Shown: piece after piece, positions 1 through 64,000 of the stretch | How positions within the stretch are numbered: the first letter of the stretch is position 1 | How the letters are laid out: each line of letters opens with the position of its first letter | Program-made: the position numbers and the translations under genes | The notes under the pieces: model-generated | Told to the model about the DNA's origin: nothing | The model's database searches: none | The model's input: the letters and a program-made list of their open reading frames with translations, nothing else | NCBI GenBank assembly: GCA_002753735.1 | Contig: PEAN01000002.1 | Location: 1-64,000 of the forward strand | Direction: 5' to 3' | Origin: Magnetococcales bacterium DCbin4 | GTDB lineage: Bacteria > Pseudomonadota > Magnetococcia > Magnetococcales > UBA8363 | Length of the DNA stretch: 64,000 nucleotides

Positions 1-3000
1 TGTGGTTGTCCAGAGTGAGGGTCCCTTTACTCCCCTGGGTGACGATGCGGAAGGTCAACGTCTCTCCCGTTTGATCCGGTTTGATGGGAAGAACTCCCTG
101 GATCGGTTGGCCCACCTGGGCGATGAGATTCTCGGCGGGGGGCAAAAATTCAGGCAATTTGTTTTCCACATGAATGGTCATGGGAATCGGTGCCGTCTCC
201 CCCGCTCCGTCACTGACGGCAAAGGTAAACGTATCAGGTCCGAAGGTGCCGGGGTTGGGGCGATAGGTAAAGGCACCGGTCGTGGGATTGTCCAGAGTGA
301 GGGTTCCTTTGCTTCCCTGAGTCACAATCCTGAAGGTCAGCGTCTCTCCCGTTTGATCCGGTTTGATGGGAAGAATACCCTGAATCGATTGGCCCACCTG
401 GGCGATGATGTTTTCGGCGGGGGGCAAAAATTCAGGCAATCTATTGACCACATGCATGGTCACAGAGGTCGGAGTTGTTTCGCCGATGCCATCGTTGATG
501 ACAAACGTAAAGGTGTCCGGTCCGACAAATCCCGGCTTGGGTTGATAGGTAAACGCCCCGGTCCGGGGATCGGTGATGGTGGCGGTCCCCTTCTCACCAT
601 TGGTGACGATCCGGAAGGTCAGGTTGGTCTCCCCCTCCTCATCCTTGATGGGCAACACCCCGGTGTAGGTCGTTCCCATTTCGACATGCAAATTTTCCGT
701 AAAGGGGATGAATTCGGGAAGGCGGTTGACCGCCCGCAACATCACCGTCGCCTGTTCCTGGATCGCCGCCTGTTGCGCCGTCGCCTGGGTCAAAATATCG
801 CCATTGAATTGGACCAGTTGACCCGCCAACGTCCCCAGGGTCATCTCCCCACCCGTTGCGACATTGCCACGCACACTGTTCAACAAGGCATCCTCGGCAT
901 CCCCGCTCAATCGGGTACCGACAACCGCGGCAATGTCGCCGGTCGTCAGAATGAAATTTTCCAACGATACATCACGGGAGGCCGCCATGACCTGGGCCGT
1001 CTGTTCCATGGTGTTGGCGCTGTTGCGAATGGAGGCCAGAATCTGCTCGGAACTCTGCCCCTCCTGCCCCTGGGCGACCTGGGCCATCGCCGCCATGGGG
1101 GCGGCAATGGTATCGCGCACCTGGGTCAGGCTTCCCCCATTTTCCAGAACAGCATTGGCCATGAAGGCGGCCGTTTCGGCAATGTCCCGGGCAGCGTCCT
1201 TCATGACATTACCACCCGAAGCCAGGGTGCTTTGCACCTGATTCAGGACCACATCCATCGCCGCGCCATCCAAACCGGAACCGGCCAGACCCTCCGTGAT
1301 TTCCGCCAGCAAACTCCCCTGTTCCTCAATGGCCTTGAACGAGGCTTCCAGGTTGGTCCGGGAGGTTTCCGCCGCAGAAGATGCCTCCTGTTGCAACCGG
1401 GTCAATGTTTCGGTATCCATGATCCCGGTCAGGGTGGCCGTTTTTTTCAGTTCGGTGATGGCGCTGGCGGCGGCATTGGCGGCCAGAACCTGAAGATTAC
1501 TCCCCTGATATTCCGATGAACGACCCACTTTTTCCACCAACGCCGGTCCCACCGCCCGGGCCAGATTGTTGGCAACGTTCATGGCGCTCTCGGGCAGGTC
1601 GTCGCCCGTCAGATCGACATTTTTCAGCTCATCGAACAACTGTCCCGCCATCGCTTCCGCCAGCGCCGCCTGCTTGTCCGGGTCAAGCGTGGCCGCCTGG
1701 GAATGAAGGATTGCGGTGTTGTCCACCACCAGCTTGGCCATGTTGGTCAAAGATTTGACCGCCGCCCCCGAAAAAGCGGAGGCATCCACCGTCAGGTCAT
1801 AGTTCTTGAAGGTTTGGGCCGCCTGAGTCACCAGGGCACCCGCCATGGAATTCAACACATCGTTGTCCATGGTATCCGCATCCTGATCCGCCGCCATCTC
1901 CACCAGGGCCGAATCCAGGGCGGTCGCCGTATTCCTGGCGGCATTCCCCGCCTTGGTCATATTGGCCTTTTGCGCATCGGTCATGGCCGAAAAATCAACG
2001 GCCATGTCACTCATATAGCTGGTCAGGGAACTGGCGATCCCCTTGCCCATGTTGGTGGCGACCAACAGTTTTTCCTTCTCATCCAGCTTGCTCTTGTCCT
2101 TGCCCGATTTCAGCGAATTGGACACTGCCGAAGAGACGATCTCGCCAAAATTTTTGACCTGGGTCCCCAGGGTGGCGACGTTCGCCCCCGATTGGGTCAG
2201 ATCCACCGTGGAGGTATTGATCAAGTCCGACATTTGTTCCCGGGTGGCGGCCAGGATCAGGGCCAGGTTTTCTCCACCCTGATCGGTCTTGCCGATGGCA
2301 ATCAAGGGTCCCTTGACCAGTGCCATACTGTTGCTCAGCACGTTGGTCAGGGCATCCCCCCCGGTCACCCCTTTTTTCTCGACAATTTTGGCCACCGTCG
2401 CCGCCGCCGATTCCACAATGGCCTCCAATGAAGCCCGCTTTTGGCTGTCGGAGCCGGTCAACTCACTGTTGGCGCTGGTCAACACCTCCTCAAACGTCTT
2501 GGCATAGGTTTCAGTATTGGCCAGGATCGCCGAGGTATCCGCCCCGGAAGCCGCTTCCGCCTGGATCAAGGTTTTGACCTCCCCGGCGGGTCGCCCCTGG
2601 GAAACCAATTCCCCCGCCAGCCGCGCCTGAAAAGCGGGACTCGACATCAGGTTTTTGGCCACGGAAGGATCCTTGGTATCGGTGGCACTGGCCAGAAGGT
2701 CTTCCGGTTTGCGGGTCGGGTCCATTCCCGCCAGGGTATCGATCAAGGTATCGGCCAACCCGCCCGCCTTGGGATCGCTGGCGGTTCTGGCCTTGAACGG
2801 TTTGCCCGCAAACGTATCGTAATCGATGGCACTGCCGAAGGCGGTCTGGACGACGGTCTTGGCCTTTTTGGCAAAACCATTGTCACCGTCACCCACATCC
2901 AGATTGGCAAGCGAACTGCCGGTCGGCACCATCTGCGAGGTGATGGTCTGGGTGATGGGATTGATGTTGGTGGTGCCGGTCGTGCCGGGTTGGCTGGGGA

Positions 3001-3358
3001 TGATGGAACGCAACACCTCCTTGCCGTTGGACCGGGTGACACTCATCATCGCCGGAAAGGCAAACCCTGCCGGAAAGGAAAATCCCGCATATTGCCCGCT
3101 GGCATCGGTCGTCCCAACCTCAACCGTGGTCCCGGTCGCCGATTGGACCGTCACCTTGGCATTGGCCATCGCCAAACCATCCGCCACCGTGCCGGAAAGA
3201 CCGCCCGTCGTTGTTCCAGTTACGGTTTTCCCGTTACTCGTTGCGCCAGTACTGGCCGAACCACCTTGAGCGTCACTGCCAGCACCTCCTCCACAACCCG
3301 ATGCAAACAAAGCAAATGCCGCCGCCGCACAAAGACCCATCCATCTTTTCGATTTCAC
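1..3358 (-). CDS. Large lipoprotein with tandem Ig-like (VCBS/cadherin-like) repeats, 3' end outside window
   Basis: Reading the minus strand from a GTG at 3358 gives an uninterrupted frame of at least 1119 codons to the window edge. GTG was chosen because a GAGGGG ribosome site lies just upstream and it gives a charged n-region (KSKR) before the hydrophobic stretch; an internal ATG at 3340 lacks a site. Residues 19-22 are A-S-G-C, a lipobox, so Cys22 is probably lipidated. Residues about 45-140 resemble a carboxypeptidase-regulatory-like beta domain. Residues about 140-870 are Ala/Thr/Ser-rich and look helical. From about residue 875 come tandem repeats of about 94 residues, each starting near N-[RK]-L-P-E-F and containing GAFTY and GPDTFTF. 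The last repeats are nearly identical at DNA level. It is likely an outer-membrane-anchored surface protein or adhesin; the role is inferred. Confidence 0.82.
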   Translation of the reverse strand, partial: MKSKRWMGLCAAAAFALFASGCGGGAGSDAQGGSASTGATSNGKTVTGTTTGGLSGTVADGLAMANAKVTVQSATGTTVEVGTTDASGQYAGFSFPAGFAFPAMMSVTRSNGKEVLRSIIPSQPGTTGTTNINPITQTITSQMVPTGSSLANLDVGDGDNGFAKKAKTVVQTAFGSAIDYDTFAGKPFKARTASDPKAGGLADTLIDTLAGMDPTRKPEDLLASATDTKDPSVAKNLMSSPAFQARLAGELVSQGRPAGEVKTLIQAEAASGADTSAILANTETYAKTFEEVLTSANSELTGSDSQKRASLEAIVESAAATVAKIVEKKGVTGGDALTNVLSNSMALVKGPLIAIGKTDQGGENLALILAATREQMSDLINTSTVDLTQSGANVATLGTQVKNFGEIVSSAVSNSLKSGKDKSKLDEKEKLLVATNMGKGIASSLTSYMSDMAVDFSAMTDAQKANMTKAGNAARNTATALDSALVEMAADQDADTMDNDVLNSMAGALVTQAAQTFKNYDLTVDASAFSGAAVKSLTNMAKLVVDNTAILHSQAATLDPDKQAALAEAMAGQLFDELKNVDLTGDDLPESAMNVANNLARAVGPALVEKVGRSSEYQGSNLQVLAANAAASAITELKKTATLTGIMDTETLTRLQQEASSAAETSRTNLEASFKAIEEQGSLLAEITEGLAGSGLDGAAMDVVLNQVQSTLASGGNVMKDAARDIAETAAFMANAVLENGGSLTQVRDTIAAPMAAMAQVAQGQEGQSSEQILASIRNSANTMEQTAQVMAASRDVSLENFILTTGDIAAVVGTRLSGDAEDALLNSVRGNVATGGEMTLGTLAGQLVQFNGDILTQATAQQAAIQEQATVMLRAVNRLPEFIPFTENLHVEMGTTYTGVLPIKDEEGETNLTFRIVTNGEKGTATITDPRTGAFTYQPKPGFVGPDTFTFVINDGIGETTPTSVTMHVVNRLPEFLPPAENIIAQVGQSIQGILPIKPDQTGETLTFRIVTQGSKGTLTLDNPTTGAFTYRPNPGTFGPDTFTFAVSDGAGETAPIPMTIHVENKLPEFLPPAENLIAQVGQPIQGVLPIKPDQTGETLTFRIVTQGSKGTLTLDNH

Positions 3359-3578
3359 AGCCTTTTCCCCTCTGTCCAAAAAGACCGAATCCGGCTCATG
3401 GAAGACCTCTGATCATCCAATCCCATGATTAAAGCAGTATCATGCCCCCACCCCCCAAAAAATCAAGCAAATTCGTTAAATCTATTAAAATATTCTCGGA
3501 ATGTTTGGCATGGAATTTTCGCAATATGGTAGACTTGATCTTGGTTCGCAGCATGACCCACCCCCTTGGAGAAAAACC

Positions 3579-4253
3579 ATGCGTCAGACAAAGACCATCG
3601 ACGATATTTGGAAATTATTTCAGGAAACCAACCGTCTGTTTCAGGAGTCCAAGGAAAAGAGTGAAAAAGACTTCGAGGAGACCCGGCGCATCATGCGGGA
3701 AAACAGGGCGGAGACCGAACGCATGTTCCAGGAAACCGAACGAAGATTCCAGGAAACTGATCGGGAATTCAAGGAAGTCGCTCAGGGATTCAAGGAGACC
3801 GAACGTGTCGTCAAAGAGGTTTCCCGCCAGATCGGCCAGTTGGGGAGTCGTTGGGGTGAGTTTGTCGAAGGGTTGATCGCCCCTGCCTGCATCGATATGT
3901 TCACCAAACGCGGCATTCCAGTGGATGAGGTATATCCACGGATCCGGAAAAAACTCGGCGGTCAACACATGGAGATCGATCTGTTGGTGGCCAACACGGT
4001 TGCTGCGGTTTTGGTCGAGGTCAAGAGCAACCTCAAGGTGGAGGATGTCAGCAACCATCTGGAACGCTTGAGTCAATTCAAAAGTTTTTTTCCCCGCTAT
4101 GCCGATTGCACCATCTACGGTGCAGTGGCGGGCATCGTCATCGACGCCGACGCCGACCTGTTCGCCATGAACAAGGGATTGTTCGTGATCGCACAGTCGG
4201 GAGAGACAGTAGACATCGCCAACGACCCAAACTTTGTCCCCCGAACCTGGTGA
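3579..4253 (+). CDS. Coiled-coil protein with PD-(D/E)XK nuclease-like C-terminus (DUF3782-like)
   Basis: This 224-residue protein starts at ATG 3579, preceded by GGAGA at good spacing; a longer frame to 3501 lacks a ribosome site. Residues about 10-100 are a charged helix with a 7-residue period (FQETERR, FQETDRE, FKEVAQG, FKETERV), which predicts a coiled coil. The C-terminal half has the pattern E-I-D-L-L...V-L-V-E-V-K, matching the D...ExK core of the PD-(D/E)XK nuclease fold. The layout matches DUF3782-type proteins, whose biological role is not established. It stands alone between the divergent lipoprotein gene and the convergent Maf gene, with no obvious partner. Nuclease activity is inferred. 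Confidence 0.75.
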   Translation: MRQTKTIDDIWKLFQETNRLFQESKEKSEKDFEETRRIMRENRAETERMFQETERRFQETDREFKEVAQGFKETERVVKEVSRQIGQLGSRWGEFVEGLIAPACIDMFTKRGIPVDEVYPRIRKKLGGQHMEIDLLVANTVAAVLVEVKSNLKVEDVSNHLERLSQFKSFFPRYADCTIYGAVAGIVIDADADLFAMNKGLFVIAQSGETVDIANDPNFVPRTW

Positions 4254-4274
4254 CCGGAAGGCCGTTTGTCGGAT

Positions 4275-6779
4275 TCACGCTGAACCAGGCACGCCCTGCT
4301 CCACCTTCTCCAGGAGCAACCGCGCCCCCATATGCCCTTCATCCTTGTCGAGAATCTTGCGACAACACTTCCTGACCCCCTCCCAATCCCGTTCCGCCAA
4401 CAACAGATTCCCCATTTTGATCATGGTGACGAAATCATCCCGGACCACGCTGGTATAATCGCGATAAACCCCAAGTGCCTTGGCCGTATCCCCCGTCAAA
4501 CGCAGCAGTTCGGCATAGAAAGGAAAATGAATCAGTGAATTCTCCGCCAACCGTTTGGCCACGGCACAGGCACTCACCAGTTCCTTCTGACGCAGATAGA
4601 TGGTCAATTGCCGTTGCCATCCTTCCAAAAGCAAAGGCTCAAAGGAAATTTGCCGATACCATTTCAAAGCTTCATCATAATCGGCCTTTTTCTCTGCCAA
4701 AAGCCCACGGATCAACAGGATGAATTGTCCCTTCTCCTCCATGTCCCCCTGTCCGATCCCCTCCATGAAATGCTGCAACCGTTCCATTTCGTTGTTTTGA
4801 AACATCGCCATCACCTTGGAACGGATGGCCCGAGGAGAAGCCAGACGGTTCTTGCAGTGATTTTTATAATCGTGTTCCGTTTGTTGCATCAGGGCAACAA
4901 ACGCCTCCTGACAGGATTCCAGGCGTTTTCTGATTTTTTCCGGGAAATCGACCAGGGCCTCTCCCCGCCGGGCCAAAAAGATCGCCACCCGACCTTCCTG
5001 ACCATCTTTCTCATATTGTTCCAGAATACGCTTGATATTCGGGGAAGGTTTCTCCTCCTCCATGCGGGTTTGAATCCGCGCCCGATTGTCGTCGATGGTT
5101 TTCAACAGATTGGTCGCACTGTCGCGATAAACTTCATAATAGCGGCGACCCGTGGTTTCGATCTCCTCATCACTCCATTCCCTGCTCTTGTCAGGCCGAC
5201 TGAGTTTCAGCAGGTCGGCAACACTCCATTTTTTGACCAGGCGGGATACCTCGTTATGTTCCGTATCGAGGATGGTTTCGATCTCATCCATCCGTTTTTT
5301 AAACTTGAAATCGGGTGGCTTGCCCCTCCGACCAAACAGCCGATCGTTGCAGTCGATTGCCTCGGCGGTCAGTTTTCTGACCACACGAACCTCCTCCCGC
5401 AGGCGCATCAACTCCCCTTCGACCAACTGATAATGATTCATGCGATCCCGGGAGGTCTCCACGGGCAAGGTTTGCTCGATCACCTCCCAGGCACCAAGGT
5501 CCACTTGAGAACACTCCAGTTCATCCCAGGATCGAAACGCCACCCCTTCGATCTTCGCCGCAGCGGCAGCGGGATTGATCACCTCACATTCCTTGGATTT
5601 GGCATATTCCGCCAAGGATTGCAGGGCGGGAATGGCATTGAAGAAATCACTGCTGGTCTCGGCACGCCACCCGCCATTGGTTTCGACCCACAGCTCCGAC
5701 CGGTGAACGTACGGTCCGGTCGCCATCTCCACGCTGCCACGGGCATGGGTAAACCCTTCCCGACTGAAACACAGATCCAGCCCCGCCAGGATGATCCGGG
5801 AAAACCCCATTTCAACGGCACTTCCCAACGCCTGGTGACTGACGGTGATCCCGGGATAATGCCGCGGCAACGGATTATGCTCGGAGAACCAGGGGAACAA
5901 GGTTCCCATGAACAGGCTCCGCCCCCGCCACAACCCCATCAGCCGTGGATTCAAATGGTACATGTTGACCAGCAGGCTTCTTTCATGAAAATCGAGAATC
6001 TGCTTGCTTTGGTGAAAAATGATCTCGTGTGGATCGATGGCAAAGAACATGTCGGGGACAATCCGCTCGCGCGCCAACTGCACCGCGATACGGGCCACCG
6101 CCATGACAACCAACCGGTCACGGTTTTTACGGACCCAGGCAAAACTTTCATCCAAAGAAGGTCCACCCCCTAAAAGCACCGCCGTCCGCCCTTTGAACAC
6201 CTGATCCAGGATATGGACTGGCGTACGATTCTCCGCCAGGTTCTCAAGGCATTTGAGCATGAAGATGCGAGAACCGAGTTCCTGTCCGACCGCAATCTGA
6301 AACTGTCCGAGACGCTCGTCAAAATCATTCCACAGTTTGACATAACCTTCGTGAAAGCCATCAATCACCGCCATGGACCGCCAGGGACGGACATTGCCAA
6401 TGTAGAAATAATCCTTGAGCGAAAGTTCCTCCGCCTTTTTCATCCATTCATCCGGGGTGGCCACGACCACATGATCCGGAAGTTGCCGGGGAAGAAGTTC
6501 TTCATCGTACAACCGTTCAAGCAGTTCGGGATATTCAATGAACAGAAAGCGACTCCCCTCCCCAGTCTTTTTCTTGGCAATCCAGTTGACCAGCAAACCC
6601 CCATCCGTCCCGGGAATGAGGTTCAGGGAATCCTTGCGATCCACCATGCCCCCGAAATGACGTTGAAAATAGTTTTCCGAACCGATCTTGGAAAACGTTT
6701 CACCGTTGATCGCGGGAAAATAATGTTCACCAAAAGGGTTGGTGAAGATGGAACCAAAGGGAGTGGCAGTATCGCTCAT
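4275..6779 (-). CDS. Motility-associated glycosyltransferase-like protein (Maf/DUF115, MptE-like) with C-terminal TPR-like region
   Basis: This 834-residue cytoplasmic protein has the central DUF115 signature: a VLLGGGPSLD loop at about residues 201-210, which resembles a nucleotide-sugar or pyrophosphate-binding loop, followed by FFAIDPHE and AGLDLCFSREG-F-THA. Known Maf proteins transfer pseudaminic or legionaminic acid to flagellin. About 250 C-terminal residues are helical with TPR-like spacing (for example E-K-K-A-D-Y-D-E-A-L-K-W-Y). It diverges from two TPR-glycosyltransferase genes, suggesting a protein-glycosylation locus, although no flagellin gene is in view. At 834 residues it is longer than a minimal Maf, the excess being the C-terminal repeats. 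The flagellin substrate is inferred from the family. Confidence 0.85.
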   Translation of the reverse strand: MSDTATPFGSIFTNPFGEHYFPAINGETFSKIGSENYFQRHFGGMVDRKDSLNLIPGTDGGLLVNWIAKKKTGEGSRFLFIEYPELLERLYDEELLPRQLPDHVVVATPDEWMKKAEELSLKDYFYIGNVRPWRSMAVIDGFHEGYVKLWNDFDERLGQFQIAVGQELGSRIFMLKCLENLAENRTPVHILDQVFKGRTAVLLGGGPSLDESFAWVRKNRDRLVVMAVARIAVQLARERIVPDMFFAIDPHEIIFHQSKQILDFHERSLLVNMYHLNPRLMGLWRGRSLFMGTLFPWFSEHNPLPRHYPGITVSHQALGSAVEMGFSRIILAGLDLCFSREGFTHARGSVEMATGPYVHRSELWVETNGGWRAETSSDFFNAIPALQSLAEYAKSKECEVINPAAAAAKIEGVAFRSWDELECSQVDLGAWEVIEQTLPVETSRDRMNHYQLVEGELMRLREEVRVVRKLTAEAIDCNDRLFGRRGKPPDFKFKKRMDEIETILDTEHNEVSRLVKKWSVADLLKLSRPDKSREWSDEEIETTGRRYYEVYRDSATNLLKTIDDNRARIQTRMEEEKPSPNIKRILEQYEKDGQEGRVAIFLARRGEALVDFPEKIRKRLESCQEAFVALMQQTEHDYKNHCKNRLASPRAIRSKVMAMFQNNEMERLQHFMEGIGQGDMEEKGQFILLIRGLLAEKKADYDEALKWYRQISFEPLLLEGWQRQLTIYLRQKELVSACAVAKRLAENSLIHFPFYAELLRLTGDTAKALGVYRDYTSVVRDDFVTMIKMGNLLLAERDWEGVRKCCRKILDKDEGHMGARLLLEKVEQGVPGSA

Positions 6780-6876
6780 GGTCGGTTGTCTTCGGTTTGG
6801 GGCGAGTGAGGTCTTGATCTTTACTTTGAAGCGGGCCTATCTTTGGTTAATCATTGTCAACCGGATCCAACCTTGA

Positions 6877-8364
6877 ATGCACATCATGGCACCAGACCCG
6901 TACGATTCCGTTCAGGCAACGATCCTTGAAGCGGTTTCCTTATTGAAAAACCATCAGGGACAAAGCGTTGTTGCACGCATCAAACCGCTGCTCACGCAAT
7001 TTCCAAGCCATCCACGATTGCATCACGTTCTGGGACTGGCACTGGATCAGTGCGGCGATATCACCGCTGCCCTGCATCATGTCAGCCGGGCCATCACCCT
7101 GGAACCCGATCAGGTCGAACCCTATCGATCCTTGGCCCTGCTTTTGAAAAAGAAAGGGAAAACCTGGGCTGCCGAAGCCAGAATCAAGGATGCCCTGACA
7201 TTGCAGCCCAACCACCCCGATCTCCATTTCATCCTCGGGGATCTTTATATGGATCAAGGGGTGATGGATCAGGCAGTCGCAGGTTTTTCCCAGGCCATCA
7301 CCCACAAACCGGATTTTTTGTCCGCCTGGATCAATCTCGGGTTGTGTCACAAGGCGATGGGACAACTGGACCGCGCCCGACACTGTTTTGAACATGCCCT
7401 GACCATAGATTCCCAAAATCCACAGGGACATGTCAACCTTGCGTTGACGTTGTTGCTGTTGGGCGACTATGAACGGGGATTTTCGGAGTTTGAATGGCGT
7501 TTTCACCTGCCGGAAGGCAATGGCCTGCCAGCCCCACCCCCCGCGGCAACCCCACGCTGGAATGGCGAACCGTTGCAGGGAAAAAAATTGCTGGTCCTGG
7601 CAGAACAGGGATATGGCGATGCGATTCAATTCGCCCGTTTTCTCCCGCGGCTCCGCGCCATGGGTGCCGAAACGCTGACAACAATTGCAGCCCCGCTTGA
7701 AGCTTTGTTTCGGGGACAACCAGGATTCGGGGCAGTGCAATCGACGACCCGATGGGAAGGGGACTTCGATTATTTCATCCCCATGATGAGCCTGGGACGA
7801 TTTTTTGCCCGCACCCCCGATCAGCGCATCTCCACCGTCCCCTATCTGTTTGCCGATCCGGAACAATCCCGCTATTGGCATCAACGACTCCCCCGGGATC
7901 GGTTCAGGATCGGACTGGTCTGGGAAGGCAAACCGCTTCACGGCAACGACCCCCTGCGGCGCCGTTCGACCCGTCTTGAAACCTTGGCGCCCTTGGCTCA
8001 GGCAGGGAATCGGCATGTGTTCATCAGTTTGCAGAAGGATGCCCCCCGGGAACAGTTGCAACAGCCCCCTCAACATATGACCATCCTGGACCTGGGTCCC
8101 CAATTGCACCATTTTGCCGATACGGCGGCCGTCATGGAGCATCTGGATCTGGTCATCACCATCGACACCGCCACGGCCCACCTGGCAGGAGCCATGGGCA
8201 AACCCGTCTGGATATTGCTGCCAATGGCCCCCGACTGGCGCTGGACCATGGACCGCAGCACTTCACCATGGTATCCCACCTCCAAACTTTATCGACAAAC
8301 CCGACCCAACCATTGGGAAGATCCGGTGGCACAGATGGTCATCGACCTGAAAAACCTGCCATGA
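6877..8364 (+). CDS. TPR protein with C-terminal glycosyltransferase (GT9/GT41-like) domain, copy 1
   Basis: The 495-residue protein has about five TPRs in residues 10-190, with typical signatures such as L-G-L-A-L-D-Q-C-G-D and A-W-I-N-L-G-L-C-H-K. A glycosyltransferase-like C-terminal half follows, with GLVWEG near residue 345 and D-T-A-T-A-H-L-A-G-A-M-G-K-P-V-W near 430-445, the nucleotide-sugar-binding end seen in GT9 and TPR-linked transferases. The start is uncertain: ATG 6877 and ATG 6886 both lack a clear ribosome site. Its stop overlaps the start of the next gene by ATGA, so the two are translationally coupled. It diverges from the Maf gene. The acceptor is probably a protein or surface glycan; this is not shown by sequence. 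Confidence 0.82.
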   Translation: MHIMAPDPYDSVQATILEAVSLLKNHQGQSVVARIKPLLTQFPSHPRLHHVLGLALDQCGDITAALHHVSRAITLEPDQVEPYRSLALLLKKKGKTWAAEARIKDALTLQPNHPDLHFILGDLYMDQGVMDQAVAGFSQAITHKPDFLSAWINLGLCHKAMGQLDRARHCFEHALTIDSQNPQGHVNLALTLLLLGDYERGFSEFEWRFHLPEGNGLPAPPPAATPRWNGEPLQGKKLLVLAEQGYGDAIQFARFLPRLRAMGAETLTTIAAPLEALFRGQPGFGAVQSTTRWEGDFDYFIPMMSLGRFFARTPDQRISTVPYLFADPEQSRYWHQRLPRDRFRIGLVWEGKPLHGNDPLRRRSTRLETLAPLAQAGNRHVFISLQKDAPREQLQQPPQHMTILDLGPQLHHFADTAAVMEHLDLVITIDTATAHLAGAMGKPVWILLPMAPDWRWTMDRSTSPWYPTSKLYRQTRPNHWEDPVAQMVIDLKNLP

Positions 8365-9839
8365 ACCAAGAGAACCTCCAAGCATTGCTGCAACAGGCAA
8401 GCGACCATTATGCCCAAGGCAATCTGGCCAAGGCGGGTGCCCTGGCCAATCAGGTCTATGGCGCCCAACCCGACAACCATCAAGCACTCTACATACTGGG
8501 AATGGTCGCCAATGCCGCTGGACGTGATGCCCTTGCGGTCACCCTCCTGCAACAAGCCATCGCGCTGCATCCCCACCACCCTTATTATCATTTTCATCTG
8601 GGCAGCATCCTGCAAGGGCAGGAACGCCTGGAACGGGCCAGGGAATCGTTCGAAGCAGCATTACGGCTGAAACCCGATTTTTGTGAAGTTCATTTGAACC
8701 TTGGCAACCTTCATTTTGCCGATGGACAGTTTCAGCAGGCGCGTGAATGCTTCCAAACAGCGATCACCTGCAACCCTCATCATGCCACTTCCTATTTCAA
8801 CCTTGGCATCATGGCTCAGGAAGAGGGAAATCATGACGAAGCGCTCCGGTTGTTCGATCAGGCACTGCAATACAACCCCGACGCCCCCCAAACCCATATG
8901 GCCCGAGCCTTTTCCCTGTTGATGTGCGAACGATTCCGGGCAGGGTGGCAGGAATATGAATGGCGCTGGCGCATGGATAATCTTTCCCCCAGAGTCTGCC
9001 CCAAACCCCGCTGGCAGGGAGAACCCTTGCACGGTCAACGCATCTACATCTACACGGAACAGGGATTTGGCGATGCGATCATGGCTTGCCGTTATCTTGA
9101 ACGGTTGCAATCCCAAGGTGCCAGAGTCCACTTCGAGTGCAAGCCGGAACTTTATTCGCTGTTTGCCCAATCCAATCTGGCCGACAAACTACACGCCCGC
9201 CATCCCGACGATGGCGATCCACCCCCATTTGATTACGATTGGCATCTGCCCATCATGAGTCTGCCGGGTTTCTTTACCGAAACGCTGTCCGATATTCCCT
9301 CAAGGATCCCCTACCTTTCCGCCGATCAGGAACGGATCGACCATTGGCGCACCCGCCTCCATTCCCATCCCGGCTTGAAGGTCGGACTCAACTGGTCCGG
9401 CAACCCCCGGGCCACTGCCAATCGCCACCGTGCCTGTACCCTTCAGGACCTCTATCCCCTGACCGGCATTGCGGGAATCCGTTTCTTCAGCGTGCAAAAA
9501 GGGCCTCCCGCCGAACAGTTGCGCTTCATCGACAAGGAACGGCGAATCGAAGACCTTTCGGCGGAACTGGTCGATTTTGCCGAAACGGCGGCAGTCCTGA
9601 GCAACCTGGATCTCCTGGTTTCCACCGATACTGCCGTAGTCCATCTGGCAGGCGCATTGGGCGTTCCCACCTGGACCTTGTTGCATACCGGCTCCGAATG
9701 GCGCTGGCTCGCCCAGCGCGAAGACAGCCCCTGGTATCCCGGCATGCGCCTGTTTCGACAACAAACCCCCAAGGATTGGCATTCAGTGGTCCAACGGGTT
9801 GCACTGGCCCTGGCACAACACCCCATGATCCAGAAATGA
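8361..9839 (+). CDS. TPR protein with C-terminal glycosyltransferase (GT9/GT41-like) domain, copy 2
   Basis: This 492-residue paralogue of the preceding protein starts at ATG 8361, overlapping the upstream stop (ATGA). TPR motifs fill residues about 10-200, and the linker contains W-Q-E-Y-E-W-R-W as in copy 1 (S-E-F-E-W-R-F). The transferase half carries YTEQGFGDAIMACRYL, V-G-L-N-W-S-G-N and D-T-A-V-V-H-L-A-G-A-L-G-V-P-T-W. Copy 1 has the equivalent elements (EQGYGDAIQFARFL and DTATAHLAGAMG), so the pair arose by duplication and has diverged. The two enzymes may modify successive positions of the same glycan or protein; this is inference from coupling and similarity. Confidence 0.82.
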   Translation: MNQENLQALLQQASDHYAQGNLAKAGALANQVYGAQPDNHQALYILGMVANAAGRDALAVTLLQQAIALHPHHPYYHFHLGSILQGQERLERARESFEAALRLKPDFCEVHLNLGNLHFADGQFQQARECFQTAITCNPHHATSYFNLGIMAQEEGNHDEALRLFDQALQYNPDAPQTHMARAFSLLMCERFRAGWQEYEWRWRMDNLSPRVCPKPRWQGEPLHGQRIYIYTEQGFGDAIMACRYLERLQSQGARVHFECKPELYSLFAQSNLADKLHARHPDDGDPPPFDYDWHLPIMSLPGFFTETLSDIPSRIPYLSADQERIDHWRTRLHSHPGLKVGLNWSGNPRATANRHRACTLQDLYPLTGIAGIRFFSVQKGPPAEQLRFIDKERRIEDLSAELVDFAETAAVLSNLDLLVSTDTAVVHLAGALGVPTWTLLHTGSEWRWLAQREDSPWYPGMRLFRQQTPKDWHSVVQRVALALAQHPMIQK

Positions 9840-9986
9840 AATGGATTCCAGGCAACCGCCCCCTGCATTTTGATGAAGGCAGGTTGTAAAACTTTGAAAC
9901 CTGATCACGGAACAGAAGCAAAACACTGAAACAATCCCGAAGCCCCCCTTTGTTTCTGGATCATCTTCCATAATGGAACCATCAAC

Positions 9987-12128
9987 ATGGTTAAAAAAAT
10001 CATCCTGGCATCGGTCATCGTCACGGCCATTATCCTGTTTTTGGCCCTGGACCTGGGCCGTTATCTCAACCTGAGCCATGTCCAGGCACAGAATCAGGCG
10101 ATTCATGCATTCCATCAAGCCCATCCGCTGCAAACGGCTGCCATATATGTCCTGATCTATATCCTGGTCACCGGACTGTCCCTTCCCGGAGCCACCCTGA
10201 CCACCCTGGTGGGAGGAGGGATATTTGGGGTCGTACAAGGGACCATTCTGGTCTCTTTCGCTTCCACCATCGGAGCGACCCTCGCCTTTCTCGCCTCGCG
10301 CTACCTGTTCCGGGACCTGCTGCACACCCGGTTCCGCGACAAACTGGAACGCATCGACCAGGGAATCCGCAAGGAGGGTGCCTTCTACCTGTTCACCCTT
10401 CGTCTGGTCCCCGCCTTTCCTTTTTTCATGATCAACCTGCTCATGGGACTGACCGCCATGCGCACCACCACCTATTTCCTGGTCAGTCAACTGGGCATGC
10501 TCCCCGGAACCATCGTTTACGTCAATGCCGGGACCCGCCTCGCCGAACTGGAATCGCTCCACGGCATTCTTTCCTTCAACCTCATGGCCTCCTTCGTCCT
10601 GCTCGGAATTTTTCCCCTGGTGACCAAAAAAACCATCGACCTCATGAAACGGCGTCAGGCATTGTCCGGTTATCCCCGACCCAAACGCTTCGACCGCAAC
10701 CTGATCGTCATTGGCGCGGGAGCGGCAGGATTGGTGAGCGCCTATATCGCCGCAGCGGTCCGGGCCAAGGTAACCCTGATCGAAAAACATCGCATGGGGG
10801 GTGAATGCCTGAACACCGGTTGCGTCCCATCAAAAGCGCTCATCCGCACCGCCCAATTCATCCACGACCAGGGCCAGGCCAAACACCTCGGATGCCGCAC
10901 AGCCAGCGTTGACTTTGAATTTTCCAGCATCATGGAACGGGTACACCGGGTGATCCAGACCGTGGCCCCGCATGATTCGGTCGAACGTTATACCGCTCTG
11001 GGGGTGGAATGTATCCACGGAACCGCCCGCATCACCTCGCCGTTTGCCGTCGAAGTCAACGGACAAACCTTGACCACCCGCAACATCATCGTCGCGACCG
11101 GACGCACCCCCCTGATTCCCAACATTCCCGGCATCGCAGAGATGGAATACCTCACCACCGATACCCTCTGGAATATTCGCCAACAACCTCGTCGCCTCCT
11201 GATCCTCGGCGGCGGGCCGGTGGGTTGCGAATTGGCACAGGCGTTCCAACGCCTGGGAACCCAGGTCACCCTCGCCCTGCGTGGTTCAAGGCTCCTCAAA
11301 AAAGAAGATCCAGAGATCTCCGCCCTCATTGCCAAAAGGTTTGCCCGGGAAGGTATTCTCCTCCTGACCGACCTGACGTTCCAACAATTCCGCCGGGACA
11401 ATGGAGAAAAATGTCTGCTGGCCCAACATCAGGGAACAACACGAACCATCCCATTTGACCAATTGCTCATCGCCATCGGCGGTAAGGCCAATGTCCAAGG
11501 ATTTGGACTGGAAGAACTGGGTGTCCAATTGAACGAAGACGGCACCCTCCAGACCAACGGCGTTCAGCAAACCAGCATCCCCACCATCTACACCGCCGGA
11601 GATGTCACCGGTCCCTTCCCCTACACCCATACCGCCGCGCATCAAGCCTGGTATGCAACCGTCAACAGCCTGTTCGGTGGGCTGAAAAAATTCAAGACCG
11701 ATTATTCAGTCATCCCCCATGCCACCTTTACCGATCCGGAAGTCGCTGCCGTTGGGCTGAATGAGCAAGAAGCCACCGCTCGTGGAATCGCCTTCGAAAC
11801 CACGGTCTATCACCTGGATGATCTGGACCGGGCCATTGCCGACGAAGAAGCCCATGGCCTGGTCAAGGTATTGACCGTGCCGGGAAAGGACAAGATTCTC
11901 GGGGTCACCATCGTCGGTCGCCATGCCTCCGAAATCATCGCCGAATACATCGCAGCCATGCGCCATGGCCTGGGGATGAACAAAATACTCGCGACCATCC
12001 ACATTTATCCAACTTTTGCCGAAGCCAACAAATATGCCGCCGGTTCCTGGAAGAAAGCCCATCAACCGGAGCGTCTGCTCGCCTGGGCCGCCCGCTTCCA
12101 TGCCTGGAGACGGGGGGGCGAAGGATGA
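9987..12128 (+). CDS. Fusion of TVP38/TMEM64 (SNARE-associated/DedA-like) membrane domain with FAD-dependent disulfide reductase
   Basis: The 713-residue protein has two parts. Residues 1-225 are hydrophobic with several membrane segments and the TVP38 features G-A-T-L-T-T-L-V-G-G-G-I-F-G and F-T-L-R-L-V-P-A-F-P-F. From about 230 a class I flavin reductase begins: GAGAAG FAD loop near 241-246, redox pair C-L-N-T-G-C near 273-278, NAD loop ILGGGPVGCELA, AGDVTG, and the C-terminal H-I-Y-P-T-F-A-E-A-N that supplies the catalytic His-Glu. The reductase half resembles mercuric reductase or dihydrolipoamide dehydrogenase but lacks an HMA domain and the Hg-binding terminal cysteines. The fusion suggests electron or thiol transfer at the inner membrane. 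It is monocistronic, ending before a perfect hairpin. Confidence 0.87.
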   Translation: MVKKIILASVIVTAIILFLALDLGRYLNLSHVQAQNQAIHAFHQAHPLQTAAIYVLIYILVTGLSLPGATLTTLVGGGIFGVVQGTILVSFASTIGATLAFLASRYLFRDLLHTRFRDKLERIDQGIRKEGAFYLFTLRLVPAFPFFMINLLMGLTAMRTTTYFLVSQLGMLPGTIVYVNAGTRLAELESLHGILSFNLMASFVLLGIFPLVTKKTIDLMKRRQALSGYPRPKRFDRNLIVIGAGAAGLVSAYIAAAVRAKVTLIEKHRMGGECLNTGCVPSKALIRTAQFIHDQGQAKHLGCRTASVDFEFSSIMERVHRVIQTVAPHDSVERYTALGVECIHGTARITSPFAVEVNGQTLTTRNIIVATGRTPLIPNIPGIAEMEYLTTDTLWNIRQQPRRLLILGGGPVGCELAQAFQRLGTQVTLALRGSRLLKKEDPEISALIAKRFAREGILLLTDLTFQQFRRDNGEKCLLAQHQGTTRTIPFDQLLIAIGGKANVQGFGLEELGVQLNEDGTLQTNGVQQTSIPTIYTAGDVTGPFPYTHTAAHQAWYATVNSLFGGLKKFKTDYSVIPHATFTDPEVAAVGLNEQEATARGIAFETTVYHLDDLDRAIADEEAHGLVKVLTVPGKDKILGVTIVGRHASEIIAEYIAAMRHGLGMNKILATIHIYPTFAEANKYAAGSWKKAHQPERLLAWAARFHAWRRGGEG

Positions 12129-12160
12129 TGGGCCAAAAGGAAATGATCAACACGTTCTGT

Positions 12161-12203
12161 TTCTGCCTTATCACATTCATTGAATGAATGTGATAAGGCA
12201 GAA
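12161..12203. terminator. Perfect 20-bp stem hairpin between convergent genes
   Basis: Positions 12161-12180 and 12184-12203 are exact reverse complements with a 3-nt loop. The hairpin sits 32 bases after the fusion-gene stop and upstream of the convergent GH13 gene end. There is no long T run on either side, so factor-independent termination is not certain; a bidirectional RNA 3' end is the likeliest role. Confidence 0.5.
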
Positions 12204-12257
12204 CTGTAACAAAGAGGGGAACATCAAGCTGATCCAGAAAAAATCAGGCTCTGGGAA

Positions 12258-12278
12258 GCCCCCGGCAGAACCGGGGGG
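12258..12278 (-). terminator. GC-rich hairpin downstream of the GH13 gene
   Basis: On the minus strand a stem made of CCCCCCGG-type and CCGGGGGC-type arms with a 5-nt loop lies about 65 bases after the GH13 stop. A T-rich tract (CTGATTTTTT) follows about 20 bases further. This fits a weak intrinsic terminator for the minus-strand gene. Confidence 0.4.
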
Positions 12279-12343
12279 TTACCCATATCGGTCATTTTGA
12301 GACTGTCACCGATGTCAACTCATGGCACTGTTGAAACTCGTGG

Positions 12344-14224
12344 TCAGGGGTTATCAAGATAGATATGACCCCAATTGCCACCAACCCGAAGTCTGGTCCA
12401 ACCGCTTATGTAGGAGTGATATGTGCCCTCCATCAGTTCATGCCATGGACCGGCATGAGGAAAGGGAACATCAATCTCCATCGCATCCATATTGAAGTTG
12501 AGTACAATAATGAATTTTTGATCCGTTCCATCCGCTTTTTGTCCTTCCCGGCGGAAAATCATGATCTGGCGTTCGGTATCAATACCATACCCTTCCGTAT
12601 TGAGACGGATTTGCCAGGTTTCCCAAAAGTCGGGATAGAAGTAGTTTGATCGCAGAGCCGGATAACGGAAGCGTATGCCGATCAATTTTTGATAGAGTTG
12701 AAACACCTTCTTGCCATATTCCTTATGCTTCGCAGATTGTCCATCCATATACTGATCACCCAGAAGCTTCCAACGCAACGGACGTGGCAGAACCCGTCTT
12801 CCGCTCCCTTGGTCATCTTCCGGCATCCAGTGATCTTCGGAAAACTCCTGTCCATTCTGGATCATGATGGATCCCGGGGCGGTAAAGAGGGCGATGGCCC
12901 AGGGCTGGGTTCGAAACCAGCGCATCCCACCCAGATTATCCCGGGCACCCGCCTGCCAATTGACGTGGGAATGATCATGATTGCCCAGGTACAACGTAGG
13001 CACCTTGTTAAAATCATTCATATACCGGTTATTGTTGAGCGTGTTGAGTGAATTGACCGGCAGTTTGTAATGCCAAAGATGATCAAAACAGGTTCCATAA
13101 AGGGCATTATCCCAGTAACTCGTCGCTTTGGTTCCTCGAACCACGCTGATGGCAGAAACATCCAAATGCTCCAAAGTCATGGAAAAATTGTCAATTCCGT
13201 TGGCACGGGTGTGTTGATCAATCTCGGCCATGAGCTGAACGATGCCACGAGTATTAAAAGGAATATGGAAATTTGTGGTATTGTCAAACCGGATGCCATC
13301 GATCTTGAATTCGTCGATCCAGTAGAGGCATACATCGCGGATGAAATCCTGAGTACATGTGTGATTGTAGTTCAGATCCCGTAAACCGGGGAATTCGCCG
13401 CCAAATTTCCCGGTATATGGGCATGCTTCCTCGTATTCGTACATGTCTTTATAAGGAAACATCATGGAAACATGATTGAAAACCCCGTCCATGATGACAT
13501 GAATTCCCATTTTGTGGCAGGCATTGATCAACTTTTTCAGCCAGGAAATTTTTTCGGTGGGCCGAACTGGATCATGGGCCAAGCGGTATTCCACGGCAAA
13601 AAAGTGAAACGGCTCGTAGCCCCAGTCGTAATCCTGATGTTTCCATGCAGTCCACGGCATGAAAAGAATGGCATTGATTCCCAATTCCTTCAGGTAGCCC
13701 AATTTGTCATGCACAGCGTCCAAAGGAGCACGGCATCCGCGAAAACCGGCGGTGAAATCGTCAATGTTCATTTCATAGACCACCAGATCACGCAAGGGAA
13801 GGCGTTGGCTGATGGCATCGACCTTGTTGTCATTCGGCTGGCTGCCGCCAACGACAATGGCAGCGTTTTGATGGTCGTCACCGCTGTAGCGGGTATAAGG
13901 ATCACTGACCCACCTGGAGCTGCCGTCGCTGAACCGAACTATATACTTATACTGATAAAATCCGGCTGGAAGTTTGGAAGTTTGGCAACTCCATACCTCG
14001 CCTTCAAGGATCGAGGACTTCGTCAAGGAAATGCCATCAGCAAAATCCCAGTTTTTCTTACCCATGTGTTGTTGGAAATCACCCACAACCCGGATCTCTT
14101 GGATGCCTGTTTGAAAACCCACTGGAAAAAACAGCTTGAACTCAACTTTTCCCCCAGTCGAATCCCCAGTGACCTGATAGGAGCCAAACTTCTGATCCGT
14201 GTGAATTTTTTTATTAAATGACAT
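12344..14224 (-). CDS. Glycoside hydrolase family 13 (alpha-amylase superfamily) protein
   Basis: The 626-residue protein starts at ATG 14224, chosen because GGGGG lies just upstream; an in-frame ATG at 14263 has no ribosome site. Residues about 25-130 resemble a CBM48/early-set beta domain. The GH13 barrel carries its conserved regions: DGVFNHV near 246, D-G-I-R-F-D with the nucleophile near 314, the acid/base Glu in T-L-E-H-L near 352, and NHD near 415-417. It therefore probably acts on alpha-1,4/1,6-glucans, as a branching, debranching or amylolytic enzyme; the exact reaction cannot be read. There is no signal peptide. No other glycogen genes are nearby, and an unusually AT-rich leader precedes it, which may indicate acquisition. 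Confidence 0.86.
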   Translation of the reverse strand: MSFNKKIHTDQKFGSYQVTGDSTGGKVEFKLFFPVGFQTGIQEIRVVGDFQQHMGKKNWDFADGISLTKSSILEGEVWSCQTSKLPAGFYQYKYIVRFSDGSSRWVSDPYTRYSGDDHQNAAIVVGGSQPNDNKVDAISQRLPLRDLVVYEMNIDDFTAGFRGCRAPLDAVHDKLGYLKELGINAILFMPWTAWKHQDYDWGYEPFHFFAVEYRLAHDPVRPTEKISWLKKLINACHKMGIHVIMDGVFNHVSMMFPYKDMYEYEEACPYTGKFGGEFPGLRDLNYNHTCTQDFIRDVCLYWIDEFKIDGIRFDNTTNFHIPFNTRGIVQLMAEIDQHTRANGIDNFSMTLEHLDVSAISVVRGTKATSYWDNALYGTCFDHLWHYKLPVNSLNTLNNNRYMNDFNKVPTLYLGNHDHSHVNWQAGARDNLGGMRWFRTQPWAIALFTAPGSIMIQNGQEFSEDHWMPEDDQGSGRRVLPRPLRWKLLGDQYMDGQSAKHKEYGKKVFQLYQKLIGIRFRYPALRSNYFYPDFWETWQIRLNTEGYGIDTERQIMIFRREGQKADGTDQKFIIVLNFNMDAMEIDVPFPHAGPWHELMEGTYHSYISGWTRLRVGGNWGHIYLDNP

Positions 14225-14263
14225 ACTACCCCCAAAGGTTTGATTGATGGAATGAACATTCAT

Positions 14264-14642
14264 AGTGGTCTATGCTGTTCTTTGTACGTCATTTTATAAT
14301 ATCTAATATGATTGATAACTGCTATATGGAAAAACTTAAAGCTGATTAATAGTAAAAATTTAATGAAAATCGATTTTATTATTTTTTTGCGTTAAAATTT
14401 GCTGTTTTCATGACTTTAATTTACAGAAAATTCATTCAGACTAATATTATATCTGCGTGTGAATTATATTTATATTATAATCTTGCAGATCAAATTCCTG
14501 GGACGTGCTGACATTCATAATCATTATTACAAAAAAAACGATGCCTGAGGAACTACCCCCAGACCCTATTTTTCTTGAAAATGAACACCAACACAATTTG
14601 AAAAGCAGAGGGGCTTAAAACGGTTACCTACTGAGGGGCGAT
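14264..14642. other. AT-rich intergenic region without a gene
   Basis: About 380 bases between the GH13 start and the His-rich gene's 3' end are very AT-rich compared with the surrounding DNA, with many short A/T tracts. No reading frame of note and no RNA gene is seen. It probably holds the GH13 promoter and may bind nucleoid proteins; no single promoter can be assigned with confidence. Confidence 0.5.
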
Positions 14643-14714
14643 TCCAGAAACCCTATTTGCAGTCGATTTCACGACACCAAGGTTGCCCAAACGTTGCCGG
14701 CAAATAAATCAGAA

Positions 14715-14738
14715 TCAAAGGGGCAAAGGCCCCTTTGA
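14715..14738 (-). terminator. Intrinsic terminator of the His-rich protein gene
   Basis: Two 10-base arms (14715-14724 and 14729-14738) form a perfect stem with a 4-nt loop. On the minus strand a T-rich tail (TTCTGATTTATTTG) follows. It lies 25 bases past the stop of the minus-strand gene. Confidence 0.65.
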
Positions 14739-14762
14739 TCCACTTCAGATACATCCACTTGC

Positions 14763-15008
14763 TTACCAATGTTCCCTGCTGCCGAACAGATGGCAAAGAA
14801 CGCCATGGGTGTGGTGACTTTCGACATGGTGGGAATAATTCCAATAATGGCTGTGACCATGGGAATGGCCAGCGACCGGGACCACAACCACCTTCTGACT
14901 TTCCTGGACGACAGGCACAGTCATCATGGCAACATCGTGCGCGGATGCAAGCGAGGAAGCACCGAACATCAACGCCAAACCGGCGACAGCACCAAGGATC
15001 TTGTTCAT
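14763..15008 (-). CDS. Small His-rich exported protein
   Basis: The 81-residue product starts at ATG 15008 behind an AAGGGC-like site. Residues 1-23 (M-N-K-I-L-G-A-V-A-G...S-L-A-S-A) form a good Sec signal peptide ending in ASA before His24. The mature part is Val-rich and then strongly His-rich (HSHGHSHYW, SHHVESHHTHG) with one Cys near the end. Clustered histidines suggest periplasmic binding of a transition metal, by analogy only; the family is not recognised. It lies about 160 bases downstream of, and co-directional with, a TolC-family gene, so it may share the transport or stress function. A longer frame starting upstream would remove the signal peptide from the N-terminus and is rejected. 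Confidence 0.7.
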   Translation of the reverse strand: MNKILGAVAGLALMFGASSLASAHDVAMMTVPVVQESQKVVVVPVAGHSHGHSHYWNYSHHVESHHTHGVLCHLFGSREHW

Positions 15009-15170
15009 CGTTTGCCCTTTTTCTGGTTTGAGTTTCCGAAAGTTCGAATCTAACAGAACCCTCGAACCCATGCAAGCCGGATCCATCCCCGCATCGCAGA
15101 TGAATATGTATAAAAACAATATTTTACAGCATGATACATCACTGCCGGAGGAGAAGACCAAAACCTGAAC

Positions 15171-16502
15171 TCACTTGGAAACCGACAACGATTCCAATTT
15201 TCCCAACGACAACATCCCAAGGACCCCCAGCACCCGGAACCGGGATAGATTAAGCCCATGACGACTCTTGACCTTCTCGGTTTCAGCCGCGAAAAATTCA
15301 TTCTGGGCATCCAGGAGGTCCAAAGAGGTCCGGGTCCCGACCTGGTATTCCTTGGAAACCCCATCCATGGCATCCTTTGCCGCGGTCACCCGAACTTCAT
15401 TGGCCTGATCGACCGCCTCATTCTTTTCATAGTCCAGCAAGGCAACCTTCAACTCACGCAGCGCAGTCATACGTAACCGTTCCAACATTGCCTGCCGTGA
15501 TTCTCTCTTGGCGACGGCTTCCTCGACCTGAGCGTTGGTCAAGCCCCCGGAATACAACGGCCAGGAGAGTTTCACCGTCATGGAGACATCCTCCTCCGGA
15601 CCCGACACACCCGAGGCGGGATCCCAGGTCCGGGTCCCGGACGAACTCAAACTGGCTGTCGGCAGATAGCCCGCCTTCCGGGCTTCGACATTGCTTTGTT
15701 CCGCCTGAACCCGTAAACGCTCCGCTTCCATGTCGGGCCTTTTTTCAAGCAATCCGGACAGCTCCGCCAAAGGACTCCGAACCAGATCCAGTTGAATCAG
15801 GGGAACTTCAATCCGTTCGGGGATCTCTTCGGCAGCCAGTTCCATCAGGCGTGCCCTGCTCGACTGAAGATCCGCCTTGGCAGAGATCCAACCCGCCTTG
15901 GCGGCATAAACCCGGGCCAAACTTTGACTGACATCGGTTTGGGTCAACTCACCCGCCTCAAACCGGATCCGTGTTGCATCCCAGTGCGACCGGGTCAATT
16001 CATGATTCTTCTCTGACAACTCCAATACGTCCCGTCCCTGGACCAGAGAAGTCACCAGTTCAACAAATTCCAGGAAAACCTTCTGCCGCACCCCCTCCAG
16101 ATCCATCTGCGCCGCCTTGACGTACGGTTCAACCCGACGGTAGTCACGAATCGCCTCCAGATTGAACAAATCCTGCGACAAGGACACTGTTGCCGAGGTT
16201 GGATCCGACTGGCTGCTCCCTCCCTTCCATTGACTGGAAGCCAGGGTATTGTCCCATTCCAGGGAAACACTGGGCAGCAATTGTGACCTGGCCTGGGGTA
16301 CCAGTGCCATCGCGGCATTCAATTTTTCCCGGACATCCCGGATTTGCGGATTGTGTTCCAATGTCCGCGTCAACAGACCCTTGAAGGAAGCCGATGTTGT
16401 TTCTTCCGCCAGTAGTGTCGTTTGCGGCCACCCCACAAGGAAAAGCACCAAAACCACCTTCCACCGGAATACCGTTCTTTGCATGGCGAACATTTTTTCC
16501 AT
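15171..16502 (-). CDS. TolC-family outer-membrane efflux/secretion protein
   Basis: The 443-residue protein starts at ATG 16502, preceded by AGGAAAG. Residues 1-33 form a signal peptide. The rest has the two-fold TolC plan: long amphipathic helices with Q-A-R-S-Q-L-L-P-S-V-S-L near residue 75, the repeat-equivalent K-A-G-Y-L-P-T-A-S-L-S near 275, and the C-terminal Y-Q-V-G-T-R-T-S-L-D-L-L-D-A-Q-N-E signature. Length matches the family. No inner-membrane pump or adaptor gene is adjacent, so the partner is elsewhere. The small His-rich exported protein gene follows on the same strand, hinting at a metal-related export function. Confidence 0.88.
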   Translation of the reverse strand: MEKMFAMQRTVFRWKVVLVLFLVGWPQTTLLAEETTSASFKGLLTRTLEHNPQIRDVREKLNAAMALVPQARSQLLPSVSLEWDNTLASSQWKGGSSQSDPTSATVSLSQDLFNLEAIRDYRRVEPYVKAAQMDLEGVRQKVFLEFVELVTSLVQGRDVLELSEKNHELTRSHWDATRIRFEAGELTQTDVSQSLARVYAAKAGWISAKADLQSSRARLMELAAEEIPERIEVPLIQLDLVRSPLAELSGLLEKRPDMEAERLRVQAEQSNVEARKAGYLPTASLSSSGTRTWDPASGVSGPEEDVSMTVKLSWPLYSGGLTNAQVEEAVAKRESRQAMLERLRMTALRELKVALLDYEKNEAVDQANEVRVTAAKDAMDGVSKEYQVGTRTSLDLLDAQNEFFAAETEKVKSRHGLNLSRFRVLGVLGMLSLGKLESLSVSK

Positions 16503-16575
16503 TTTTCTTTCCTGGGATTCGGTAACGGCTACTTGACAATACCACGCCATCAAGGTAGATAGTTGTGCCAGCAGT

Positions 16576-16649
16576 TGGCGAATCGTCTAACGGTAGGACA
16601 GAGGATTCTGGCTCCTCCAGTCCAGGTTCGAATCCTGGTTCGCCAGCCA
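16576..16649 (+). tRNA. tRNA-Gln (CTG anticodon)
   Basis: The cloverleaf is complete: acceptor TGGCGAA/TTCGCCA, anticodon stem GAGGA/TCCTC with loop TTCTGGC giving anticodon CTG, T arm CCAGG-TTCGAAT-CCTGG, discriminator G and encoded CCA at 16647-16649. A strong terminator follows about 40 bases later. Confidence 0.95.
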
Positions 16650-16684
16650 AATTTGCCTAATTTGCCTAATTTGCCTAATTTGCC
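16650..16684. repeat. Four tandem copies of a 9-base unit after tRNA-Gln
   Basis: AATTTGCCT is repeated almost four times directly after the CCA of the tRNA. It lies in the trailer before the terminator. Such a simple repeat is prone to slippage; no function is evident. Confidence 0.8.
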
Positions 16685-16691
16685 GGATCCG

Positions 16692-16723
16692 AAGCTGCAC
16701 TTGATGGTGCAGCTTTTTTTTTT
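16692..16723 (+). terminator. Intrinsic terminator of tRNA-Gln
   Basis: A 9-base stem (16692-16700 with 16707-16715) with a 6-nt loop is followed by a run of 10 T on the plus strand, a classical Rho-independent terminator. Confidence 0.9.
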
Positions 16724-16769
16724 GGGACCTTGTTCCAACTGGGTTGCCTTCGGGTGAAAGGGCACGGAA

Positions 16770-16850
16770 AAACAAAGTCAAAGTCAAAAACAAGATCAAA
16801 ACCCCAGGGGCAATCCCCCAGCCCCCTTTTTTCTTTCAACAATCCCAAAC
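16770..16850. repeat. Copy of a dispersed palindromic-repeat half
   Basis: The stretch with the core GGGGCAATCCCCCAGCCCCC followed by T6 closely matches the right arm of the palindromic element at 62705-62780 (GGGGGCAATCCC...AGCCCCC followed by T7, with AACAAAGTC upstream). It sits between the tRNA terminator and the 3' end of secA. It appears to be one member of a dispersed family. Confidence 0.6.
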
Positions 16851-16899
16851 CGGGGAGGTACCCGGGCAGTCACGATGACTTTTCAAATGTCAACAGGCC

Positions 16900-19602
16900 C
16901 TAGGCGGTCAGACTGCCATGGCAATGTTTGTATTTTTTCCCACTGCCACAAGGACATACCTGGTTGCGCCCCACCTTGTCACCATCACGCCGATAGGGAG
17001 CGGGCGGATTTTTATCCTCCCTTCCCTCGGGATCCCCCAACGCACCGGAAGCAGGGTGATTCATGGTCATCGCCCGTTCCCGCTCCTGGGCACGTTGCAC
17101 CTCCATCTGATGAATCTCTTCCGGCTGCCGAACCTCGACCCGTGACAACACCTCGACCGCCTCCGACTTGATCCGGGTCAGCAAACCATCAAACAAACCA
17201 AAGGCTTCACGCTTGTATTCGTTCAACGGGTCTTTTTGGGCATAGCCCCGCAAATGGATCCCCTCCTTGAGATGATCCATGTTGAGCAAATGTTCCTTCC
17301 ACAGAAAATCAAGGATCTGCAACAGGATGGTCTTTTCCAGATAACGCATCACGGAAGACCCCATCCGCTCCTCACGCTTCTGATGATGCTGTGTGACCCG
17401 TTCCAACGTCCGTTCCAACACCACCCGGGGCGTCACCCCCTCCTCCTCCTTCCAGGCTTCGACCTCAACGACAACCCCGAACTGCCGCATGATGCCTTCG
17501 GCAAATTTCTTGGTCTGCCATTGATCGGCATAGGACTCCTCCGGCAGATGGGTCGCCACCAGATCCTCCAACAAATCCTGCCGGACATCGGCAATGAACC
17601 CGGAAATATCCTCCGACTCCATCAATTCGCGCCGCTGTTCATAGATGACCTTTCGCTGCTCATTCATGACATCGTCGAACTTGAGCAGATTTTTGCGAAT
17701 GTCGAAATTGCGCCCCTCAACCTTCTTCTGCGCCGACTCGATGGCCTTGTTGATCCAGGGATGAACAATCGCCTCCCCCTCCTCCAGCCCAAGCTTGACC
17801 AACATGTTGTCCATCCGTTCCGAGCCGAAAATCCGCATCAGGTCATCCTGAAGCGACAGGTAGAACCGGCTCGACCCCGGATCCCCCTGCCGTCCCGCCC
17901 GGCCCCGCCACTGATTGTCAATCCGCCGGGCCTCATGCCGTTCAGTCGCCAGAATGTGCAACCCCCCCGCCTGCAAAACCGCTTCCTTTTCCACCTGGCA
18001 TTCCTCGCGAATGACCTGGGCGAGCCGGGCAGCCTCCGCCTCCGGCAGCTCTTTGGCCACCTCGTTTCGGATCCGCATCTCCGGGTTGCCACCCAACTGA
18101 ATGTCGGTACCCCGCCCCGCCATGTTGGTGGCAATGGTCACCGCATTCTTCCGCCCCGCCTGGGCGACGATCAACGCCTCACGCTCGTGGTATTTGGCAT
18201 TCAATACATTGTGGGGAATCTTGGCCTTCTTGAGCCGTTTCGACAAATCTTCCGATTTCTCAATGGAGATGGTGCCGACCAGAACCGGCTGCCCACGCTC
18301 ATGACAATCGGCGATTTCCTCGATGATCGCCTTGATCTTTTCCTCATAGGTGCGAAAAACCACATCGTCGTGATCGACGCGCACCATGTTGCGATTGGTG
18401 GGGATGATCACCACTTCAAGGTTGTAGATCGATTGAAATTCCGCAGCTTCCGTGTCGGCGGTTCCGGTCATCCCCGCCAGCTTGTCATACATGCGGAACA
18501 AATTTTGAAACGTGATGGAAGCCAACGTTTGTGATTCGTTCTGGATCACAACCTGTTCCTTGGCCTCCAATGCCTGGTGCAAACCGTCGGAATAGCGCCG
18601 CCCCGGCATCATCCGCCCGGTGAACTCGTCGATGATCACCACTTCGCCATCTTTGACGATGTAATCCTTGTCCCGCTCGAACAACGCATGGGCACGCAGC
18701 GCCTGGTTGACATGATGGACCACTTCGACGTTGCCCACATCATACAACCCACCTTCCTTGAGCAGATTGTTCTCCCGCAGCAGGGTTTCGATCAACTCGT
18801 TGCCCTCCTCGGAAAAAACCACCGTACGCGCCTTTTCATCAATATTGAAATGGGTCTCCCGGGTCAATTTCGGAATCAGACGATCCACCTTGTAATATTT
18901 GTCGGTATTATCCTCGGTGGGACCGGAAATGATCAGCGGCGTCCGGGCTTCGTCCACCAGGATGGAATCGACTTCATCGACGATGGCAAAGTTCAGGTCA
19001 CGCTGCACCATGTCCTCCAGACTGAACTTCATGTTGTCGCGCAGGAAGTCGAATCCGAACTCATTATTGGTGCCATAGGTGATATCGGCACCATAGGCAT
19101 TGCGCCGTGCCTCGTCGTCCAGACCATGGACGATCACCCCGACTTCCATTCCCAGGAAACGAAAAATCTGTCCCATCCATTCGGAGTCCCGGCGGGCCAG
19201 ATAATCATTGACGGTGACCAGATGGGCACCGCGCCCCGAGAGGGCATTGAGATACAACGGCAATGTGGCCACCAGGGTTTTGCCCTCGCCGGTCTTCATT
19301 TCGGAGATTTTTCCCTGGTGCAAAACGATGCCACCGATCAACTGCACATCGAAATGACGCATCCCGGTCGTCCGTTTGCTCGCCTCCCGTACCACGGCAA
19401 ACGCCTCGGGCAACAGGTCATCCAGGGTTTCACCCGCTGCCAGCCGTTCTTTGAGGCTCCCGGTTTTCGCTCGCAATTGTTCATCATCGAGGGATTCCAG
19501 TTCCGCTTCCAAGGCGTTGATACGGTTGATCACCGGGCGCAGACTGCGCAGGTAGCGATCATTGCGTGAACCAAAGATTTTATGGACGATCTTGCCAAAC
19601 AT
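16900..19602 (-). CDS. secA: Preprotein translocase ATPase SecA
   Basis: The 900-residue protein is full length for SecA, the ATPase that drives preproteins through SecYEG. Visible motifs are Walker A GEGKT at residues 105-109, the NBD1 sequence [20 protein letters not shown] near 205-225, the motif [10 protein letters not shown] in the middle, [15 protein letters not shown], and the helical scaffold. The C-terminal SEC-C zinc motif [13 protein letters not shown] binds SecB and zinc. The gene is monocistronic here and diverges from the polysaccharide-type gene at 19749. Confidence 0.98.
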
Positions 19603-19748
19603 GGCGCAGCTTCCTTGTTGGTTTTCGATAAAATGTCAAAACATAACACCAAAGCCCCCTTGCGGCAAAGAGCGTTGGTTGCGATAGTGTCTTAAAAAAG
19701 ACATGTTTCACATTCAGCTCGATCCACCGCTCACCACACGTTGCCTTC

Positions 19749-20885
19749 ATGACCACCGCCGCATCCCGAAAAGATTGGCTGTCAAACCTGCGTGACCCTT
19801 TGCATGAATTCATGGAAACACTCAAGGTTCCCGGCCATCCGGGACGTTTCAAGCCCTGTCCCAAAGGAGCCGTCGGTGCCGGAACACAGGCATCACTCGG
19901 CTTCAGTTGTTTTGCCCACAAAATCTACTACTCCCTGGGGCTGTGGGAACGCCTCTCCCCCCGGGAACAGACCGACTGGATCGAATGGATCCGTTCATTT
20001 CAAAACCCTGACGGATCCCCTTCCAATGGCCAATGGTCCGATGCCTTCATCGATCCCCATCTCCTGGCACATGTTCCCAACCCCCCCTATCTTGGCATAC
20101 GCCTGACGTTACGCCGTTTTCTTGCTGGAATTCAAGCACCCGAGCCCAAGAGAGATGCCATACGCGCCGAAACCAAACAGGCCATCGCCACCCTGGCCCA
20201 GATCGGAGTCAATCCTCACCGCCCCTTTTCCCACTTTCCGCTCCAGGAAAAAAAACTTCAACGCCAACTCCAGGGGTTTGACTGGTCCGAACCCTGGTCG
20301 GCGGGGGCACGGACGGCACTGCTGGCCGTCTTTGTGCAAACCCAGGCGGATCTGATCGACACCCATCTGCGGGAACCCCTTGCCCGGGTCATCACCCGGT
20401 TTCTCGACCATATGGTCAACCCGCACAATGGCACCTATTATCGTGGAACCACCCCACCCACACGTGGTCAGATGATCAACGGCGCCATGAAGGTACTCAA
20501 CGCCATGGACTGGCTGGAACAGCCCATTCATCACCCCGAACGATTAATCGATACCACCCTGGAACAAGGTCCTCCCCCTGCTGGCTGTCATGTGGTTGAC
20601 TGGATCTATGTCCTCCACCGTTGCGGTTTGCAAACCCAACATCGTAGAAAGGAAATTCAGGATCGATGCCTGGAGCTCATCGATCTGATCAAAACCCACC
20701 AAAACCAGGATCATGGGTTTTCCTATCAACCCCACATCGCCCAGACGATCTACTACCATGCCACCATCTCCCGGGGTCTCGACGAAGGTGACATCCATGG
20801 CACCTGCCTCCTGGTATGGGCACTCACCATGATTGCGGGCATTCTCGAATGGGACATCCCCGGGTGGAAGATCATCCGACCATGA
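19749..20885 (+). CDS. Uncharacterised protein at head of glycosyltransferase run
   Basis: The 378-residue protein is not recognised. It is soluble, rich in His, Pro and Trp, and has regularly spaced helical segments with short G/P turns. One example is C-L-L-V-W-A-L-T-M-I-A-G-I-L near the C-terminus, which recalls alpha/alpha-toroid enzymes (terpene cyclase or glycan-lyase-like folds), but no catalytic motif can be named. Motifs that stand out are F-K-P-C-P-K-G-A-V-G-A-G near residue 33 and H-N-G-T-Y-Y-R-G-T near 230. It begins a co-directional run with GT4 and GT2 genes 40 and about 1190 bases downstream, so a role in glycan or polysaccharide processing is plausible. Confidence 0.7.
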   Translation: MTTAASRKDWLSNLRDPLHEFMETLKVPGHPGRFKPCPKGAVGAGTQASLGFSCFAHKIYYSLGLWERLSPREQTDWIEWIRSFQNPDGSPSNGQWSDAFIDPHLLAHVPNPPYLGIRLTLRRFLAGIQAPEPKRDAIRAETKQAIATLAQIGVNPHRPFSHFPLQEKKLQRQLQGFDWSEPWSAGARTALLAVFVQTQADLIDTHLREPLARVITRFLDHMVNPHNGTYYRGTTPPTRGQMINGAMKVLNAMDWLEQPIHHPERLIDTTLEQGPPPAGCHVVDWIYVLHRCGLQTQHRRKEIQDRCLELIDLIKTHQNQDHGFSYQPHIAQTIYYHATISRGLDEGDIHGTCLLVWALTMIAGILEWDIPGWKIIRP

Positions 20886-20925
20886 ACCAGCACGCCAACT
20901 TCAACCAGAGCGCGACATCGTACTC

Positions 20926-22059
20926 ATGACCGACCTCCATCAACTGCATCTGGTCTTGTGTTTTACCGACGGCGTTTCCCTGACCACCTGGGAACAGGGA
21001 GGGCTGTTCAACCGCGAAGTCGCCCTGTACCTGGCACTGCGCCCTCATCTGGGGCAGATCACCTTTGTCACCTATGGCGATGGTCGGGATCTGGCATTTG
21101 CCCATCGCCTCGAGGGTATCCGCATTCTGTGCAACCGATGGCAACTGAACCGTACATGGTATTTGAGAACCTTGACCCCGCTGCTCTACACGAGCTGGAA
21201 GCGTCCGACGATCTTCAAAAGCAACCAGGTCCGAGGTGGTGAACTCCCCCTCCATCTGGCCAAACGTTTTGGCCGGCCTTGCATTGCCCGTTGCGGCTAT
21301 CTGGTTTCCGACAGCATCGAATGGCGTGAAGGGATGGAGGCGGCATCCACCCGGAAGGCGATGGCCATGGAAGAAAAGCTGTTCAGCCAGGCCGACTGTG
21401 GTGTCGTTACCACACCCCATATGAAATCGATATTGGAGAAAAATTACGGGATCGAACAAGGCAGGATCCGCGTCATTCCCAACTATGTCGATACCCAGCT
21501 TTTTTCTCCAAAACCAACCTTTTCGCCCCACCCACGTCGGATATTGTTCATCGGTCGGCTGGAACGGACAAAAAATCCGTTCGCCCTGGTCGAAGCCCTG
21601 CAAGGATTGGATGTGGAACTTTGGATCGTCGGCGATGGCTCCGAACGCCAGGCTCTGGAAACCGCCACGCGTGACATGGGGATTCAAACCCGTTTTTTTG
21701 GCATCCGTCCACACAACGAACTGCCTGAACTCATCAACAGCGCCACCGCCTATATTCTCCCTTCCTTCTGGGAAGGACATCCAAAAACATTGCTCGAAGC
21801 CCTCGCTTGCGGGGTTCCATGCATCGGTAGCGACATCCCGTCCATACGTGGAGTCATCGACCATGGCAATACCGGCCTGTTGTGTGGATTGGATGCCCCC
21901 TCAATCCGCCAGGCGGTCGTCACCATTCTTGAGCAGCCCGAACTGCGCGAACGACTTGGCCGCAATGCCCGGACCTATGCGACGCAACATTTAAGCCTGG
22001 AATCCGTTGTCACGCGGGAACTGGATCTTTACCGCACCCTGCTGGCCGGCACACCTTAG
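20926..22059 (+). CDS. Glycosyltransferase family 4 (GT-B)
   Basis: The 377-residue protein starts at ATG 20926, 40 bases after the preceding stop; a longer in-frame start overlaps the upstream gene and is unlikely. The C-terminal half has the GT4 signatures F-I-G-R-L-E-R-T-K-N-P near residue 208, I-V-G-D-G-S-E, and the donor-site E-x7-E motif E-G-H-P-K-T-L-L-E near 283, followed by A-C-G-V-P-C-I-G-S-D-I-P. These retaining enzymes transfer sugars from nucleotide donors onto lipid-linked or protein glycans. It is followed by a GT2 gene 18 bases downstream. The sugar is unknown. Confidence 0.88.
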   Translation: MTDLHQLHLVLCFTDGVSLTTWEQGGLFNREVALYLALRPHLGQITFVTYGDGRDLAFAHRLEGIRILCNRWQLNRTWYLRTLTPLLYTSWKRPTIFKSNQVRGGELPLHLAKRFGRPCIARCGYLVSDSIEWREGMEAASTRKAMAMEEKLFSQADCGVVTTPHMKSILEKNYGIEQGRIRVIPNYVDTQLFSPKPTFSPHPRRILFIGRLERTKNPFALVEALQGLDVELWIVGDGSERQALETATRDMGIQTRFFGIRPHNELPELINSATAYILPSFWEGHPKTLLEALACGVPCIGSDIPSIRGVIDHGNTGLLCGLDAPSIRQAVVTILEQPELRERLGRNARTYATQHLSLESVVTRELDLYRTLLAGTP

Positions 22060-22077
22060 CGAAGTGGCAAGCATACC

Positions 22078-23112
22078 GTGAACCCACCGACCGTCAGTGT
22101 CCTGATGAGTGTCCATAACGGCGAACGCTTCCTGACGGAAGCGATCGTAAGCATCCATCGACAAACCTGGACCGACTTCGAGTTCATCATCATTGACGAT
22201 GCCTCCACCGACACATCAGGCGCCATCATCCACGATTGGGCCAGTCGCGACCACCGGATCATCCCCATCACCAATGAGACCAACCTGGGACTGACCCGAT
22301 CCCTCAACAAGGGAATCCGTCTGGCCCGGGGACGTTGGATCGCCCGGATGGATGCCGATGACCGTTCCCTCCCTGAACGCCTGTCCCGCCAACTCGACTT
22401 CCTTGACCATCACCCCGGGGTCGGACTTCTGGGAAGTGCCGCATGGGTCATGGATCCTGAAAAAAATTCTGGCGACACTTGCCAGATCAACCCTGCCACC
22501 CACCCTGAAATCTGCTGGCGTCTGGTACTGGCCAATCCTTTTTTTCACGCTTCGGTCATCTTTGACCGCCGGATTGCCCTGGACAATCCCTACGATGAAT
22601 CATTGCGCTTCGGTCAGGATTTTGAATTATGGGGTCGATTCCTTGCGGTCACAAAAGGAGCCAATCTGGCGGTACCCCTGGTCCGGCTGGGACGACATGA
22701 ACAGCGTGTCAGCGTGCAGCATGCACAACGCCAGTCAGAGATTGGCAGGCGGATCATCAAACAAAGACTGCTCAAACTGATGCCAGAATCTGAATGGAAT
22801 GATGATCTCATTCGCCAGATGCGCCAAATCGTCCAGACCGACTGGCCCACCCCCACCGAAACCCCGGAGGCATGGAAACGGTTATTGGACCTGTTCCTTG
22901 CCTTCAATCGGCAACGTCCTCATGACCACACGCCAATGCAAAACATCCGCTCCCAACTGGTCAGACGCCTGCTTTTCAGCCTTCTGTCCCCCGGGGGCGT
23001 TCGGCCCTCCAGGTCATTACTGCGAATAATCATCACCGACTTTCCCCTGGCAACGTTGGAAGAACTGTTCAAACACATGCGGAAACGGGTATCATTGAAC
23101 AAAAAATCCTGA
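22078..23112 (+). CDS. Glycosyltransferase family 2 (GT-A)
   Basis: The 344-residue protein starts at a GTG at 22078. It shows the GT2 N-terminus V-S-V-L-M-S-V-H-N-G-E-R-F-L, the nucleotide-binding I-I-I-D-D-A-S-T-D near 40, and the metal-binding D-A-D-D near residue 99 (A-R-M-D-A-D-D-R-S). The later F-G-Q-D-F-E-L-W-G-R-F near residue 180 carries the likely catalytic acidic residue (ED/QDFELW class). It is inverting, cytoplasmic and without membrane segments. It follows the GT4 gene closely, so both probably build one surface glycan. Confidence 0.88.
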   Translation: MNPPTVSVLMSVHNGERFLTEAIVSIHRQTWTDFEFIIIDDASTDTSGAIIHDWASRDHRIIPITNETNLGLTRSLNKGIRLARGRWIARMDADDRSLPERLSRQLDFLDHHPGVGLLGSAAWVMDPEKNSGDTCQINPATHPEICWRLVLANPFFHASVIFDRRIALDNPYDESLRFGQDFELWGRFLAVTKGANLAVPLVRLGRHEQRVSVQHAQRQSEIGRRIIKQRLLKLMPESEWNDDLIRQMRQIVQTDWPTPTETPEAWKRLLDLFLAFNRQRPHDHTPMQNIRSQLVRRLLFSLLSPGGVRPSRSLLRIIITDFPLATLEELFKHMRKRVSLNKKS

Positions 23113-23174
23113 AGAAAAACACGTACCCATTGACCACGAATAGTTCGAATCATTCATCAAGGTCCCCGAAAGCC

Positions 23175-25793
23175 ATGTCGCTGCAACTCAGATTATCGAT
23201 CATCATTTCCGTGGCCATCACCCTTCAGGTCGTTTTGACCATGGTGATTCAGGAGACCATGGTCACACCCCGGTTCATCGCCCTGGAAAAGAAGGAGGCG
23301 GCCAAAAATCTCGACCGGGTTGTGGAATCGATCCAGAGAGAACGGAAACATATTTCCCTGTTATCCTCCGATTGGGCCGCATGGGAAGATGCCTATGAAT
23401 TCGTCAACCATCCGTCACAAGCCTTCATTGCCTCGAACTTGAATCCTGAATCACTGGCGGGCATCCGGCTCAATCTGATCTACTTCTACGATCTTCAGGG
23501 AACGCTGGTCTGGGGCAAATATTATGATGCCGCCAGGAAGGCATTCGTCCCCTGGCCCGACCTGCCGCCCCGCATCACCGATGCCATGAAAACATTGATC
23601 ACCCATAAGGATGAAAGAGACGAGCATATTGAACTGCTCATGAGTTCGACTGGACCCATGATGCTGGCGGCACGACCCATTGTTCATACCGGGTTCAAGG
23701 GACCCATCCGTGGCACCCTGATGATGGGACGGCTCCTGGATCAGGAGTTGTTTCGGGAACTGGTCGAGCAGACCCATGTTTCCTTCCAGGTGTTTGCCTC
23801 CGGGAGTGATGGCCGATTCAGCGAGGAACAACAGGCCATCGTCGAACAACTGACCGCTGGCAACCCGGTCCTTTGGCAGGAAGACGATCAGGATCACCGG
23901 GTCGGCTACACGCTGATCAAGGATTATCAAGGACGTCCCGGCCTCTTGATCCGCGCCGAAACCCCCAGGGAAATCACCAATGAAGGTCAATCCGCCTATT
24001 GGGGGACGCTATTTTCCACCCTGATCCAGGGGCTTGTCATCCTGGGGATCCTGCTTGCGACCCTGCATCGACTGATCATCCGCCCCTTGAACGACTTGAA
24101 TGCCCGGATTGCCACCGTCGCCACGCACGGTGACCTGACCAGCCGAACCGGGATCCAAGGCAATGATGAAATCGGATTGCTCGCCCGACAATTCGACACC
24201 ATGGTTGCAAGCCTCGCCCGCCTCGTCGGCAAGATTCACCTCCATTCCCATGCCCTGGATGCCACGGTTCATGCCTTGGGAGCCAGCAAGGAATCCCTGG
24301 AAAAAGATGCCCGAACGACCCAGGAACTGGCGCAGGAAACGATTTCCGCCTACCAGGAACTGGAAGAAAACATGGAAACGCTTCGGCAGGCGGTCATGAT
24401 CACCAACCAGGAGGTGGCGGGCATGACCACCGCGACCCATGGCCTTGGATCCAATCTGGAGAACATCGCGCATGCCACCACCCAGGCCAGCAGTCAGATC
24501 GATACCATGGAAACCGCGGCCCGGGAGATCACCGGCCACATCGACGGAGTTCGCGAAAACCTGGGCCAGGTCGAAGGAGCCATTCTGTCGATCTCCCAGG
24601 CGGTCAACGATTTGTCTTCCAGCCTGGCCGAAGTTCGCACCCAATCGGGGACGACCGCCTGGGAATCGGAACAAGCCCGTCACCATGCCGATGACGCCGA
24701 CAAGGTCACTCAAAGGTTGTCCAACTCGGCCACGTCCATCGGCAATGTCGTTGATGTGATCAACAACATTGCCGAACAGACCAACATGTTGGCGTTGAAC
24801 GCCTCCATCGAGGCGGCCGGGGCGGGCAGCGCCGGAGCCGGATTTGCCGTTGTTGCCGACGAAGTCAAAGTGCTCGCCCAGCAAACCGCCAAGGCGACCG
24901 AAATGATTTCGGAACGGATTCAGGAGATCCAGGACATTTCCCGGGAAAACGGACGCGCCTTTGCCGCAGTCATCACCTCCATCAACCGTATCCACAATGG
25001 CAACCAGACCATCGCCCAGGCGGTGAAACTGCAAAGCAGCCGACTCGAGGACATTGCACAGTCACTGTCCGGGGTCACCCACGCTTCGAGCGAAGTGCAG
25101 CATCGGGTCCATGACCTTGGGCAGTCCGCCTTCAATGTCACCCAGTCGGTTGAACATGTCGCCCGGGAAACCCGTGACATCGCCCAATCGGTCGATCATG
25201 CTTCCGAGGATGCCCAAAAGCTGGTGGCGCAAAGCGGCACCATGGACGCCACCGCGCATCGAATGCATGATGCCACCCTCCGAGGCAATGAAACCACCAC
25301 CCTGGCCCGAACGCGCCTGGATGCCATTACCCGTCAGATTCATCTCCTCTCCGGCATGATCCACCATATGGCCCACCTGGTCGCCACCGCAGCCGCTCCC
25401 GGTCACCGTCTGTTGGAAGCGGCAGAGACCCTGAACATTGGTCCCAGTCCCTTCGATGTGGGTCTGATCAAACGCCAATTTTTGGAGTTATCCGCCGCCA
25501 TTGAAAAGGCACAATGGGAACAGGTGGAACCCGCCCCCATGAATATCACTTCCCTGTTGCAGGAATTCAACCAGCAGGCCATCCAGAACGTCGTTGAGGC
25601 ATGCAAGCATTCGGCACACCCCCATGAACCATTTCAGACCTTTTTTTCAGAATTGCAACAACAATGCACCAACGTTACTCTGAATGACCGCCGCCAATGC
25701 AGCGATGTTCTGTCGGCCATGCAACAACGTTTTTTTTCAATTCTGGATGAACTGTATCTGCATGTTCGTAAACAGTCCGCCAAGAAAAATTGA
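23175..25793 (+). CDS. Methyl-accepting chemotaxis protein with CHASE4-like periplasmic sensor
   Basis: The 872-residue receptor starts at ATG 23175, which places a short charged n-region before TM1 (residues about 8-28); an upstream TTG is possible. A periplasmic domain of about 240 residues with the S-D-W-A-A-W-E-D-A-Y-E-F pattern matches CHASE4. TM2 is near 276-298, followed by HAMP, a long coiled coil, and the signalling tip E-Q-T-N-M-L-A-L-N-A-S-I-E-A-A near residue 535, which binds CheA and CheW. The last 110 residues after the coiled coil are an unassigned helical tail. The tip matches a canonical MCP. The ligand is unknown. cheV lies 2.9 kb downstream. Confidence 0.92.
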   Translation: MSLQLRLSIIISVAITLQVVLTMVIQETMVTPRFIALEKKEAAKNLDRVVESIQRERKHISLLSSDWAAWEDAYEFVNHPSQAFIASNLNPESLAGIRLNLIYFYDLQGTLVWGKYYDAARKAFVPWPDLPPRITDAMKTLITHKDERDEHIELLMSSTGPMMLAARPIVHTGFKGPIRGTLMMGRLLDQELFRELVEQTHVSFQVFASGSDGRFSEEQQAIVEQLTAGNPVLWQEDDQDHRVGYTLIKDYQGRPGLLIRAETPREITNEGQSAYWGTLFSTLIQGLVILGILLATLHRLIIRPLNDLNARIATVATHGDLTSRTGIQGNDEIGLLARQFDTMVASLARLVGKIHLHSHALDATVHALGASKESLEKDARTTQELAQETISAYQELEENMETLRQAVMITNQEVAGMTTATHGLGSNLENIAHATTQASSQIDTMETAAREITGHIDGVRENLGQVEGAILSISQAVNDLSSSLAEVRTQSGTTAWESEQARHHADDADKVTQRLSNSATSIGNVVDVINNIAEQTNMLALNASIEAAGAGSAGAGFAVVADEVKVLAQQTAKATEMISERIQEIQDISRENGRAFAAVITSINRIHNGNQTIAQAVKLQSSRLEDIAQSLSGVTHASSEVQHRVHDLGQSAFNVTQSVEHVARETRDIAQSVDHASEDAQKLVAQSGTMDATAHRMHDATLRGNETTTLARTRLDAITRQIHLLSGMIHHMAHLVATAAAPGHRLLEAAETLNIGPSPFDVGLIKRQFLELSAAIEKAQWEQVEPAPMNITSLLQEFNQQAIQNVVEACKHSAHPHEPFQTFFSELQQQCTNVTLNDRRQCSDVLSAMQQRFFSILDELYLHVRKQSAKKN

Positions 25794-25893
25794 CAAACCG
25801 GTTTCAGGTCACACAAAGATCGGGTATGCCGTTTCCTCCCTCAAGAGTCCAACATGCCCGAATCATCAGCTCCCATCGTAGTGAAGGATGATC

Positions 25894-26700
25894 ATGGATT
25901 GGTTGCATGCACTCATATTGGGTATTGTTCAGGGAATCACTGAATTCCTCCCCATCAGTTCTTCGGGTCATTTGATCCTACTGCCCCGGTTTCTTGGCTG
26001 GCCTGATCAGGGATTGAGTTTCGATGTTGCAGTCAATACCGGTTCGCTGGTCGCGTTGGTCGCCTATTTCCGCAAGGATGTTGCCCGGTTGCTCATTGCC
26101 TTCGTAAAAACCCTGCGCCCCGGGGGGTGGAACCTTGATTCCGGTGATGGCCGCCTTGCCTGGTGGCTGGGAATCGGTACCATTCCCATCGGACTGGCGG
26201 GGCTGGCGTTCAAGGATCTTGTGGGGACGGTCGCACGCAATCCCCTGATCATTGCCACGACCGCTATTTTCTTTGGGCTGTTGTTGTGGGTGGCAGACCA
26301 AAAAGGACAACGGTTGCGCACCCTGAAGGATACCGGTTTCAAAGAAGCCCTGGTCATTGGCTGCGCCCAGGCACTGGCCCTGATCCCCGGCACCTCCCGT
26401 TCCGGGGTCACCATGACGGCGGGGCTGTTCCTCAATCTGGATCGAGAATCTTCGGCTCGTTTTTCCTTTCTCCTGGCCATCCCCGTCAGTGTGCTTGCAG
26501 GAATGCTGGAAATCATTGAATGGATTCGTCAAACGCCCGCACCTGAAGAATGGTTGCCCCTGGCTGTCGGATTCATTTCCTCGGGAATCACCGCCTTCAT
26601 GGTCATCCACTGGCTGTTGCTTTGGATCAGAAGCCGATCCTTGACTATTTTTGTCATCTATCGCCTCCTCCTTGGCATCACACTATTGCTGGTATTTTGA
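25894..26700 (+). CDS. uppP: Undecaprenyl-diphosphatase UppP (BacA)
   Basis: The 268-residue membrane protein hydrolyses undecaprenyl diphosphate to recycle the lipid carrier for peptidoglycan and surface glycans. ATG 25894 is chosen because GAAGG lies at good spacing; ATG 25888 is too close. Diagnostic motifs are G-I-T-E-F-L-P-I-S-S-S-G-H near residues 14-26 and A-L-I-P-G-T-S-R-S-G near 162-172. About eight hydrophobic segments are present and the length is typical. It lies 9 bases ahead of an SGNH-hydrolase gene and downstream of glycosyltransferases that need the same carrier. Confidence 0.95.
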   Translation: MDWLHALILGIVQGITEFLPISSSGHLILLPRFLGWPDQGLSFDVAVNTGSLVALVAYFRKDVARLLIAFVKTLRPGGWNLDSGDGRLAWWLGIGTIPIGLAGLAFKDLVGTVARNPLIIATTAIFFGLLLWVADQKGQRLRTLKDTGFKEALVIGCAQALALIPGTSRSGVTMTAGLFLNLDRESSARFSFLLAIPVSVLAGMLEIIEWIRQTPAPEEWLPLAVGFISSGITAFMVIHWLLLWIRSRSLTIFVIYRLLLGITLLLVF

Positions 26701-26708
26701 GAAATCCC

Positions 26709-27842
26709 ATGGAACCCCCTTCGAGACCGGTATCCTCCCACAGCACCAGGACCCCATCCCGGCACAGTGTATGGTTCACCTATGCGATCATCATCGTGTT
26801 GACGCTGTTGCTGGTCGAGGGTGTGGTACGTGTGCGCCAATGGTGGTATTACGGTGCAGCGGAAACCTTGGACAATGCCTATCATGATGATCAAAAAACG
26901 GGCTTGCGCACCCCCATTCCCAATTATGAATCCCGATCCACGAAAATCAATTCCCTGGGATTCAGAGGCCCGGAAATCACAGTCCCCAAACCACCGGGGA
27001 CCCTGCGCATCGCCTTCTTGGGAGGCTCCACCACCTACTGCGCCGAAGCCAGCAGCAACGAAGCCGTCTGGCCTCATCGGGTCTGGCAGCAACTCCAGGA
27101 AGCATTCCCCCAGATGCCCATGGATTATGTCAACGCCGGCATCCCGGGAATCGCCGTTCCCACATCCCTGAAAGATTTGCGTCTGCGCCTCGCCCCCCTG
27201 CAACCCGACCTGTTGATCATCTACCACGCCAGCAATGACATGTCCTGGGAAGCCAGACAACTGGCCATTGCCCAGGGTTTGTACCAGAAAAAAAAGGAAA
27301 CCGGTCTGTTGGGGGAATACTCCCTGTTCTGGTTTCTCATGGAAAAAAATCTACGCCTGTGGAAAGTGCAGCATCAGGAACGGGACGGCCATCACCATCT
27401 ATCGACCCTGCCACCCGACTTCGGCCAGCAATTCGGCAAGAATCTGACCGAACTGGTTCGGGAGTCCCAAAATCTTGGTGGCTTGGTGGCACTGATCACC
27501 TGGTCACAACAGATGCGTGCGGACCACAGTGCTGCTGACAATCTCAAGGCAGCCGCCTCCTCCCTGTACTACATGCCGTTCATGACACCCGAACTGTTGC
27601 TGCAAGGATTTGGCATGTACAATCAAATCATCATCAAAACGGCCCGGGAAACGGGAAGTATTTTGATTGGTGACGAAAATGCCATCCCGGGGGATCCGCT
27701 GCATTTCAACGATTCGATCCATTTCACCGATGCCGGCAACAAGGCGATGGCAGACCGGGTTGCCAAGGCATTATTGACTTCGGAGGCATTCAAGCAACTC
27801 ATGATCAATAAACAAACGAAACATCCACCTTCGCGGGAATGA
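26709..27842 (+). CDS. Membrane-anchored SGNH/GDSL-type hydrolase
   Basis: The 377-residue protein starts at ATG 26709, 9 bases after uppP. One transmembrane segment (residues about 23-40) anchors a periplasmic domain. Block I is F-L-G-G-S-T-T-Y near residues 102-109, carrying the nucleophile Ser; block III-type N is in H-A-S-N-D-M-S; and the terminal D-S-I-H-F-T-D-A-G-N-K near 335 supplies the Asp-His pair. Such enzymes deacetylate or de-esterify glycans and lipids; the AlgJ/AlgX-like and uncharacterised SGNH groups are similar in plan. Coupling to uppP suggests cell-envelope glycan modification. The substrate cannot be read from the sequence. Confidence 0.85.
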   Translation: MEPPSRPVSSHSTRTPSRHSVWFTYAIIIVLTLLLVEGVVRVRQWWYYGAAETLDNAYHDDQKTGLRTPIPNYESRSTKINSLGFRGPEITVPKPPGTLRIAFLGGSTTYCAEASSNEAVWPHRVWQQLQEAFPQMPMDYVNAGIPGIAVPTSLKDLRLRLAPLQPDLLIIYHASNDMSWEARQLAIAQGLYQKKKETGLLGEYSLFWFLMEKNLRLWKVQHQERDGHHHLSTLPPDFGQQFGKNLTELVRESQNLGGLVALITWSQQMRADHSAADNLKAAASSLYYMPFMTPELLLQGFGMYNQIIIKTARETGSILIGDENAIPGDPLHFNDSIHFTDAGNKAMADRVAKALLTSEAFKQLMINKQTKHPPSRE

Positions 27843-27903
27843 TGGGGAGTGGCCCCAAGATATTTGATTGTTGTTTTTTTCCATGATCCGGAGCCTGTCC
27901 AAC

Positions 27904-28671
27904 ATGTCCAGGAAATACAGTGCATTGGTCGTTCTACGTCCAGGAGAAGCGCGGGCTTTGACCGGCCAGGCGGTCGCCTCCCTGGAGCAGGTCCAAAAGA
28001 AGAAACATTCCGGCCACATGGTCATCGTCGGCAGCGGAACCACCCGACATGTTGTTCATCATCTGCTTGGTGAGGATCCGGGTCGCGACAACTTTGCCGT
28101 CGGTCAGATCAGCAATGCCCGTTTGGGAGAAACACCCCAGGCCATTCGGGGTCCCGGTCCCTATTTGTTCGACCAGGGGCAGATTTCCCGGGGGTGGCCC
28201 GCCCCGCTGCTGGAGAAATTCGGTCCCGGCGATATTTATGTCAAAGGGGCCAACGCCATCGACCCTGACGGGCACGTAGCCATTCTTTTAGGATCACCCG
28301 TTGGTGGCAGCATCGGCATCGCCCTTCCCATCCTCTACGCCCGTGGCGGATCCTTGATTATCCCCGTCACCCTCGAAAAACTCATCCCTTCCGTTCCGAA
28401 GGCGTTGGGTCTTCTGGGGCAGGGAATCACGGATCACGTCATGGGAACTGCGGTCGGACTCATTCCCATCATGGCTGGCAGCGCCACCGTTGTCACCGAG
28501 ATCGATGCCATGCGCATCCTCACCGAGGTTGAAGCCACCGTCGTCGCCTCCGGTGGCGTTGATGACTGTACAGGATCAAAAGTTATCCAGTTTCAAGGAA
28601 AAAAAGAACATGTTGAAAAAATGTGGGACATTATCGACAAATTACGCCACAATGGTCTGACAGATGCTTGA
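27904..28671 (+). CDS. Uncharacterised conserved-looking protein, Gly-rich nucleotide-binding-like
   Basis: The start is taken as ATG 27904, with GGAG 11 bases upstream; earlier in-frame starts at 27883 and 27868 have no site. The 255-residue protein has no signal peptide. It shows V-I-V-G-S-G-T-T-R-H near residue 38, then F-G-P-G-D-I-Y-V-K-G-A-N-A-I-D and I-L-L-G-S-P-V-G-G-S-I-G near 100-140, and a late A-T-V-V-A-S-G-G-V-D-D-C. Alternating Gly-rich loops and beta strands suggest a Rossmann-like fold, but I cannot name the family. It sits between the SGNH hydrolase gene and cheV on the same strand. Confidence 0.75.
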   Translation: MSRKYSALVVLRPGEARALTGQAVASLEQVQKKKHSGHMVIVGSGTTRHVVHHLLGEDPGRDNFAVGQISNARLGETPQAIRGPGPYLFDQGQISRGWPAPLLEKFGPGDIYVKGANAIDPDGHVAILLGSPVGGSIGIALPILYARGGSLIIPVTLEKLIPSVPKALGLLGQGITDHVMGTAVGLIPIMAGSATVVTEIDAMRILTEVEATVVASGGVDDCTGSKVIQFQGKKEHVEKMWDIIDKLRHNGLTDA

Positions 28672-28739
28672 TCAGGTTTTGAACAACGCCAACCCACGGT
28701 TGCCCTGCCTCAACCCGAATATGTGACAAGGAAAAAAAC

Positions 28740-29681
28740 ATGGAAGACATGCTGGATGAAATTGCCCAAAGGGCCAACCTTGCATTTTCCAATCAAATGG
28801 AAATGTTGACCTTTTTCCTGTCCGACCGGCAACAGTACGGTATCAACGTTTTCAAGATCATCGAAGTGATCGAAACGCCGAAAGAGATCACACAGATGCC
28901 GGAGACTCATCCGGCCATCGTCGGCGCCATCGATTTTCGTGGCAAAGTCGTGACCGTCATCGATTTGGGCATGACCATGGGACTCACTCCCATCGCTGTC
29001 GGCAAGGAGTTGAGCTACATCATCGTATGCGAATACAGCGGCATGATTCAGGGACTCATGGTCAGTCAACCCAACAAACTGATCACCCGGAGTTGGCAGG
29101 ACATCAAGAGCCCGGGCAACAGCTTCCAGGAAGCGGCCTGTCTGACCGCCTTGACCTATGAACAGAATGGCGATGCCATCCAGATTCTCGACATTGAGAA
29201 AATTCTTGGCGAAATCATCGGTGCCGACGAAACCATTGCCGAGGAACTCCTGGCCAAGGGACGCCAGTTGGATATATCCAAATTCAAAATATTGGTCGTC
29301 GATGATTCAAAAGCGGCACGGAGCCAGATTGAGAAAACCCTGGAGCAAATGGGCGCCCCTTTCGAATCCTTCGACGCAGCAGCCAAGGCGCACGCATATC
29401 TCATGCAAAATTTTGAATCCAGTCCCAAACCACTCTACAACCTGATCATTTCCGACATCGAAATGCCTGGCATGGATGGATTCACCTTCACCCGGAACAT
29501 GAAAAAGCACACCGATCCCCGTCTTTCCTCCATCCCCATGGTACTGCACAGTTCGATGAGCAACGAATCCAACAAAATCAAGGCTCAGGAGATGGGAGCT
29601 GACGATTTCATCCCCAAATACCAAGCCGACTCCATCGCCACCATGGTTCTGAAATGGCACGAAAAAACCATCCACACATGA
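28740..29681 (+). CDS. cheV: Chemotaxis protein CheV (CheW domain plus receiver domain)
   Basis: The 313-residue protein combines a CheW-like coupling domain (residues about 20-165; G-I-N-V-F-K-I-I-E-V-I-E and I-D-F-R-G-K-V-V-T-V-I-D-L) with a receiver domain (from about 180). The receiver has the acidic pair in V-V-D-D-S-K, phosphoacceptor Asp near residue 240 in S-D-I-E-M-P-G-M-D-G, and the conserved Lys in F-I-P-K-Y. CheV docks MCPs to CheA and adapts by phosphorylation. The Ser in L-H-S-S takes the usual Thr/Ser position. The gene ends 6 bases from the convergent helicase gene. An MCP is encoded 2.9 kb upstream. Confidence 0.94.
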   Translation: MEDMLDEIAQRANLAFSNQMEMLTFFLSDRQQYGINVFKIIEVIETPKEITQMPETHPAIVGAIDFRGKVVTVIDLGMTMGLTPIAVGKELSYIIVCEYSGMIQGLMVSQPNKLITRSWQDIKSPGNSFQEAACLTALTYEQNGDAIQILDIEKILGEIIGADETIAEELLAKGRQLDISKFKILVVDDSKAARSQIEKTLEQMGAPFESFDAAAKAHAYLMQNFESSPKPLYNLIISDIEMPGMDGFTFTRNMKKHTDPRLSSIPMVLHSSMSNESNKIKAQEMGADDFIPKYQADSIATMVLKWHEKTIHT

Positions 29682-29687
29682 TGAATG

Positions 29688-32600
29688 TCAGCCCAAGGTC
29701 CAGGCCCATTCCCGCCAGGCATCCATCAATGGGAAATAAAGTCCCAATCGAATGGGTCGTTGTTCCATGGTGCTGATCAAACGGGCATAAAGGTCGAGTT
29801 GCTGCTGGTAGCGCAACACTTCATTGGCCAGAAACCCTTCCCGATCCCCACCTTCATGGCGGCTGGTCTTGAAATCGACGATCCATCGACAACCCTCATG
29901 ATCCACGAAGGATCGATCGATGACGACACTGATCATGCGCTGATCGATCACCCCCGTGACCCCCCACTCGGAACGGGCTTCGCGGTGATTGGGATCCAAC
30001 AGCCAGCGCCCTTTTGCCGAAGCAAGGACGGTATTCAATCCTGCAATCACCTGATCGACCCTCGCGCTGATGGAATTCTGCGACATGCCCAGATCCAGGA
30101 GATGATTTTTGACGGCACCTCGATGTTGTTCAATCCGATGCGTCGACCAATGATCCACCCCTTCCATCGCCATTCGAGCCAGAAAACGGTGAATCACGAT
30201 CCCCACCAACCGCGACTCGCTACCCACCCAATCAAAGACGACCGGCGTATGTAACATCACGGTCTTCTCGGCCACCACCGGTTGAGGCCAGGGTGGATGC
30301 GCCGGCGGAGTCCAGTCCGCCGGCAGGCGACGAGCCACCGGCAGGGGAACCGCGACCGGCTGTTCTTCGTCAGGCGTCGCATCACCGTCCGATTTGACAA
30401 AGGATTCCGCCACCGAAGACCACAGGACCGACAGGAAAGAACCCACGGCGGGCCGGGTCTCTGCGTCTTGAACCAAACCCAGCAAAAACAGATGCTTTTT
30501 GGCACGAGTCAGGGCAACATACAACAAGCGGCACACTTCATTGCGTAACTTTTCCTGCTCGATGCTCTGGACAAACTGGTAAATGGGATCGCCCTCGTTC
30601 CCATCCCAACGCCCAATCGGCGCCAGCAAAGGGGCCAGATCGGCATCGGCATCACTCCCTGCAAGCATGGGAGGATCTGTCCATAACAAGAGGCGCGCCG
30701 AATCGGGTCGGGGTCTACGGTCCAATCCGGGAATGATGACACAGTCGAACTCAAGTCCCTTGGCCTTATGGATGGTCATCACCACCAGTCCGGGATCCGC
30801 CCGGGGATCGATGTTGGAAAACAGGGAAGCCACTTCCTGTTCCAGGATTTGGGTATCCAGGCGGTGTTCCCGGCCTTCAAGCCGTTCCAGGAGGTCAAAG
30901 AAACTTTTTGCATCCTCCCAATGGCGCGGACTGAAAAGGGTTGCCGGACCCCCCAACTGCCGCCAGGTCCCTTCCACCCAGCGCCGCAATGCCCCGGGAC
31001 CAGGAAAGGCCGACCATTCCCCCCGCTGCATCCATGCCGTGTTCAAAATCGGGCGTACCCGGTCGAGAATGGCCTTGCCCAAAGGAGAGACCACGGCATC
31101 CACTTGCGGATGATTGCATCCATCCCGCAAAGGCGCCTTGGGATCCAGTTGGACGATGGCATGGAGGTCCGATAGCGACAGACCACACCAGGGGGCGCGA
31201 AGGAGTGCCAACCATGCGATCCGGTCTCCCGGATGAATCAAGGCACGGGTCAACGCCAGCAAATCCTGGATCACCGAGCGTCGGGCGAGGGGATGGAGTT
31301 CCACGGCCTGGTAACGCAACCCCCGGGCATCGAGCGCCGGCAGGATTTGGGCAAGGTGATTGCGGGTACGGGCAAGGATACAGACACTCTGGCCACGTTT
31401 GCGTGCATTCTCTGCCATTTCTGCGGTTTTGTACGCTTCATCATCCCGGTTGTCACAACCCGTCAGAACCACCGCCATGCCCGGCTCAGGGGTGGATGCG
31501 GACCGTGATCTTTTAAATTCGACCGCCCCTGTTTCGGGACGCGGCATTTTGGGAAATGCCGCCATCATGCTGTCGTTGACCCAATCGACAATCCCTGGCA
31601 GCGAACGAAAATTGACTTCCAGGAAGAGGGGCACCGTTGCGACCGGTCCCAAGCCCCGCTGTTGCACTTTGAGGAACAATCCCACCTCCGCCTCCCGAAA
31701 CCGGTAGATCGACTGCATGGGATCGCCTACGAGAAACAGGGTATTCCCCTGGTCAGGGGTCCAGCCCGCCACCAATCGTTCCAACAATTCGAATTGCAGG
31801 CGGGAGGTATCCTGGAATTCATCCACCAGGAGATGACGAATGCGATAATCGAGCCGCAATGCAAGATCGGAAGGATCATCAACCGCCCCCAACGCCATGA
31901 TGGCCCGCCGCGCCACTTCCACATGATCCACGGCTTCCCGGCTGGCGAACTGCACCATCAGATTGCCTGCTGCCACTTTGAGCAGCGTCAGCAACGCTTG
32001 AAGGATATGCCACTGTTGCTCCGAAAACAGCGCTTGCGGCAATCGTCGAACCTTGTTCAGTGCCCCATCCAATTCGTCTACCGTCCCCAATTGTTCGACC
32101 AGGGATGATATCCGTTGTTTCATTTCCTCCCACAGTTGCCCCGCCACTTTTGAATTCGCCTTTGACTTTGGCGGAAAACCGGAGCGGGCATCCCAACGCC
32201 TGCGCCACGTTCCCGCCTGAGTCAACAGGGTATCGGCCAGTTGCTGCCACAAGATGATGTCGGTCACCTCAATCCCCGGGGGGGTCAATCGCCCGATCCA
32301 GGGGGATTCTTCCTCTTGGTCATCGGTACGATGTGTGCGTGAAAAATCCATGAGCATTGCGATTTCCGACCAGGCGGATCGGGGCATCATCTCTTTGAGG
32401 GCGGCCAACTCGACGCGAATCATGGCGGCCAGGGAATCATTGAGCCGATGGAGCAGCGCTTCATCCACCCCTTGTGCGACATGACGCAACCATTGGTCCC
32501 GACGGGACAACAGCGCCGCCAACATCGCTTCGATGCTGTCCCAATCGTTGTCCAGGTGTTTGAACAGATCGACGACCGCCCACTGCCATGCCACATCGTC

Positions 32601-33083
32601 ATCGAAGACATCCAAGGTGTCCCGTGCCGCCTGTCGGTAGAACGATTCGGGATCATCGGTCAGGATCCCCTTGCCTCCGAGTTCGGTCAGGATGGGCAAT
32701 TGCCGCACCAGGGAATGACACAGGGCATCGATGGTCATGATCTGGAGGCGGTTGGGATTTTCCCGCAGCCGCCATTGCCGTTGCCGATCCCGTTCCAGCA
32801 CCACCTGGGCCAGTTGCCAGGTTTTTTCCTCAAAGGGAGAGGAAGGGGGAGCATCCGGTGACAAGGATTTCAGGACGCGATCCTTCATTTCCGCCGCCGC
32901 TTTCCGGGTAAAGGTAATGGCGACGATTTCTTCGGGTTGTTCCACCTGGCCCAACAGGGCAAGCACCCTTTGGGTCAACAATCCTGTCTTGCCTGAACCG
33001 GCGGGGGCCTGAACGATGAAAGAACGGTGAATATCAAGCGCCTCTGCACGCGCTGCCTGATCCTTTAATGTGACCATTCCCAT
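29688..33083 (-). CDS. UvrD/AddA-like helicase with C-terminal PD-(D/E)XK nuclease
   Basis: The 1131-residue protein is a superfamily 1A helicase fused to a nuclease, the plan of AddA. Walker A is A-G-S-G-K-T at residues 28-33, motif Ia is T-F-T-R-K-A-A-A-E-M-K, motif II is L-L-V-D-E-F-Q-D-T-S, motif III is V-G-D-P-M-Q-S-I-Y-R-F-R, and motif V is T-I-H-K-A-K-G-L-E-F-D. Near the C-terminus G-V-I-D-Q-R and W-I-V-D-F-K-T-S carry the nuclease Asp and D-x-K. It ends double-strand-break DNA for RecA loading. The upstream gene encodes its AddB-like partner. Such pairs replace RecBCD; which class it belongs to needs alignment. Confidence 0.92.
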   Translation of the reverse strand: MGMVTLKDQAARAEALDIHRSFIVQAPAGSGKTGLLTQRVLALLGQVEQPEEIVAITFTRKAAAEMKDRVLKSLSPDAPPSSPFEEKTWQLAQVVLERDRQRQWRLRENPNRLQIMTIDALCHSLVRQLPILTELGGKGILTDDPESFYRQAARDTLDVFDDDVAWQWAVVDLFKHLDNDWDSIEAMLAALLSRRDQWLRHVAQGVDEALLHRLNDSLAAMIRVELAALKEMMPRSAWSEIAMLMDFSRTHRTDDQEEESPWIGRLTPPGIEVTDIILWQQLADTLLTQAGTWRRRWDARSGFPPKSKANSKVAGQLWEEMKQRISSLVEQLGTVDELDGALNKVRRLPQALFSEQQWHILQALLTLLKVAAGNLMVQFASREAVDHVEVARRAIMALGAVDDPSDLALRLDYRIRHLLVDEFQDTSRLQFELLERLVAGWTPDQGNTLFLVGDPMQSIYRFREAEVGLFLKVQQRGLGPVATVPLFLEVNFRSLPGIVDWVNDSMMAAFPKMPRPETGAVEFKRSRSASTPEPGMAVVLTGCDNRDDEAYKTAEMAENARKRGQSVCILARTRNHLAQILPALDARGLRYQAVELHPLARRSVIQDLLALTRALIHPGDRIAWLALLRAPWCGLSLSDLHAIVQLDPKAPLRDGCNHPQVDAVVSPLGKAILDRVRPILNTAWMQRGEWSAFPGPGALRRWVEGTWRQLGGPATLFSPRHWEDAKSFFDLLERLEGREHRLDTQILEQEVASLFSNIDPRADPGLVVMTIHKAKGLEFDCVIIPGLDRRPRPDSARLLLWTDPPMLAGSDADADLAPLLAPIGRWDGNEGDPIYQFVQSIEQEKLRNEVCRLLYVALTRAKKHLFLLGLVQDAETRPAVGSFLSVLWSSVAESFVKSDGDATPDEEQPVAVPLPVARRLPADWTPPAHPPWPQPVVAEKTVMLHTPVVFDWVGSESRLVGIVIHRFLARMAMEGVDHWSTHRIEQHRGAVKNHLLDLGMSQNSISARVDQVIAGLNTVLASAKGRWLLDPNHREARSEWGVTGVIDQRMISVVIDRSFVDHEGCRWIVDFKTSRHEGGDREGFLANEVLRYQQQLDLYARLISTMEQRPIRLGLYFPLMDAWREWAWTLG

Positions 33084-33157
33084 TCAAAGCCCCAAGTCAA
33101 AAACAAATCATCAACAAGGAAAAGGGGATCCCGCATATGCAGGAAACCATTATTTTT

Positions 33158-35866
33158 TCAATCATTTTCAGGAGATTCATTGATACGGCACAGGGGATGG
33201 AGATCACATTGATCACACGCGTGATCCAATGGTGTCACACGCGCCTCCCCCCGGGCGAAATCATCCGCCAGTCGATCCATCACCTGACGCCAATGATGTT
33301 TCAAGGTTGAAAAATCGGTCGCATCCCCGACCTCATCCTTAACTTTCAACCAAGCCACCCCCGGAAGCAGATCCTCCCGCTCTGCAATCCCCATGAACCT
33401 TTTGAAATTGCGTGATATCTGCCCATAAGCCATCGCCACCAGATTCCCTTCAAGCGCCAAAGCATAGACAGGCATCTGAGGATCTTTGGGACGCGTACCA
33501 AACCAGTCACCATATCTGACCTGGCCCGTTTTGTAGTCGATGAGGATTCGCGCTCCATGCTCCAGATCATCAACCCGATCCATTCGGAAGTGCAATTCCA
33601 GATCCCGCAAAATCAAAACCCCTTCCGACTCGGCAGACAAAACCGTGAAATCGGTCAAACGTCGTTCCTCTACCCGCATCCATTGCTGTAACAAACCCAC
33701 CTGCCGCTGCCGTTCCAACACCAACAACCCCTGCGGTACCTGTCGCCCGGCCAACTTTGACTTCCACAGATCCATCACCCCGGTACATGCCTGCTCAATG
33801 AGGCGTGTACGGTCATCGTCCGACAAGGCACGCCAGTTTCGCATGGAAAACCCGGGACGCAATACCCGGGAAAGAACCTGATGGGTCAATTGCCCACGCA
33901 ACGAAGGCGACAAACCCGTCTGAACCTCGGGAATGGAAACCGCCTGCAAACGATACCGGGCAAACGCCTGGAACGGGCAAAGTGATTGCGATTTCAACAC
34001 CCCCGTGGAACATGGGAAAGGGGGATTCCCCCCCAGTGGGGGAAGCGCTTCATCAACGATCTCAAGCAGTACAGGTGCTGCAAACGTCTGAGATTCCACC
34101 CCACTGTCCTCCGAGACGACCACAGGATCCGGGAGGAACTGCTGCAATAGCGGACTGACACGCAATTCCATATCGTCCTCACGCCGAGGGGCACTGACAA
34201 CGACCACAGGTGCCAACCGCAACAAGGATTGGGTCAACTTTGCAGCAAACGCATATTCACGTTCGCTGGAAGCGCGCGGCATGCCGTGGCTTCTTTGAAA
34301 TGCGCGTGGAAGGAAAGGATTGGGTTGTGGCCGAGGGGGCCAGACATCATCCGATAATCCCATGATCCAAAGCGCGGCAAAGGTTTCACCACCCGCCTCA
34401 AGCGATCCCAGGATTTGTACCGGGGCATCCTCCCCGCCCTTGGGCTGGAACAAGAGTTCACCCACCGCATGCGTCAAAGCGGCAAGGGCCTGGGAATCAT
34501 TCAAGCGGGCCGTCACAACCTCCAAAGAAACCAACCCCGCCAATACCTCTTTCCAGGTCTCAATGATCTGGAATTCGGAACTCGAAAGCCTGCCTTCCCC
34601 CGGCCAACCAAAAGTGGCCAGAATTTCAGAAAACCGCCGGGGCCAGGCAGATGGCGGAATGGACGAAGACCCATGGTCCAGGAGTGGCGGCAGACCGACC
34701 AACCGCTCAAGCATTCGTGCCAGGTCAGGCGTCCCGCCGTCTTCACCGATCATCATCTGCAACCGGGTCAAAGAGACCCGCCGCCAACCAGATTCGCGCC
34801 ATCGAAGATCAAGCAATGCCCGGGAAGAATGTTCCGATCGCCCCGCAGTACAGTAAGGGCTGTGCAAAAGACGTCCCGCCTGTTCCAAAGTACATTGACC
34901 CTCCAGAGCCAAACGCAGGAAAAACAAGGCATCGGCAATCATCGGATGCTCCAACAACGGAAATCCCATGGAGACATTAAACGCGGGATTCTCCGGAAGG
35001 GCATTCCATTCCATGGCACCGGGATGGAACACATCGGTGAAGATACGGATGATCTGTCTGCGCCAATGACCCAGATCGGGATGAATGATCCCCACCCCAT
35101 GTGCGGATAAGGAAGAGGTCATCCCTGCGTCAACCCACTGTTTCGCCCAACGCGCAGCCGCCCGGATTTCTGCCTCATGATCGGGCAACACGTTCAAGGA
35201 TGGAACAGTGGCACAGGTTTCCGGAACATACGGTGTCAACTCGATCCCGCGTGCATGCAGCAATGAAAAGAAATGATCCATCGCCGGAGTCGGCGTATCA
35301 AAACCAGCCAGAACGATCCCGGCAGGAAGTTGCAACCGATCCAGATGACGTTCGACAAACGCCATCAACTGACTGGAGGAGATGACCCCTTTGCGCTGTA
35401 TCTGCTGCGTCCACACGTTCGCCCACCGGATGAACGCCTCGGCATCCTCGTGGCCCCGGGATTGGAGCGAAGGTGGCGGCAAACGCCACTCTGACAACAA
35501 TGCCCACCCTTCACGCGCCAAGGTCGCGGTTTGACGCGGCCAAAGAATTTTTTTCCTCTGCCAGGAATCTTCGGCGATGATCCGTTCCCACAAATGGTGT
35601 TCGGCCAGATCCGACAAAACCCTGGGGGGGGGCTCACCCAGCCGTTCCCCCAGATCCAGACAATCCATCCATTTCTTACGTAACCATGCCTGTAATGGAA
35701 TGATTTCGGCTGAAGACCAGGAAGTGTTGCCTTGGGATGCCTTGAAGGTATTCAATCTTCTGGTAAGGTGCCTGGAGAGTCGCCGGTTGACGGTAAGCAA
35801 CACATGTCCCCGGTCAAGACAGGAGCAAAGCGCCGCGATGCCTTGGATTGATGCGGATAAATTCAT
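33158..35866 (-). CDS. AddB-like PD-(D/E)XK nuclease subunit (probable DNA repair protein, TIGR03623-like)
   Basis: The 902-residue protein starts at ATG 35866 behind GGACGG; a longer frame adds 30 implausible residues. The N-terminus (L-L-T-V-N-R-R-L-S-R-H-L-T-R) is typical of the TIGR03623 group, which is AddB-related. The C-terminal third holds nuclease residues in F-R-M-D-R-V-D-D and I-L-I-D-Y-K-T-G. An iron-sulfur set is suggested by Cys in S-L-C-P-F-Q-A-F and the C-terminal C-D-Q-C-D-L-H-P-L-C. Helicase motifs are degenerate, as in AddB. It is cotranscribed with the helicase gene 75 bases downstream and presumably forms a two-subunit end-processing machine. Confidence 0.9.
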   Translation of the reverse strand: MNLSASIQGIAALCSCLDRGHVLLTVNRRLSRHLTRRLNTFKASQGNTSWSSAEIIPLQAWLRKKWMDCLDLGERLGEPPPRVLSDLAEHHLWERIIAEDSWQRKKILWPRQTATLAREGWALLSEWRLPPPSLQSRGHEDAEAFIRWANVWTQQIQRKGVISSSQLMAFVERHLDRLQLPAGIVLAGFDTPTPAMDHFFSLLHARGIELTPYVPETCATVPSLNVLPDHEAEIRAAARWAKQWVDAGMTSSLSAHGVGIIHPDLGHWRRQIIRIFTDVFHPGAMEWNALPENPAFNVSMGFPLLEHPMIADALFFLRLALEGQCTLEQAGRLLHSPYCTAGRSEHSSRALLDLRWRESGWRRVSLTRLQMMIGEDGGTPDLARMLERLVGLPPLLDHGSSSIPPSAWPRRFSEILATFGWPGEGRLSSSEFQIIETWKEVLAGLVSLEVVTARLNDSQALAALTHAVGELLFQPKGGEDAPVQILGSLEAGGETFAALWIMGLSDDVWPPRPQPNPFLPRAFQRSHGMPRASSEREYAFAAKLTQSLLRLAPVVVVSAPRREDDMELRVSPLLQQFLPDPVVVSEDSGVESQTFAAPVLLEIVDEALPPLGGNPPFPCSTGVLKSQSLCPFQAFARYRLQAVSIPEVQTGLSPSLRGQLTHQVLSRVLRPGFSMRNWRALSDDDRTRLIEQACTGVMDLWKSKLAGRQVPQGLLVLERQRQVGLLQQWMRVEERRLTDFTVLSAESEGVLILRDLELHFRMDRVDDLEHGARILIDYKTGQVRYGDWFGTRPKDPQMPVYALALEGNLVAMAYGQISRNFKRFMGIAEREDLLPGVAWLKVKDEVGDATDFSTLKHHWRQVMDRLADDFARGEARVTPLDHACDQCDLHPLCRINESPEND

Positions 35867-35964
35867 GTGACCGTCCAATGCGATGAAAAAGACAAGACGC
35901 CGGGAAAAATGCCATGGGTATCGAGCATAGAAGAGAATACCGCAATTCAATAACATTAAAGGTC

Positions 35965-37461
35965 ATGTTCGCCGCAAGACGCCCGATCATCATGACCATG
36001 GTCAGCTTGTGTCTCATGATTGCATCGATCCCGGGGGGAACGGAGGGCAATCCCACATGGGATGAGTTTGCCACGTCAATGGAACGATGGAAAGAGGGAG
36101 AACCATCCACCCCCCTGGATGCCCTGTTCGACCGGTTGGAAGCTGTGGGCGTATCTCCAGGGAATCTGGATCTCGGAGTCATTCATGCCATCTACAAACT
36201 GGCACAACATCATTGTACCCATCGGCAATGGGACCGCTGTGAATTTTTATTGACCAAAACGTTTCGCTGGCTGGAAAAAAGTCATGGCCCGGATGACATG
36301 ATCCTGGTTGATTGGCTCATGGAACTTGCGACCGTCTGGTTTGCCAAGGATGAAGATACGCGTGCCATCCAGGCATTGAACCGCGGGTTGCGCATTATTG
36401 AAAAAAGATATGGCGAAAATCATCTTTTTTCCTCATTCATCCACGAACGCCTGGCCGAATTTTACCGACACACCGGCAAGGAATGGTTGGCAAGGTCACA
36501 TGAGCAACGTTTGGTTGCATTGTGGAAAGAGGCCATTGAACCCAACACGATGGCCACGGCGGTTCTTTTGGCAGACGACATTCCGCGACTCTGGCAAGAA
36601 GGCAAAGGTGATGATGCGGTGGCAACCCATGCCAGGATTCAGGATATTTTGAAAGAAACACTAGGTTCCCATCAGGATGTTCGGGCATCCCTCATGCTGA
36701 CCCATGCCCGGCGTGCAACGAACCTGTCCGATGAGGAAAGAATCGGCATGTTGCACGAAGTACTTGAAATCAAGCAGCGTTTGCGCGGCAAGCACCATCC
36801 CGGACTGATTCCAGTGATGATGGAACTGACCCGGTTGTATCAGAAACAAGGCAGGACGGATCAGTCGCGCCCCCTGCTGCAACAATCCTTGCCATTGGTA
36901 GAGGAGTTTTTCGGACCCAACCATCCTGGAACCGCTCATGTTTATTTCAGCCTGGCGGAAAATCTACACATGGAACATCAGGATGAAGAAGCACTGACGC
37001 TCTATCATCGTGCCGCAGCCATCCTTCGAGGCAACGCCCCAGCCCATAACGAATTTTTGGCACGGATCGTTGCCACCGAGGCATCGATTTACACAAATAT
37101 GGAACAACACGTCCAGGCGGAACAGGCACAAATGGAATACCTGACCCTTCTCGCCGCCAAGGACGACACGAAGCCCCAACTTCTGCTTCAGGCGCAACGA
37201 GATCACAAAGAGATTGTCGCACAACTACGACGGCAGGCAGGGGAAGAACATAAACTTGAATCCAAAAATTTTCGTTCCCTGGTGACACTCGCCCAACAGA
37301 ATCTGGTGCGCATGGGACTTGATCCCGGTCCGGCCAATGGTTCCATCGGATCAAAAACCTACAAGGCGATCCGAACCTTCGAAAAACGGATCGGATTGAC
37401 AGAGAGTACAACGTTCAATATCAAATCAATCATCAGGCTCTTGGAACACCTGCCACCGTAA
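35965..37461 (+). CDS. Exported TPR protein with C-terminal peptidoglycan-binding domain
   Basis: ATG 35965 is preferred because it opens a standard signal peptide (residues about 1-26, ending near G-G-T-E-G); ATG 35914 would add a polar extension. The mature protein is mostly TPR/TPR_12 helices with signatures such as G-K-H-H-P-G-L-I-P-V-M-M-E-L and G-P-N-H-P-G-T-A-H-V-Y-F. The last 60 residues (L-V-R-M-G-L-D-P-G-P-A-N-G-S-I-G-S-K-T-Y-K-A-I) match the PG_binding_1 fold. A periplasmic scaffold at the cell wall is likely. It diverges from the AddB-like gene, sharing an upstream region. Confidence 0.82.
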   Translation: MFAARRPIIMTMVSLCLMIASIPGGTEGNPTWDEFATSMERWKEGEPSTPLDALFDRLEAVGVSPGNLDLGVIHAIYKLAQHHCTHRQWDRCEFLLTKTFRWLEKSHGPDDMILVDWLMELATVWFAKDEDTRAIQALNRGLRIIEKRYGENHLFSSFIHERLAEFYRHTGKEWLARSHEQRLVALWKEAIEPNTMATAVLLADDIPRLWQEGKGDDAVATHARIQDILKETLGSHQDVRASLMLTHARRATNLSDEERIGMLHEVLEIKQRLRGKHHPGLIPVMMELTRLYQKQGRTDQSRPLLQQSLPLVEEFFGPNHPGTAHVYFSLAENLHMEHQDEEALTLYHRAAAILRGNAPAHNEFLARIVATEASIYTNMEQHVQAEQAQMEYLTLLAAKDDTKPQLLLQAQRDHKEIVAQLRRQAGEEHKLESKNFRSLVTLAQQNLVRMGLDPGPANGSIGSKTYKAIRTFEKRIGLTESTTFNIKSIIRLLEHLPP

Positions 37462-37550
37462 TGGTACATTGGATCAAATAATTTTTGCCGACGGCGATGG
37501 ACAATCGTCATCATACCAGCCCAATGTTCCGGCACTCCATGGAGGATGCA

Positions 37551-37952
37551 ATGGACAAGAATCGTTATGCATGGATTCAACCGATTTCGGGAACTTTTGA
37601 AGAAGCGGTCGCCAAGGTACGCCAAGCGTTGATGCAGCAGGGGTTCGGCATTCTGACGGAAATCGACGTATCGACCACGTTTCAAAACAAATTGCAGGTT
37701 TCCTGGCCGAAAACCCTCATTCTAGGGGCTTGCAACCCCCCGCTGGCACACAAGGCCATGATGGCGGATCATGATGTCAGTGTCTTTTTGCCCTGTAACG
37801 TCGTTGTCCGCGAAACCAGGCAGGGATCCCTCGAGATTGCCGTCATCAACCCTGAGATTCTCGGCGATATCATTCAAAACCATCAACTGAGCGAAGTCGC
37901 GGCGGAGGTTTCCAAAAGAATCCGTCTGGCCCTGGATCAGCTGGCAGCCTGA
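37551..37952 (+). CDS. DUF302 domain protein
   Basis: The 133-residue protein starts at ATG 37551, preceded by a perfect GGAGG site. The single DUF302 domain shows G-F-G-I-L-T-E-I-D-V and L-G-A-C-N-P-P-L-A-H-K-A, with the family's conserved Cys and a V-F-L-P-C-N-V-V-V strand. The biochemical function of the family is unsettled. It is the last gene before the prophage region. Confidence 0.88.
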   Translation: MDKNRYAWIQPISGTFEEAVAKVRQALMQQGFGILTEIDVSTTFQNKLQVSWPKTLILGACNPPLAHKAMMADHDVSVFLPCNVVVRETRQGSLEIAVINPEILGDIIQNHQLSEVAAEVSKRIRLALDQLAA

Positions 37953-38283
37953 TTCATGCCTGCCCTGTGTGGGGAGATGTTTGTTCTGTCATGCGGCAGG
38001 GTGATGGGATCGGTGGTCGATGTCAGGAAAAACAAGAGGTTGCCGAGTCGCAGTGACAAGAGAATTATTGCGTGGAATTGGTGAAAAATGGGGAAATCCG
38101 GGAAAATTTGCACGTCTTTTGTCACTCTTTTGGTTGAAACTTGCGTGCGAATGATTGGTAAAAGCCAGTGGTGGTGCGGGATTGGTGGGATTTTCGGGGA
38201 GGGGGCCGGGGTCCGGTCGGGCTTGGATGATCGGATGATGTGTCCCAAATGAAAATTTTTGCATCCGATCCTGTTTGACTCGT
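37953..38283. other. Gene-free stretch with candidate phage-end sites
   Basis: No gene is supported here. A site at 38051-38073 (CAGTGACAAGAGAATTATTG onward) matches the repeated sites of the prophage right end at about 20 of 23 positions. An opposite-orientation, weaker match (TTTTGTCACT) lies at about 38117-38126. These may be transposase sites of the left end, so the chromosome-prophage border is probably in this stretch. Confidence 0.45.
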
Positions 38284-38615
38284 TCAAATTATAGATGATT
38301 GTTTGAGACAGGTTTTTGTCAGCGAGTTGCAACTGCGTACTTCGTCGGAACCGGCCTGACAGCTGATGGAATCACGCAGTCTTGACGACTCAGTGAGAAT
38401 CTTGTCGATCCGTTTGCGTTCTTTGGTGGCATTGCTCAAAGGAAGCCAGGGTTTACCCTGGGGGTCTTTCTGGGCGTCGAATCGGTCCTGGGTGACGGTG
38501 ATCAGGTATTCCCCGATGGCACGCATGGCCGGGGTCAGGTCATCGGCAGTCTGGGCAGATCGGTGAAAAGGTGATTGACGTGGGACAGATCAACGGTGAG
38601 GGTAATGCCCGCCAT
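38284..38615 (-). pseudogene. Mu gpG-like virion morphogenesis protein, frameshifted and truncated
   Basis: From ATG 38615 the frame reads M-A-G-I-T-L-T-V-D-L-S and stops after about 26 codons near 38537. The next frame then continues with T-P-A-M-R-A-I-G-E-Y-L-I-T-V-T-Q and F-D-A-Q-K-D-P-Q-G-K-P-W-L-P-L-S, the hallmark of phage virion morphogenesis (tail completion, Mu gpG) proteins. A one-base loss near 38540 explains the break. The similarity ends near Q-A-G-S-D-E-V, so the 3' third is missing, probably at a rearrangement breakpoint. The start overlaps the upstream stop (TGATG), as in a phage operon. Confidence 0.75.
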
Positions 38616-38920
38616 CAGAACACCGCCCCTTCCGGCATGTCAGGGTCTTCGGGGATTTCGATGGCGGGAAAATCATAGCCCTGCAAATCCCAGAAAGGCA
38701 GGGGAATGGCGCCGAGATCCTTCAGGGTCAACCGTTCGCCAAAAGAATGGGAATAGCAGGGGATGATCTGAATTGAGCCGCTCCTGAATATCTCATCCAC
38801 AAAACGGGAAATCATTTCGCCATCAGGACCTCCAAAGTTTTCCGTTTCCTGATCGAAGCTGAACCTGACCGGAGGCGTAGTGCCTACATCAATGGCTCTC
38901 GGCTGCAAATCAAACCCCAT
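38615..38920 (-). CDS. Small phage protein, unknown
   Basis: The 101-residue protein starts at ATG 38920 behind a GGAG site; its start overlaps the frame of the upstream disrupted gene and its stop overlaps the gpG-like start, so it sits in a tightly packed leftward phage operon. Features include P-P-V-R-F-S-F-D-Q-E-T and an acidic C-terminus. The family is not recognised. Its place just before gpG suggests a head-related or minor structural function. Confidence 0.6.
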   Translation of the reverse strand: MGFDLQPRAIDVGTTPPVRFSFDQETENFGGPDGEMISRFVDEIFRSGSIQIIPCYSHSFGERLTLKDLGAIPLPFWDLQGYDFPAIEIPEDPDMPEGAVF

Positions 38921-39315
38921 GTCGCGGACTCCAATAGTAAAGCAAACCAAGCGTCAGCCGGACCATGGATGGATCCTGGTTAACGGCTCTCAGAAGCGTC
39001 TTGGCCGTACTTCTGTGATCGATGAACCAAATAGCGCCTGGAAGGCCATGGTCATCACATCAAGGGTTTTTCCATCATACGCTCTTCCCTGGTAGAATTC
39101 GACGTATTTGTCTTTTCGTGTCACCTCATTGCGACCATAACCTCGTTGAGGTAGCAAGTCTATCAAACGTTCCAGCGGCTCACCCTGGGTACGCTGACGA
39201 TGGGCCTGTTGAAAAATTGCATCCAGTTCCGGCATGACTGATTGCAGTCGATGAGCAAATTCATGTTCGGCGGTGTTGTCGGTTCGGGTGATGATGGAAC
39301 CCTCGCCCCTGGTAC

Positions 39316-41090
39316 CCGTTCAGACTCCCCACCCCTTTGATGGGTACCAACCAAATTAAAGAGGTAGACAAATCACTTCTGAGTTGCGATAATTTGCACA
39401 TGTTGTCATTTTTCTGAAGCAGATTGGCTTCTTCCGATGCGACTGACTCCTCATGATTTGATGCAACTGGACAATGGCTATCTGGAGTCCCTCACCCCAG
39501 AGGCTTTGCGCAATGTCAGCAAGAAATTGCTCGCCGATCTCAAAGAGGCGGTTGACCGGTTGAACCAGAATTCTAACAACAGTTCCGTTCCCCCCAGCAG
39601 TAGACCATCCTATCTGGGGATCCCCTTTGGCGAAGGGTCGGATTCGACCCGGGATTCAGATGAAACCATCGGTGCCAAAGGCGAAGTGCCAAAGGCCGAT
39701 GCGAAGCAAAAAGAAGACAACCATGATTCGCCAAAAAACGTTTCAACGGGGGATGAGTCATCGTCATGTGATCAAAGTTCAAATCCGCGCCGGAAACCAG
39801 GAAAACAAGTTGGAGCGCCTGGATTCGGCATAAGTCAACGAATGACTGTCCATCGTATCGAAGAACACCGTCCCGTCAGCTGTTCGGCTTGTGACCAACC
39901 CCTACCGGGAGATACGCCGTTTGTAGTACACCTTGGTTTTCATGTCCTGGATCTTAAACGGGGAGATTCCACCCAGCCTGGCATGCAACTGATTTGTACG
40001 CTGCATAGATATGGAGAAGTCCAATGTCGCTGCGGGCATGTGACCAGAGTACAGCCTGGACAGGGAACCATCTACCAACCGGAAAACCGCAAATTGCCCA
40101 CGGCGCTCGGCGAGTGGCGATTGATCGGACCAACCTTGTCGTCTTTGATCGTTTGTTTGTCATTCCGGATGCGTCTGTCTCGTTCACGTATCCAGGAATT
40201 TCTTCAAGATTGGCTGAATCTGCGACTCAGCACCGGCACAATCCATAATTGTATTTCAGAGGCAGGGTTGGCGGCAGCTCCGATCGAGAAAGAGTTGATT
40301 GAGGAGGTTCGGAAGTCCGGGCTTCTTTTCGTTGATGAAACCCCATGGAAAGAATGGGGCAAGGTTCTCTGGTTGTGGGTCTTCGTGGCCGGTCCGGTGG
40401 TGCTGTTTTTGGTTGGACGCCGCACCCACCAGGTTCTCATGCAGGTGTTGGGTGACCTTTTCGCAGGCTGGCTGATGAGCGACGGACATGTAAACTACCG
40501 GGATTATCACAAACGTCTGCGTTGCCATGCCCATTTGATGCGCAACGCCACGGGATTGTATGAGAGCGTGGACAAAGAGGCGGCAGAATTTGGAAAAATT
40601 GCCATGTTTGCCCTCACCATGGCTTACAGGCAGGTCAAGGGCGAATTGACACCAACCAACCTGTGTCCAGTCATGCTTTCCAATTTCAAAGCGTTTTGCG
40701 AACTTCACAAAGACCATGTTCACGAAAAAACAAGGCAGTTGGCTGTTGAGTTTCTTCGCGACTGGGACGCCATCTGGCGAGTTCTGGATTCGCCGGAATT
40801 GCCGCTGACCAATAATGAGGCTGAACGCGCCTTACGCCACTGGGTGATCGCACGGCTGATCAGCCATGGAACACGCACACCCGAAGGGAGTCATACCTTG
40901 GGGGTATTGGCTAGCGTTATCGAAACCTGTCGGGTTCGGGGTATCTCGCCATGGCCATACTTGGCATCGGTCATTGCTGCAGGTCGCTGTGGGAAAGAAA
41001 TCTCCCCTTTACCCTTGCCGATGGTGGCTTGAATCAGAATCTGCCTGAAAGTCTGAACGATTGCCATCAGGTGGGGGGGAGTCTGAACGG
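39316..41090 (+). mobile_element. IS66-family (ISBst12-like) insertion sequence
   Basis: The ends are inverted copies of CCGTTCAGACTCCCC (39316 onward and up to 41090), flanked on both sides by GTAC. Removing the element with one GTAC restores an open frame across the site, so GTAC is the probable 4-base target duplication; because GTAC is palindromic it could instead belong to the terminal repeats. The element carries one transposase gene and no tnpA/tnpB genes, as in the ISBst12 group. No 8-base duplication typical of classical IS66 is present. Confidence 0.85.
39437..41032 (+). CDS. IS66-family transposase (TnpC, ISBst12-like)
   Basis: The 531-residue transposase has the IS66 plan: an N-terminal helical region with the N-S-S-V-P-P-S-S signature near residue 49, a linker rich in charged residues, a zinc-binding segment with C-x2-C pairs (C-S-A-C, C-R-C-G), and a DDE domain with D in L-F-V-D-E-T-P-W, D in M-S-D-G-H-V-N-Y, and E in L-T-N-N-E-A-E-R-A-L-R. 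It appears intact, so the element may still be active. Confidence 0.93.
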   Translation: MRLTPHDLMQLDNGYLESLTPEALRNVSKKLLADLKEAVDRLNQNSNNSSVPPSSRPSYLGIPFGEGSDSTRDSDETIGAKGEVPKADAKQKEDNHDSPKNVSTGDESSSCDQSSNPRRKPGKQVGAPGFGISQRMTVHRIEEHRPVSCSACDQPLPGDTPFVVHLGFHVLDLKRGDSTQPGMQLICTLHRYGEVQCRCGHVTRVQPGQGTIYQPENRKLPTALGEWRLIGPTLSSLIVCLSFRMRLSRSRIQEFLQDWLNLRLSTGTIHNCISEAGLAAAPIEKELIEEVRKSGLLFVDETPWKEWGKVLWLWVFVAGPVVLFLVGRRTHQVLMQVLGDLFAGWLMSDGHVNYRDYHKRLRCHAHLMRNATGLYESVDKEAAEFGKIAMFALTMAYRQVKGELTPTNLCPVMLSNFKAFCELHKDHVHEKTRQLAVEFLRDWDAIWRVLDSPELPLTNNEAERALRHWVIARLISHGTRTPEGSHTLGVLASVIETCRVRGISPWPYLASVIAAGRCGKEISPLPLPMVA

Positions 41091-41312
41091 GTACGAGAAG
41101 GGACCAGGGTGTTTTGATCGTCCATCATGATGCGACCTTTCCGATCTGTGCAAACGTTCCGGGGGGGTGTTTTGTGAAGATTTTTCACCCAAAACATTCA
41201 CGAACGTTGTTTTGCACTCGAGGCAGAGTTCAATCAGGTAGCCGTCTGGCGACCGGGAGATTTCGCCCGTGCCGTGGCGTCCGCAAAATTGACATACGCA
41301 CCAACTTGTCAT
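41067..41312 (-). CDS. Small four-cysteine zinc-ribbon-like phage protein (Com-like?), C-terminus altered by IS
   Basis: The 81-residue frame starts at ATG 41312 behind GGGAGA. Cysteines fall as C-x-F-C (C-Q-F-C-G-R) and C-L-E-C-K about 22 residues apart, a likely zinc ribbon, resembling Mu Com and similar small phage regulators. The last five codons (R-L-P-P-T) lie inside the IS66 end; without the insertion the frame would run on for about 20 other residues. It lies in the leftward early operon, 8 bases or so upstream of the split gene's start region. Function is inferred only from the fold hint. Confidence 0.6.
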   Translation of the reverse strand: MTSWCVCQFCGRHGTGEISRSPDGYLIELCLECKTTFVNVLGEKSSQNTPPERLHRSERSHHDGRSKHPGPFSYPFRLPPT

Positions 41313-41384
41313 GATTGGTTCTCCCTTATGCATGAGCAGGAATACTTGTTCGGCGGTAACTGTGATATTTTCCAAAACCCGCCC

Positions 41385-41474
41385 GCTTTCATGCGGGCGA
41401 TTATTCTGTGCCAAAGGTCGTTCGGCGCCTTCTCCATTTTTGAATGAGTCCGGGGAATCACATTCCCCGGACTC
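41385..41474. other. Two hairpins in the leftward phage operon
   Basis: A stem GCCCGC/GCGGGC with a 6-nt loop (about 41385-41400) is followed on the minus strand by GGGTTTTGG and may act as a terminator or attenuator. A second, perfect 13-base stem (41446-41458 with 41462-41474, loop CAC) lies upstream of it in the same transcript. Both are between the Rha-like gene and the four-cysteine gene, where no protein is supported. Confidence 0.5.
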
Positions 41475-41523
41475 TTGCGCCCCCGGTGAATGCCCTGGAT
41501 GGGGTAACCGGGGGATGATGCGT

Positions 41524-42126
41524 TCAATAACGCACACTGTTTCCCTTGATGGTTTTGAACGGCACCTGCCACCGATACCTTTTCCGTTGCCCTTCCAACC
41601 GCACCAGAATGCCGTAGCGTTCCATCTTCCTGGCGGCACGATAGACACTGGAGCGATGTTTGTAGCCAGTCATGTTCAGGATGGTTTCCATGGGAAAACC
41701 GAAATCCAGGGCATCCCGAACGCCCTTCCATTTGGGGTGATCCGCGAACAGGGTTTTTTAAATTCGGTCAAGATAGGTCTCCCGACCGACCCGCAACGCC
41801 TGCTCCATCCGGTTGAAGGTTTCCAGGAAACGGATTTTCCATTCCATCGCCTCCCGTCCGGTGAACCCCATCGCCAACAGGGCAAAGCCGTCGCGGGTGA
41901 TGGTGTAACAGGGTTGTTCCTTGCCCCGTTCATCAAGATAGGTTGACGGCTGAAAATTCAGCCGCCAAAACTCTTCTGGAACGTATTCTTGGATGTGTTC
42001 GATATTCTGCAAAACGTTCTTGTGCTTCTTCCCAAAGTGCCCGGCCACATCCAGCGGAGTAGTGACCAGCCGTCCGTTCGAGAGCTGAATATTGGGGGTG
42101 GATTGATCGGTCATGTTCGGGTTCAT
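41524..42126 (-). pseudogene. Rha-family phage regulator with in-frame stop before its C-terminal domain
   Basis: The first 122 codons (to TAA at 41758-41760) encode an intact Rha-type N-terminus (T-T-P-L-D-V-A-G-H-F-G-K-K-H-K-N-V-L-Q-N-I and T-R-D-G-F-A-L-L-A-M-G-F-T-G). The same frame continues after the TAA for 77 more codons with K-T-L-F-A-D-H-P-K-W-K-G-V-R-D-A-L and a winged-helix-like T-G-Y-K-H-R-S-S-V-Y-R-A-A-R-K-M, to a TGA at 41524-41526. A CAA-to-TAA change would explain the stop. The short form may still work, since some Rha proteins are this size. Rha proteins act as antirepressor or lysogeny regulators. Confidence 0.72.
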
Positions 42127-42341
42127 GATTGAATCTCCGGTGAGGGCGCTGTGGGCTTCATGCCCAACGCCACCGCGATTTCGTGGGCGCGCCCATATCT
42201 GGCCTTTAGTTGGCCGTTCAAAACCCGATAGACCTCGTAGGGTCGAAACCCACGGGCATGCGCCCAGTCCTTGACCGTGATTCCTGGGCGGAGAAAATTG
42301 CGTTCCTTGACCTCATCATTGTAGGGCGTCATGTGTGGCAT
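42123..42341 (-). CDS. Small phage DNA-binding regulator (Ner/Cro-like)
   Basis: The 72-residue protein starts at ATG 42341 behind GAGGA and overlaps the Rha gene by 4 bases. It carries a helix-turn-helix in T-V-K-D-W-A-H-A-R-G-F-R-P-Y-E-V-Y-R-V-L-N followed by A-L-G-M-K-P. It diverges from the repressor gene with the operator sequences between, the position of Ner in Mu, where it shuts down early transcription. Confidence 0.78.
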   Translation of the reverse strand: MPHMTPYNDEVKERNFLRPGITVKDWAHARGFRPYEVYRVLNGQLKARYGRAHEIAVALGMKPTAPSPEIQS

Positions 42342-42411
42342 GTTTTTCCTCTTTTCAAGTTTAGCGTGGTACGGGTTTTAGACTGGTTTTGTCGTTCGAT
42401 GGGTAAATAAT

Positions 42412-42460
42412 ATTCCACAAACGTGGAATATGTCAACAATGGAAATTCACGTTTGTGTAA
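42412..42460. promoter_or_regulatory. Repressor operator pair between divergent phage regulators
   Basis: ATTCCACAAACGTGGAAT (42412-42429) is a palindrome with 7-base arms. A second copy in the opposite sense, TTCACGTTTGTGTAA (42446-42460), shares the core CACAAACGTG on the other strand. Centres are about 32 bases apart (three helical turns), suited to cooperative repressor binding. They lie beside or within the 5' end of the repressor frame, implying autoregulation. Confidence 0.7.
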
Positions 42461-42809
42461 CTTTTCTGATCGATTGAAGGAAGAGAGGAAGCGACTCGGG
42501 CTTGTCCAGGCCGATATGGCTCGTGCTGGAAATGTCGCAAAGAGTACCTATTGCAATTACGAAGCTGGGGAACGTGAGCCTGGAATAGGTTTCCTCGCCG
42601 CAATTGTCTCTACCGGGGCCGACGTGACCTACATCATCACCGGGGTGCGAAGTTGTGCGCCTAGCGTGCCTACACTGTCACGGGAAGAGGAGTGTCTGTT
42701 GGACAATTACCGTCATTCGCCGGAGGATCAGAAGGCCATCATTCAAGCGACGAGTGCTGCATTCGCGCAATCGAATCAGGTGAAAAAGACGGGCAAGAAG
42801 GCGGGATAG
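42423..42809 (+). CDS. XRE-family phage repressor (c-like)
   Basis: The 128-residue frame opens at GTG 42423, inside the first operator; TTG 42453, preceded by TGGAAA, is an alternative start giving a more usual N-terminus (L-C-N-F-S-D-R-L-K-E-E-R). The HTH_XRE domain is L-G-L-V-Q-A-D-M-A-R-A-G-N-V-A-K-S-T-Y-C plus Y-E-A-G-E-R-E-P. The C-terminal part (T-L-S-R-E-E-E-C-L-L-D-N-Y-R-H) is a short helical dimerisation-type segment, without a protease domain. Divergent placement from the Ner-like gene fits a Mu c-type lysogeny repressor. Confidence 0.82.
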   Translation: MEYVNNGNSRLCNFSDRLKEERKRLGLVQADMARAGNVAKSTYCNYEAGEREPGIGFLAAIVSTGADVTYIITGVRSCAPSVPTLSREEECLLDNYRHSPEDQKAIIQATSAAFAQSNQVKKTGKKAG

Positions 42810-42821
42810 TCTTGGTTTGGG

Positions 42822-43052
42822 GTGGAAGGCAACCGTAAGAAGAGAGTATCATGGGGAAGATTCTATCCAGCACGGGAGATTATCGACGCATTAAAGGCTG
42901 CTGGCTGGGTGCTGTCGGATGTTTCTGGCAGCCATTATCAATTTGTTCATCCAGGAAGGCCGGGCAAGGTTACGGTTCCGCATCCCAGAAAAATCATTCC
43001 GATGGGGACGATCAAATCCATCGAACGGCAAAGCGGTTTAAAAATACGCTAG
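42822..43052 (+). CDS. hicA: HicA-type mRNA interferase toxin, possibly frameshifted at its 5' end
   Basis: The conserved HicA sequence (A-R-E-I-I-D-A-L-K-A-A-G-W-V-L, G-S-H-Y-Q-F with the catalytic His, V-P-H-P-R-K-I-I-P-M-G-T-I) is intact. The frame reaches back to a GTG at 42822 that has no ribosome site, whereas a well-placed ATG at 42851 (behind AAGAGAG) is one base out of frame. Reading GGG instead of GGGG after that ATG would give M-G-R-F-Y-P-A-R-E-I-I, a normal HicA start. So either a one-base insertion has silenced the toxin, or translation starts at GTG. hicB follows 9 bases later. Confidence 0.78.
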   Translation: MEGNRKKRVSWGRFYPAREIIDALKAAGWVLSDVSGSHYQFVHPGRPGKVTVPHPRKIIPMGTIKSIERQSGLKIR

Positions 43053-43061
43053 GAGAACCCA

Positions 43062-43472
43062 ATGGATGTGAGACATTACCCCGTCATCGTTGAGCGAGGG
43101 GAAAACAATGCCGGAGAAGTTGGGTTTGGGAGTTTTTTCCCAGACTTGCCAGGATGTGTGTCTGGCGGAGATTCGTTGGACGAAGCGCTGCTCAATGCGG
43201 AGAAAGCGTTGGCGATGCATATTGGAGCCATGGTGAGAGATGGCGAAGATATTCCTGCCCCATCAATGTTGAGCGCAATTGGGCATGACCAGGAAGTCGA
43301 TGAGGTGTTGCGGGCTTTGGTGCGGGTGGATGTACCGGCAAAATGGGTAACGGTCAACGTTTCCATGGCAGAAACTCTATTGCAACGCATCGATGTGACT
43401 GCCCGGGAAATAGGCATGACAAGATCAGGCTTTCTTATGGAAGCGGCCAGGAGGATGGTGGAGCCGATCTAA
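43062..43472 (+). CDS. hicB: HicB-type antitoxin
   Basis: The 136-residue protein starts at ATG 43062 behind AGGAG. The N-terminal HicB fold shows G-F-G-S-F-F-P-D-L-P-G-C-V-S-G-G-D-S and D-E-A-L-L-N-A. The C-terminus has a ribbon-helix-helix-like segment (V-T-V-N-V-S-M-A-E-T-L-L-Q-R-I-D and T-R-S-G-F-L-M-E-A-A-R-R) for DNA binding. It neutralises HicA and represses the operon. It belongs to the prophage cargo beside the repressor. Confidence 0.9.
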   Translation: MDVRHYPVIVERGENNAGEVGFGSFFPDLPGCVSGGDSLDEALLNAEKALAMHIGAMVRDGEDIPAPSMLSAIGHDQEVDEVLRALVRVDVPAKWVTVNVSMAETLLQRIDVTAREIGMTRSGFLMEAARRMVEPI

Positions 43473-43904
43473 TCCTTCATGCAATGTCTAATGACCAACA
43501 GGCGTCCATCATATTTTTTAGATTGATAACGTGCCCATGGGCACGTTATCAATCAAATGAATACAAATCACACCCCTTTGCCCTTCACCCCATGATCACC
43601 ACGCAACGATAATATAGATACAAAACAATATCATATCAATAATTATCACCCCATCCATTCTCCTACATCATTCACGAAACGAATCCATAATTCCCCATTC
43701 CGCCGAAATATTAGGGCAACCGGGGACAAAATCCACCTGTTTGAGCCGGTTGTTTGGCTGCGGGTATTGGGGTGTTGATATTTCAATCGTGAATAACGTT
43801 CTCGTTGGACCCGATTGAAATCATGATCTTTGTGGAGTAGGATTCATGGGGGGATTGAATCGGTGATCAAGTGATGTTTGCAAAGAAAACCGGGAGATGG
43901 TCGC
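43473..43904. other. AT-rich gap with a perfect palindrome
   Basis: No gene is supported. Positions 43522-43536 and 43539-43553 form a perfect 15-base inverted repeat around a 2-base centre (ATTGATAACGTGCCC and complement). There is no T run after it, so it may be a protein-binding site or a 3'-end hairpin for hicAB. The rest is AT-rich, as expected for a promoter ahead of the next pair of genes. Confidence 0.55.
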
Positions 43905-44432
43905 ATGACAACGATTACGATGGACTTCAATGCCCTTTCGGGTCCGTGGCAGATCAGCCTTCCCGTCTTGAATATTTCGGATAAAACACTTTATTCCGAT
44001 CTTGTGTCGGAATTGTCCGACATCAGGGAAAGCCTGGCAAATCTTTCAGGTAAGGCCATTGAGTTTTCAGCCTTGTGCGATGATCTTGCCGGGAAAGCGG
44101 AACATGCGTTTGAGATGGGAGTGGCTGTTGATTTTGAACGACTTGCTGACATTGTTCAGCATAACGAGAAGAACACCCGGAAGATCAGCGAGCAGTTCAT
44201 GGATTCCATGGACAGGATGTCACGGCAGATTGCGAAAACCTTTCCTGAAATGCTCCCTGATTGTCAGGAAATCCGCCGCGGGATTGGGGAGGTTTATGAC
44301 AAACAAATCGCCGATCTCCGGGGGTTGAGATTCCGGCTGATGGCGTTGGCGGCGGAGGCGGAGGATGACGGTTCCGGAATGGTTCTCGAATCTCCGGAAG
44401 ATGTCAAACGCTTCTTTCTCAGCCTTGCATGA
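43905..44432 (+). CDS. Unknown helical protein coupled to a RelE-like toxin gene
   Basis: The 175-residue protein starts at ATG 43905 behind GGGAGATGG. It is soluble and mostly helical, with Y-S-D-L-V-S-E-L-S-D-I-R-E-S-L near residue 28 and Q-H-N-E-K-N-T-R-K-I-S-E-Q-F near 85. The family is not recognised. Its last bases overlap the toxin-like start (ATGA), so the two are translationally coupled. It occupies the antitoxin position but lacks a visible DNA-binding motif, and it is larger than common antitoxins. It could be an atypical antitoxin, or a phage protein that merely precedes the toxin gene. Confidence 0.65.
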   Translation: MTTITMDFNALSGPWQISLPVLNISDKTLYSDLVSELSDIRESLANLSGKAIEFSALCDDLAGKAEHAFEMGVAVDFERLADIVQHNEKNTRKISEQFMDSMDRMSRQIAKTFPEMLPDCQEIRRGIGEVYDKQIADLRGLRFRLMALAAEAEDDGSGMVLESPEDVKRFFLSLA

Positions 44433-44695
44433 AGACAAGACTCAGCGAGACACCCGGTTTCCGCCGTGACGTAAAAAAGATAAGCGCCGAAGTTCACAAA
44501 AGGCTGGAGAAATCGTTAAATCAATTTCTTCTGGACCGGAACCACCCGGGCTTGCACTTTGAAGTCATCAAGAAAAGTCGGAACCTTTACTCCATTCGGG
44601 TTGGAAGGAATCACCGGGTCATCATGAAGGAGGAAGCGCCAGACAGCTACATCCTTCTGCGCGTGGCCGTACATGATGTGTATCAAAGACTTTAA
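44429..44695 (+). CDS. RelE/ParE-superfamily toxin-like protein
   Basis: The 88-residue protein has the compact beta-alpha fold pattern of the RelE superfamily: an N-terminal helix pair (F-R-R-D-V-K-K-I-S-A-E-V-H-K-R-L), then the strands L-Y-S-I-R-V-G-R-N-H-R-V-I-M and the late Y-I-L-L-R-V-A-V-H-D-V-Y. The Arg-rich strand and terminal His-Asp resemble mRNA-interferase types. It starts within the stop of the 175-residue gene. No ribbon-helix-helix antitoxin is adjacent. Confidence 0.7.
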   Translation: MKTRLSETPGFRRDVKKISAEVHKRLEKSLNQFLLDRNHPGLHFEVIKKSRNLYSIRVGRNHRVIMKEEAPDSYILLRVAVHDVYQRL

Positions 44696-44803
44696 GCGGC
44701 CAGGATGGCGGCGATGGAGATCGCCTGAATTCCAACTCCATCCATTCTCTTACACTGACGCAATCACCCGATTGAGAGTTAATCCTGGCAGGATAAAACA
44801 TCC

Positions 44804-45034
44804 ATGGAAACCATTTCAATTCAACTCCCCGATGACGTATTGACGCGATTGCGCGAGCTTACACGGGCGACCGGGCAGGATGGGAATGAATACCTTGTCG
44901 AAGCCATTCGGGAGTCCCTTGACGACCTTGAAGATCTGCATGATGCCCAACAGCGCATGATCGAAATCCGGGCGGGCCGGAGCAAGACGACCCCTCTTGA
45001 AGAGGTGATGAAACGTTATGGCCTGGAAAGTTGA
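44804..45034 (+). CDS. RelB/ribbon-helix-helix antitoxin
   Basis: The 76-residue protein starts at ATG 44804. The N-terminus (T-I-S-I-Q-L-P-D-D-V-L-T-R-L-R-E-L) is a ribbon-helix-helix, and the acidic C-terminus (E-S-L-D-D-L-E-D-L-H-D-A) would wrap the toxin. It overlaps the following toxin gene by 17 bases, the normal type II arrangement. It presumably autoregulates the pair. Confidence 0.85.
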   Translation: METISIQLPDDVLTRLRELTRATGQDGNEYLVEAIRESLDDLEDLHDAQQRMIEIRAGRSKTTPLEEVMKRYGLES

Positions 45035-45275
45035 ACTTGATGCCGCGGCGGAACGGAAACTGGACAAGCTTGATCCACAGATATCGCGAAGAATCCTGTC
45101 ATTTTTGTACGGTCGAGTGGCCACCCTGGATGACCCGCGCAGCATCGGTGAAGCCCTCAAGGGTTCCAGCCTGGGCGATTTCTGGAAGTATCGTGTCGGC
45201 GACTATCGGATCATTTGCAGCATCGAGGATGACGTTTTGCGCATCCTCGTCGTAAAGGTCGGCAACCGGCGTTAG
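45018..45275 (+). CDS. RelE-type toxin
   Basis: The 85-residue protein shows the RelE pattern: W-K-V-E-L-D-A-A-A-E-R-K-L-D-K-L-D, then F-W-K-Y-R-V-G-D-Y-R-I-I-C with the conserved Arg residues, and I-L-V-V-K-V-G-N-R-R at the C-terminus. It is expected to cleave ribosome-bound mRNA. It overlaps its antitoxin gene. The pair lies just ahead of the head-gene remnant, near the proposed inversion breakpoint. Confidence 0.9.
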   Translation: MAWKVELDAAAERKLDKLDPQISRRILSFLYGRVATLDDPRSIGEALKGSSLGDFWKYRVGDYRIICSIEDDVLRILVVKVGNRR

Positions 45276-45353
45276 GTGTATCGATAATTTCCCCGCACCG
45301 TCCCGCAAAAAACATCTTGACGCAATAACTCAACCCGTTCTTCAAACCCTCCG

Positions 45354-45379
45354 CACGCCCGACCCACGGGCGTGAAGTT
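45354..45379 (+). terminator. Intrinsic terminator after the RelBE pair
   Basis: An 8-base stem CACGCCCG/CGGGCGTG with a 5-nt loop is followed by AAGTTTTT on the plus strand. It separates the toxin-antitoxin genes from the phage structural region. Confidence 0.75.
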
Positions 45380-45429
45380 TTTGTCTTGCCTTCCCCTTCC
45401 TGAACTCCTTCCACTGCCGCCAACCTCCC

Positions 45430-45782
45430 ATGTCCGCCAAGATGCCGGACATGAACCTCACTCAATCTCATCTCATTGCCGCATGCGCAGCCAGTCTCGA
45501 CCCGGACGGGAGTCATGAACTCCTGTTGATTCCGGCGGGGAGCTTCCAGGCCATCGATGGCCGCCCCGGAACTCTGAAGGGGGGCCGGATCGACGCATGG
45601 GTCATGAATGCCGCAGCGGCCGAGAAGGTCGTGGCGGCATTCAACGCCACCGCGCGCCACTTGGTCATCGATTACGAGCACCAGACCGTCCATGCCGAGC
45701 GCAACGGCCAGCCCGCCCCGGCGGCAGGGTGGATCGAGGCGCTGATGTGGCGCGAGGGGAAAGGGTTGATGGCTCAGGTGCC
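45430..45782 (+). pseudogene. Mu I-like phage protease/scaffold, N-terminal fragment
   Basis: The first about 115 codons (starting ATG 45430, 45442 or 45451) match the start of phage proteases of the Mu gpI type: L-L-L-I-P-A-G-S-F, G-R-I-D-A-W-V-M, V-I-D-Y-E-H-Q-T and the signature N-G-Q-P-A-P-A-A-G-W-I. Similarity ends abruptly near 45780 (L-M-A-Q-V-P), where tape-measure sequence begins in another frame. The fused frame reads 194 codons in total but its last 75 are nonsense. The protease active part and all head genes beyond are deleted. Confidence 0.75.
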
Positions 45783-45783
45783 T

Positions 45784-46523
45784 ATGCCAGCCTCAATGAC
45801 ACCAATTCCGCGATCAAAGGGGTCAAAGAGGCTGGAGCGACGCTGGAGCAACTGTACGAGAAGCAGGGGCAGACCGCCAAAAAGGCGCTGGATGAGCAGA
45901 CCAAAGGGACCGGCGCCCTGCAAAAATCATTGGCAGATGCCCAGAAAGAGGTCGCCAATTTCAAGGCCAAACTGGATTCCATTTCCGAACACACCGTCAA
46001 ACGGGTCGAACTGAAGGCCGATGTGGACCAGGCCAGGAGCGAGTTGAGCGAAATATCCCGGCAACTGAACGCCCTGCGGGACAAAACCATTACGGTCACG
46101 ACGCGCCACGTCGAGGCCAGATCCGCCGGCGGTCCCGTCGGTTTTGCCCGTGGTGGTACTGTGCCAGGGGGGTGGGGTGGTGGAGACAAGGTCAGGGCGT
46201 TGCTGGAGGCGGGAGAATATATCCTGCGCAAGGAGGCGGTCCGGCACTACGGGCTGGAATGGATCGAAGCCATGAACCAGATGCGATTGCCGTTGAACAT
46301 GCCACGGTTTGCGCAGGGCGGGATGGTTTCCGGTATCAGGATCCCGCAAATCCCCCGTGTCGCGTTCGCCCGGGGTGGTGCAGTCACAGCCGCGGCAACC
46401 GAGGTGATACGGCTGGATTTCTTCACAAACAACCATCGCGCCACATCCGTCACGGTTCCGCGGGATGAGGGCCTTGCGCTGGTTCGGACGCTGCAGGAAT
46501 GGCGGCGCGGGTTGGGATCATGA
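45784..46523 (+). pseudogene. Phage tail tape-measure protein, C-terminal fragment
   Basis: From the deletion junction the third frame encodes about 245 residues: coiled-coil sequence (G-A-L-Q-K-S-L-A-D-A-Q-K-E-V-A-N-F and later S-E-L-S-E-I-S-R-Q-L), then the Gly-rich end typical of tape-measure proteins (F-A-R-G-G-T-V-P-G, A-G-E-Y-I-L-R-K-E-A-V and F-A-Q-G-G-M-V). No start codon of its own is evident. The stop overlaps the next gene (ATGA), as it would in an intact tail operon. Confidence 0.75.
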
Positions 46524-46891
46524 AAAAACTAGGCGGGGTGGTGCTGCCCGACTCCATCAGGTGGGTGAACGAATATAGCTGGTCGCCGGTGGCCCACACC
46601 ACGACCCGCACCCTGGCCGGCAACCATCATGTCTGGGTTGCCGCGATGCACGGCGGGCGGCCCATCGATCTGGCCGCGGAACCCTCCTTCACCTGGCTCA
46701 CCCAATCCCAGGTGGATGCCATCATGGAGCTGGCCAATCAGCCGGGTGGGATTTTTGAGTTGGAAATCGATGACCGCCTGTTTCGGGTGATGTTCCGGCA
46801 TGATGATCCGCCCGCAACCTCGTTCTCGAAAATCCGTCATGCGAAGGCGTGTGAACTGTTTACCGGATCCATCAAACTGGTCCAAGTGTAA
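46520..46891 (+). CDS. Phage tail-module protein, unknown
   Basis: The 123-residue protein starts at ATG 46520, overlapping the tape-measure stop. It contains L-T-Q-S-Q-V-D-A-I-M-E-L and a beta-rich C-terminus (I-F-E-L-E-I-D-D-R-L-F-R-V-M-F-R-H). The position after the tape-measure gene suggests a distal-tail or tail-tip component. No family is recognised. Confidence 0.7.
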   Translation: MKKLGGVVLPDSIRWVNEYSWSPVAHTTTRTLAGNHHVWVAAMHGGRPIDLAAEPSFTWLTQSQVDAIMELANQPGGIFELEIDDRLFRVMFRHDDPPATSFSKIRHAKACELFTGSIKLVQV

Positions 46892-46916
46892 CCCAATCAA
46901 CTGAAAGCGAAAATCA

Positions 46917-47939
46917 ATGGCGATCACTCAGCCTGAACTGGTATTCTACAAACCGACGGCGATCAACAACACCGGCTCCAACGGTGGGCGCATGTACACC
47001 CAAGCCATCGCCTTGGCCGCGATGAACAATGTCTGGCCCAACGTTTCCCAGGCGGAACGGGCAGCCGGGCTGGTCACTTGGCGGAAAGTGTTTTTCAAGG
47101 TCGATAACGCCTCCAATCTGTCGTTGATCGGACCAAAAATCTGGGTCAGCAAACCGACGCCTGGAGATGATCGGGTGTTGATCTTCCCCGGAACCCAGAC
47201 CGACACCCAGGCGACCAAGATTGAAACACGGTTCTATGGCTGCGGGTTTTTGGACGCGAATGTTTCCGCTGGCGCGGGATCGGTGGATGTCAACGTGGAG
47301 GATCCCACCGACGTTATTTTCCAACCCGGCGATCTGGTGTGTATTTCGAACAAAACGAGCGTCAATGATCCCTCCGGGACCGTTCAATTCGTGACCGTGG
47401 ACACGGTATCCTGGAACGGGAACAAAGCCACGCTGACCTTCGCCATTGGTGAGGAGCTTTTGGACGGTTATACCACTGCCCAGGGAACCACCGTGGCGTC
47501 AGTCCACACCCCGGCGGACATTGCCACCTCCTGGGAGGCGTGGGGCGGATCGACGGTGGCCGGGACCTGGAATGGGACCTCCCCGGCAACCCCACCCACC
47601 ACCATCGTTCCGGTGCTGGACAACATTGGCACCATCTACCAAACCTGGACGCTGACGTTTACCGACGCCACCAACTTCACCTGCACCGGGGATACGGTGG
47701 GGGGTGTGGCGGGAGGGACCATCGGCAGCACGTTCGCGCCGAACAACCCCGCCTTTTCCCGGCCTTATTTCACTCTGCCCGTCACCGGTTGGGGCGGAAC
47801 GTGGGCGGCAACCGAGGTGTTGACCTTTCGCACAATCCCCGCTGCGGTGCCGATGTGGTGGAAACGGATCGTCCCGGCAGGCGCGGCCAGCACGGCGGCG
47901 GATGAGGTGGTCGTGAGTTTCAGTGGAGCCAGCGCATGA
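46917..47939 (+). CDS. Phage tail-module structural protein, unknown
   Basis: The 340-residue protein starts at ATG 46917. It is Thr/Gly/Trp-rich and predicted all-beta, with I-W-V-S-K-P-T-P-G-D-D near residue 78 and repeated G-T-W-N-G-T and G-W-G-G-T-W motifs in the second half. The plan fits a tail-tip or virion surface protein. Its stop overlaps the next start (ATGA). It has no recognisable family. Confidence 0.7.
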   Translation: MAITQPELVFYKPTAINNTGSNGGRMYTQAIALAAMNNVWPNVSQAERAAGLVTWRKVFFKVDNASNLSLIGPKIWVSKPTPGDDRVLIFPGTQTDTQATKIETRFYGCGFLDANVSAGAGSVDVNVEDPTDVIFQPGDLVCISNKTSVNDPSGTVQFVTVDTVSWNGNKATLTFAIGEELLDGYTTAQGTTVASVHTPADIATSWEAWGGSTVAGTWNGTSPATPPTTIVPVLDNIGTIYQTWTLTFTDATNFTCTGDTVGGVAGGTIGSTFAPNNPAFSRPYFTLPVTGWGGTWAATEVLTFRTIPAAVPMWWKRIVPAGAASTAADEVVVSFSGASA

Positions 47940-48094
47940 CCGTCGCCGCGACCAATCTTCTGCTGGATGTGACCCCGGCGGAAGCGGATGAGCCGTTTGA
48001 GTTGATCACCGAGGAATCCCTTCAGGAAGGGTCAACGCCGGTTGAGCTGGCGTATACCTCGGCCACTGTTTTTGTCGAGGATTTGCAAAAATGA
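47936..48094 (+). CDS. Very small phage protein (52 residues)
   Basis: The frame starts at ATG 47936 overlapping the preceding stop and ends at TGA 48094 overlapping the next start, so both junctions are ATGA couplings. It encodes an acidic peptide (A-E-A-D-E-P-F-E-L-I-T-E-E-S) with V-F-V-E-D-L-Q-K at the end. The couplings are the main evidence that it is real. Confidence 0.6.
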   Translation: MTVAATNLLLDVTPAEADEPFELITEESLQEGSTPVELAYTSATVFVEDLQK

Positions 48095-49185
48095 CAGGAG
48101 AAACGAGCACGTTTGTGACGTCGATGAGATTGACTCCAGACACTGTAAAGAAATATTGCAGAGGAGATTTTCGAGTCACGGAAGAAAACGATCCTGATGT
48201 CATAATCGGCAGGAGTTTGCGGGGAGTTACGTCGGGAACCCCATTAGAACAGGCGGATCGCGTATACAACTATTTGGCCGCATTTCATGGTGGCGCGAAC
48301 AGCCGAAACTTGAAGTCGTTCTGCCCCGCAATGTTCAAAGGGCCGCGCCCGGAAAATCCACCCCCGCCACCGCGACCAGCGGTAGTGCATTATGATCCGC
48401 CGCCGCCCAAGGTGGCCATTCCCGAACCACCCCCGGTCCCCAAACCGCCCCCGGAAACCAGGCAGGTCTATTCGAGCGTCCTGGATGTGGTGAAACCAGG
48501 GGTGCAGAGGGTTCGCCTCTATTGTTCCGAGGCTGTGGCGAAGACCGCCAACCTGACCGTCAGCAGCGATTGCACGGTTCGACTGATCGGGCGCAGGTAT
48601 GAGCCGGTGACGGAAACCATCCATTTCAACCGGTCAACCCGTGGACGGCTGCGGTATTTCTACGACCGACAGGAGCCGAAAATTGAACACAAATCGCAAT
48701 TTTGGCTGACCGACGGCCGGGAGGCGGACACTCCCGTATTTGACCGGCAGTCCGGTACTTTTGTCTCGATGAGCGAAGTCACGGGATCGATGATCGTGAC
48801 GTATTCGCCCGGATTCTCACTCTACGAGGTGACGTATCGTGTCGGCAAATCATTGGTGTCCGAGGAACATTTCAACCGCATGCGTGACGCATGGTTGAAG
48901 GGGGACATCAATACCGTTCCCATTGTCCCCGTCAGGGTGTACGCCCAGTCGAAATGGCACGCCACCCAGGCGTCATTCCAGCGTAAATTTTGGCCGACCG
49001 GGACGGCTCAACTGAGCTTCAACAAGGGTTCCCAATACACCGAGCAACCAGGGACCCGCGTTTCGGAGACGGTCCGGGTTTACAGTGCGACGGATCCAAC
49101 CGTGTTTATCGATATTCAACGGGACAAATATGTTGAGATGAAAAACAGTGTGACCGGCGAGCCGTTCATCATGAGGCTGTACTGA
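48091..49185 (+). CDS. Phage tail-module protein with Pro-rich hinge
   Basis: The 364-residue protein starts at ATG 48091 with a 4-base overlap. Residues about 85-130 are a Pro-rich hinge (P-P-P-P-P-R-P and P-P-P-K), separating a small N-terminal domain from a beta-rich C-terminal part (V-T-Y-R-V-G-K-S-L-V-S-E-E-H-F near residue 250). It is probably a tail or baseplate component; the family is unknown. Confidence 0.68.
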   Translation: MTGETSTFVTSMRLTPDTVKKYCRGDFRVTEENDPDVIIGRSLRGVTSGTPLEQADRVYNYLAAFHGGANSRNLKSFCPAMFKGPRPENPPPPPRPAVVHYDPPPPKVAIPEPPPVPKPPPETRQVYSSVLDVVKPGVQRVRLYCSEAVAKTANLTVSSDCTVRLIGRRYEPVTETIHFNRSTRGRLRYFYDRQEPKIEHKSQFWLTDGREADTPVFDRQSGTFVSMSEVTGSMIVTYSPGFSLYEVTYRVGKSLVSEEHFNRMRDAWLKGDINTVPIVPVRVYAQSKWHATQASFQRKFWPTGTAQLSFNKGSQYTEQPGTRVSETVRVYSATDPTVFIDIQRDKYVEMKNSVTGEPFIMRLY

Positions 49186-50048
49186 TGGCCATGACAATCA
49201 ATCTCGGCCCGTTCGCCCGCATCGTCGGACATAATTTGGGCGGCAAGCGGATGGACAAGATCGCCACAGTGACCCTCGAAAACAATTTCATGACGAGGAT
49301 GGCCTTTGGTGACGGCGGAAACAAATTATACGCCGTCATCTCAAAACCAGTTTCCGGCCTGCGCATTCAGGAATACACGCTGTCCACCCCCTGGATGATC
49401 GAATCCATGACGCTCACGAAAGAGGTTGTAACCAGTGGTTTTTTCATTGCTGGAGACAGAGTATTCATTCCTTCGCCGGGGAACACCGCGTTCCTTTTCG
49501 AATATTACCGGTCCAGGGTGGTTGTATATTCTCTTTCTGTCCCGTGGGATTTGACTTCCATCCCCCCAGACTGGACATCTTCTACGGAATTCACACTTCC
49601 GGGGGTAAACGGTTATGCCTGCATGAGTTCCGATGGATTGAGGTTATTGACCTACCTTGGGGGGTTTAACGCAGGACATGCGCGCTACGGTATCCAACAA
49701 ACCATCCTTCGCGCCCCTTGGGACTTCAGTTATCTTTCCTGGCATGGATGGAGTTACACGTTTCAATCCTTGCCTGGATTCTCGGCGATTGCCTTCAGTC
49801 CCGATGGCGCTTCCCTGTTTGGACTGGAAGAAAAGGATGACCGCGTGATCGTTCACCGATATTCCCTGCTCCCTTGGGGTTCAACGGACCCTTGGAGATT
49901 GTTGGATGCGATCAAATTGGTTGGCAGCTACGAGGTTTCTCCCGTGCGCGGTTCCCCGGTGGGATTGCTGGTTTCCGACGATGGCCGATACGTCTACGCC
50001 TTCGTGACATTCGCCGAAACGTCAACCATCACCCAATTCAAGGTGTAG
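49185..50048 (+). CDS. Phage protein with beta-propeller-like repeats
   Basis: The 287-residue protein overlaps the previous stop by one base (TGATG). Strand-turn motifs recur (G-D-G-G-N-K-L-Y-A-V, S-S-D-G-L-R-L-L-T-Y, S-P-D-G-A-S-L-F-G-L, S-D-D-G-R-Y-V-Y-A-F), each D-G-x-x-L/Y type, spaced 60-80 residues apart as in a beta-propeller. It may be a receptor-binding or tail-surface protein. No close family is recognised. Confidence 0.65.
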   Translation: MAMTINLGPFARIVGHNLGGKRMDKIATVTLENNFMTRMAFGDGGNKLYAVISKPVSGLRIQEYTLSTPWMIESMTLTKEVVTSGFFIAGDRVFIPSPGNTAFLFEYYRSRVVVYSLSVPWDLTSIPPDWTSSTEFTLPGVNGYACMSSDGLRLLTYLGGFNAGHARYGIQQTILRAPWDFSYLSWHGWSYTFQSLPGFSAIAFSPDGASLFGLEEKDDRVIVHRYSLLPWGSTDPWRLLDAIKLVGSYEVSPVRGSPVGLLVSDDGRYVYAFVTFAETSTITQFKV

Positions 50049-50053
50049 GCCGT

Positions 50054-51673
50054 ATGGGTTACCCAGAGATCATCATTGCCGATGCGCCAACCTACTACTG
50101 GCGGCTGAGCGAGGCATCGGGAAATCCGGTTTCGAGCATGGGTACGGCAACTCTGGGCGTGAGCGGCACTTGGACGCGTCAGGTTGAGGGTGCGATTATT
50201 TCAGATTCCGCCACCAATTATGCCATGAGCGCGGCAACAACAACTGGACTGTGTTATCTGACCCGCAATAGCGTCAGTCTCAATTGGGCAAAATTTTCGT
50301 ACGAATTGTGGTTTATCCAACCATCAGCAAATGCTGGCAGCGATCTGTTCCTGTTCAATCATAGTACCGGTCCGCAGCTCAAATGCAGACACGGCGGATC
50401 TGACCGTTTAACGTTTGTCCTCAGCAGCATCGTATTGCAGAGCAGTACCTCCCATCAGTTGGATGTTTGGAATCATGCTGTTGTCACGGCTGGGTCCGGA
50501 GTTGTCAAAATTTACCTGAACGGACAACTCGTCGGATCAGGAGCCTTGGATACAGCGGGCAATACATCACCATCGCTGGCGTGGGGTACCAGCCCCTCGG
50601 GGACGGGAATATTGTATGGCTCTCTGGACGAGCTTGCATACTACTACAATAAAGCGCTGACCACCGACCAGATTTCCGAGCATTATCTGGCCGGAAGACC
50701 GCCGGTTCCGGTTTCCGGCAGTATTTCAGCAGCATGGAATATCCAGCTTGAATGTACAGCAAGGGCATCCTATTCGCTGGCGGCGACCATCCCTGCCCGG
50801 GAATTGACCGCCAGCCATTGCCTGGAAGCAGGGCAAGCCCTGTCGGCCCCGTTTGCGGTAACGGTCGGTCGGGAGATTTCCGCCCCCAGCGACATCACCG
50901 TGGAACATGAAATCGCCTCTTCCCGCGCGCTTCTGGTCGGTCAGGCGATCATTGCGACCTATGCGGTGGGTATCGAGCAGGTCCAGCAGGTGTTGTCAGC
51001 GCCGTATTCAGTGATCGTCGAGCAATCACTGGTTGCGCCCTGTTCGACAATCGTTGGTCGATCCCTGACCGCTCCCTATTCGGTGGCCGCAACCCGGGCA
51101 ACACAATCCCTGGCGGCGCCGTATCGTGTAACGGTCGAATCGGTCCTGGCGGCACCCTATTCAGTGGGCGCAACCGTCGTCAGTCGAGACCTGGCGGCTC
51201 GATATGACGTCACCATCGAACAGGAGGTATCCGCATCCTATCGGGTCCTGGTTGAACGGGCACTGGAATCCGCCTGCTCCCTCAGTGTCGGCGCCAGCGT
51301 GCATGCACGCTATTCGGCGGCGGATTTTATTGATCGTGACCTCGCAGGGGCATGGTCCATTGATGTCGGGTCGGCGATCACAGCCGGATTCGAGGTGCCG
51401 GTGTGCGCCGAATTACGCAGCCTGTACGGGTGGGGTGTGAGCGGTTCGATTCTGGCCAGGTGGGAATCGCAACAGGTTGTCTCACAACAGATTGTTGCGC
51501 CTTATGTGTCGGTTGTCGAGGGTGTGGCCGCAGAGCTGAGGGCCAGATACGGCCTGCTCGAATACAATCCCGTCGCCAACGAACTGACCGCGTATTGGAG
51601 CCTGTTGAGCGGTTTGGAATCGCAGACCCGCGTGGCCGAGTTCAGCGTGGTCTATAAGGGCGTTTCGCTATGA
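50054..51673 (+). CDS. Phage LamG-domain protein with a long 12-residue tandem repeat
   Basis: The 539-residue protein starts at ATG 50054 just after the propeller-like gene. Residues about 10-210 are a concanavalin/LamG-like jelly roll (Y-P-E-I-I-I-A-D-A-P-T-Y-Y-W-R-L-S-E-A-S-G, N-H-A-V-V-T-A and L-D-E-L-A-Y-Y). After a short linker, residues about 220-520 are built from some 20 units of about 12 residues with the consensus L-x-A-P-Y-S-V-x-V-E-x-x, a few expanded to 14-15. The alternating hydrophobic pattern suggests a beta-solenoid or beta-prism stalk. It is likely a tail-tip or spike protein. The stop overlaps the next start. Confidence 0.75.
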   Translation: MGYPEIIIADAPTYYWRLSEASGNPVSSMGTATLGVSGTWTRQVEGAIISDSATNYAMSAATTTGLCYLTRNSVSLNWAKFSYELWFIQPSANAGSDLFLFNHSTGPQLKCRHGGSDRLTFVLSSIVLQSSTSHQLDVWNHAVVTAGSGVVKIYLNGQLVGSGALDTAGNTSPSLAWGTSPSGTGILYGSLDELAYYYNKALTTDQISEHYLAGRPPVPVSGSISAAWNIQLECTARASYSLAATIPARELTASHCLEAGQALSAPFAVTVGREISAPSDITVEHEIASSRALLVGQAIIATYAVGIEQVQQVLSAPYSVIVEQSLVAPCSTIVGRSLTAPYSVAATRATQSLAAPYRVTVESVLAAPYSVGATVVSRDLAARYDVTIEQEVSASYRVLVERALESACSLSVGASVHARYSAADFIDRDLAGAWSIDVGSAITAGFEVPVCAELRSLYGWGVSGSILARWESQQVVSQQIVAPYVSVVEGVAAELRARYGLLEYNPVANELTAYWSLLSGLESQTRVAEFSVVYKGVSL

Positions 51674-53049
51674 GCGTCGTGGCCATCAACATCGGGATCT
51701 CCGAGGGGGGCTACGCCTGGACCGGAACCGTGACCCTGGATGATCTGGCCGATTTTCAAAGGGTCACCATTGGCGATCCGATCACGGTCACCATTGGCGG
51801 GGAGGTGTTCAGCCTGATGGTGGACAGCAAAACGCTGTCCCGCGATGGCGTCAATGCGCCTGTCATGTCCCTGTCGGTCATCAGCCCGACCGCCCTGCTC
51901 GATGCGCCGTTTGCCCGGTCCGTCGATTTGACGATGCCAGTGGATACGACGGCAAGGGCGGTCGCGGAATCGGCTGTCGGTGCTGCAATCCTGTGGGATT
52001 TGGTGGATTGGATGATTCCGGCAAGTCTTCTTTCGTTTTATGCCGCGACCCCATTGTCCATCGCTCGGGCCATCGCAACATCCGCCGGAGGTATGGTGGA
52101 GACCATGCCGAACGGGGCGTTGCGGGTCCGGCACCGTTTCCCGGTCCCGGTGCCCGATTGGGAATTAACAAACATCCCCGACCATCACGTACTCACCGAT
52201 GTTATTGATAATCTGTCATGCATGGAGACCTATTCCGTCCCCGAGCTGGTGGACCGGGTCGTTGTCCGATCCTCCGAGATGAAAGAGGCGCTCCTGTCCA
52301 TGGAAGTTGACGGCAGACCGAGCGGGCTGAACGGCGGCATCACGGCGTTCAAGGGAGGGATGACCGCCTATTTCCTGGTCCATGCCGATACGGAAAAAAT
52401 CAGGGAGGTCACCGTCGATCCATCCGTCGGCAATGTTGTCGAGGCGTCGGCGCAGAACTATCTGGCCACACAACTCGTTCATTTCGATTCGACCAGGCGC
52501 ACCGTTGCGCTGGAAACCCCAACCTCCAATATCGTCAAGGTCGTATGGTACGGCAACAGCCTGGGTAAGCTGATCCTCGGGAAGGATGGAAAAACCGTCA
52601 CTTCCGAATTGCCCGGGACGGGGATTGCCCAGGTCCATTATACGGTGCAAAGTTTCGCGTTCGGGGTGCAACTGCCGAAAACAGTCGGAGATGCGGATCG
52701 TTACCCGGTTAACGTCGCACTGACGGGCCGCGTGACGGATACCTCTGAACTGGTCTGTCAACGTGGGGAGGGCGATCATCCAGGAGAAGATGTCGTCGAT
52801 CCGTTCCTGACCACCCTTGATGCACGCCTGTCACGCGGCAGGGCCATCATCGACCAGGGATCGGGATTGCGGGAGGTCAGCCTGACCTGTGTCCACCGCC
52901 CGGGGATCATGCCGGGGGATCTGGTCAAGATCCACGATGCCATGATGGGCCGCTCCTGGGTCGGGAAGGTCACCGGAGTCAGGCACGACGTGCGGTTTTC
53001 GGTGATGACCACCAGTCTGGAGGTTGCCCGTGGCCAATCCCGTCCTTGA
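51670..53049 (+). CDS. Probable phage tail hub or baseplate-type protein
   Basis: The 459-residue protein starts at ATG 51670 with ATGA overlap. The N-terminal part is beta-rich (V-T-L-D-D-L-A-D-F-Q-R-V-T-I-G-D-P-I); the C-terminal part ends in R-P-G-I-M-P-G-D-L-V-K-I and G-K-V-T-G-V-R-H, phrases common in tail-hub proteins that bind small beta-domain partners. It is followed, with overlap, by a small gene (53030) whose product could be such a partner. The assignment is by analogy. Confidence 0.6.
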   Translation: MSVVAINIGISEGGYAWTGTVTLDDLADFQRVTIGDPITVTIGGEVFSLMVDSKTLSRDGVNAPVMSLSVISPTALLDAPFARSVDLTMPVDTTARAVAESAVGAAILWDLVDWMIPASLLSFYAATPLSIARAIATSAGGMVETMPNGALRVRHRFPVPVPDWELTNIPDHHVLTDVIDNLSCMETYSVPELVDRVVVRSSEMKEALLSMEVDGRPSGLNGGITAFKGGMTAYFLVHADTEKIREVTVDPSVGNVVEASAQNYLATQLVHFDSTRRTVALETPTSNIVKVVWYGNSLGKLILGKDGKTVTSELPGTGIAQVHYTVQSFAFGVQLPKTVGDADRYPVNVALTGRVTDTSELVCQRGEGDHPGEDVVDPFLTTLDARLSRGRAIIDQGSGLREVSLTCVHRPGIMPGDLVKIHDAMMGRSWVGKVTGVRHDVRFSVMTTSLEVARGQSRP

Positions 53050-53257
53050 GCTGCGGCATTTGCTCTCTTCGACCCGGACCGAAACAGGGAAGGTCCTTGA
53101 ATTGACATCCAAGACAACCGCCCTGATCGCCACCTCAAGCGGCAGTCGCGAACTGCCCTACGAGGGCACCCTGGCCATCGGTGACATCGTTATGATCAAA
53201 AACGGACGGGCCGCAAAACGGCGCATGTCCGAAACCGCACCCGTTTATTTTGTATGA
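53030..53257 (+). CDS. Small phage protein of the tail hub region
   Basis: The 75-residue protein starts at GTG 53030, chosen because GGAGG lies 6 bases upstream inside the previous gene. It is a compact beta-rich protein (V-L-E-L-T-S-K-T-T-A-L-I-A-T and I-G-D-I-V-M-I-K-N-G-R) of OB-like or SH3-like character, overlapping the preceding gene by 20 bases. Confidence 0.72.
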   Translation: MANPVLELRHLLSSTRTETGKVLELTSKTTALIATSSGSRELPYEGTLAIGDIVMIKNGRAAKRRMSETAPVYFV

Positions 53258-53290
53258 CGAGACCGTACAACCCATTGAACGGAGGATGAG

Positions 53291-53557
53291 ATGAATACGA
53301 GCGTGTTCGACAGCGTCTTGTTGCGCGATGCCCTGGGGGTCTCCGAGTTGATGACCTCCCGGTACGCCTATGACGCCAACGGCAACGTGGAATATATCGG
53401 CCTGGCCAAACCCGGAACCGCCGAGGACGCCCCGGGGTGGCTGATCCGGAAAATTGCCTACGACGCCCAACAACGACCGGTATCGGTCACATTCCCCGAC
53501 GGCCGCGCCAACATTGGCCAGGTATGGGATGCCCGTGCCGGTTACACCTATCTGTAA
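53291..53557 (+). CDS. Small phage protein, unknown
   Basis: The 88-residue protein starts at ATG 53291 behind GGAGG. It shows Y-A-Y-D-A-N-G-N-V-E-Y-I-G and I-A-Y-D-A-Q-Q-R-P-V-S-V-T-F-P-D-G, two short YD-type motifs like those of RHS/YD repeats but too few to define a domain. It directly precedes the tail-fibre gene and may help attach or fold the fibre. Confidence 0.68.
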   Translation: MNTSVFDSVLLRDALGVSELMTSRYAYDANGNVEYIGLAKPGTAEDAPGWLIRKIAYDAQQRPVSVTFPDGRANIGQVWDARAGYTYL

Positions 53558-53572
53558 AAAGGAAATGCACCC

Positions 53573-55309
53573 ATGCCATATCAAATCAATCCAATTACGG
53601 GCGCCATGGACCTTGTCGGTGGCGCTCAAGGTTCCCAAGGGATTCAAGGTCCACCCGGACCTGCCGGTGCCGATGGTGCCCAAGGCCCGCAGGGTCCCCA
53701 GGGGATTCAAGGTATTCCTGGAGCCGATGGTGCCCAAGGCCCGCAGGGGATTCAGGGACCTCCCGGACCCGCCGGGGCTGACGGTGCCACGGGACCGCAG
53801 GGGATTCAGGGATCTCCCGGACCCGCCGGCGCCGATGGAGCCCAAGGCCCGCAGGGGATTCAGGGCCCACCCGGACCCGCCGGCGCCCAGGGTCCCCAAG
53901 GAGTTGCAGGCCAGGCGATCCTTCATCGCGATGCCTGGGATTCCGGGACCGCCTACATCCCGGGTGATGGCGTGACCCATGGCGGGTCGAGCTATTTTTG
54001 CAAGGTGGGACACACCAACCAGGAGCCGCCCAATGCCACGTATTGGGGTTTGTTGGCGGCAAAGGGTGATCCCGGCGCCCCAGGTGCCGGCGGGGTGTCC
54101 GGGATGGTTCCCGGTGGACTGCTGATCGGGGCTGCCGATGGGAGCGCGACACAGGACGCCGCGCTGTCCTGGGATAACACGTACAAGCGTTTGGGGATTG
54201 GGACCAACACGCCATCCAATGTGGTGTCCGTGAGGATGGCCGCACCGGCTATCGTCGATATTACTTCTATAGCCACTCTAACCCAAACAAACGCGCATTC
54301 ATCTGCCGTACCAACATTGGCGAATATGACGGACGGCGCAATATCCACGGATCAAGGGACGTGGATTACCGATGGGACCGTCGAGTTGGCGTTTCCCTAT
54401 AGCGTAACAATGACGAGGCTCGCGTTTTACAGCGGGACGTTTCCCGTAAAAAACGCGTTGGTGCAGGCATGGAACGGTTCTACGTGGGTAACGCCCCTGC
54501 TGTCGAGTACAATAAACTGTACTTGGAACGGATCTAGTCTGGAGTGTAACAATCTGACGGGATGGATAACGTGCAATTTCAGTGAAATTGCAACGACGAA
54601 GATCAAATTAAGCTTAAATTCACCCTATTGGGCAGGAGCACAGAACAACATTCGCGAACTCAAAGTAGAAGGCTATGCGGGTTTTGACTCCCTTGCCCTA
54701 GACGTGACGAATACAAGTAAAATTGGCTTGGGTACCTCAAACCCTCAAGCCAAGTTAGACATAGGGAACCCTCTCGACACCCTTTCGTTGCGTGTGTACC
54801 GCGCAGGATCCACCCCGACCGATGCGATTGCGACCTTTCACTCCAACATCGGCGGGGTCGGGACCAAGGTTTGCGAAATCCGCAATACCGGCGGCGTTTA
54901 CAATATCGGGACGGTGTTTGGTGGGTTATCCGATGAAAGGTTCAAGGAAAACATCACGGACAGCACTCAAAAACTGGAGGAGCTGCGCGCGGTCCGGGTA
55001 CGGAAATTCAACTTCATCGGCCACCCGGAATTTCCCCAGATCGGGATGATCGCTCAGGAATTGGAAGACATTTTCCCCGGCCTGGTCACCGAAACCGAGG
55101 ATACCGAAACCATTCCCGATCCCGACTGGATTCCTGGCGCAGGCCAGACCGAAACAGATCGACCCTTCATCACCCGTCACCCGGGAACGGTGACCAAGTC
55201 GATCAAATATTCCGTATTCGTCCCGATTTTGATCAAAGCACTCCAGGAACTCGCCGCCAAGAATGACGCCTTGGAGACCCGAGTGGCGGCGCTGGAGGCA
55301 AGACAATAA
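53573..55309 (+). CDS. Collagen-like tail fibre with C-terminal S74 intramolecular chaperone
   Basis: The 578-residue protein has a short N-terminal head (residues 1-18). About 90 residues of Gly-X-Y triplets ([13 protein letters not shown]) follow, expected to form a collagen-type triple helix. A short chitin-binding-like segment ([15 protein letters not shown]) is next, then a discoidin/F5-8C-like domain near 225-370. The S74 auto-cleaving chaperone comes last: [10 protein letters not shown] near 455, with [16 protein letters not shown]74 domains trimerise fibres and self-release at the Ser of the S-D-x-R-x-K motif. This is the probable host-recognition fibre. Confidence 0.88.
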
Positions 55310-55571
55310 GACAGTTGAAGTTTTTCTGGTTACGAACCTCTTGACCAAAAAAATATCTCAAAGACCGCAACAGAAAACATATTACAGTTCGGGAGATAGG
55401 ATATGAAGAAAGGCACCCCCCTTTGTACAGCAGGCATTTTGGCTGGCTTGATTCAGGATCGGCTCCAAAAGAATACGGTCTGCCGGAACGGGTTGATATT
55501 CCTCTGCCAAGGAGGCTTCGTGCAAAAAGCAAGGCTCCTCCTTGGCGCTTTCATTCTTCCAGAGGGAACCA
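55310..55571. other. Gap between tail fibre and SIR2-like gene
   Basis: A short open frame from ATG 55403 (90 codons, with GGGAGATAGGAT ahead) exists but its 3' third overlaps the convergent SIR2-like gene and it matches no family; I leave it as doubtful. A 9-base inverted repeat (CCAAGGAGG and CCTCCTTGG, about 55507-55545) with a long loop lies here and may help end transcripts of the convergent genes. Confidence 0.4.
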
Positions 55572-56654
55572 TTATTCTTGCGGGGGCGAAGGAATCAGCG
55601 CCCACAGGTCCTTTTCTCCAAACTTTTCCGGATAATGGAATACCCTCTTCGGGAATAGGTTGTTCAGGTTTGTAAAGTGGGAATCTTTCGGAAAGTCAGG
55701 ACAGACTGCATGAATCTCAAGTTCTGGATGCAGGTTCATGCTGGTCTCGATTAACGAGTTGATGTATTCGTCACGGTAGGCAAAGCCAACCGAGATCAAC
55801 CGCTTATGGTGCGCAAGCTGGTTAAAGAAGTGCCGGTGCAATTCCGTAAACGGGTGCTGCACCGGAATTCCTTTGTACCCCGGATAAATCAGCGCCGGGC
55901 CGTCCATGTCTTCTGGCAAACGCGGTGCACCTGTAACGCAAACCCCTTTGTAAAAATCCCAAGTCAGAGAGCCGTGAAGTTTGAAATATACGATTTCATG
56001 CTCATTGGGTCGGCCAGTCTCCAGGTTATGGGCGAAGACAAGGCTGGAGCCGCGAGGCTCAAAACCATTGAATATTTTCTTGATTCCAAGATCTTCCCAG
56101 TATTCATGCAACCCGGAATCTTGACGGACATCCTCGAAAACACCTTCCAAAACAAGATCATAATTGGTGGTGAAAACTGCCAGCCTGCCTTGTTTTCTTA
56201 TAACGTCGGAAAAAAATGCGGTAAACAGGTCAAACGCCTTTTCATGATCATGTTTCAGGCTTTTCCAAAGATATCGTTTTAATTCTTTGTCCAGCCCAAC
56301 CGCAACTCCATTGAGTTCGGTCAGGAAAATTCTCGCCTGGTTGGCCAGCGATGCCTTGCTGTTCAGCGTACTCTTGCTGGTCTGGTCGGAAGTTGCTTGG
56401 GAAGCCACGCCCCATGATTCTACAAAAGATTTCGCTGTAGCGGATAAATCTTCATAAGATCGGATCATATTTCCCAGAGTGAAGAAGAGATGCTCAATAT
56501 CAAGATCCTCTGGACTGCCATTGGCCAGACGCTTCAACAATGATTCATACAACATCCGAGCATCCGCGGACGGGGTAAACCCGGTCATGAACCCCCGCGT
56601 TGTGGACAAACCAAGGGGCGCACAAGCCCCGGCACCAATAAGAAATAGATCCAT
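55572..56654 (-). CDS. SIR2-like (NADase-type) protein, candidate anti-phage defence cargo
   Basis: The 360-residue protein starts at ATG 56654 behind AGAGGT. It has the SIR2-like core: L-I-G-A-G-A at residues 5-10, T-T-N-Y-D at 162-166 with the catalytic Asn, L-H-G-S at 226-229 with the catalytic His, and G-F-A-Y-R-D-E-Y-I-N at 290-299. Proteins of this type occur in several defence systems (for example Thoeris, DSR-type and SIR2-pAgo), where they deplete NAD+ on infection. It is transcribed against the phage tail genes, between the tail fibre and the Rha gene, the usual site for accessory cargo. Base composition appears lower in GC than the tail genes. The partner, if any, is not obvious. 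The defence role is inferred. Confidence 0.82.
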   Translation of the reverse strand: MDLFLIGAGACAPLGLSTTRGFMTGFTPSADARMLYESLLKRLANGSPEDLDIEHLFFTLGNMIRSYEDLSATAKSFVESWGVASQATSDQTSKSTLNSKASLANQARIFLTELNGVAVGLDKELKRYLWKSLKHDHEKAFDLFTAFFSDVIRKQGRLAVFTTNYDLVLEGVFEDVRQDSGLHEYWEDLGIKKIFNGFEPRGSSLVFAHNLETGRPNEHEIVYFKLHGSLTWDFYKGVCVTGAPRLPEDMDGPALIYPGYKGIPVQHPFTELHRHFFNQLAHHKRLISVGFAYRDEYINSLIETSMNLHPELEIHAVCPDFPKDSHFTNLNNLFPKRVFHYPEKFGEKDLWALIPSPPQE

Positions 56655-56871
56655 ACGGTAAACCTCTTTATTATGTTGATTGGAAATGAATCATTCTTAC
56701 CATAACACATATCACAAAAAAGACTGGCCAGGAACCGCTTGACAATCCTCCTGTCATCGAATACATTGCCTCCCACGGGGTTTAGCGACCCTACCAAGAG
56801 CGGAATGCGCACCCGACAGACTTGCGCCTTTTTTGTGTCCAGAATTCGGCATGGTCTCCCATGGTCGCTCT

Positions 56872-56956
56872 CTGGCCGGGTGTTCCAGGGCATACGATAC
56901 CCGTAAGGGAAAACCCTGGAGCCGTACTTTTGGGCGGTCGCTAAACACCCGGCCAG
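56872..56956 (+). ncRNA. Structured RNA-like leader upstream of the second Rha gene
   Basis: Positions 56872-56884 and 56944-56956 form a perfect 13-base stem enclosing about 60 bases. Inside are a second stem (56885-56890 with 56914-56919, capped by a CCC/GGG mini-stem) and a possible third stem (near 56922-56937). The result is a compact three-way-junction shape, ending 31 bases before the ATG. An 11-base stretch at 56780-56790 is the exact complement of 56936-56946, allowing an alternative pairing. It could be a 5'-UTR switch, an antisense-type RNA or a phage regulatory RNA. No named RNA family is recognised. Confidence 0.5.
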
Positions 56957-56987
56957 TTAATCCAGCGAAACCCAAAGGAGTCTCACC

Positions 56988-57566
56988 ATGCAGAACCTCA
57001 TTGTCCCCATTCATTTGGAAATTTCCAACGGTCGCCCCACAGCCCGGTCCACCGATGTGGCCGAACATTTCGAAAAGCGGCACGACAACGTGTTGAGGAA
57101 TATTCGCGGACTTGAAATTCCCGACGAATGGCGTCTCCTCAATTTTGAGGAGACGTATATCCAGGTCAAGACTCCCAACGGTGGTACACGCATGGATCCT
57201 GCAATCGACATGACCCGTGATGGTTTCACCGTGTTGGTCATGGGCTGGACCGGAGCCAAGGCGATGCAGTTCAAAATCGCCTATCTGGAGGCATTCAACC
57301 GCATGGAAGCGGAGTTGCAGACCCGGGCCGGGACATTGCCGACCCACCGTCACATCAAGCTGTTGGAGCGGCTGGCGGAATTGGAGGCATTCCGTGCCGA
57401 AACCTTGGCGCAACGTTTGGAGAACCGCCCCCATCGGAGTCCGCGCCCTTTGACTCCGGAGGAGCGGACGCGCATGACGGCGATGCACCAGCAAGGTTTT
57501 TCCCTCTACCGCATCGCCCGCGAAACCGGCCGCCACACCAAAACCGTCGCCCGTGCGATTCGATAA
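56988..57566 (+). CDS. Rha-family phage regulatory protein with C-terminal helix-turn-helix
   Basis: The 192-residue protein starts at ATG 56988 behind AAAGGAG. The N-terminus is Rha-type (A-R-S-T-D-V-A-E-H-F-E-K-R-H-D-N-V-L and T-R-D-G-F-T-V-L-V-M-G-W-T-G-A-K-A). The C-terminal tail (M-H-Q-Q-G-F-S-L-Y-R-I-A-R-E-T-G-R-H) is a resolvase/Hin-like helix-turn-helix. It is a diverged second copy of the Rha gene at 41.5-42.1 kb. Rha proteins block lysogeny-incompatible phages or act as antirepressors. The folded leader upstream suggests control at RNA level. Confidence 0.85.
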   Translation: MQNLIVPIHLEISNGRPTARSTDVAEHFEKRHDNVLRNIRGLEIPDEWRLLNFEETYIQVKTPNGGTRMDPAIDMTRDGFTVLVMGWTGAKAMQFKIAYLEAFNRMEAELQTRAGTLPTHRHIKLLERLAELEAFRAETLAQRLENRPHRSPRPLTPEERTRMTAMHQQGFSLYRIARETGRHTKTVARAIR

Positions 57567-57576
57567 GGAGGGGATC

Positions 57577-57885
57577 ATGGCCGTAGAACTGATGGTAAAG
57601 TTTCAATCCACAGATCTGAACGATTTGTCCGATGAAATATTTCGCGCCATAGAGGGATATGAGGATATGTTGTCGGTGCTGGAAAGTTGTGGCGAGATGG
57701 CCCTTAACACTGCCTGCGTACTTCGCCCTCTTCTCAGCATTCAAAAGACCATCCTGAACGAATTCAAGACCCGACAAGCAGGGCCTTACGAGGGTAATGG
57801 ACTTATGTACAGAACTCAGACGCATAACCGCGGACTACGCCAGCCGCAGACCCACGGACCACACGTTTCACCCGAAGCCTGTTGA
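57577..57885 (+). CDS. Small protein after Rha, unknown
   Basis: The 102-residue protein starts at ATG 57577 behind a strong AAGGAGGGG, 10 bases after the Rha stop, so both share a transcript. The first 75 residues are helical (L-S-D-E-I-F-R-A-I-E-G-Y-E-D-M-L-S-V-L-E) and the last 25 are polar. The family is unknown. A strong terminator follows, closing the operon and the prophage gene set. Confidence 0.72.
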   Translation: MAVELMVKFQSTDLNDLSDEIFRAIEGYEDMLSVLESCGEMALNTACVLRPLLSIQKTILNEFKTRQAGPYEGNGLMYRTQTHNRGLRQPQTHGPHVSPEAC

Positions 57886-57905
57886 TCCCCCCAAGAAGAA
57901 GTGAC

Positions 57906-57943
57906 AAAAAAACCGCCATGGGATTTTCCAAGGCGGTTTTTTT
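57906..57943 (+). terminator. Strong intrinsic terminator closing the Rha operon
   Basis: A7CCGCC (57906-57917) pairs perfectly with GGCGGT7 (57932-57943) around a 14-base loop, giving a 12-base stem with a T7 tail; because of the A tract it can also work on the other strand. Confidence 0.85.
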
Positions 57944-58167
57944 GTTGCCCGGCCCAAAACCGGCCATGGCGAAAACTCAAAATTCAGTGACAAGAGAGTC
58001 CGCGATCAGTGACAAGAAAATTATCGCGTTACACCAAGGCGGTTTTTTTGTTGCCCGGCCCAAAACCGGCCATGGCGAAAACTCAAAATTCAGTGACAAG
58101 AGAGTCCGCGATCAGTGACAAGAAAATTATCGCGTTACATCAGTGACAAGAAAATTATCGCGTTACA
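57928..58167. repeat. 106-bp tandem duplication with repeated phage-end sites (prophage right end)
   Basis: Units 57928-58033 and 58034-58139 are essentially identical, followed by a partial third copy (58140-58167). Each unit contains a half-like site (CAGTGACAAGAGAGTCCGCG) and a full site of 28 bases (58006-58033, 58112-58139, 58140-58167) ending in CGCGTTACA. Sites of about 22 bases repeated in the same sense and ending in CA are what MuA-type transposases bind at phage ends. The host border is placed right after 58167. The duplicate also copies part of the terminator, CCAAGGCGGT7. Confidence 0.75.
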
Positions 58168-58212
58168 GGAAAACGCTTCGCGCGTTGCTGACTTATTGCT
58201 GACTTGGGAAAG

Positions 58213-58250
58213 CAGGGGTTTGTCGATGATCTCGACAAGCCCCTGTTTTT
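58213..58250 (+). terminator. Terminator-like hairpin beside tRNA-Lys
   Basis: Two 14-base arms (58213-58226 and 58232-58245) with one mismatch are followed by T5 on the plus strand. It lies just past the prophage edge and 3' of the minus-strand tRNA-Lys, so it may end transcription in both directions. Confidence 0.6.
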
Positions 58251-58252
58251 AT

Positions 58253-58328
58253 TGGTGAGCCGTGTTGGAGTCGAACCAACGACCCACAGATTAAAAGTCT
58301 GTTGCTCTACCGACTGAGCTAACGGCCC
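58253..58328 (-). tRNA. tRNA-Lys (TTT anticodon)
   Basis: On the minus strand the cloverleaf is complete: acceptor GGGCCGT/ACGGCTC (one G-U), D arm with AGCTCAGTCGGTAGAGC, anticodon stem ACAGA/TCTGT with loop CTTTTAA giving TTT, T arm GTTGG-TTCGACT-CCAAC, and encoded CCA. Confidence 0.95.
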
Positions 58329-58468
58329 CCACCATTGAAGAGCGCACATCCTAAAACAGGATCCCACTCCTTGGCAACCCCTGTCTTCCAAAGATTGGAC
58401 ATTTCAGCCTTCAAACCTGACCTGACATTCGCACCCCAAAAACCTGGAAGGATGCAAGAAAAGGGAGA

Positions 58469-58852
58469 TCAGGTCTCATCATCGGCTTCAAGCAAAGGCG
58501 ATTTCGTTCCCCTGGGCCGATCAAGAATGACTTGAACCTGATCTGCGGTCCGTTTGACTTTGGAGGCCCACCCCGCCTTCCTGTAAAGATCCCTCAGTTC
58601 GGTCACAATCGCCAGAAAATAGTCATCGGCATCCAAAAAATCGCTTTGATCCTTTTTGGACATGATGGCTTCAGGAATGGCAAAGGTAACCGTGTAGGGA
58701 AGGTTCATCCCCTTGTGCAAACGGCTGGACACTTCCTTGTCGATCATTTTTTCCAGCTTATCCGTCTCCTGGGCAATGGCGACCTTCCTTCTTTTGGCAA
58801 ATGCCATCCGGTTTCGATAGAGATCCTCTTCAGAAATGATTTGAACCGCCAT
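58469..58852 (-). CDS. Uncharacterised 127-residue protein
   Basis: The soluble protein starts at ATG 58852 and has helical, charged sequence (D-L-Y-R-N-R-M-A-F-A-K-R-R-K-V-A-I and D-K-L-E-K-M-I-D-K-E-V) and an aromatic-rich middle (Y-F-L-A-I-V-T-E-L-R-D-L-Y). No family is recognised. It sits upstream of tRNA-Lys on the same strand and diverges from the ParA-like gene. The upstream 270 bases to the ParA start show no other gene. Confidence 0.6.
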   Translation of the reverse strand: MAVQIISEEDLYRNRMAFAKRRKVAIAQETDKLEKMIDKEVSSRLHKGMNLPYTVTFAIPEAIMSKKDQSDFLDADDYFLAIVTELRDLYRKAGWASKVKRTADQVQVILDRPRGTKSPLLEADDET

Positions 58853-59120
58853 ATCGGCTCCTCACACATCAAAACAGGTTGCACGCTCGTCACAATAACA
58901 GACGGACCACGACGAATTCCAAAGCATCTTAGCGTCTACCAAAAAACCATGCAGACATCATGCCGCTGCCAAATCGGTTCGGTCTGAAGGCAGATTTACC
59001 CATCCTGTACACATGTCACACCTTGCAAACAGGAGTCCCTCGACTTTACCTTCCCTTGAAAGCCTTCCGCATCCAACGCGCAAAACAACCCGATGCACGG
59101 TTACGAAAACGGAAAATTTG

Positions 59121-59864
59121 ATGAAAATCTATTCCATTTACAACATTAAAGGAGGGGTTGGCAAGACCACATCCACAGTCAATCTTGCCTATGCTTCAGC
59201 ATCTCAAGGAATATCCACGCTAATCTGGGATCTGGATCCTCAAGGGGCCACCAGCTATTACCTTTGCCACAAGACTGGGATTCCTGGAGGGGTCAAAAAC
59301 CTGATGGAACAAAATATTCCTTTATACGAAATGATCAAATCCACCGGATATCCCAATCTTGACCTGTTCCCCGCCGACGCCTCCTACCGCTATTTCGATC
59401 AATATTTTGCCGAAACCAAAAAACCTGATGGTTGCCTGAAAAAAATGATCAAATCTTTCCGGAACCGGTATCAACGTTTGTTTCTTGATTGCCCTCCCGG
59501 CTTGTCTTTGCTGAGTGATAACATTTTAAGGGTGACCGATATTCTTTTGATCCCCCTGATTCCAACCCCACTGTCGTTACGGTCCTACAACAGGTTGGTC
59601 AAACATTTGTTAAAACATGATCAATGGAAGTTGAAGGTTGTGCCATTCTTCAACATGGTCAATAAGAACAATTCCATTCACAGAATTGTCACGACCAATG
59701 TCTGCGAAAAACTTCCTATTTTTGCAAAACAGACCATCCCCCATTCCAATATCATCGAAGCCATGGGGATCAAACGTTCCCCCCTGGCTATTTATGCACC
59801 AGATTCAATGGAATACAAAGCGATTGTGTCATTATGGCAAGAAGTGATTGGTCGCCATCCATAA
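59121..59864 (+). CDS. ParA/MinD-family ATPase
   Basis: The 247-residue protein starts at ATG 59121, giving the usual N-terminus I-Y-S-I-Y-N-I-K-G-G-V-G-K-T-T-S with the deviant Walker A. Other motifs are L-I-W-D-L-D-P-Q-G (A') and L-F-L-D-C-P-P-G (B). It is of the short ParA type, without an N-terminal DNA-binding domain. No ParB gene or parS site is visible next to it, so an orphan positioning or cell-pole role is more likely than plasmid partition. A flippase pseudogene follows. Confidence 0.88.
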   Translation: MKIYSIYNIKGGVGKTTSTVNLAYASASQGISTLIWDLDPQGATSYYLCHKTGIPGGVKNLMEQNIPLYEMIKSTGYPNLDLFPADASYRYFDQYFAETKKPDGCLKKMIKSFRNRYQRLFLDCPPGLSLLSDNILRVTDILLIPLIPTPLSLRSYNRLVKHLLKHDQWKLKVVPFFNMVNKNNSIHRIVTTNVCEKLPIFAKQTIPHSNIIEAMGIKRSPLAIYAPDSMEYKAIVSLWQEVIGRHP

Positions 59865-59910
59865 TCTCTGAAAATCTACCAGGATTGATCCCATAAAGGC
59901 ATGGTCAAAA

Positions 59911-61249
59911 ATGAGATCTACAAAGTCTTTGTTTTATTCATCGTTGAGCATGGCACGCAGGCTTGCCGGGAAACGAACAACAAAAACATTCGGAATCTAT
60001 ATGTTTGGCAACACCCTGGACCGGGCGTTACCCTTTCTCATGTTGCCCATACTGACACGCTGGCTCTCTGCCGACGACTATGGGATTATCGGCACATTCA
60101 TCGTCATAACAAACGCAACTCATGCTGGCAATCTCAATGGCTGTCCCCGGCGCCATCGCACGTGCATGGATTCACAAAGGATCGAACTTCAATGACGAAG
60201 ATTTCTCGACATATATATTTAATGGAATTCTTACAAATGTACTTCTTTTTCTCCTTGTCGGAGCCATTTTACTGATCAGCATTAAATATATTTCATCAAC
60301 ACTACATATTGACGGCCAGATAATAATAATCATATTTGTGACAACATTTATTTTATAGATTCACGCCATCAAGGCCCGATTGTGGCATATTCAGCAAAAA
60401 CCAAAAAAGTTCACCACTTATCAAGTGACCCGAACACTGCTCAATTTTGGGCTTTCCGTCTTTCTGCTCTTATTCTTGTGGATGGATTGGCGGGGAAGAA
60501 TTGGAGGCGTCGTCCTGACAGAGGCACTCTCTGCAATCGCTTGCTTTTATTTGTTAGTTCGTGAAGAAAAGATACGTATGATTTTCAATAAGGACTATTT
60601 CTTCGATATCTTGAAATTTGGCCTCCCTCTATACCCCCACTCATTGAGCATGCTGGTCATCACGGGTGCAGATAAGATTCTGATCAACCATATGGAAGGT
60701 CTTTCATCCCTTGGAACCTACAATGTTGCATACTCCGTTGCAAATATTATTCTATTTATTGCAGCTTCTGTTGATTTCAGCGTCACACCTTGGATCTATC
60801 AATAATTAAAATCCGCAACCCAGAAAGACAAAGAAAAGGTTGTTCAATTTATCTATACAATTATCATCATCTATTTCTTGATTGCGATATTTATTGGAAT
60901 CATTTCTGAACCATTGATCAACCTCATTGTTGGCAAAGAATTTCGGGATGCATCCAATTATTTGATGGTTTTGAGCATTGCCCATGCGTTCTTTGCCGCT
61001 TATCGTCTTTTCACCATTCCAATATCATTCTCAAAAAGAAATTCTTTTCTAATAAGGTCATCATCAATGTCAGCGATCATCATCATACTGATCAATCTTA
61101 TTTTGATCAGCCATCTTGGAACCGCAGGTGCTGCATGGGGTACCCTGTTTGGATATTCAATCCTATGTTTCTCTACATGGTATTCATCCCATAAAGCGCA
61201 TCCGTTACCATGGCTTGGCATTTTTTTCCCAATGAAGGAAGCTCCATGA
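59911..61249 (+). pseudogene. Oligosaccharide flippase (Wzx/MATE-like), inactivated
   Basis: The first 60-odd codons (Y-M-F-G-N-T-L-D-R-A-L-P-F-L-M-L-P-I-L-T-R-W-L) are in one frame. A one-base shift near 60110 leads to the second frame (A-V-P-G-A-I-A-R-A-W), which runs to the end but is cut by TAG at 60356-60358 and TAA at about 60803-60805. Both stops fall where Gln would fit (I-L-*-I-H-A-I-K and I-Y-Q-*-L-K-S). The rebuilt protein has about 12 hydrophobic segments as in polysaccharide-biosynthesis flippases. Three independent lesions indicate decay. Confidence 0.82.
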
Positions 61250-61304
61250 GCCAGCGTCTGAAAAAACATCCATGATTTGGAATCATCACATCCTGGTCAA
61301 AGGA

Positions 61305-62303
61305 TCACCCCCCCAACCCTGACATGACGTGCAGCGCGCGGTGATTATCTTCATCCTGGAACATATGTCCCTGAGGTTTTTGCTGCACGGCTTGAACAAC
61401 CATCCTCCGTAAATAATCGTCGTCCACACCTGATCTCATCGGCCCCTTCAAGTCCATACGTCCCATATTGCCCAGACAAAACACCAGCTCACCCCGTGAA
61501 GTCAAACGCATACGATTACACGTTTCACAAAAGTTGCGCGACTTGGCTGAAATGATACCAATCGTCGTTCCGCTCTCCATGTAATAGAAATAATTGGCCG
61601 GGCCGTTGCCAACAGGTTGATTTCCAGTCTTCAGTACATGATCCTCACCGATACTTGCCTGTACCCTGTCCAGAATCTCCGCCGCCGACATGTAGCATTG
61701 ATCCATACGAAGCCCCGCCTCACCGATTGGCATGGTCTCGATAAAACGCAACACCAATCCATGTCCCCTGGCAAACGCGACCATGGCCGGAATTTCTTCG
61801 TCGTTCACCCCTCGCATGACAACCATATTGACTTTAACCGGATTCAAACCTGCAACAACCGCGGCATGAATGCCCTGCAAAACGACCTCCAATCGGCCTC
61901 CACGGGTCACTTTGGCAAACGTATCAGCATTTAACGAATCCAATGATACATTCACCCGCCTCAACCCCGCTTGTTTCAACGAATCGGCAAAACGTTCCAA
62001 TAGCAAGGCATTGGTCGAAAGGGAAACCTCCCGAATCCCGGGAATGACCGTCAGGTCCTGGACCAATCCCACCAAATTTTTCCGTAATAATGGTTCCCCC
62101 CCGGTGATCCTGATTTTCTCAATACCCAAGAGGGAGAAAATTCGAATCAACCTTGTCAATTCCTCCAAGGTCAGGAGCTCCCGGCTCTCCACAGACAATC
62201 GTTCATCACCAACACGACAATAGAGGCATCTCATATTGCATCGGTCGGTGACAGAAACGCGCAGATAGGTAATCGATCTTCCAAAAGAATCAATCAAGGC
62301 CAT
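61305..62303 (-). CDS. moaA: GTP 3',8-cyclase MoaA (molybdenum cofactor biosynthesis)
   Basis: The 332-residue radical-SAM enzyme starts at ATG 62303; an upstream TTG is less likely. The radical-SAM cluster is C-N-M-R-C-L-Y-C (Cys22, Cys26, Cys29), the SAM-binding stretch is I-R-I-T-G-G-E-P-L, and the second cluster is in F-C-E-T-C-N-R with the partner Cys in V-F-C-L-G. The C-terminal Gly-Gly (S-G-L-G-G) required for catalysis is present. It makes 3',8-cyclo-H2GTP, the first step to molybdopterin. No other moa genes are adjacent. Confidence 0.95.
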   Translation of the reverse strand: MALIDSFGRSITYLRVSVTDRCNMRCLYCRVGDERLSVESRELLTLEELTRLIRIFSLLGIEKIRITGGEPLLRKNLVGLVQDLTVIPGIREVSLSTNALLLERFADSLKQAGLRRVNVSLDSLNADTFAKVTRGGRLEVVLQGIHAAVVAGLNPVKVNMVVMRGVNDEEIPAMVAFARGHGLVLRFIETMPIGEAGLRMDQCYMSAAEILDRVQASIGEDHVLKTGNQPVGNGPANYFYYMESGTTIGIISAKSRNFCETCNRMRLTSRGELVFCLGNMGRMDLKGPMRSGVDDDYLRRMVVQAVQQKPQGHMFQDEDNHRALHVMSGLGG

Positions 62304-62492
62304 GACACATCGCAATCAATAGGAATCATCTCTGACATCATGAACATCCTTCAAATTCCAAGGACTGGAACACTCGAAAACCCTTCCGGAACACACCCCT
62401 GTTTCCATAGTAGAGGTGATCCTGATTCTTTTCAAGATGGTCGTTTGGCATGTAGCTGACCAATGACCATGAAAAAGGGAATCTCATAAAAG

Positions 62493-62922
62493 AAAAGCCA
62501 CGCACTCTTGATCGTAATCAATTTGTAACGATTCAGCACCCCCTCCATATTGGAATTATTGAAAAAATAAAAGGGGGCCTAAGGGATTGCGCCCAGGGTT
62601 TCGACTTTAAATCAAAAGATCCAATTTTTGCTTTTGATTTTGTTTTCGACTTGAAAAAAAGTCAAAAACATCGCATGGAAACCTTTCTGTTTAAATTCAA
62701 AAACAAAGTCAACACCCTGGGGGCAATCCCTTAAGCCCCCTTTTTTTCTCAATAATTTCAATATGGAGGGGGTGCTGAATAGTTAAATCGATTTTAGTAT
62801 ACAGGCAAACCGATTGCGATCCATTTCATCAGATCCTTTGAAAAAAGCCACGCATTCTTGATCGTAATCAAATTTGTAGACAGGCATACCGGATGCGATT
62901 CATTTCAACGGATCCTTTAAAA
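62493..62922. repeat. Duplicated approx. 79-bp unit, first copy interrupted
   Basis: The unit AAAAGCCACGCA(C/T)TCTTGATCG... continuing to ACAGGCA(A/T)ACCG... is present intact at 62843-62922. A first copy is split into 62493-62527 and 62801-62842. The insert between the halves is the palindromic element. Arms of the two copies agree at most positions. Confidence 0.7.
62528..62800. mobile_element. Palindromic MITE-like element
   Basis: Arms 62531-62606 and 62705-62780 are about 76-base inverted repeats, roughly 90% identical, both starting ATTCAGCACCCCCTCC and containing AAGGGGGC(C/T)TAAGGGATT. The 98-base centre is AT-rich with A/T tracts. GTA occurs at both junctions (62525-62527 and about 62797-62799), a possible target duplication. 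A half copy lies at 16770-16850. There is no coding capacity, so it would need a transposase supplied in trans. Confidence 0.6.
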
Positions 62923-63956
62923 TTTGCTGACAAGACGCCTCAAAGACAAAGAGTGAATCGTAGAATGTAAAAAATAAGATCAATTAATTTCATGCATGAT
63001 GGATCAACTACCTAACCCTTCAGCCATAGAAGACTCAATATTATTATTTATATTGCAATTCGTGGAACGCCTGCATGACACCGTTCCTTGCATGTTATTA
63101 AGTTAATTGTGTGCCGTATTGATCAAGTCCCGGATCCCAGTAACAGCGATTTCGTTGGCTTGGAGGAGATGGAATCTTGCCAGTGATCTGAAGCGCATGG
63201 GTGGGAACCCCCTCCTCCCCGGGTCCTGGAGCATCATTCCCATAACCATGATCCTGCGCAGGAATGGGGCTTCAAAAGCAAAAACCGTTTCCATTCTGCA
63301 TGCCATTCCGGAAACAGGCGTCGATTCCGTGGCCATCGCCTGAAGCTTGCAGCCTCCCCTGCTGCCCATCACCCGGCCCATGGCGGCCATCCTCAGTGCC
63401 ATCGCATCAGGCGCATTGGAATTGTTCCGCCAAGAAAAAACGGATGAACCCTTTTTATTGGGGTCACCGAAACCAGTTATGGAAAAGCATCCACACAGTT
63501 GCCAATCCCGGTTCTCCCCATCGCTCCCCCTCCCAATCACACCACCCAATCGTCCCCAAGGCGACTGCCTTCACGGTCGCCGATCCCGCAACCAATCTGG
63601 CAACCCTCGTTGTCGCATACCCGACGTTGAAACTCCGCCTCATGGCTACTTATTGATCTGGAATCGTTGGCAGTGCCTGATTTCCAGGTATATTGGTCGA
63701 TGAAGTCATCATAACTGTCGCATCCCCCACTCGCCTCAATCTCCCATGAAACCCAACCAGAAACCCACCTTGCCTTGATACGATCCGCGCAATGTAAAAT
63801 CTCTTGACATAGAGTACAAATTGGCGTCACAATTCGCCCTCGCCAAGATTTGTGACCTTTATTAATCATTCATATATATTTTGCATCCCCCTGGTCCTGC
63901 CGCGCCTCATGATCCTTGGATTCATCCCAGGGTCGTATTTCTCGCCTGGAGCAACC
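62923..63956. other. Gene-poor stretch without a supportable gene
   Basis: Up to 63100 the sequence is AT-rich with no features. From 63100 to 63870 several overlapping frames exist on both strands (longest 148 codons on minus, 130 on plus), but none has a ribosome site together with a recognisable motif, and their compositions look like shadows or decayed coding sequence. The minus-strand frames contain repeated C-D-N/G-F-G-D-type phrases, hinting at a decayed secreted protein. Confidence 0.4.
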
Positions 63957-64000
63957 ATGCCCGCTGATCAAATCATTCAACCCTCAGACCCTCGATATCA
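63957..64000 (+). CDS. Start of a gene running off the window
   Basis: ATG 63957 has CTGGAG six bases upstream and opens a frame (M-P-A-D-Q-I-I-Q-P-S-D-P) that is open to the window edge. Too little is visible to name the product. Confidence 0.45.
   Translation, partial: MPADQIIQPSDPRY

Follow-up and report, generated by a model that had tools for sequence, protein, structure and literature searches.

A SIR2-family protein carried as accessory cargo by Magnetococcales prophages and encoded without an adjoining HerA gene

The SIR2 gene and its prophage surroundings

The window analyzed here is a stretch of 64,000 nucleotides of the Magnetococcales bacterium DCbin4 genome (contig PEAN01000002.1, positions 1 to 64,000). 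It contains an intact open reading frame of 360 codons, from ATG to stop (55572 to 56654, minus strand), for a compact, single-domain SIR2_2 protein, a predicted NADase according to Pfam, PADLOC, phmmer, AlphaFold2, and Foldseek. A Shine-Dalgarno-like AAAGAGG lies 8 nt 5' of the start codon (56663 to 56669, minus strand). A pattern scan placed a terminator-like hairpin with a T-run past the stop codon (55524 to 55544, minus strand), which suggests a single-gene transcript; the count of such hairpins was not above that in shuffled sequences, and a larger alternative hairpin also folds at these positions. The only Pfam domain within the 360 residues is SIR2_2 (PF13289; E value of 6.6e-9; 36.4 bits against a cut-off of 24.5), whereas the NCBIfam SIR2 antiphage model matched weakly, far under its cut-off. 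PADLOC assigned SIR2 and Aga_SIR2 profiles, of which Aga_SIR2 scored best (66 bits, SIR2 domain only). A phmmer search of the PDB matched the SIR2 proteins 8yhx, 8w9l, and 8j4u, with alignment of both TTNYD (residues 162 to 166) and LHGS (residues 226 to 229). The catalytic residues Asn164 of TTNYD (codon at 56163 to 56165, minus strand) and His227 of KLHGS (codon at 55974 to 55976, minus strand) are aligned with those of the solved proteins and are invariant across the 23 aligned relatives. The first-pass annotation, made from the sequence of the window, had thus correctly read this as a one-domain protein that keeps the SIR2 catalytic motifs, and neither the Asn nor the His is lost among the relatives. 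Its view that the composition is unlike that of the tail genes also holds: the SIR2 gene has a GC content of 48.3% (52.6% at third codon positions), compared with 55.7 to 60.5% (61.5 to 74.5%) in the tail genes.

The gene is convergent with a tail fiber gene encoding collagen repeats and a Peptidase_S74 domain (53573 to 55309, plus strand; domain matches). Upstream of this lies a tail module (46089 to 53260, plus strand), which begins with a truncated tape measure and is collinear with a prophage of Magnetococcales bacterium DCbin2, as determined with tblastx and PHROGs. The DNA homology with that prophage extends to 55539, which is slightly beyond the SIR2 stop codon. The truncated tape measure is 308 amino acids long and is preceded by about 2.5 kb with toxin-antitoxin genes. 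These genes (43062 to 44695) include a HicB-like antitoxin gene and a ParE-like toxin gene (44429 to 44695), and they occupy the place where head genes would be expected; an IS transposase gene (39437 to 41032, plus strand; PHROG transposase) lies close to the left part of the remnant. Searches of the window prophage matched no gene for a head protein, terminase, portal, or integrase. A tRNA-Lys gene (58253 to 58328, minus strand; ARAGORN) borders the remnant, and the homologous DCbin2 stretch also ends at tRNA-Lys.

The prophage had initially been described as Mu-like, which these data do not support. The collinear partner of its tail module is a prophage of the tyrosine-integrase, HK97-head type, and the sole Mu-type feature seen is a fragment of Phage_tail_S (38284 to 38526, minus strand), about 17 kb from the SIR2 gene. 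The Mu transposase (PF02914) gave no match in a search run without a positive control. The window prophage is therefore a decayed, tRNA-Lys-adjacent, integrase-type remnant that is not demonstrably Mu-like. Repeats of GTGACAAGAAAATTATCGCG occur at 57928 to 58167, as part of a perfect tandem duplication of 106 bp next to tRNA-Lys, and a degenerate copy lies at 38053 to 38072. Another copy is found on contig C89 of the same genome (16485 to 16504), beside tRNA-Thr and adjoining a nearly identical tail fiber end. We did not take these repeats as Mu ends, because they are direct repeats and occur next to a tRNA gene on C89 as well; they may be the terminal repeats of this prophage family or repeats used in recombination.

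On its other side, the SIR2 gene faces a divergent gene for a Rha-family phage regulator with a C-terminal helix-turn-helix (56988 to 57566, plus strand; PF09669, 5.8e-27). This gene is preceded by a structured leader, sRNA-Xcc1 (RF02221; 56874 to 56962, plus strand; 58.4 bits, cut-off 53), ending 25 nt upstream of the Rha start, and both features lie outside the SIR2 unit. The SIR2 gene is thus antisense between the tail fiber and Rha genes, as first described; the description of this Rha as a second one was not borne out, as a single Rha gene was identified among the genes tested. Originally described as a Xanthomonas small RNA, sRNA-Xcc1 is present in 29 of the 48 Magnetococcales genomes in up to six copies. 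In 10 of the 29 loci read (the window and L054-L079 among them), it ends 22 to 27 nt before an open reading frame, and the frames behind it differ and are mostly unrelated to Rha. The element is best read as a cis leader of phage or mobile genes. Both features had been put forward, as speculation, as partners of the SIR2 protein. Neither lies beside the DCbin2 SIR2 gene, and they are therefore not conserved partners. A 14-nt segment (56777 to 56790) is complementary to positions 56936 to 56949 on the 3' side of sRNA-Xcc1; this pairing overlaps the closing stem of the element (56872 to 56884 with 56944 to 56956) and could represent an RNA switch before Rha. A promoter-like site (TTGACA/TACATT, at 56739) lies just upstream of the segment.

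Fold class and comparison with known SIR2 systems

The AlphaFold2 model of the SIR2 protein (pLDDT, 75.7; pTM, 0.73) is of middling quality, with residues 199 to 204 and 242 to 266 at a pLDDT of <50. In a Foldseek search of the PDB, all 28 matches with an E value of ≤0.001 were SIR2 chains of SIR2-HerA (Nezha) complexes, with TM scores of about 0.5, and sirtuin deacetylases appeared from an E value of 0.024 onward. A search of BFVD returned no significant match. Deacetylation requires a zinc module (PMC12700824), which is lacking here, since the protein contains just three scattered cysteines (C11, C239, and C318). These results support placing the protein in the antiphage SIR2-HerA-like branch, apart from the deacetylases. 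The structure prediction and family search proposed in the first-pass annotation thus returned SIR2-HerA subunits as the top fold matches, and they agree with its suggestion that the kin of this protein are antiphage SIR2s and not housekeeping enzymes.

The SIR2 subunit of SIR2-HerA (Nezha, GAO_19) is the best relative in both fold and sequence (8uae, 8suw, 8w9l, 8j4u, and 8yhx) and shares the SIR2_2 active site and its Asn and His residues. In the Vibrio cholerae Nezha system, N168A and H227A each abolish immunity, and deletion of herA results in significantly higher phage plaquing, indicating that HerA is needed for defense (PMC11559045). The SIR2 proteins of this system are typically about 390 to 450 amino acids long, whereas the window protein has 360 and lacks the N-terminal extension and longer C terminus of most HerA-linked relatives. 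In SIR2-HerA, in which a SIR2 dodecamer sits on a HerA hexamer, the HerA gene moreover adjoins the SIR2 gene, unlike in the window and DCbin2. Because this defining partner was looked for and not found, the protein is not a member of the system; it is SIR2-HerA-like as an enzyme, yet outside SIR2-HerA proper.

Other systems share less with the window protein. The short pAgo-associated SIR2 of SPARSA, represented by the best PADLOC profile, comes with APAZ and Argonaute, whereas the window gene has no APAZ and no adjoining Argonaute gene, its neighbors being the tail fiber and Rha genes. DSR1 and DSR2 follow a similar single-gene SIR2 effector logic, and DSR2 senses a phage tail protein; however, they are far larger proteins with a C-terminal sensor, a region missing here, where the SIR2 domain ends near the C terminus. 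No DSR structure was among the Foldseek matches shown. Thoeris ThsA is likewise a SIR2-type NADase, but the window protein has neither a SLOG/macro domain nor ThsB, and no TIR gene was found among the tested neighbors. Tha and Tai are also accessory genes on prophages or related elements and protect the host cell; their effectors differ, and the SIR2 gene described here is a candidate defense gene.

Distribution, cargo behavior, and missing HerA

An orthologue that is 61% identical over its whole length is present in Magnetococcales bacterium DCbin2. These are the only two genomes with a copy, as no further one was found in the 48 genomes of the order (E value of 1e-10) or in about 400 genomes of the phylum (E value of 1e-15); both are drafts, with completeness values of 95.9% (DCbin4) and 78% (DCbin2). 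An IMG/VR locus (L019) matches the DCbin2 DNA at 99.97% and was not counted as an independent occurrence for this reason. Between the two genes, codon positions 1, 2, and 3 differ at 112, 79, and 205 sites, respectively, and 115 of the 218 identical residues are encoded by differing codons. This codon-position pattern and synonymous codon use reflect selection on the protein. Judging from the coding sequences, protein-level constraint has been strong since the two copies split, and the window gene is intact though the surrounding prophage has decayed.

The DCbin2 prophage is fuller and encodes a tyrosine integrase, a terminase, a portal, a major head/protease protein, a major tail protein, and a 1,605-amino-acid tape measure. 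Its SIR2 gene lies elsewhere, antisense between genes for a 611-amino-acid late-region protein and a neck-type protein, at the junction of the head and tail modules. The longer tail-module matches between the two prophages show 38 to 50% protein identity (tblastx), and the SIR2 protein (61%) is thus better conserved than the collinear tail proteins. Contig C89 of the DCbin4 genome carries a second prophage end, in which a tail fiber 3' end that is 98.4% identical to that of the window is followed within about 150 bases by the GTGACAAGAAAATTATCGCG repeat and then by tRNA-Thr, with no SIR2, sRNA-Xcc1, or Rha gene. This end is a natural empty site for the SIR2 gene. C89 has two tail-fiber-like segments at its ends (98.4% and 76 to 89% identical to parts of the window fiber), for which a sister prophage and exchange of fiber segments are possible readings. 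Given the different place in DCbin2, the divergent tails, and the absence on C89, the SIR2 gene is mobile accessory cargo, as had been proposed from its position.

A single-sequence query with the SIR2 protein gave no match in viral contigs, phages, or genome contigs, so that the search for more distant relatives relied on a two-row alignment. A HerA profile built from four SIR2-linked HerA proteins identified the gene immediately following SIR2 as HerA in 26 of the 28 viral contigs whose DNA could be read past SIR2, as well as in 5 of 6 plasmid loci and 6 of 6 genome loci (37 of 40 readable relatives). The relatives without it are L012, L027, and L045. A transposase gene lies immediately behind SIR2 in L045, which was set aside as a further HerA-less orphan because the transposase may have removed HerA. 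The survey of neighbors suggested earlier thus uncovered a conserved partner in the distant relatives that does not extend to the two Magnetococcales loci: HerA is absent beside both genes and on the examined stretches of both prophages and of C89. Searches of the DCbin4 genome likewise yielded no SIR2-type HerA. A 1,755-amino-acid protein of this genome (C140, 24266 to 29530; L100, 267 to 5531) has a C-terminal DUF87/TraG-like P-loop; it was rejected as a SIR2-type HerA, with DUF87 matching over 51 positions only and TrwB/TraG scoring about equally, and is possibly part of another defense or transfer system. The match in DCbin2 is a NifH-like protein and was likewise discarded. In the tree, the two Magnetococcales proteins share a long branch that falls outside the HerA-linked groups; L027 joins them, which may be a long-branch artifact.

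Candidate role in prophage-borne defense

The reading that we favor, and hold to be somewhat probable, is that the gene encodes a HerA-independent SIR2 NADase, carried as independently transcribed prophage cargo, that protects lysogens through NAD+ depletion and abortive infection. As a cargo gene (moron) of Magnetococcales prophages, it would be expressed from its own transcript in the lysogen, and the protein would be kept inactive. An incoming phage would provide the trigger; by analogy, this may be a protein with a structural or DNA-processing role, or else a shift in oligomeric state. NAD+ would then be hydrolyzed at the Asn164/His227 site and the infected cell would stop, with the prophage and sister cells being protected. 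No neighboring HerA ATPase would be used, unlike in the nearest relatives; oligomerization and/or sensing would then have to be provided by the extended helical stretch that separates the first strand from the TTNYD loop (approximately residues 53 to 155). A bolder version, which we advance only tentatively, is that of a minimal one-protein immune NADase that combines sensing and killing in about 360 residues, dispenses with HerA, Argonaute, SLOG, and a large sensor domain, and spreads among the prophages of magnetotactic bacteria.

Because solved relatives need HerA, a SIR2 protein without it could be inactive or need a partner in trans. The protein could be one component of a two-part SIR2-HerA system, with HerA or a different P-loop ATPase encoded elsewhere in the genome or supplied by the infecting phage, as the nearest folds, the HerA linkage of 37 of 40 distant relatives, and the partial DUF87 match in the 1,755-amino-acid frame might suggest. 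We regard this as unlikely: neither the DCbin4 genome nor the examined prophage stretches hold a HerA of SIR2-type size, the DUF87 match is short and rivaled by TrwB/TraG, the DCbin2 match is NifH-like, and the SIR2 lineage is long-branched outside the HerA-linked clades. A decaying or inert relic that lost its HerA would fit the missing gene and the degraded state of the window prophage, but it is a doubtful explanation given the strong protein-level constraint, the retention of all invariant residues, and the full-length second copy in the fuller DCbin2 prophage.

A prophage cargo gene need not be a defense gene, and the protein might alter the host otherwise, through NAD-dependent ADP-ribosyl transfer, signaling, or an addiction or toxin function without immunity. 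SIR2 folds also catalyze further NAD reactions, and independently transcribed single-gene cargo would suit such a role; nevertheless, it seems improbable, as the nearest fold relatives are antiphage NADases and no partner antitoxin is common to the window and DCbin2 loci. The chance that the gene encodes a housekeeping CobB-type sirtuin deacetylase is very slight. The general SIR2 fold and the weak sirtuin matches are what such an enzyme would give, but deacetylase structures rank at an E value of 0.024 or worse, the zinc-binding Cys4 module is absent, Pfam reports SIR2_2 only, and the distribution is that of cargo.

Our search of the literature yielded no publication addressing prophage defense in Magnetococcales, for which this SIR2 gene represents an additional prophage-borne candidate. 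SIR2-HerA is thought to be activated through assembly on HerA. A HerA-less lineage with a selected active site would allow the need for HerA to be tested directly, and it bears on how small an autonomous SIR2 immune unit can be.
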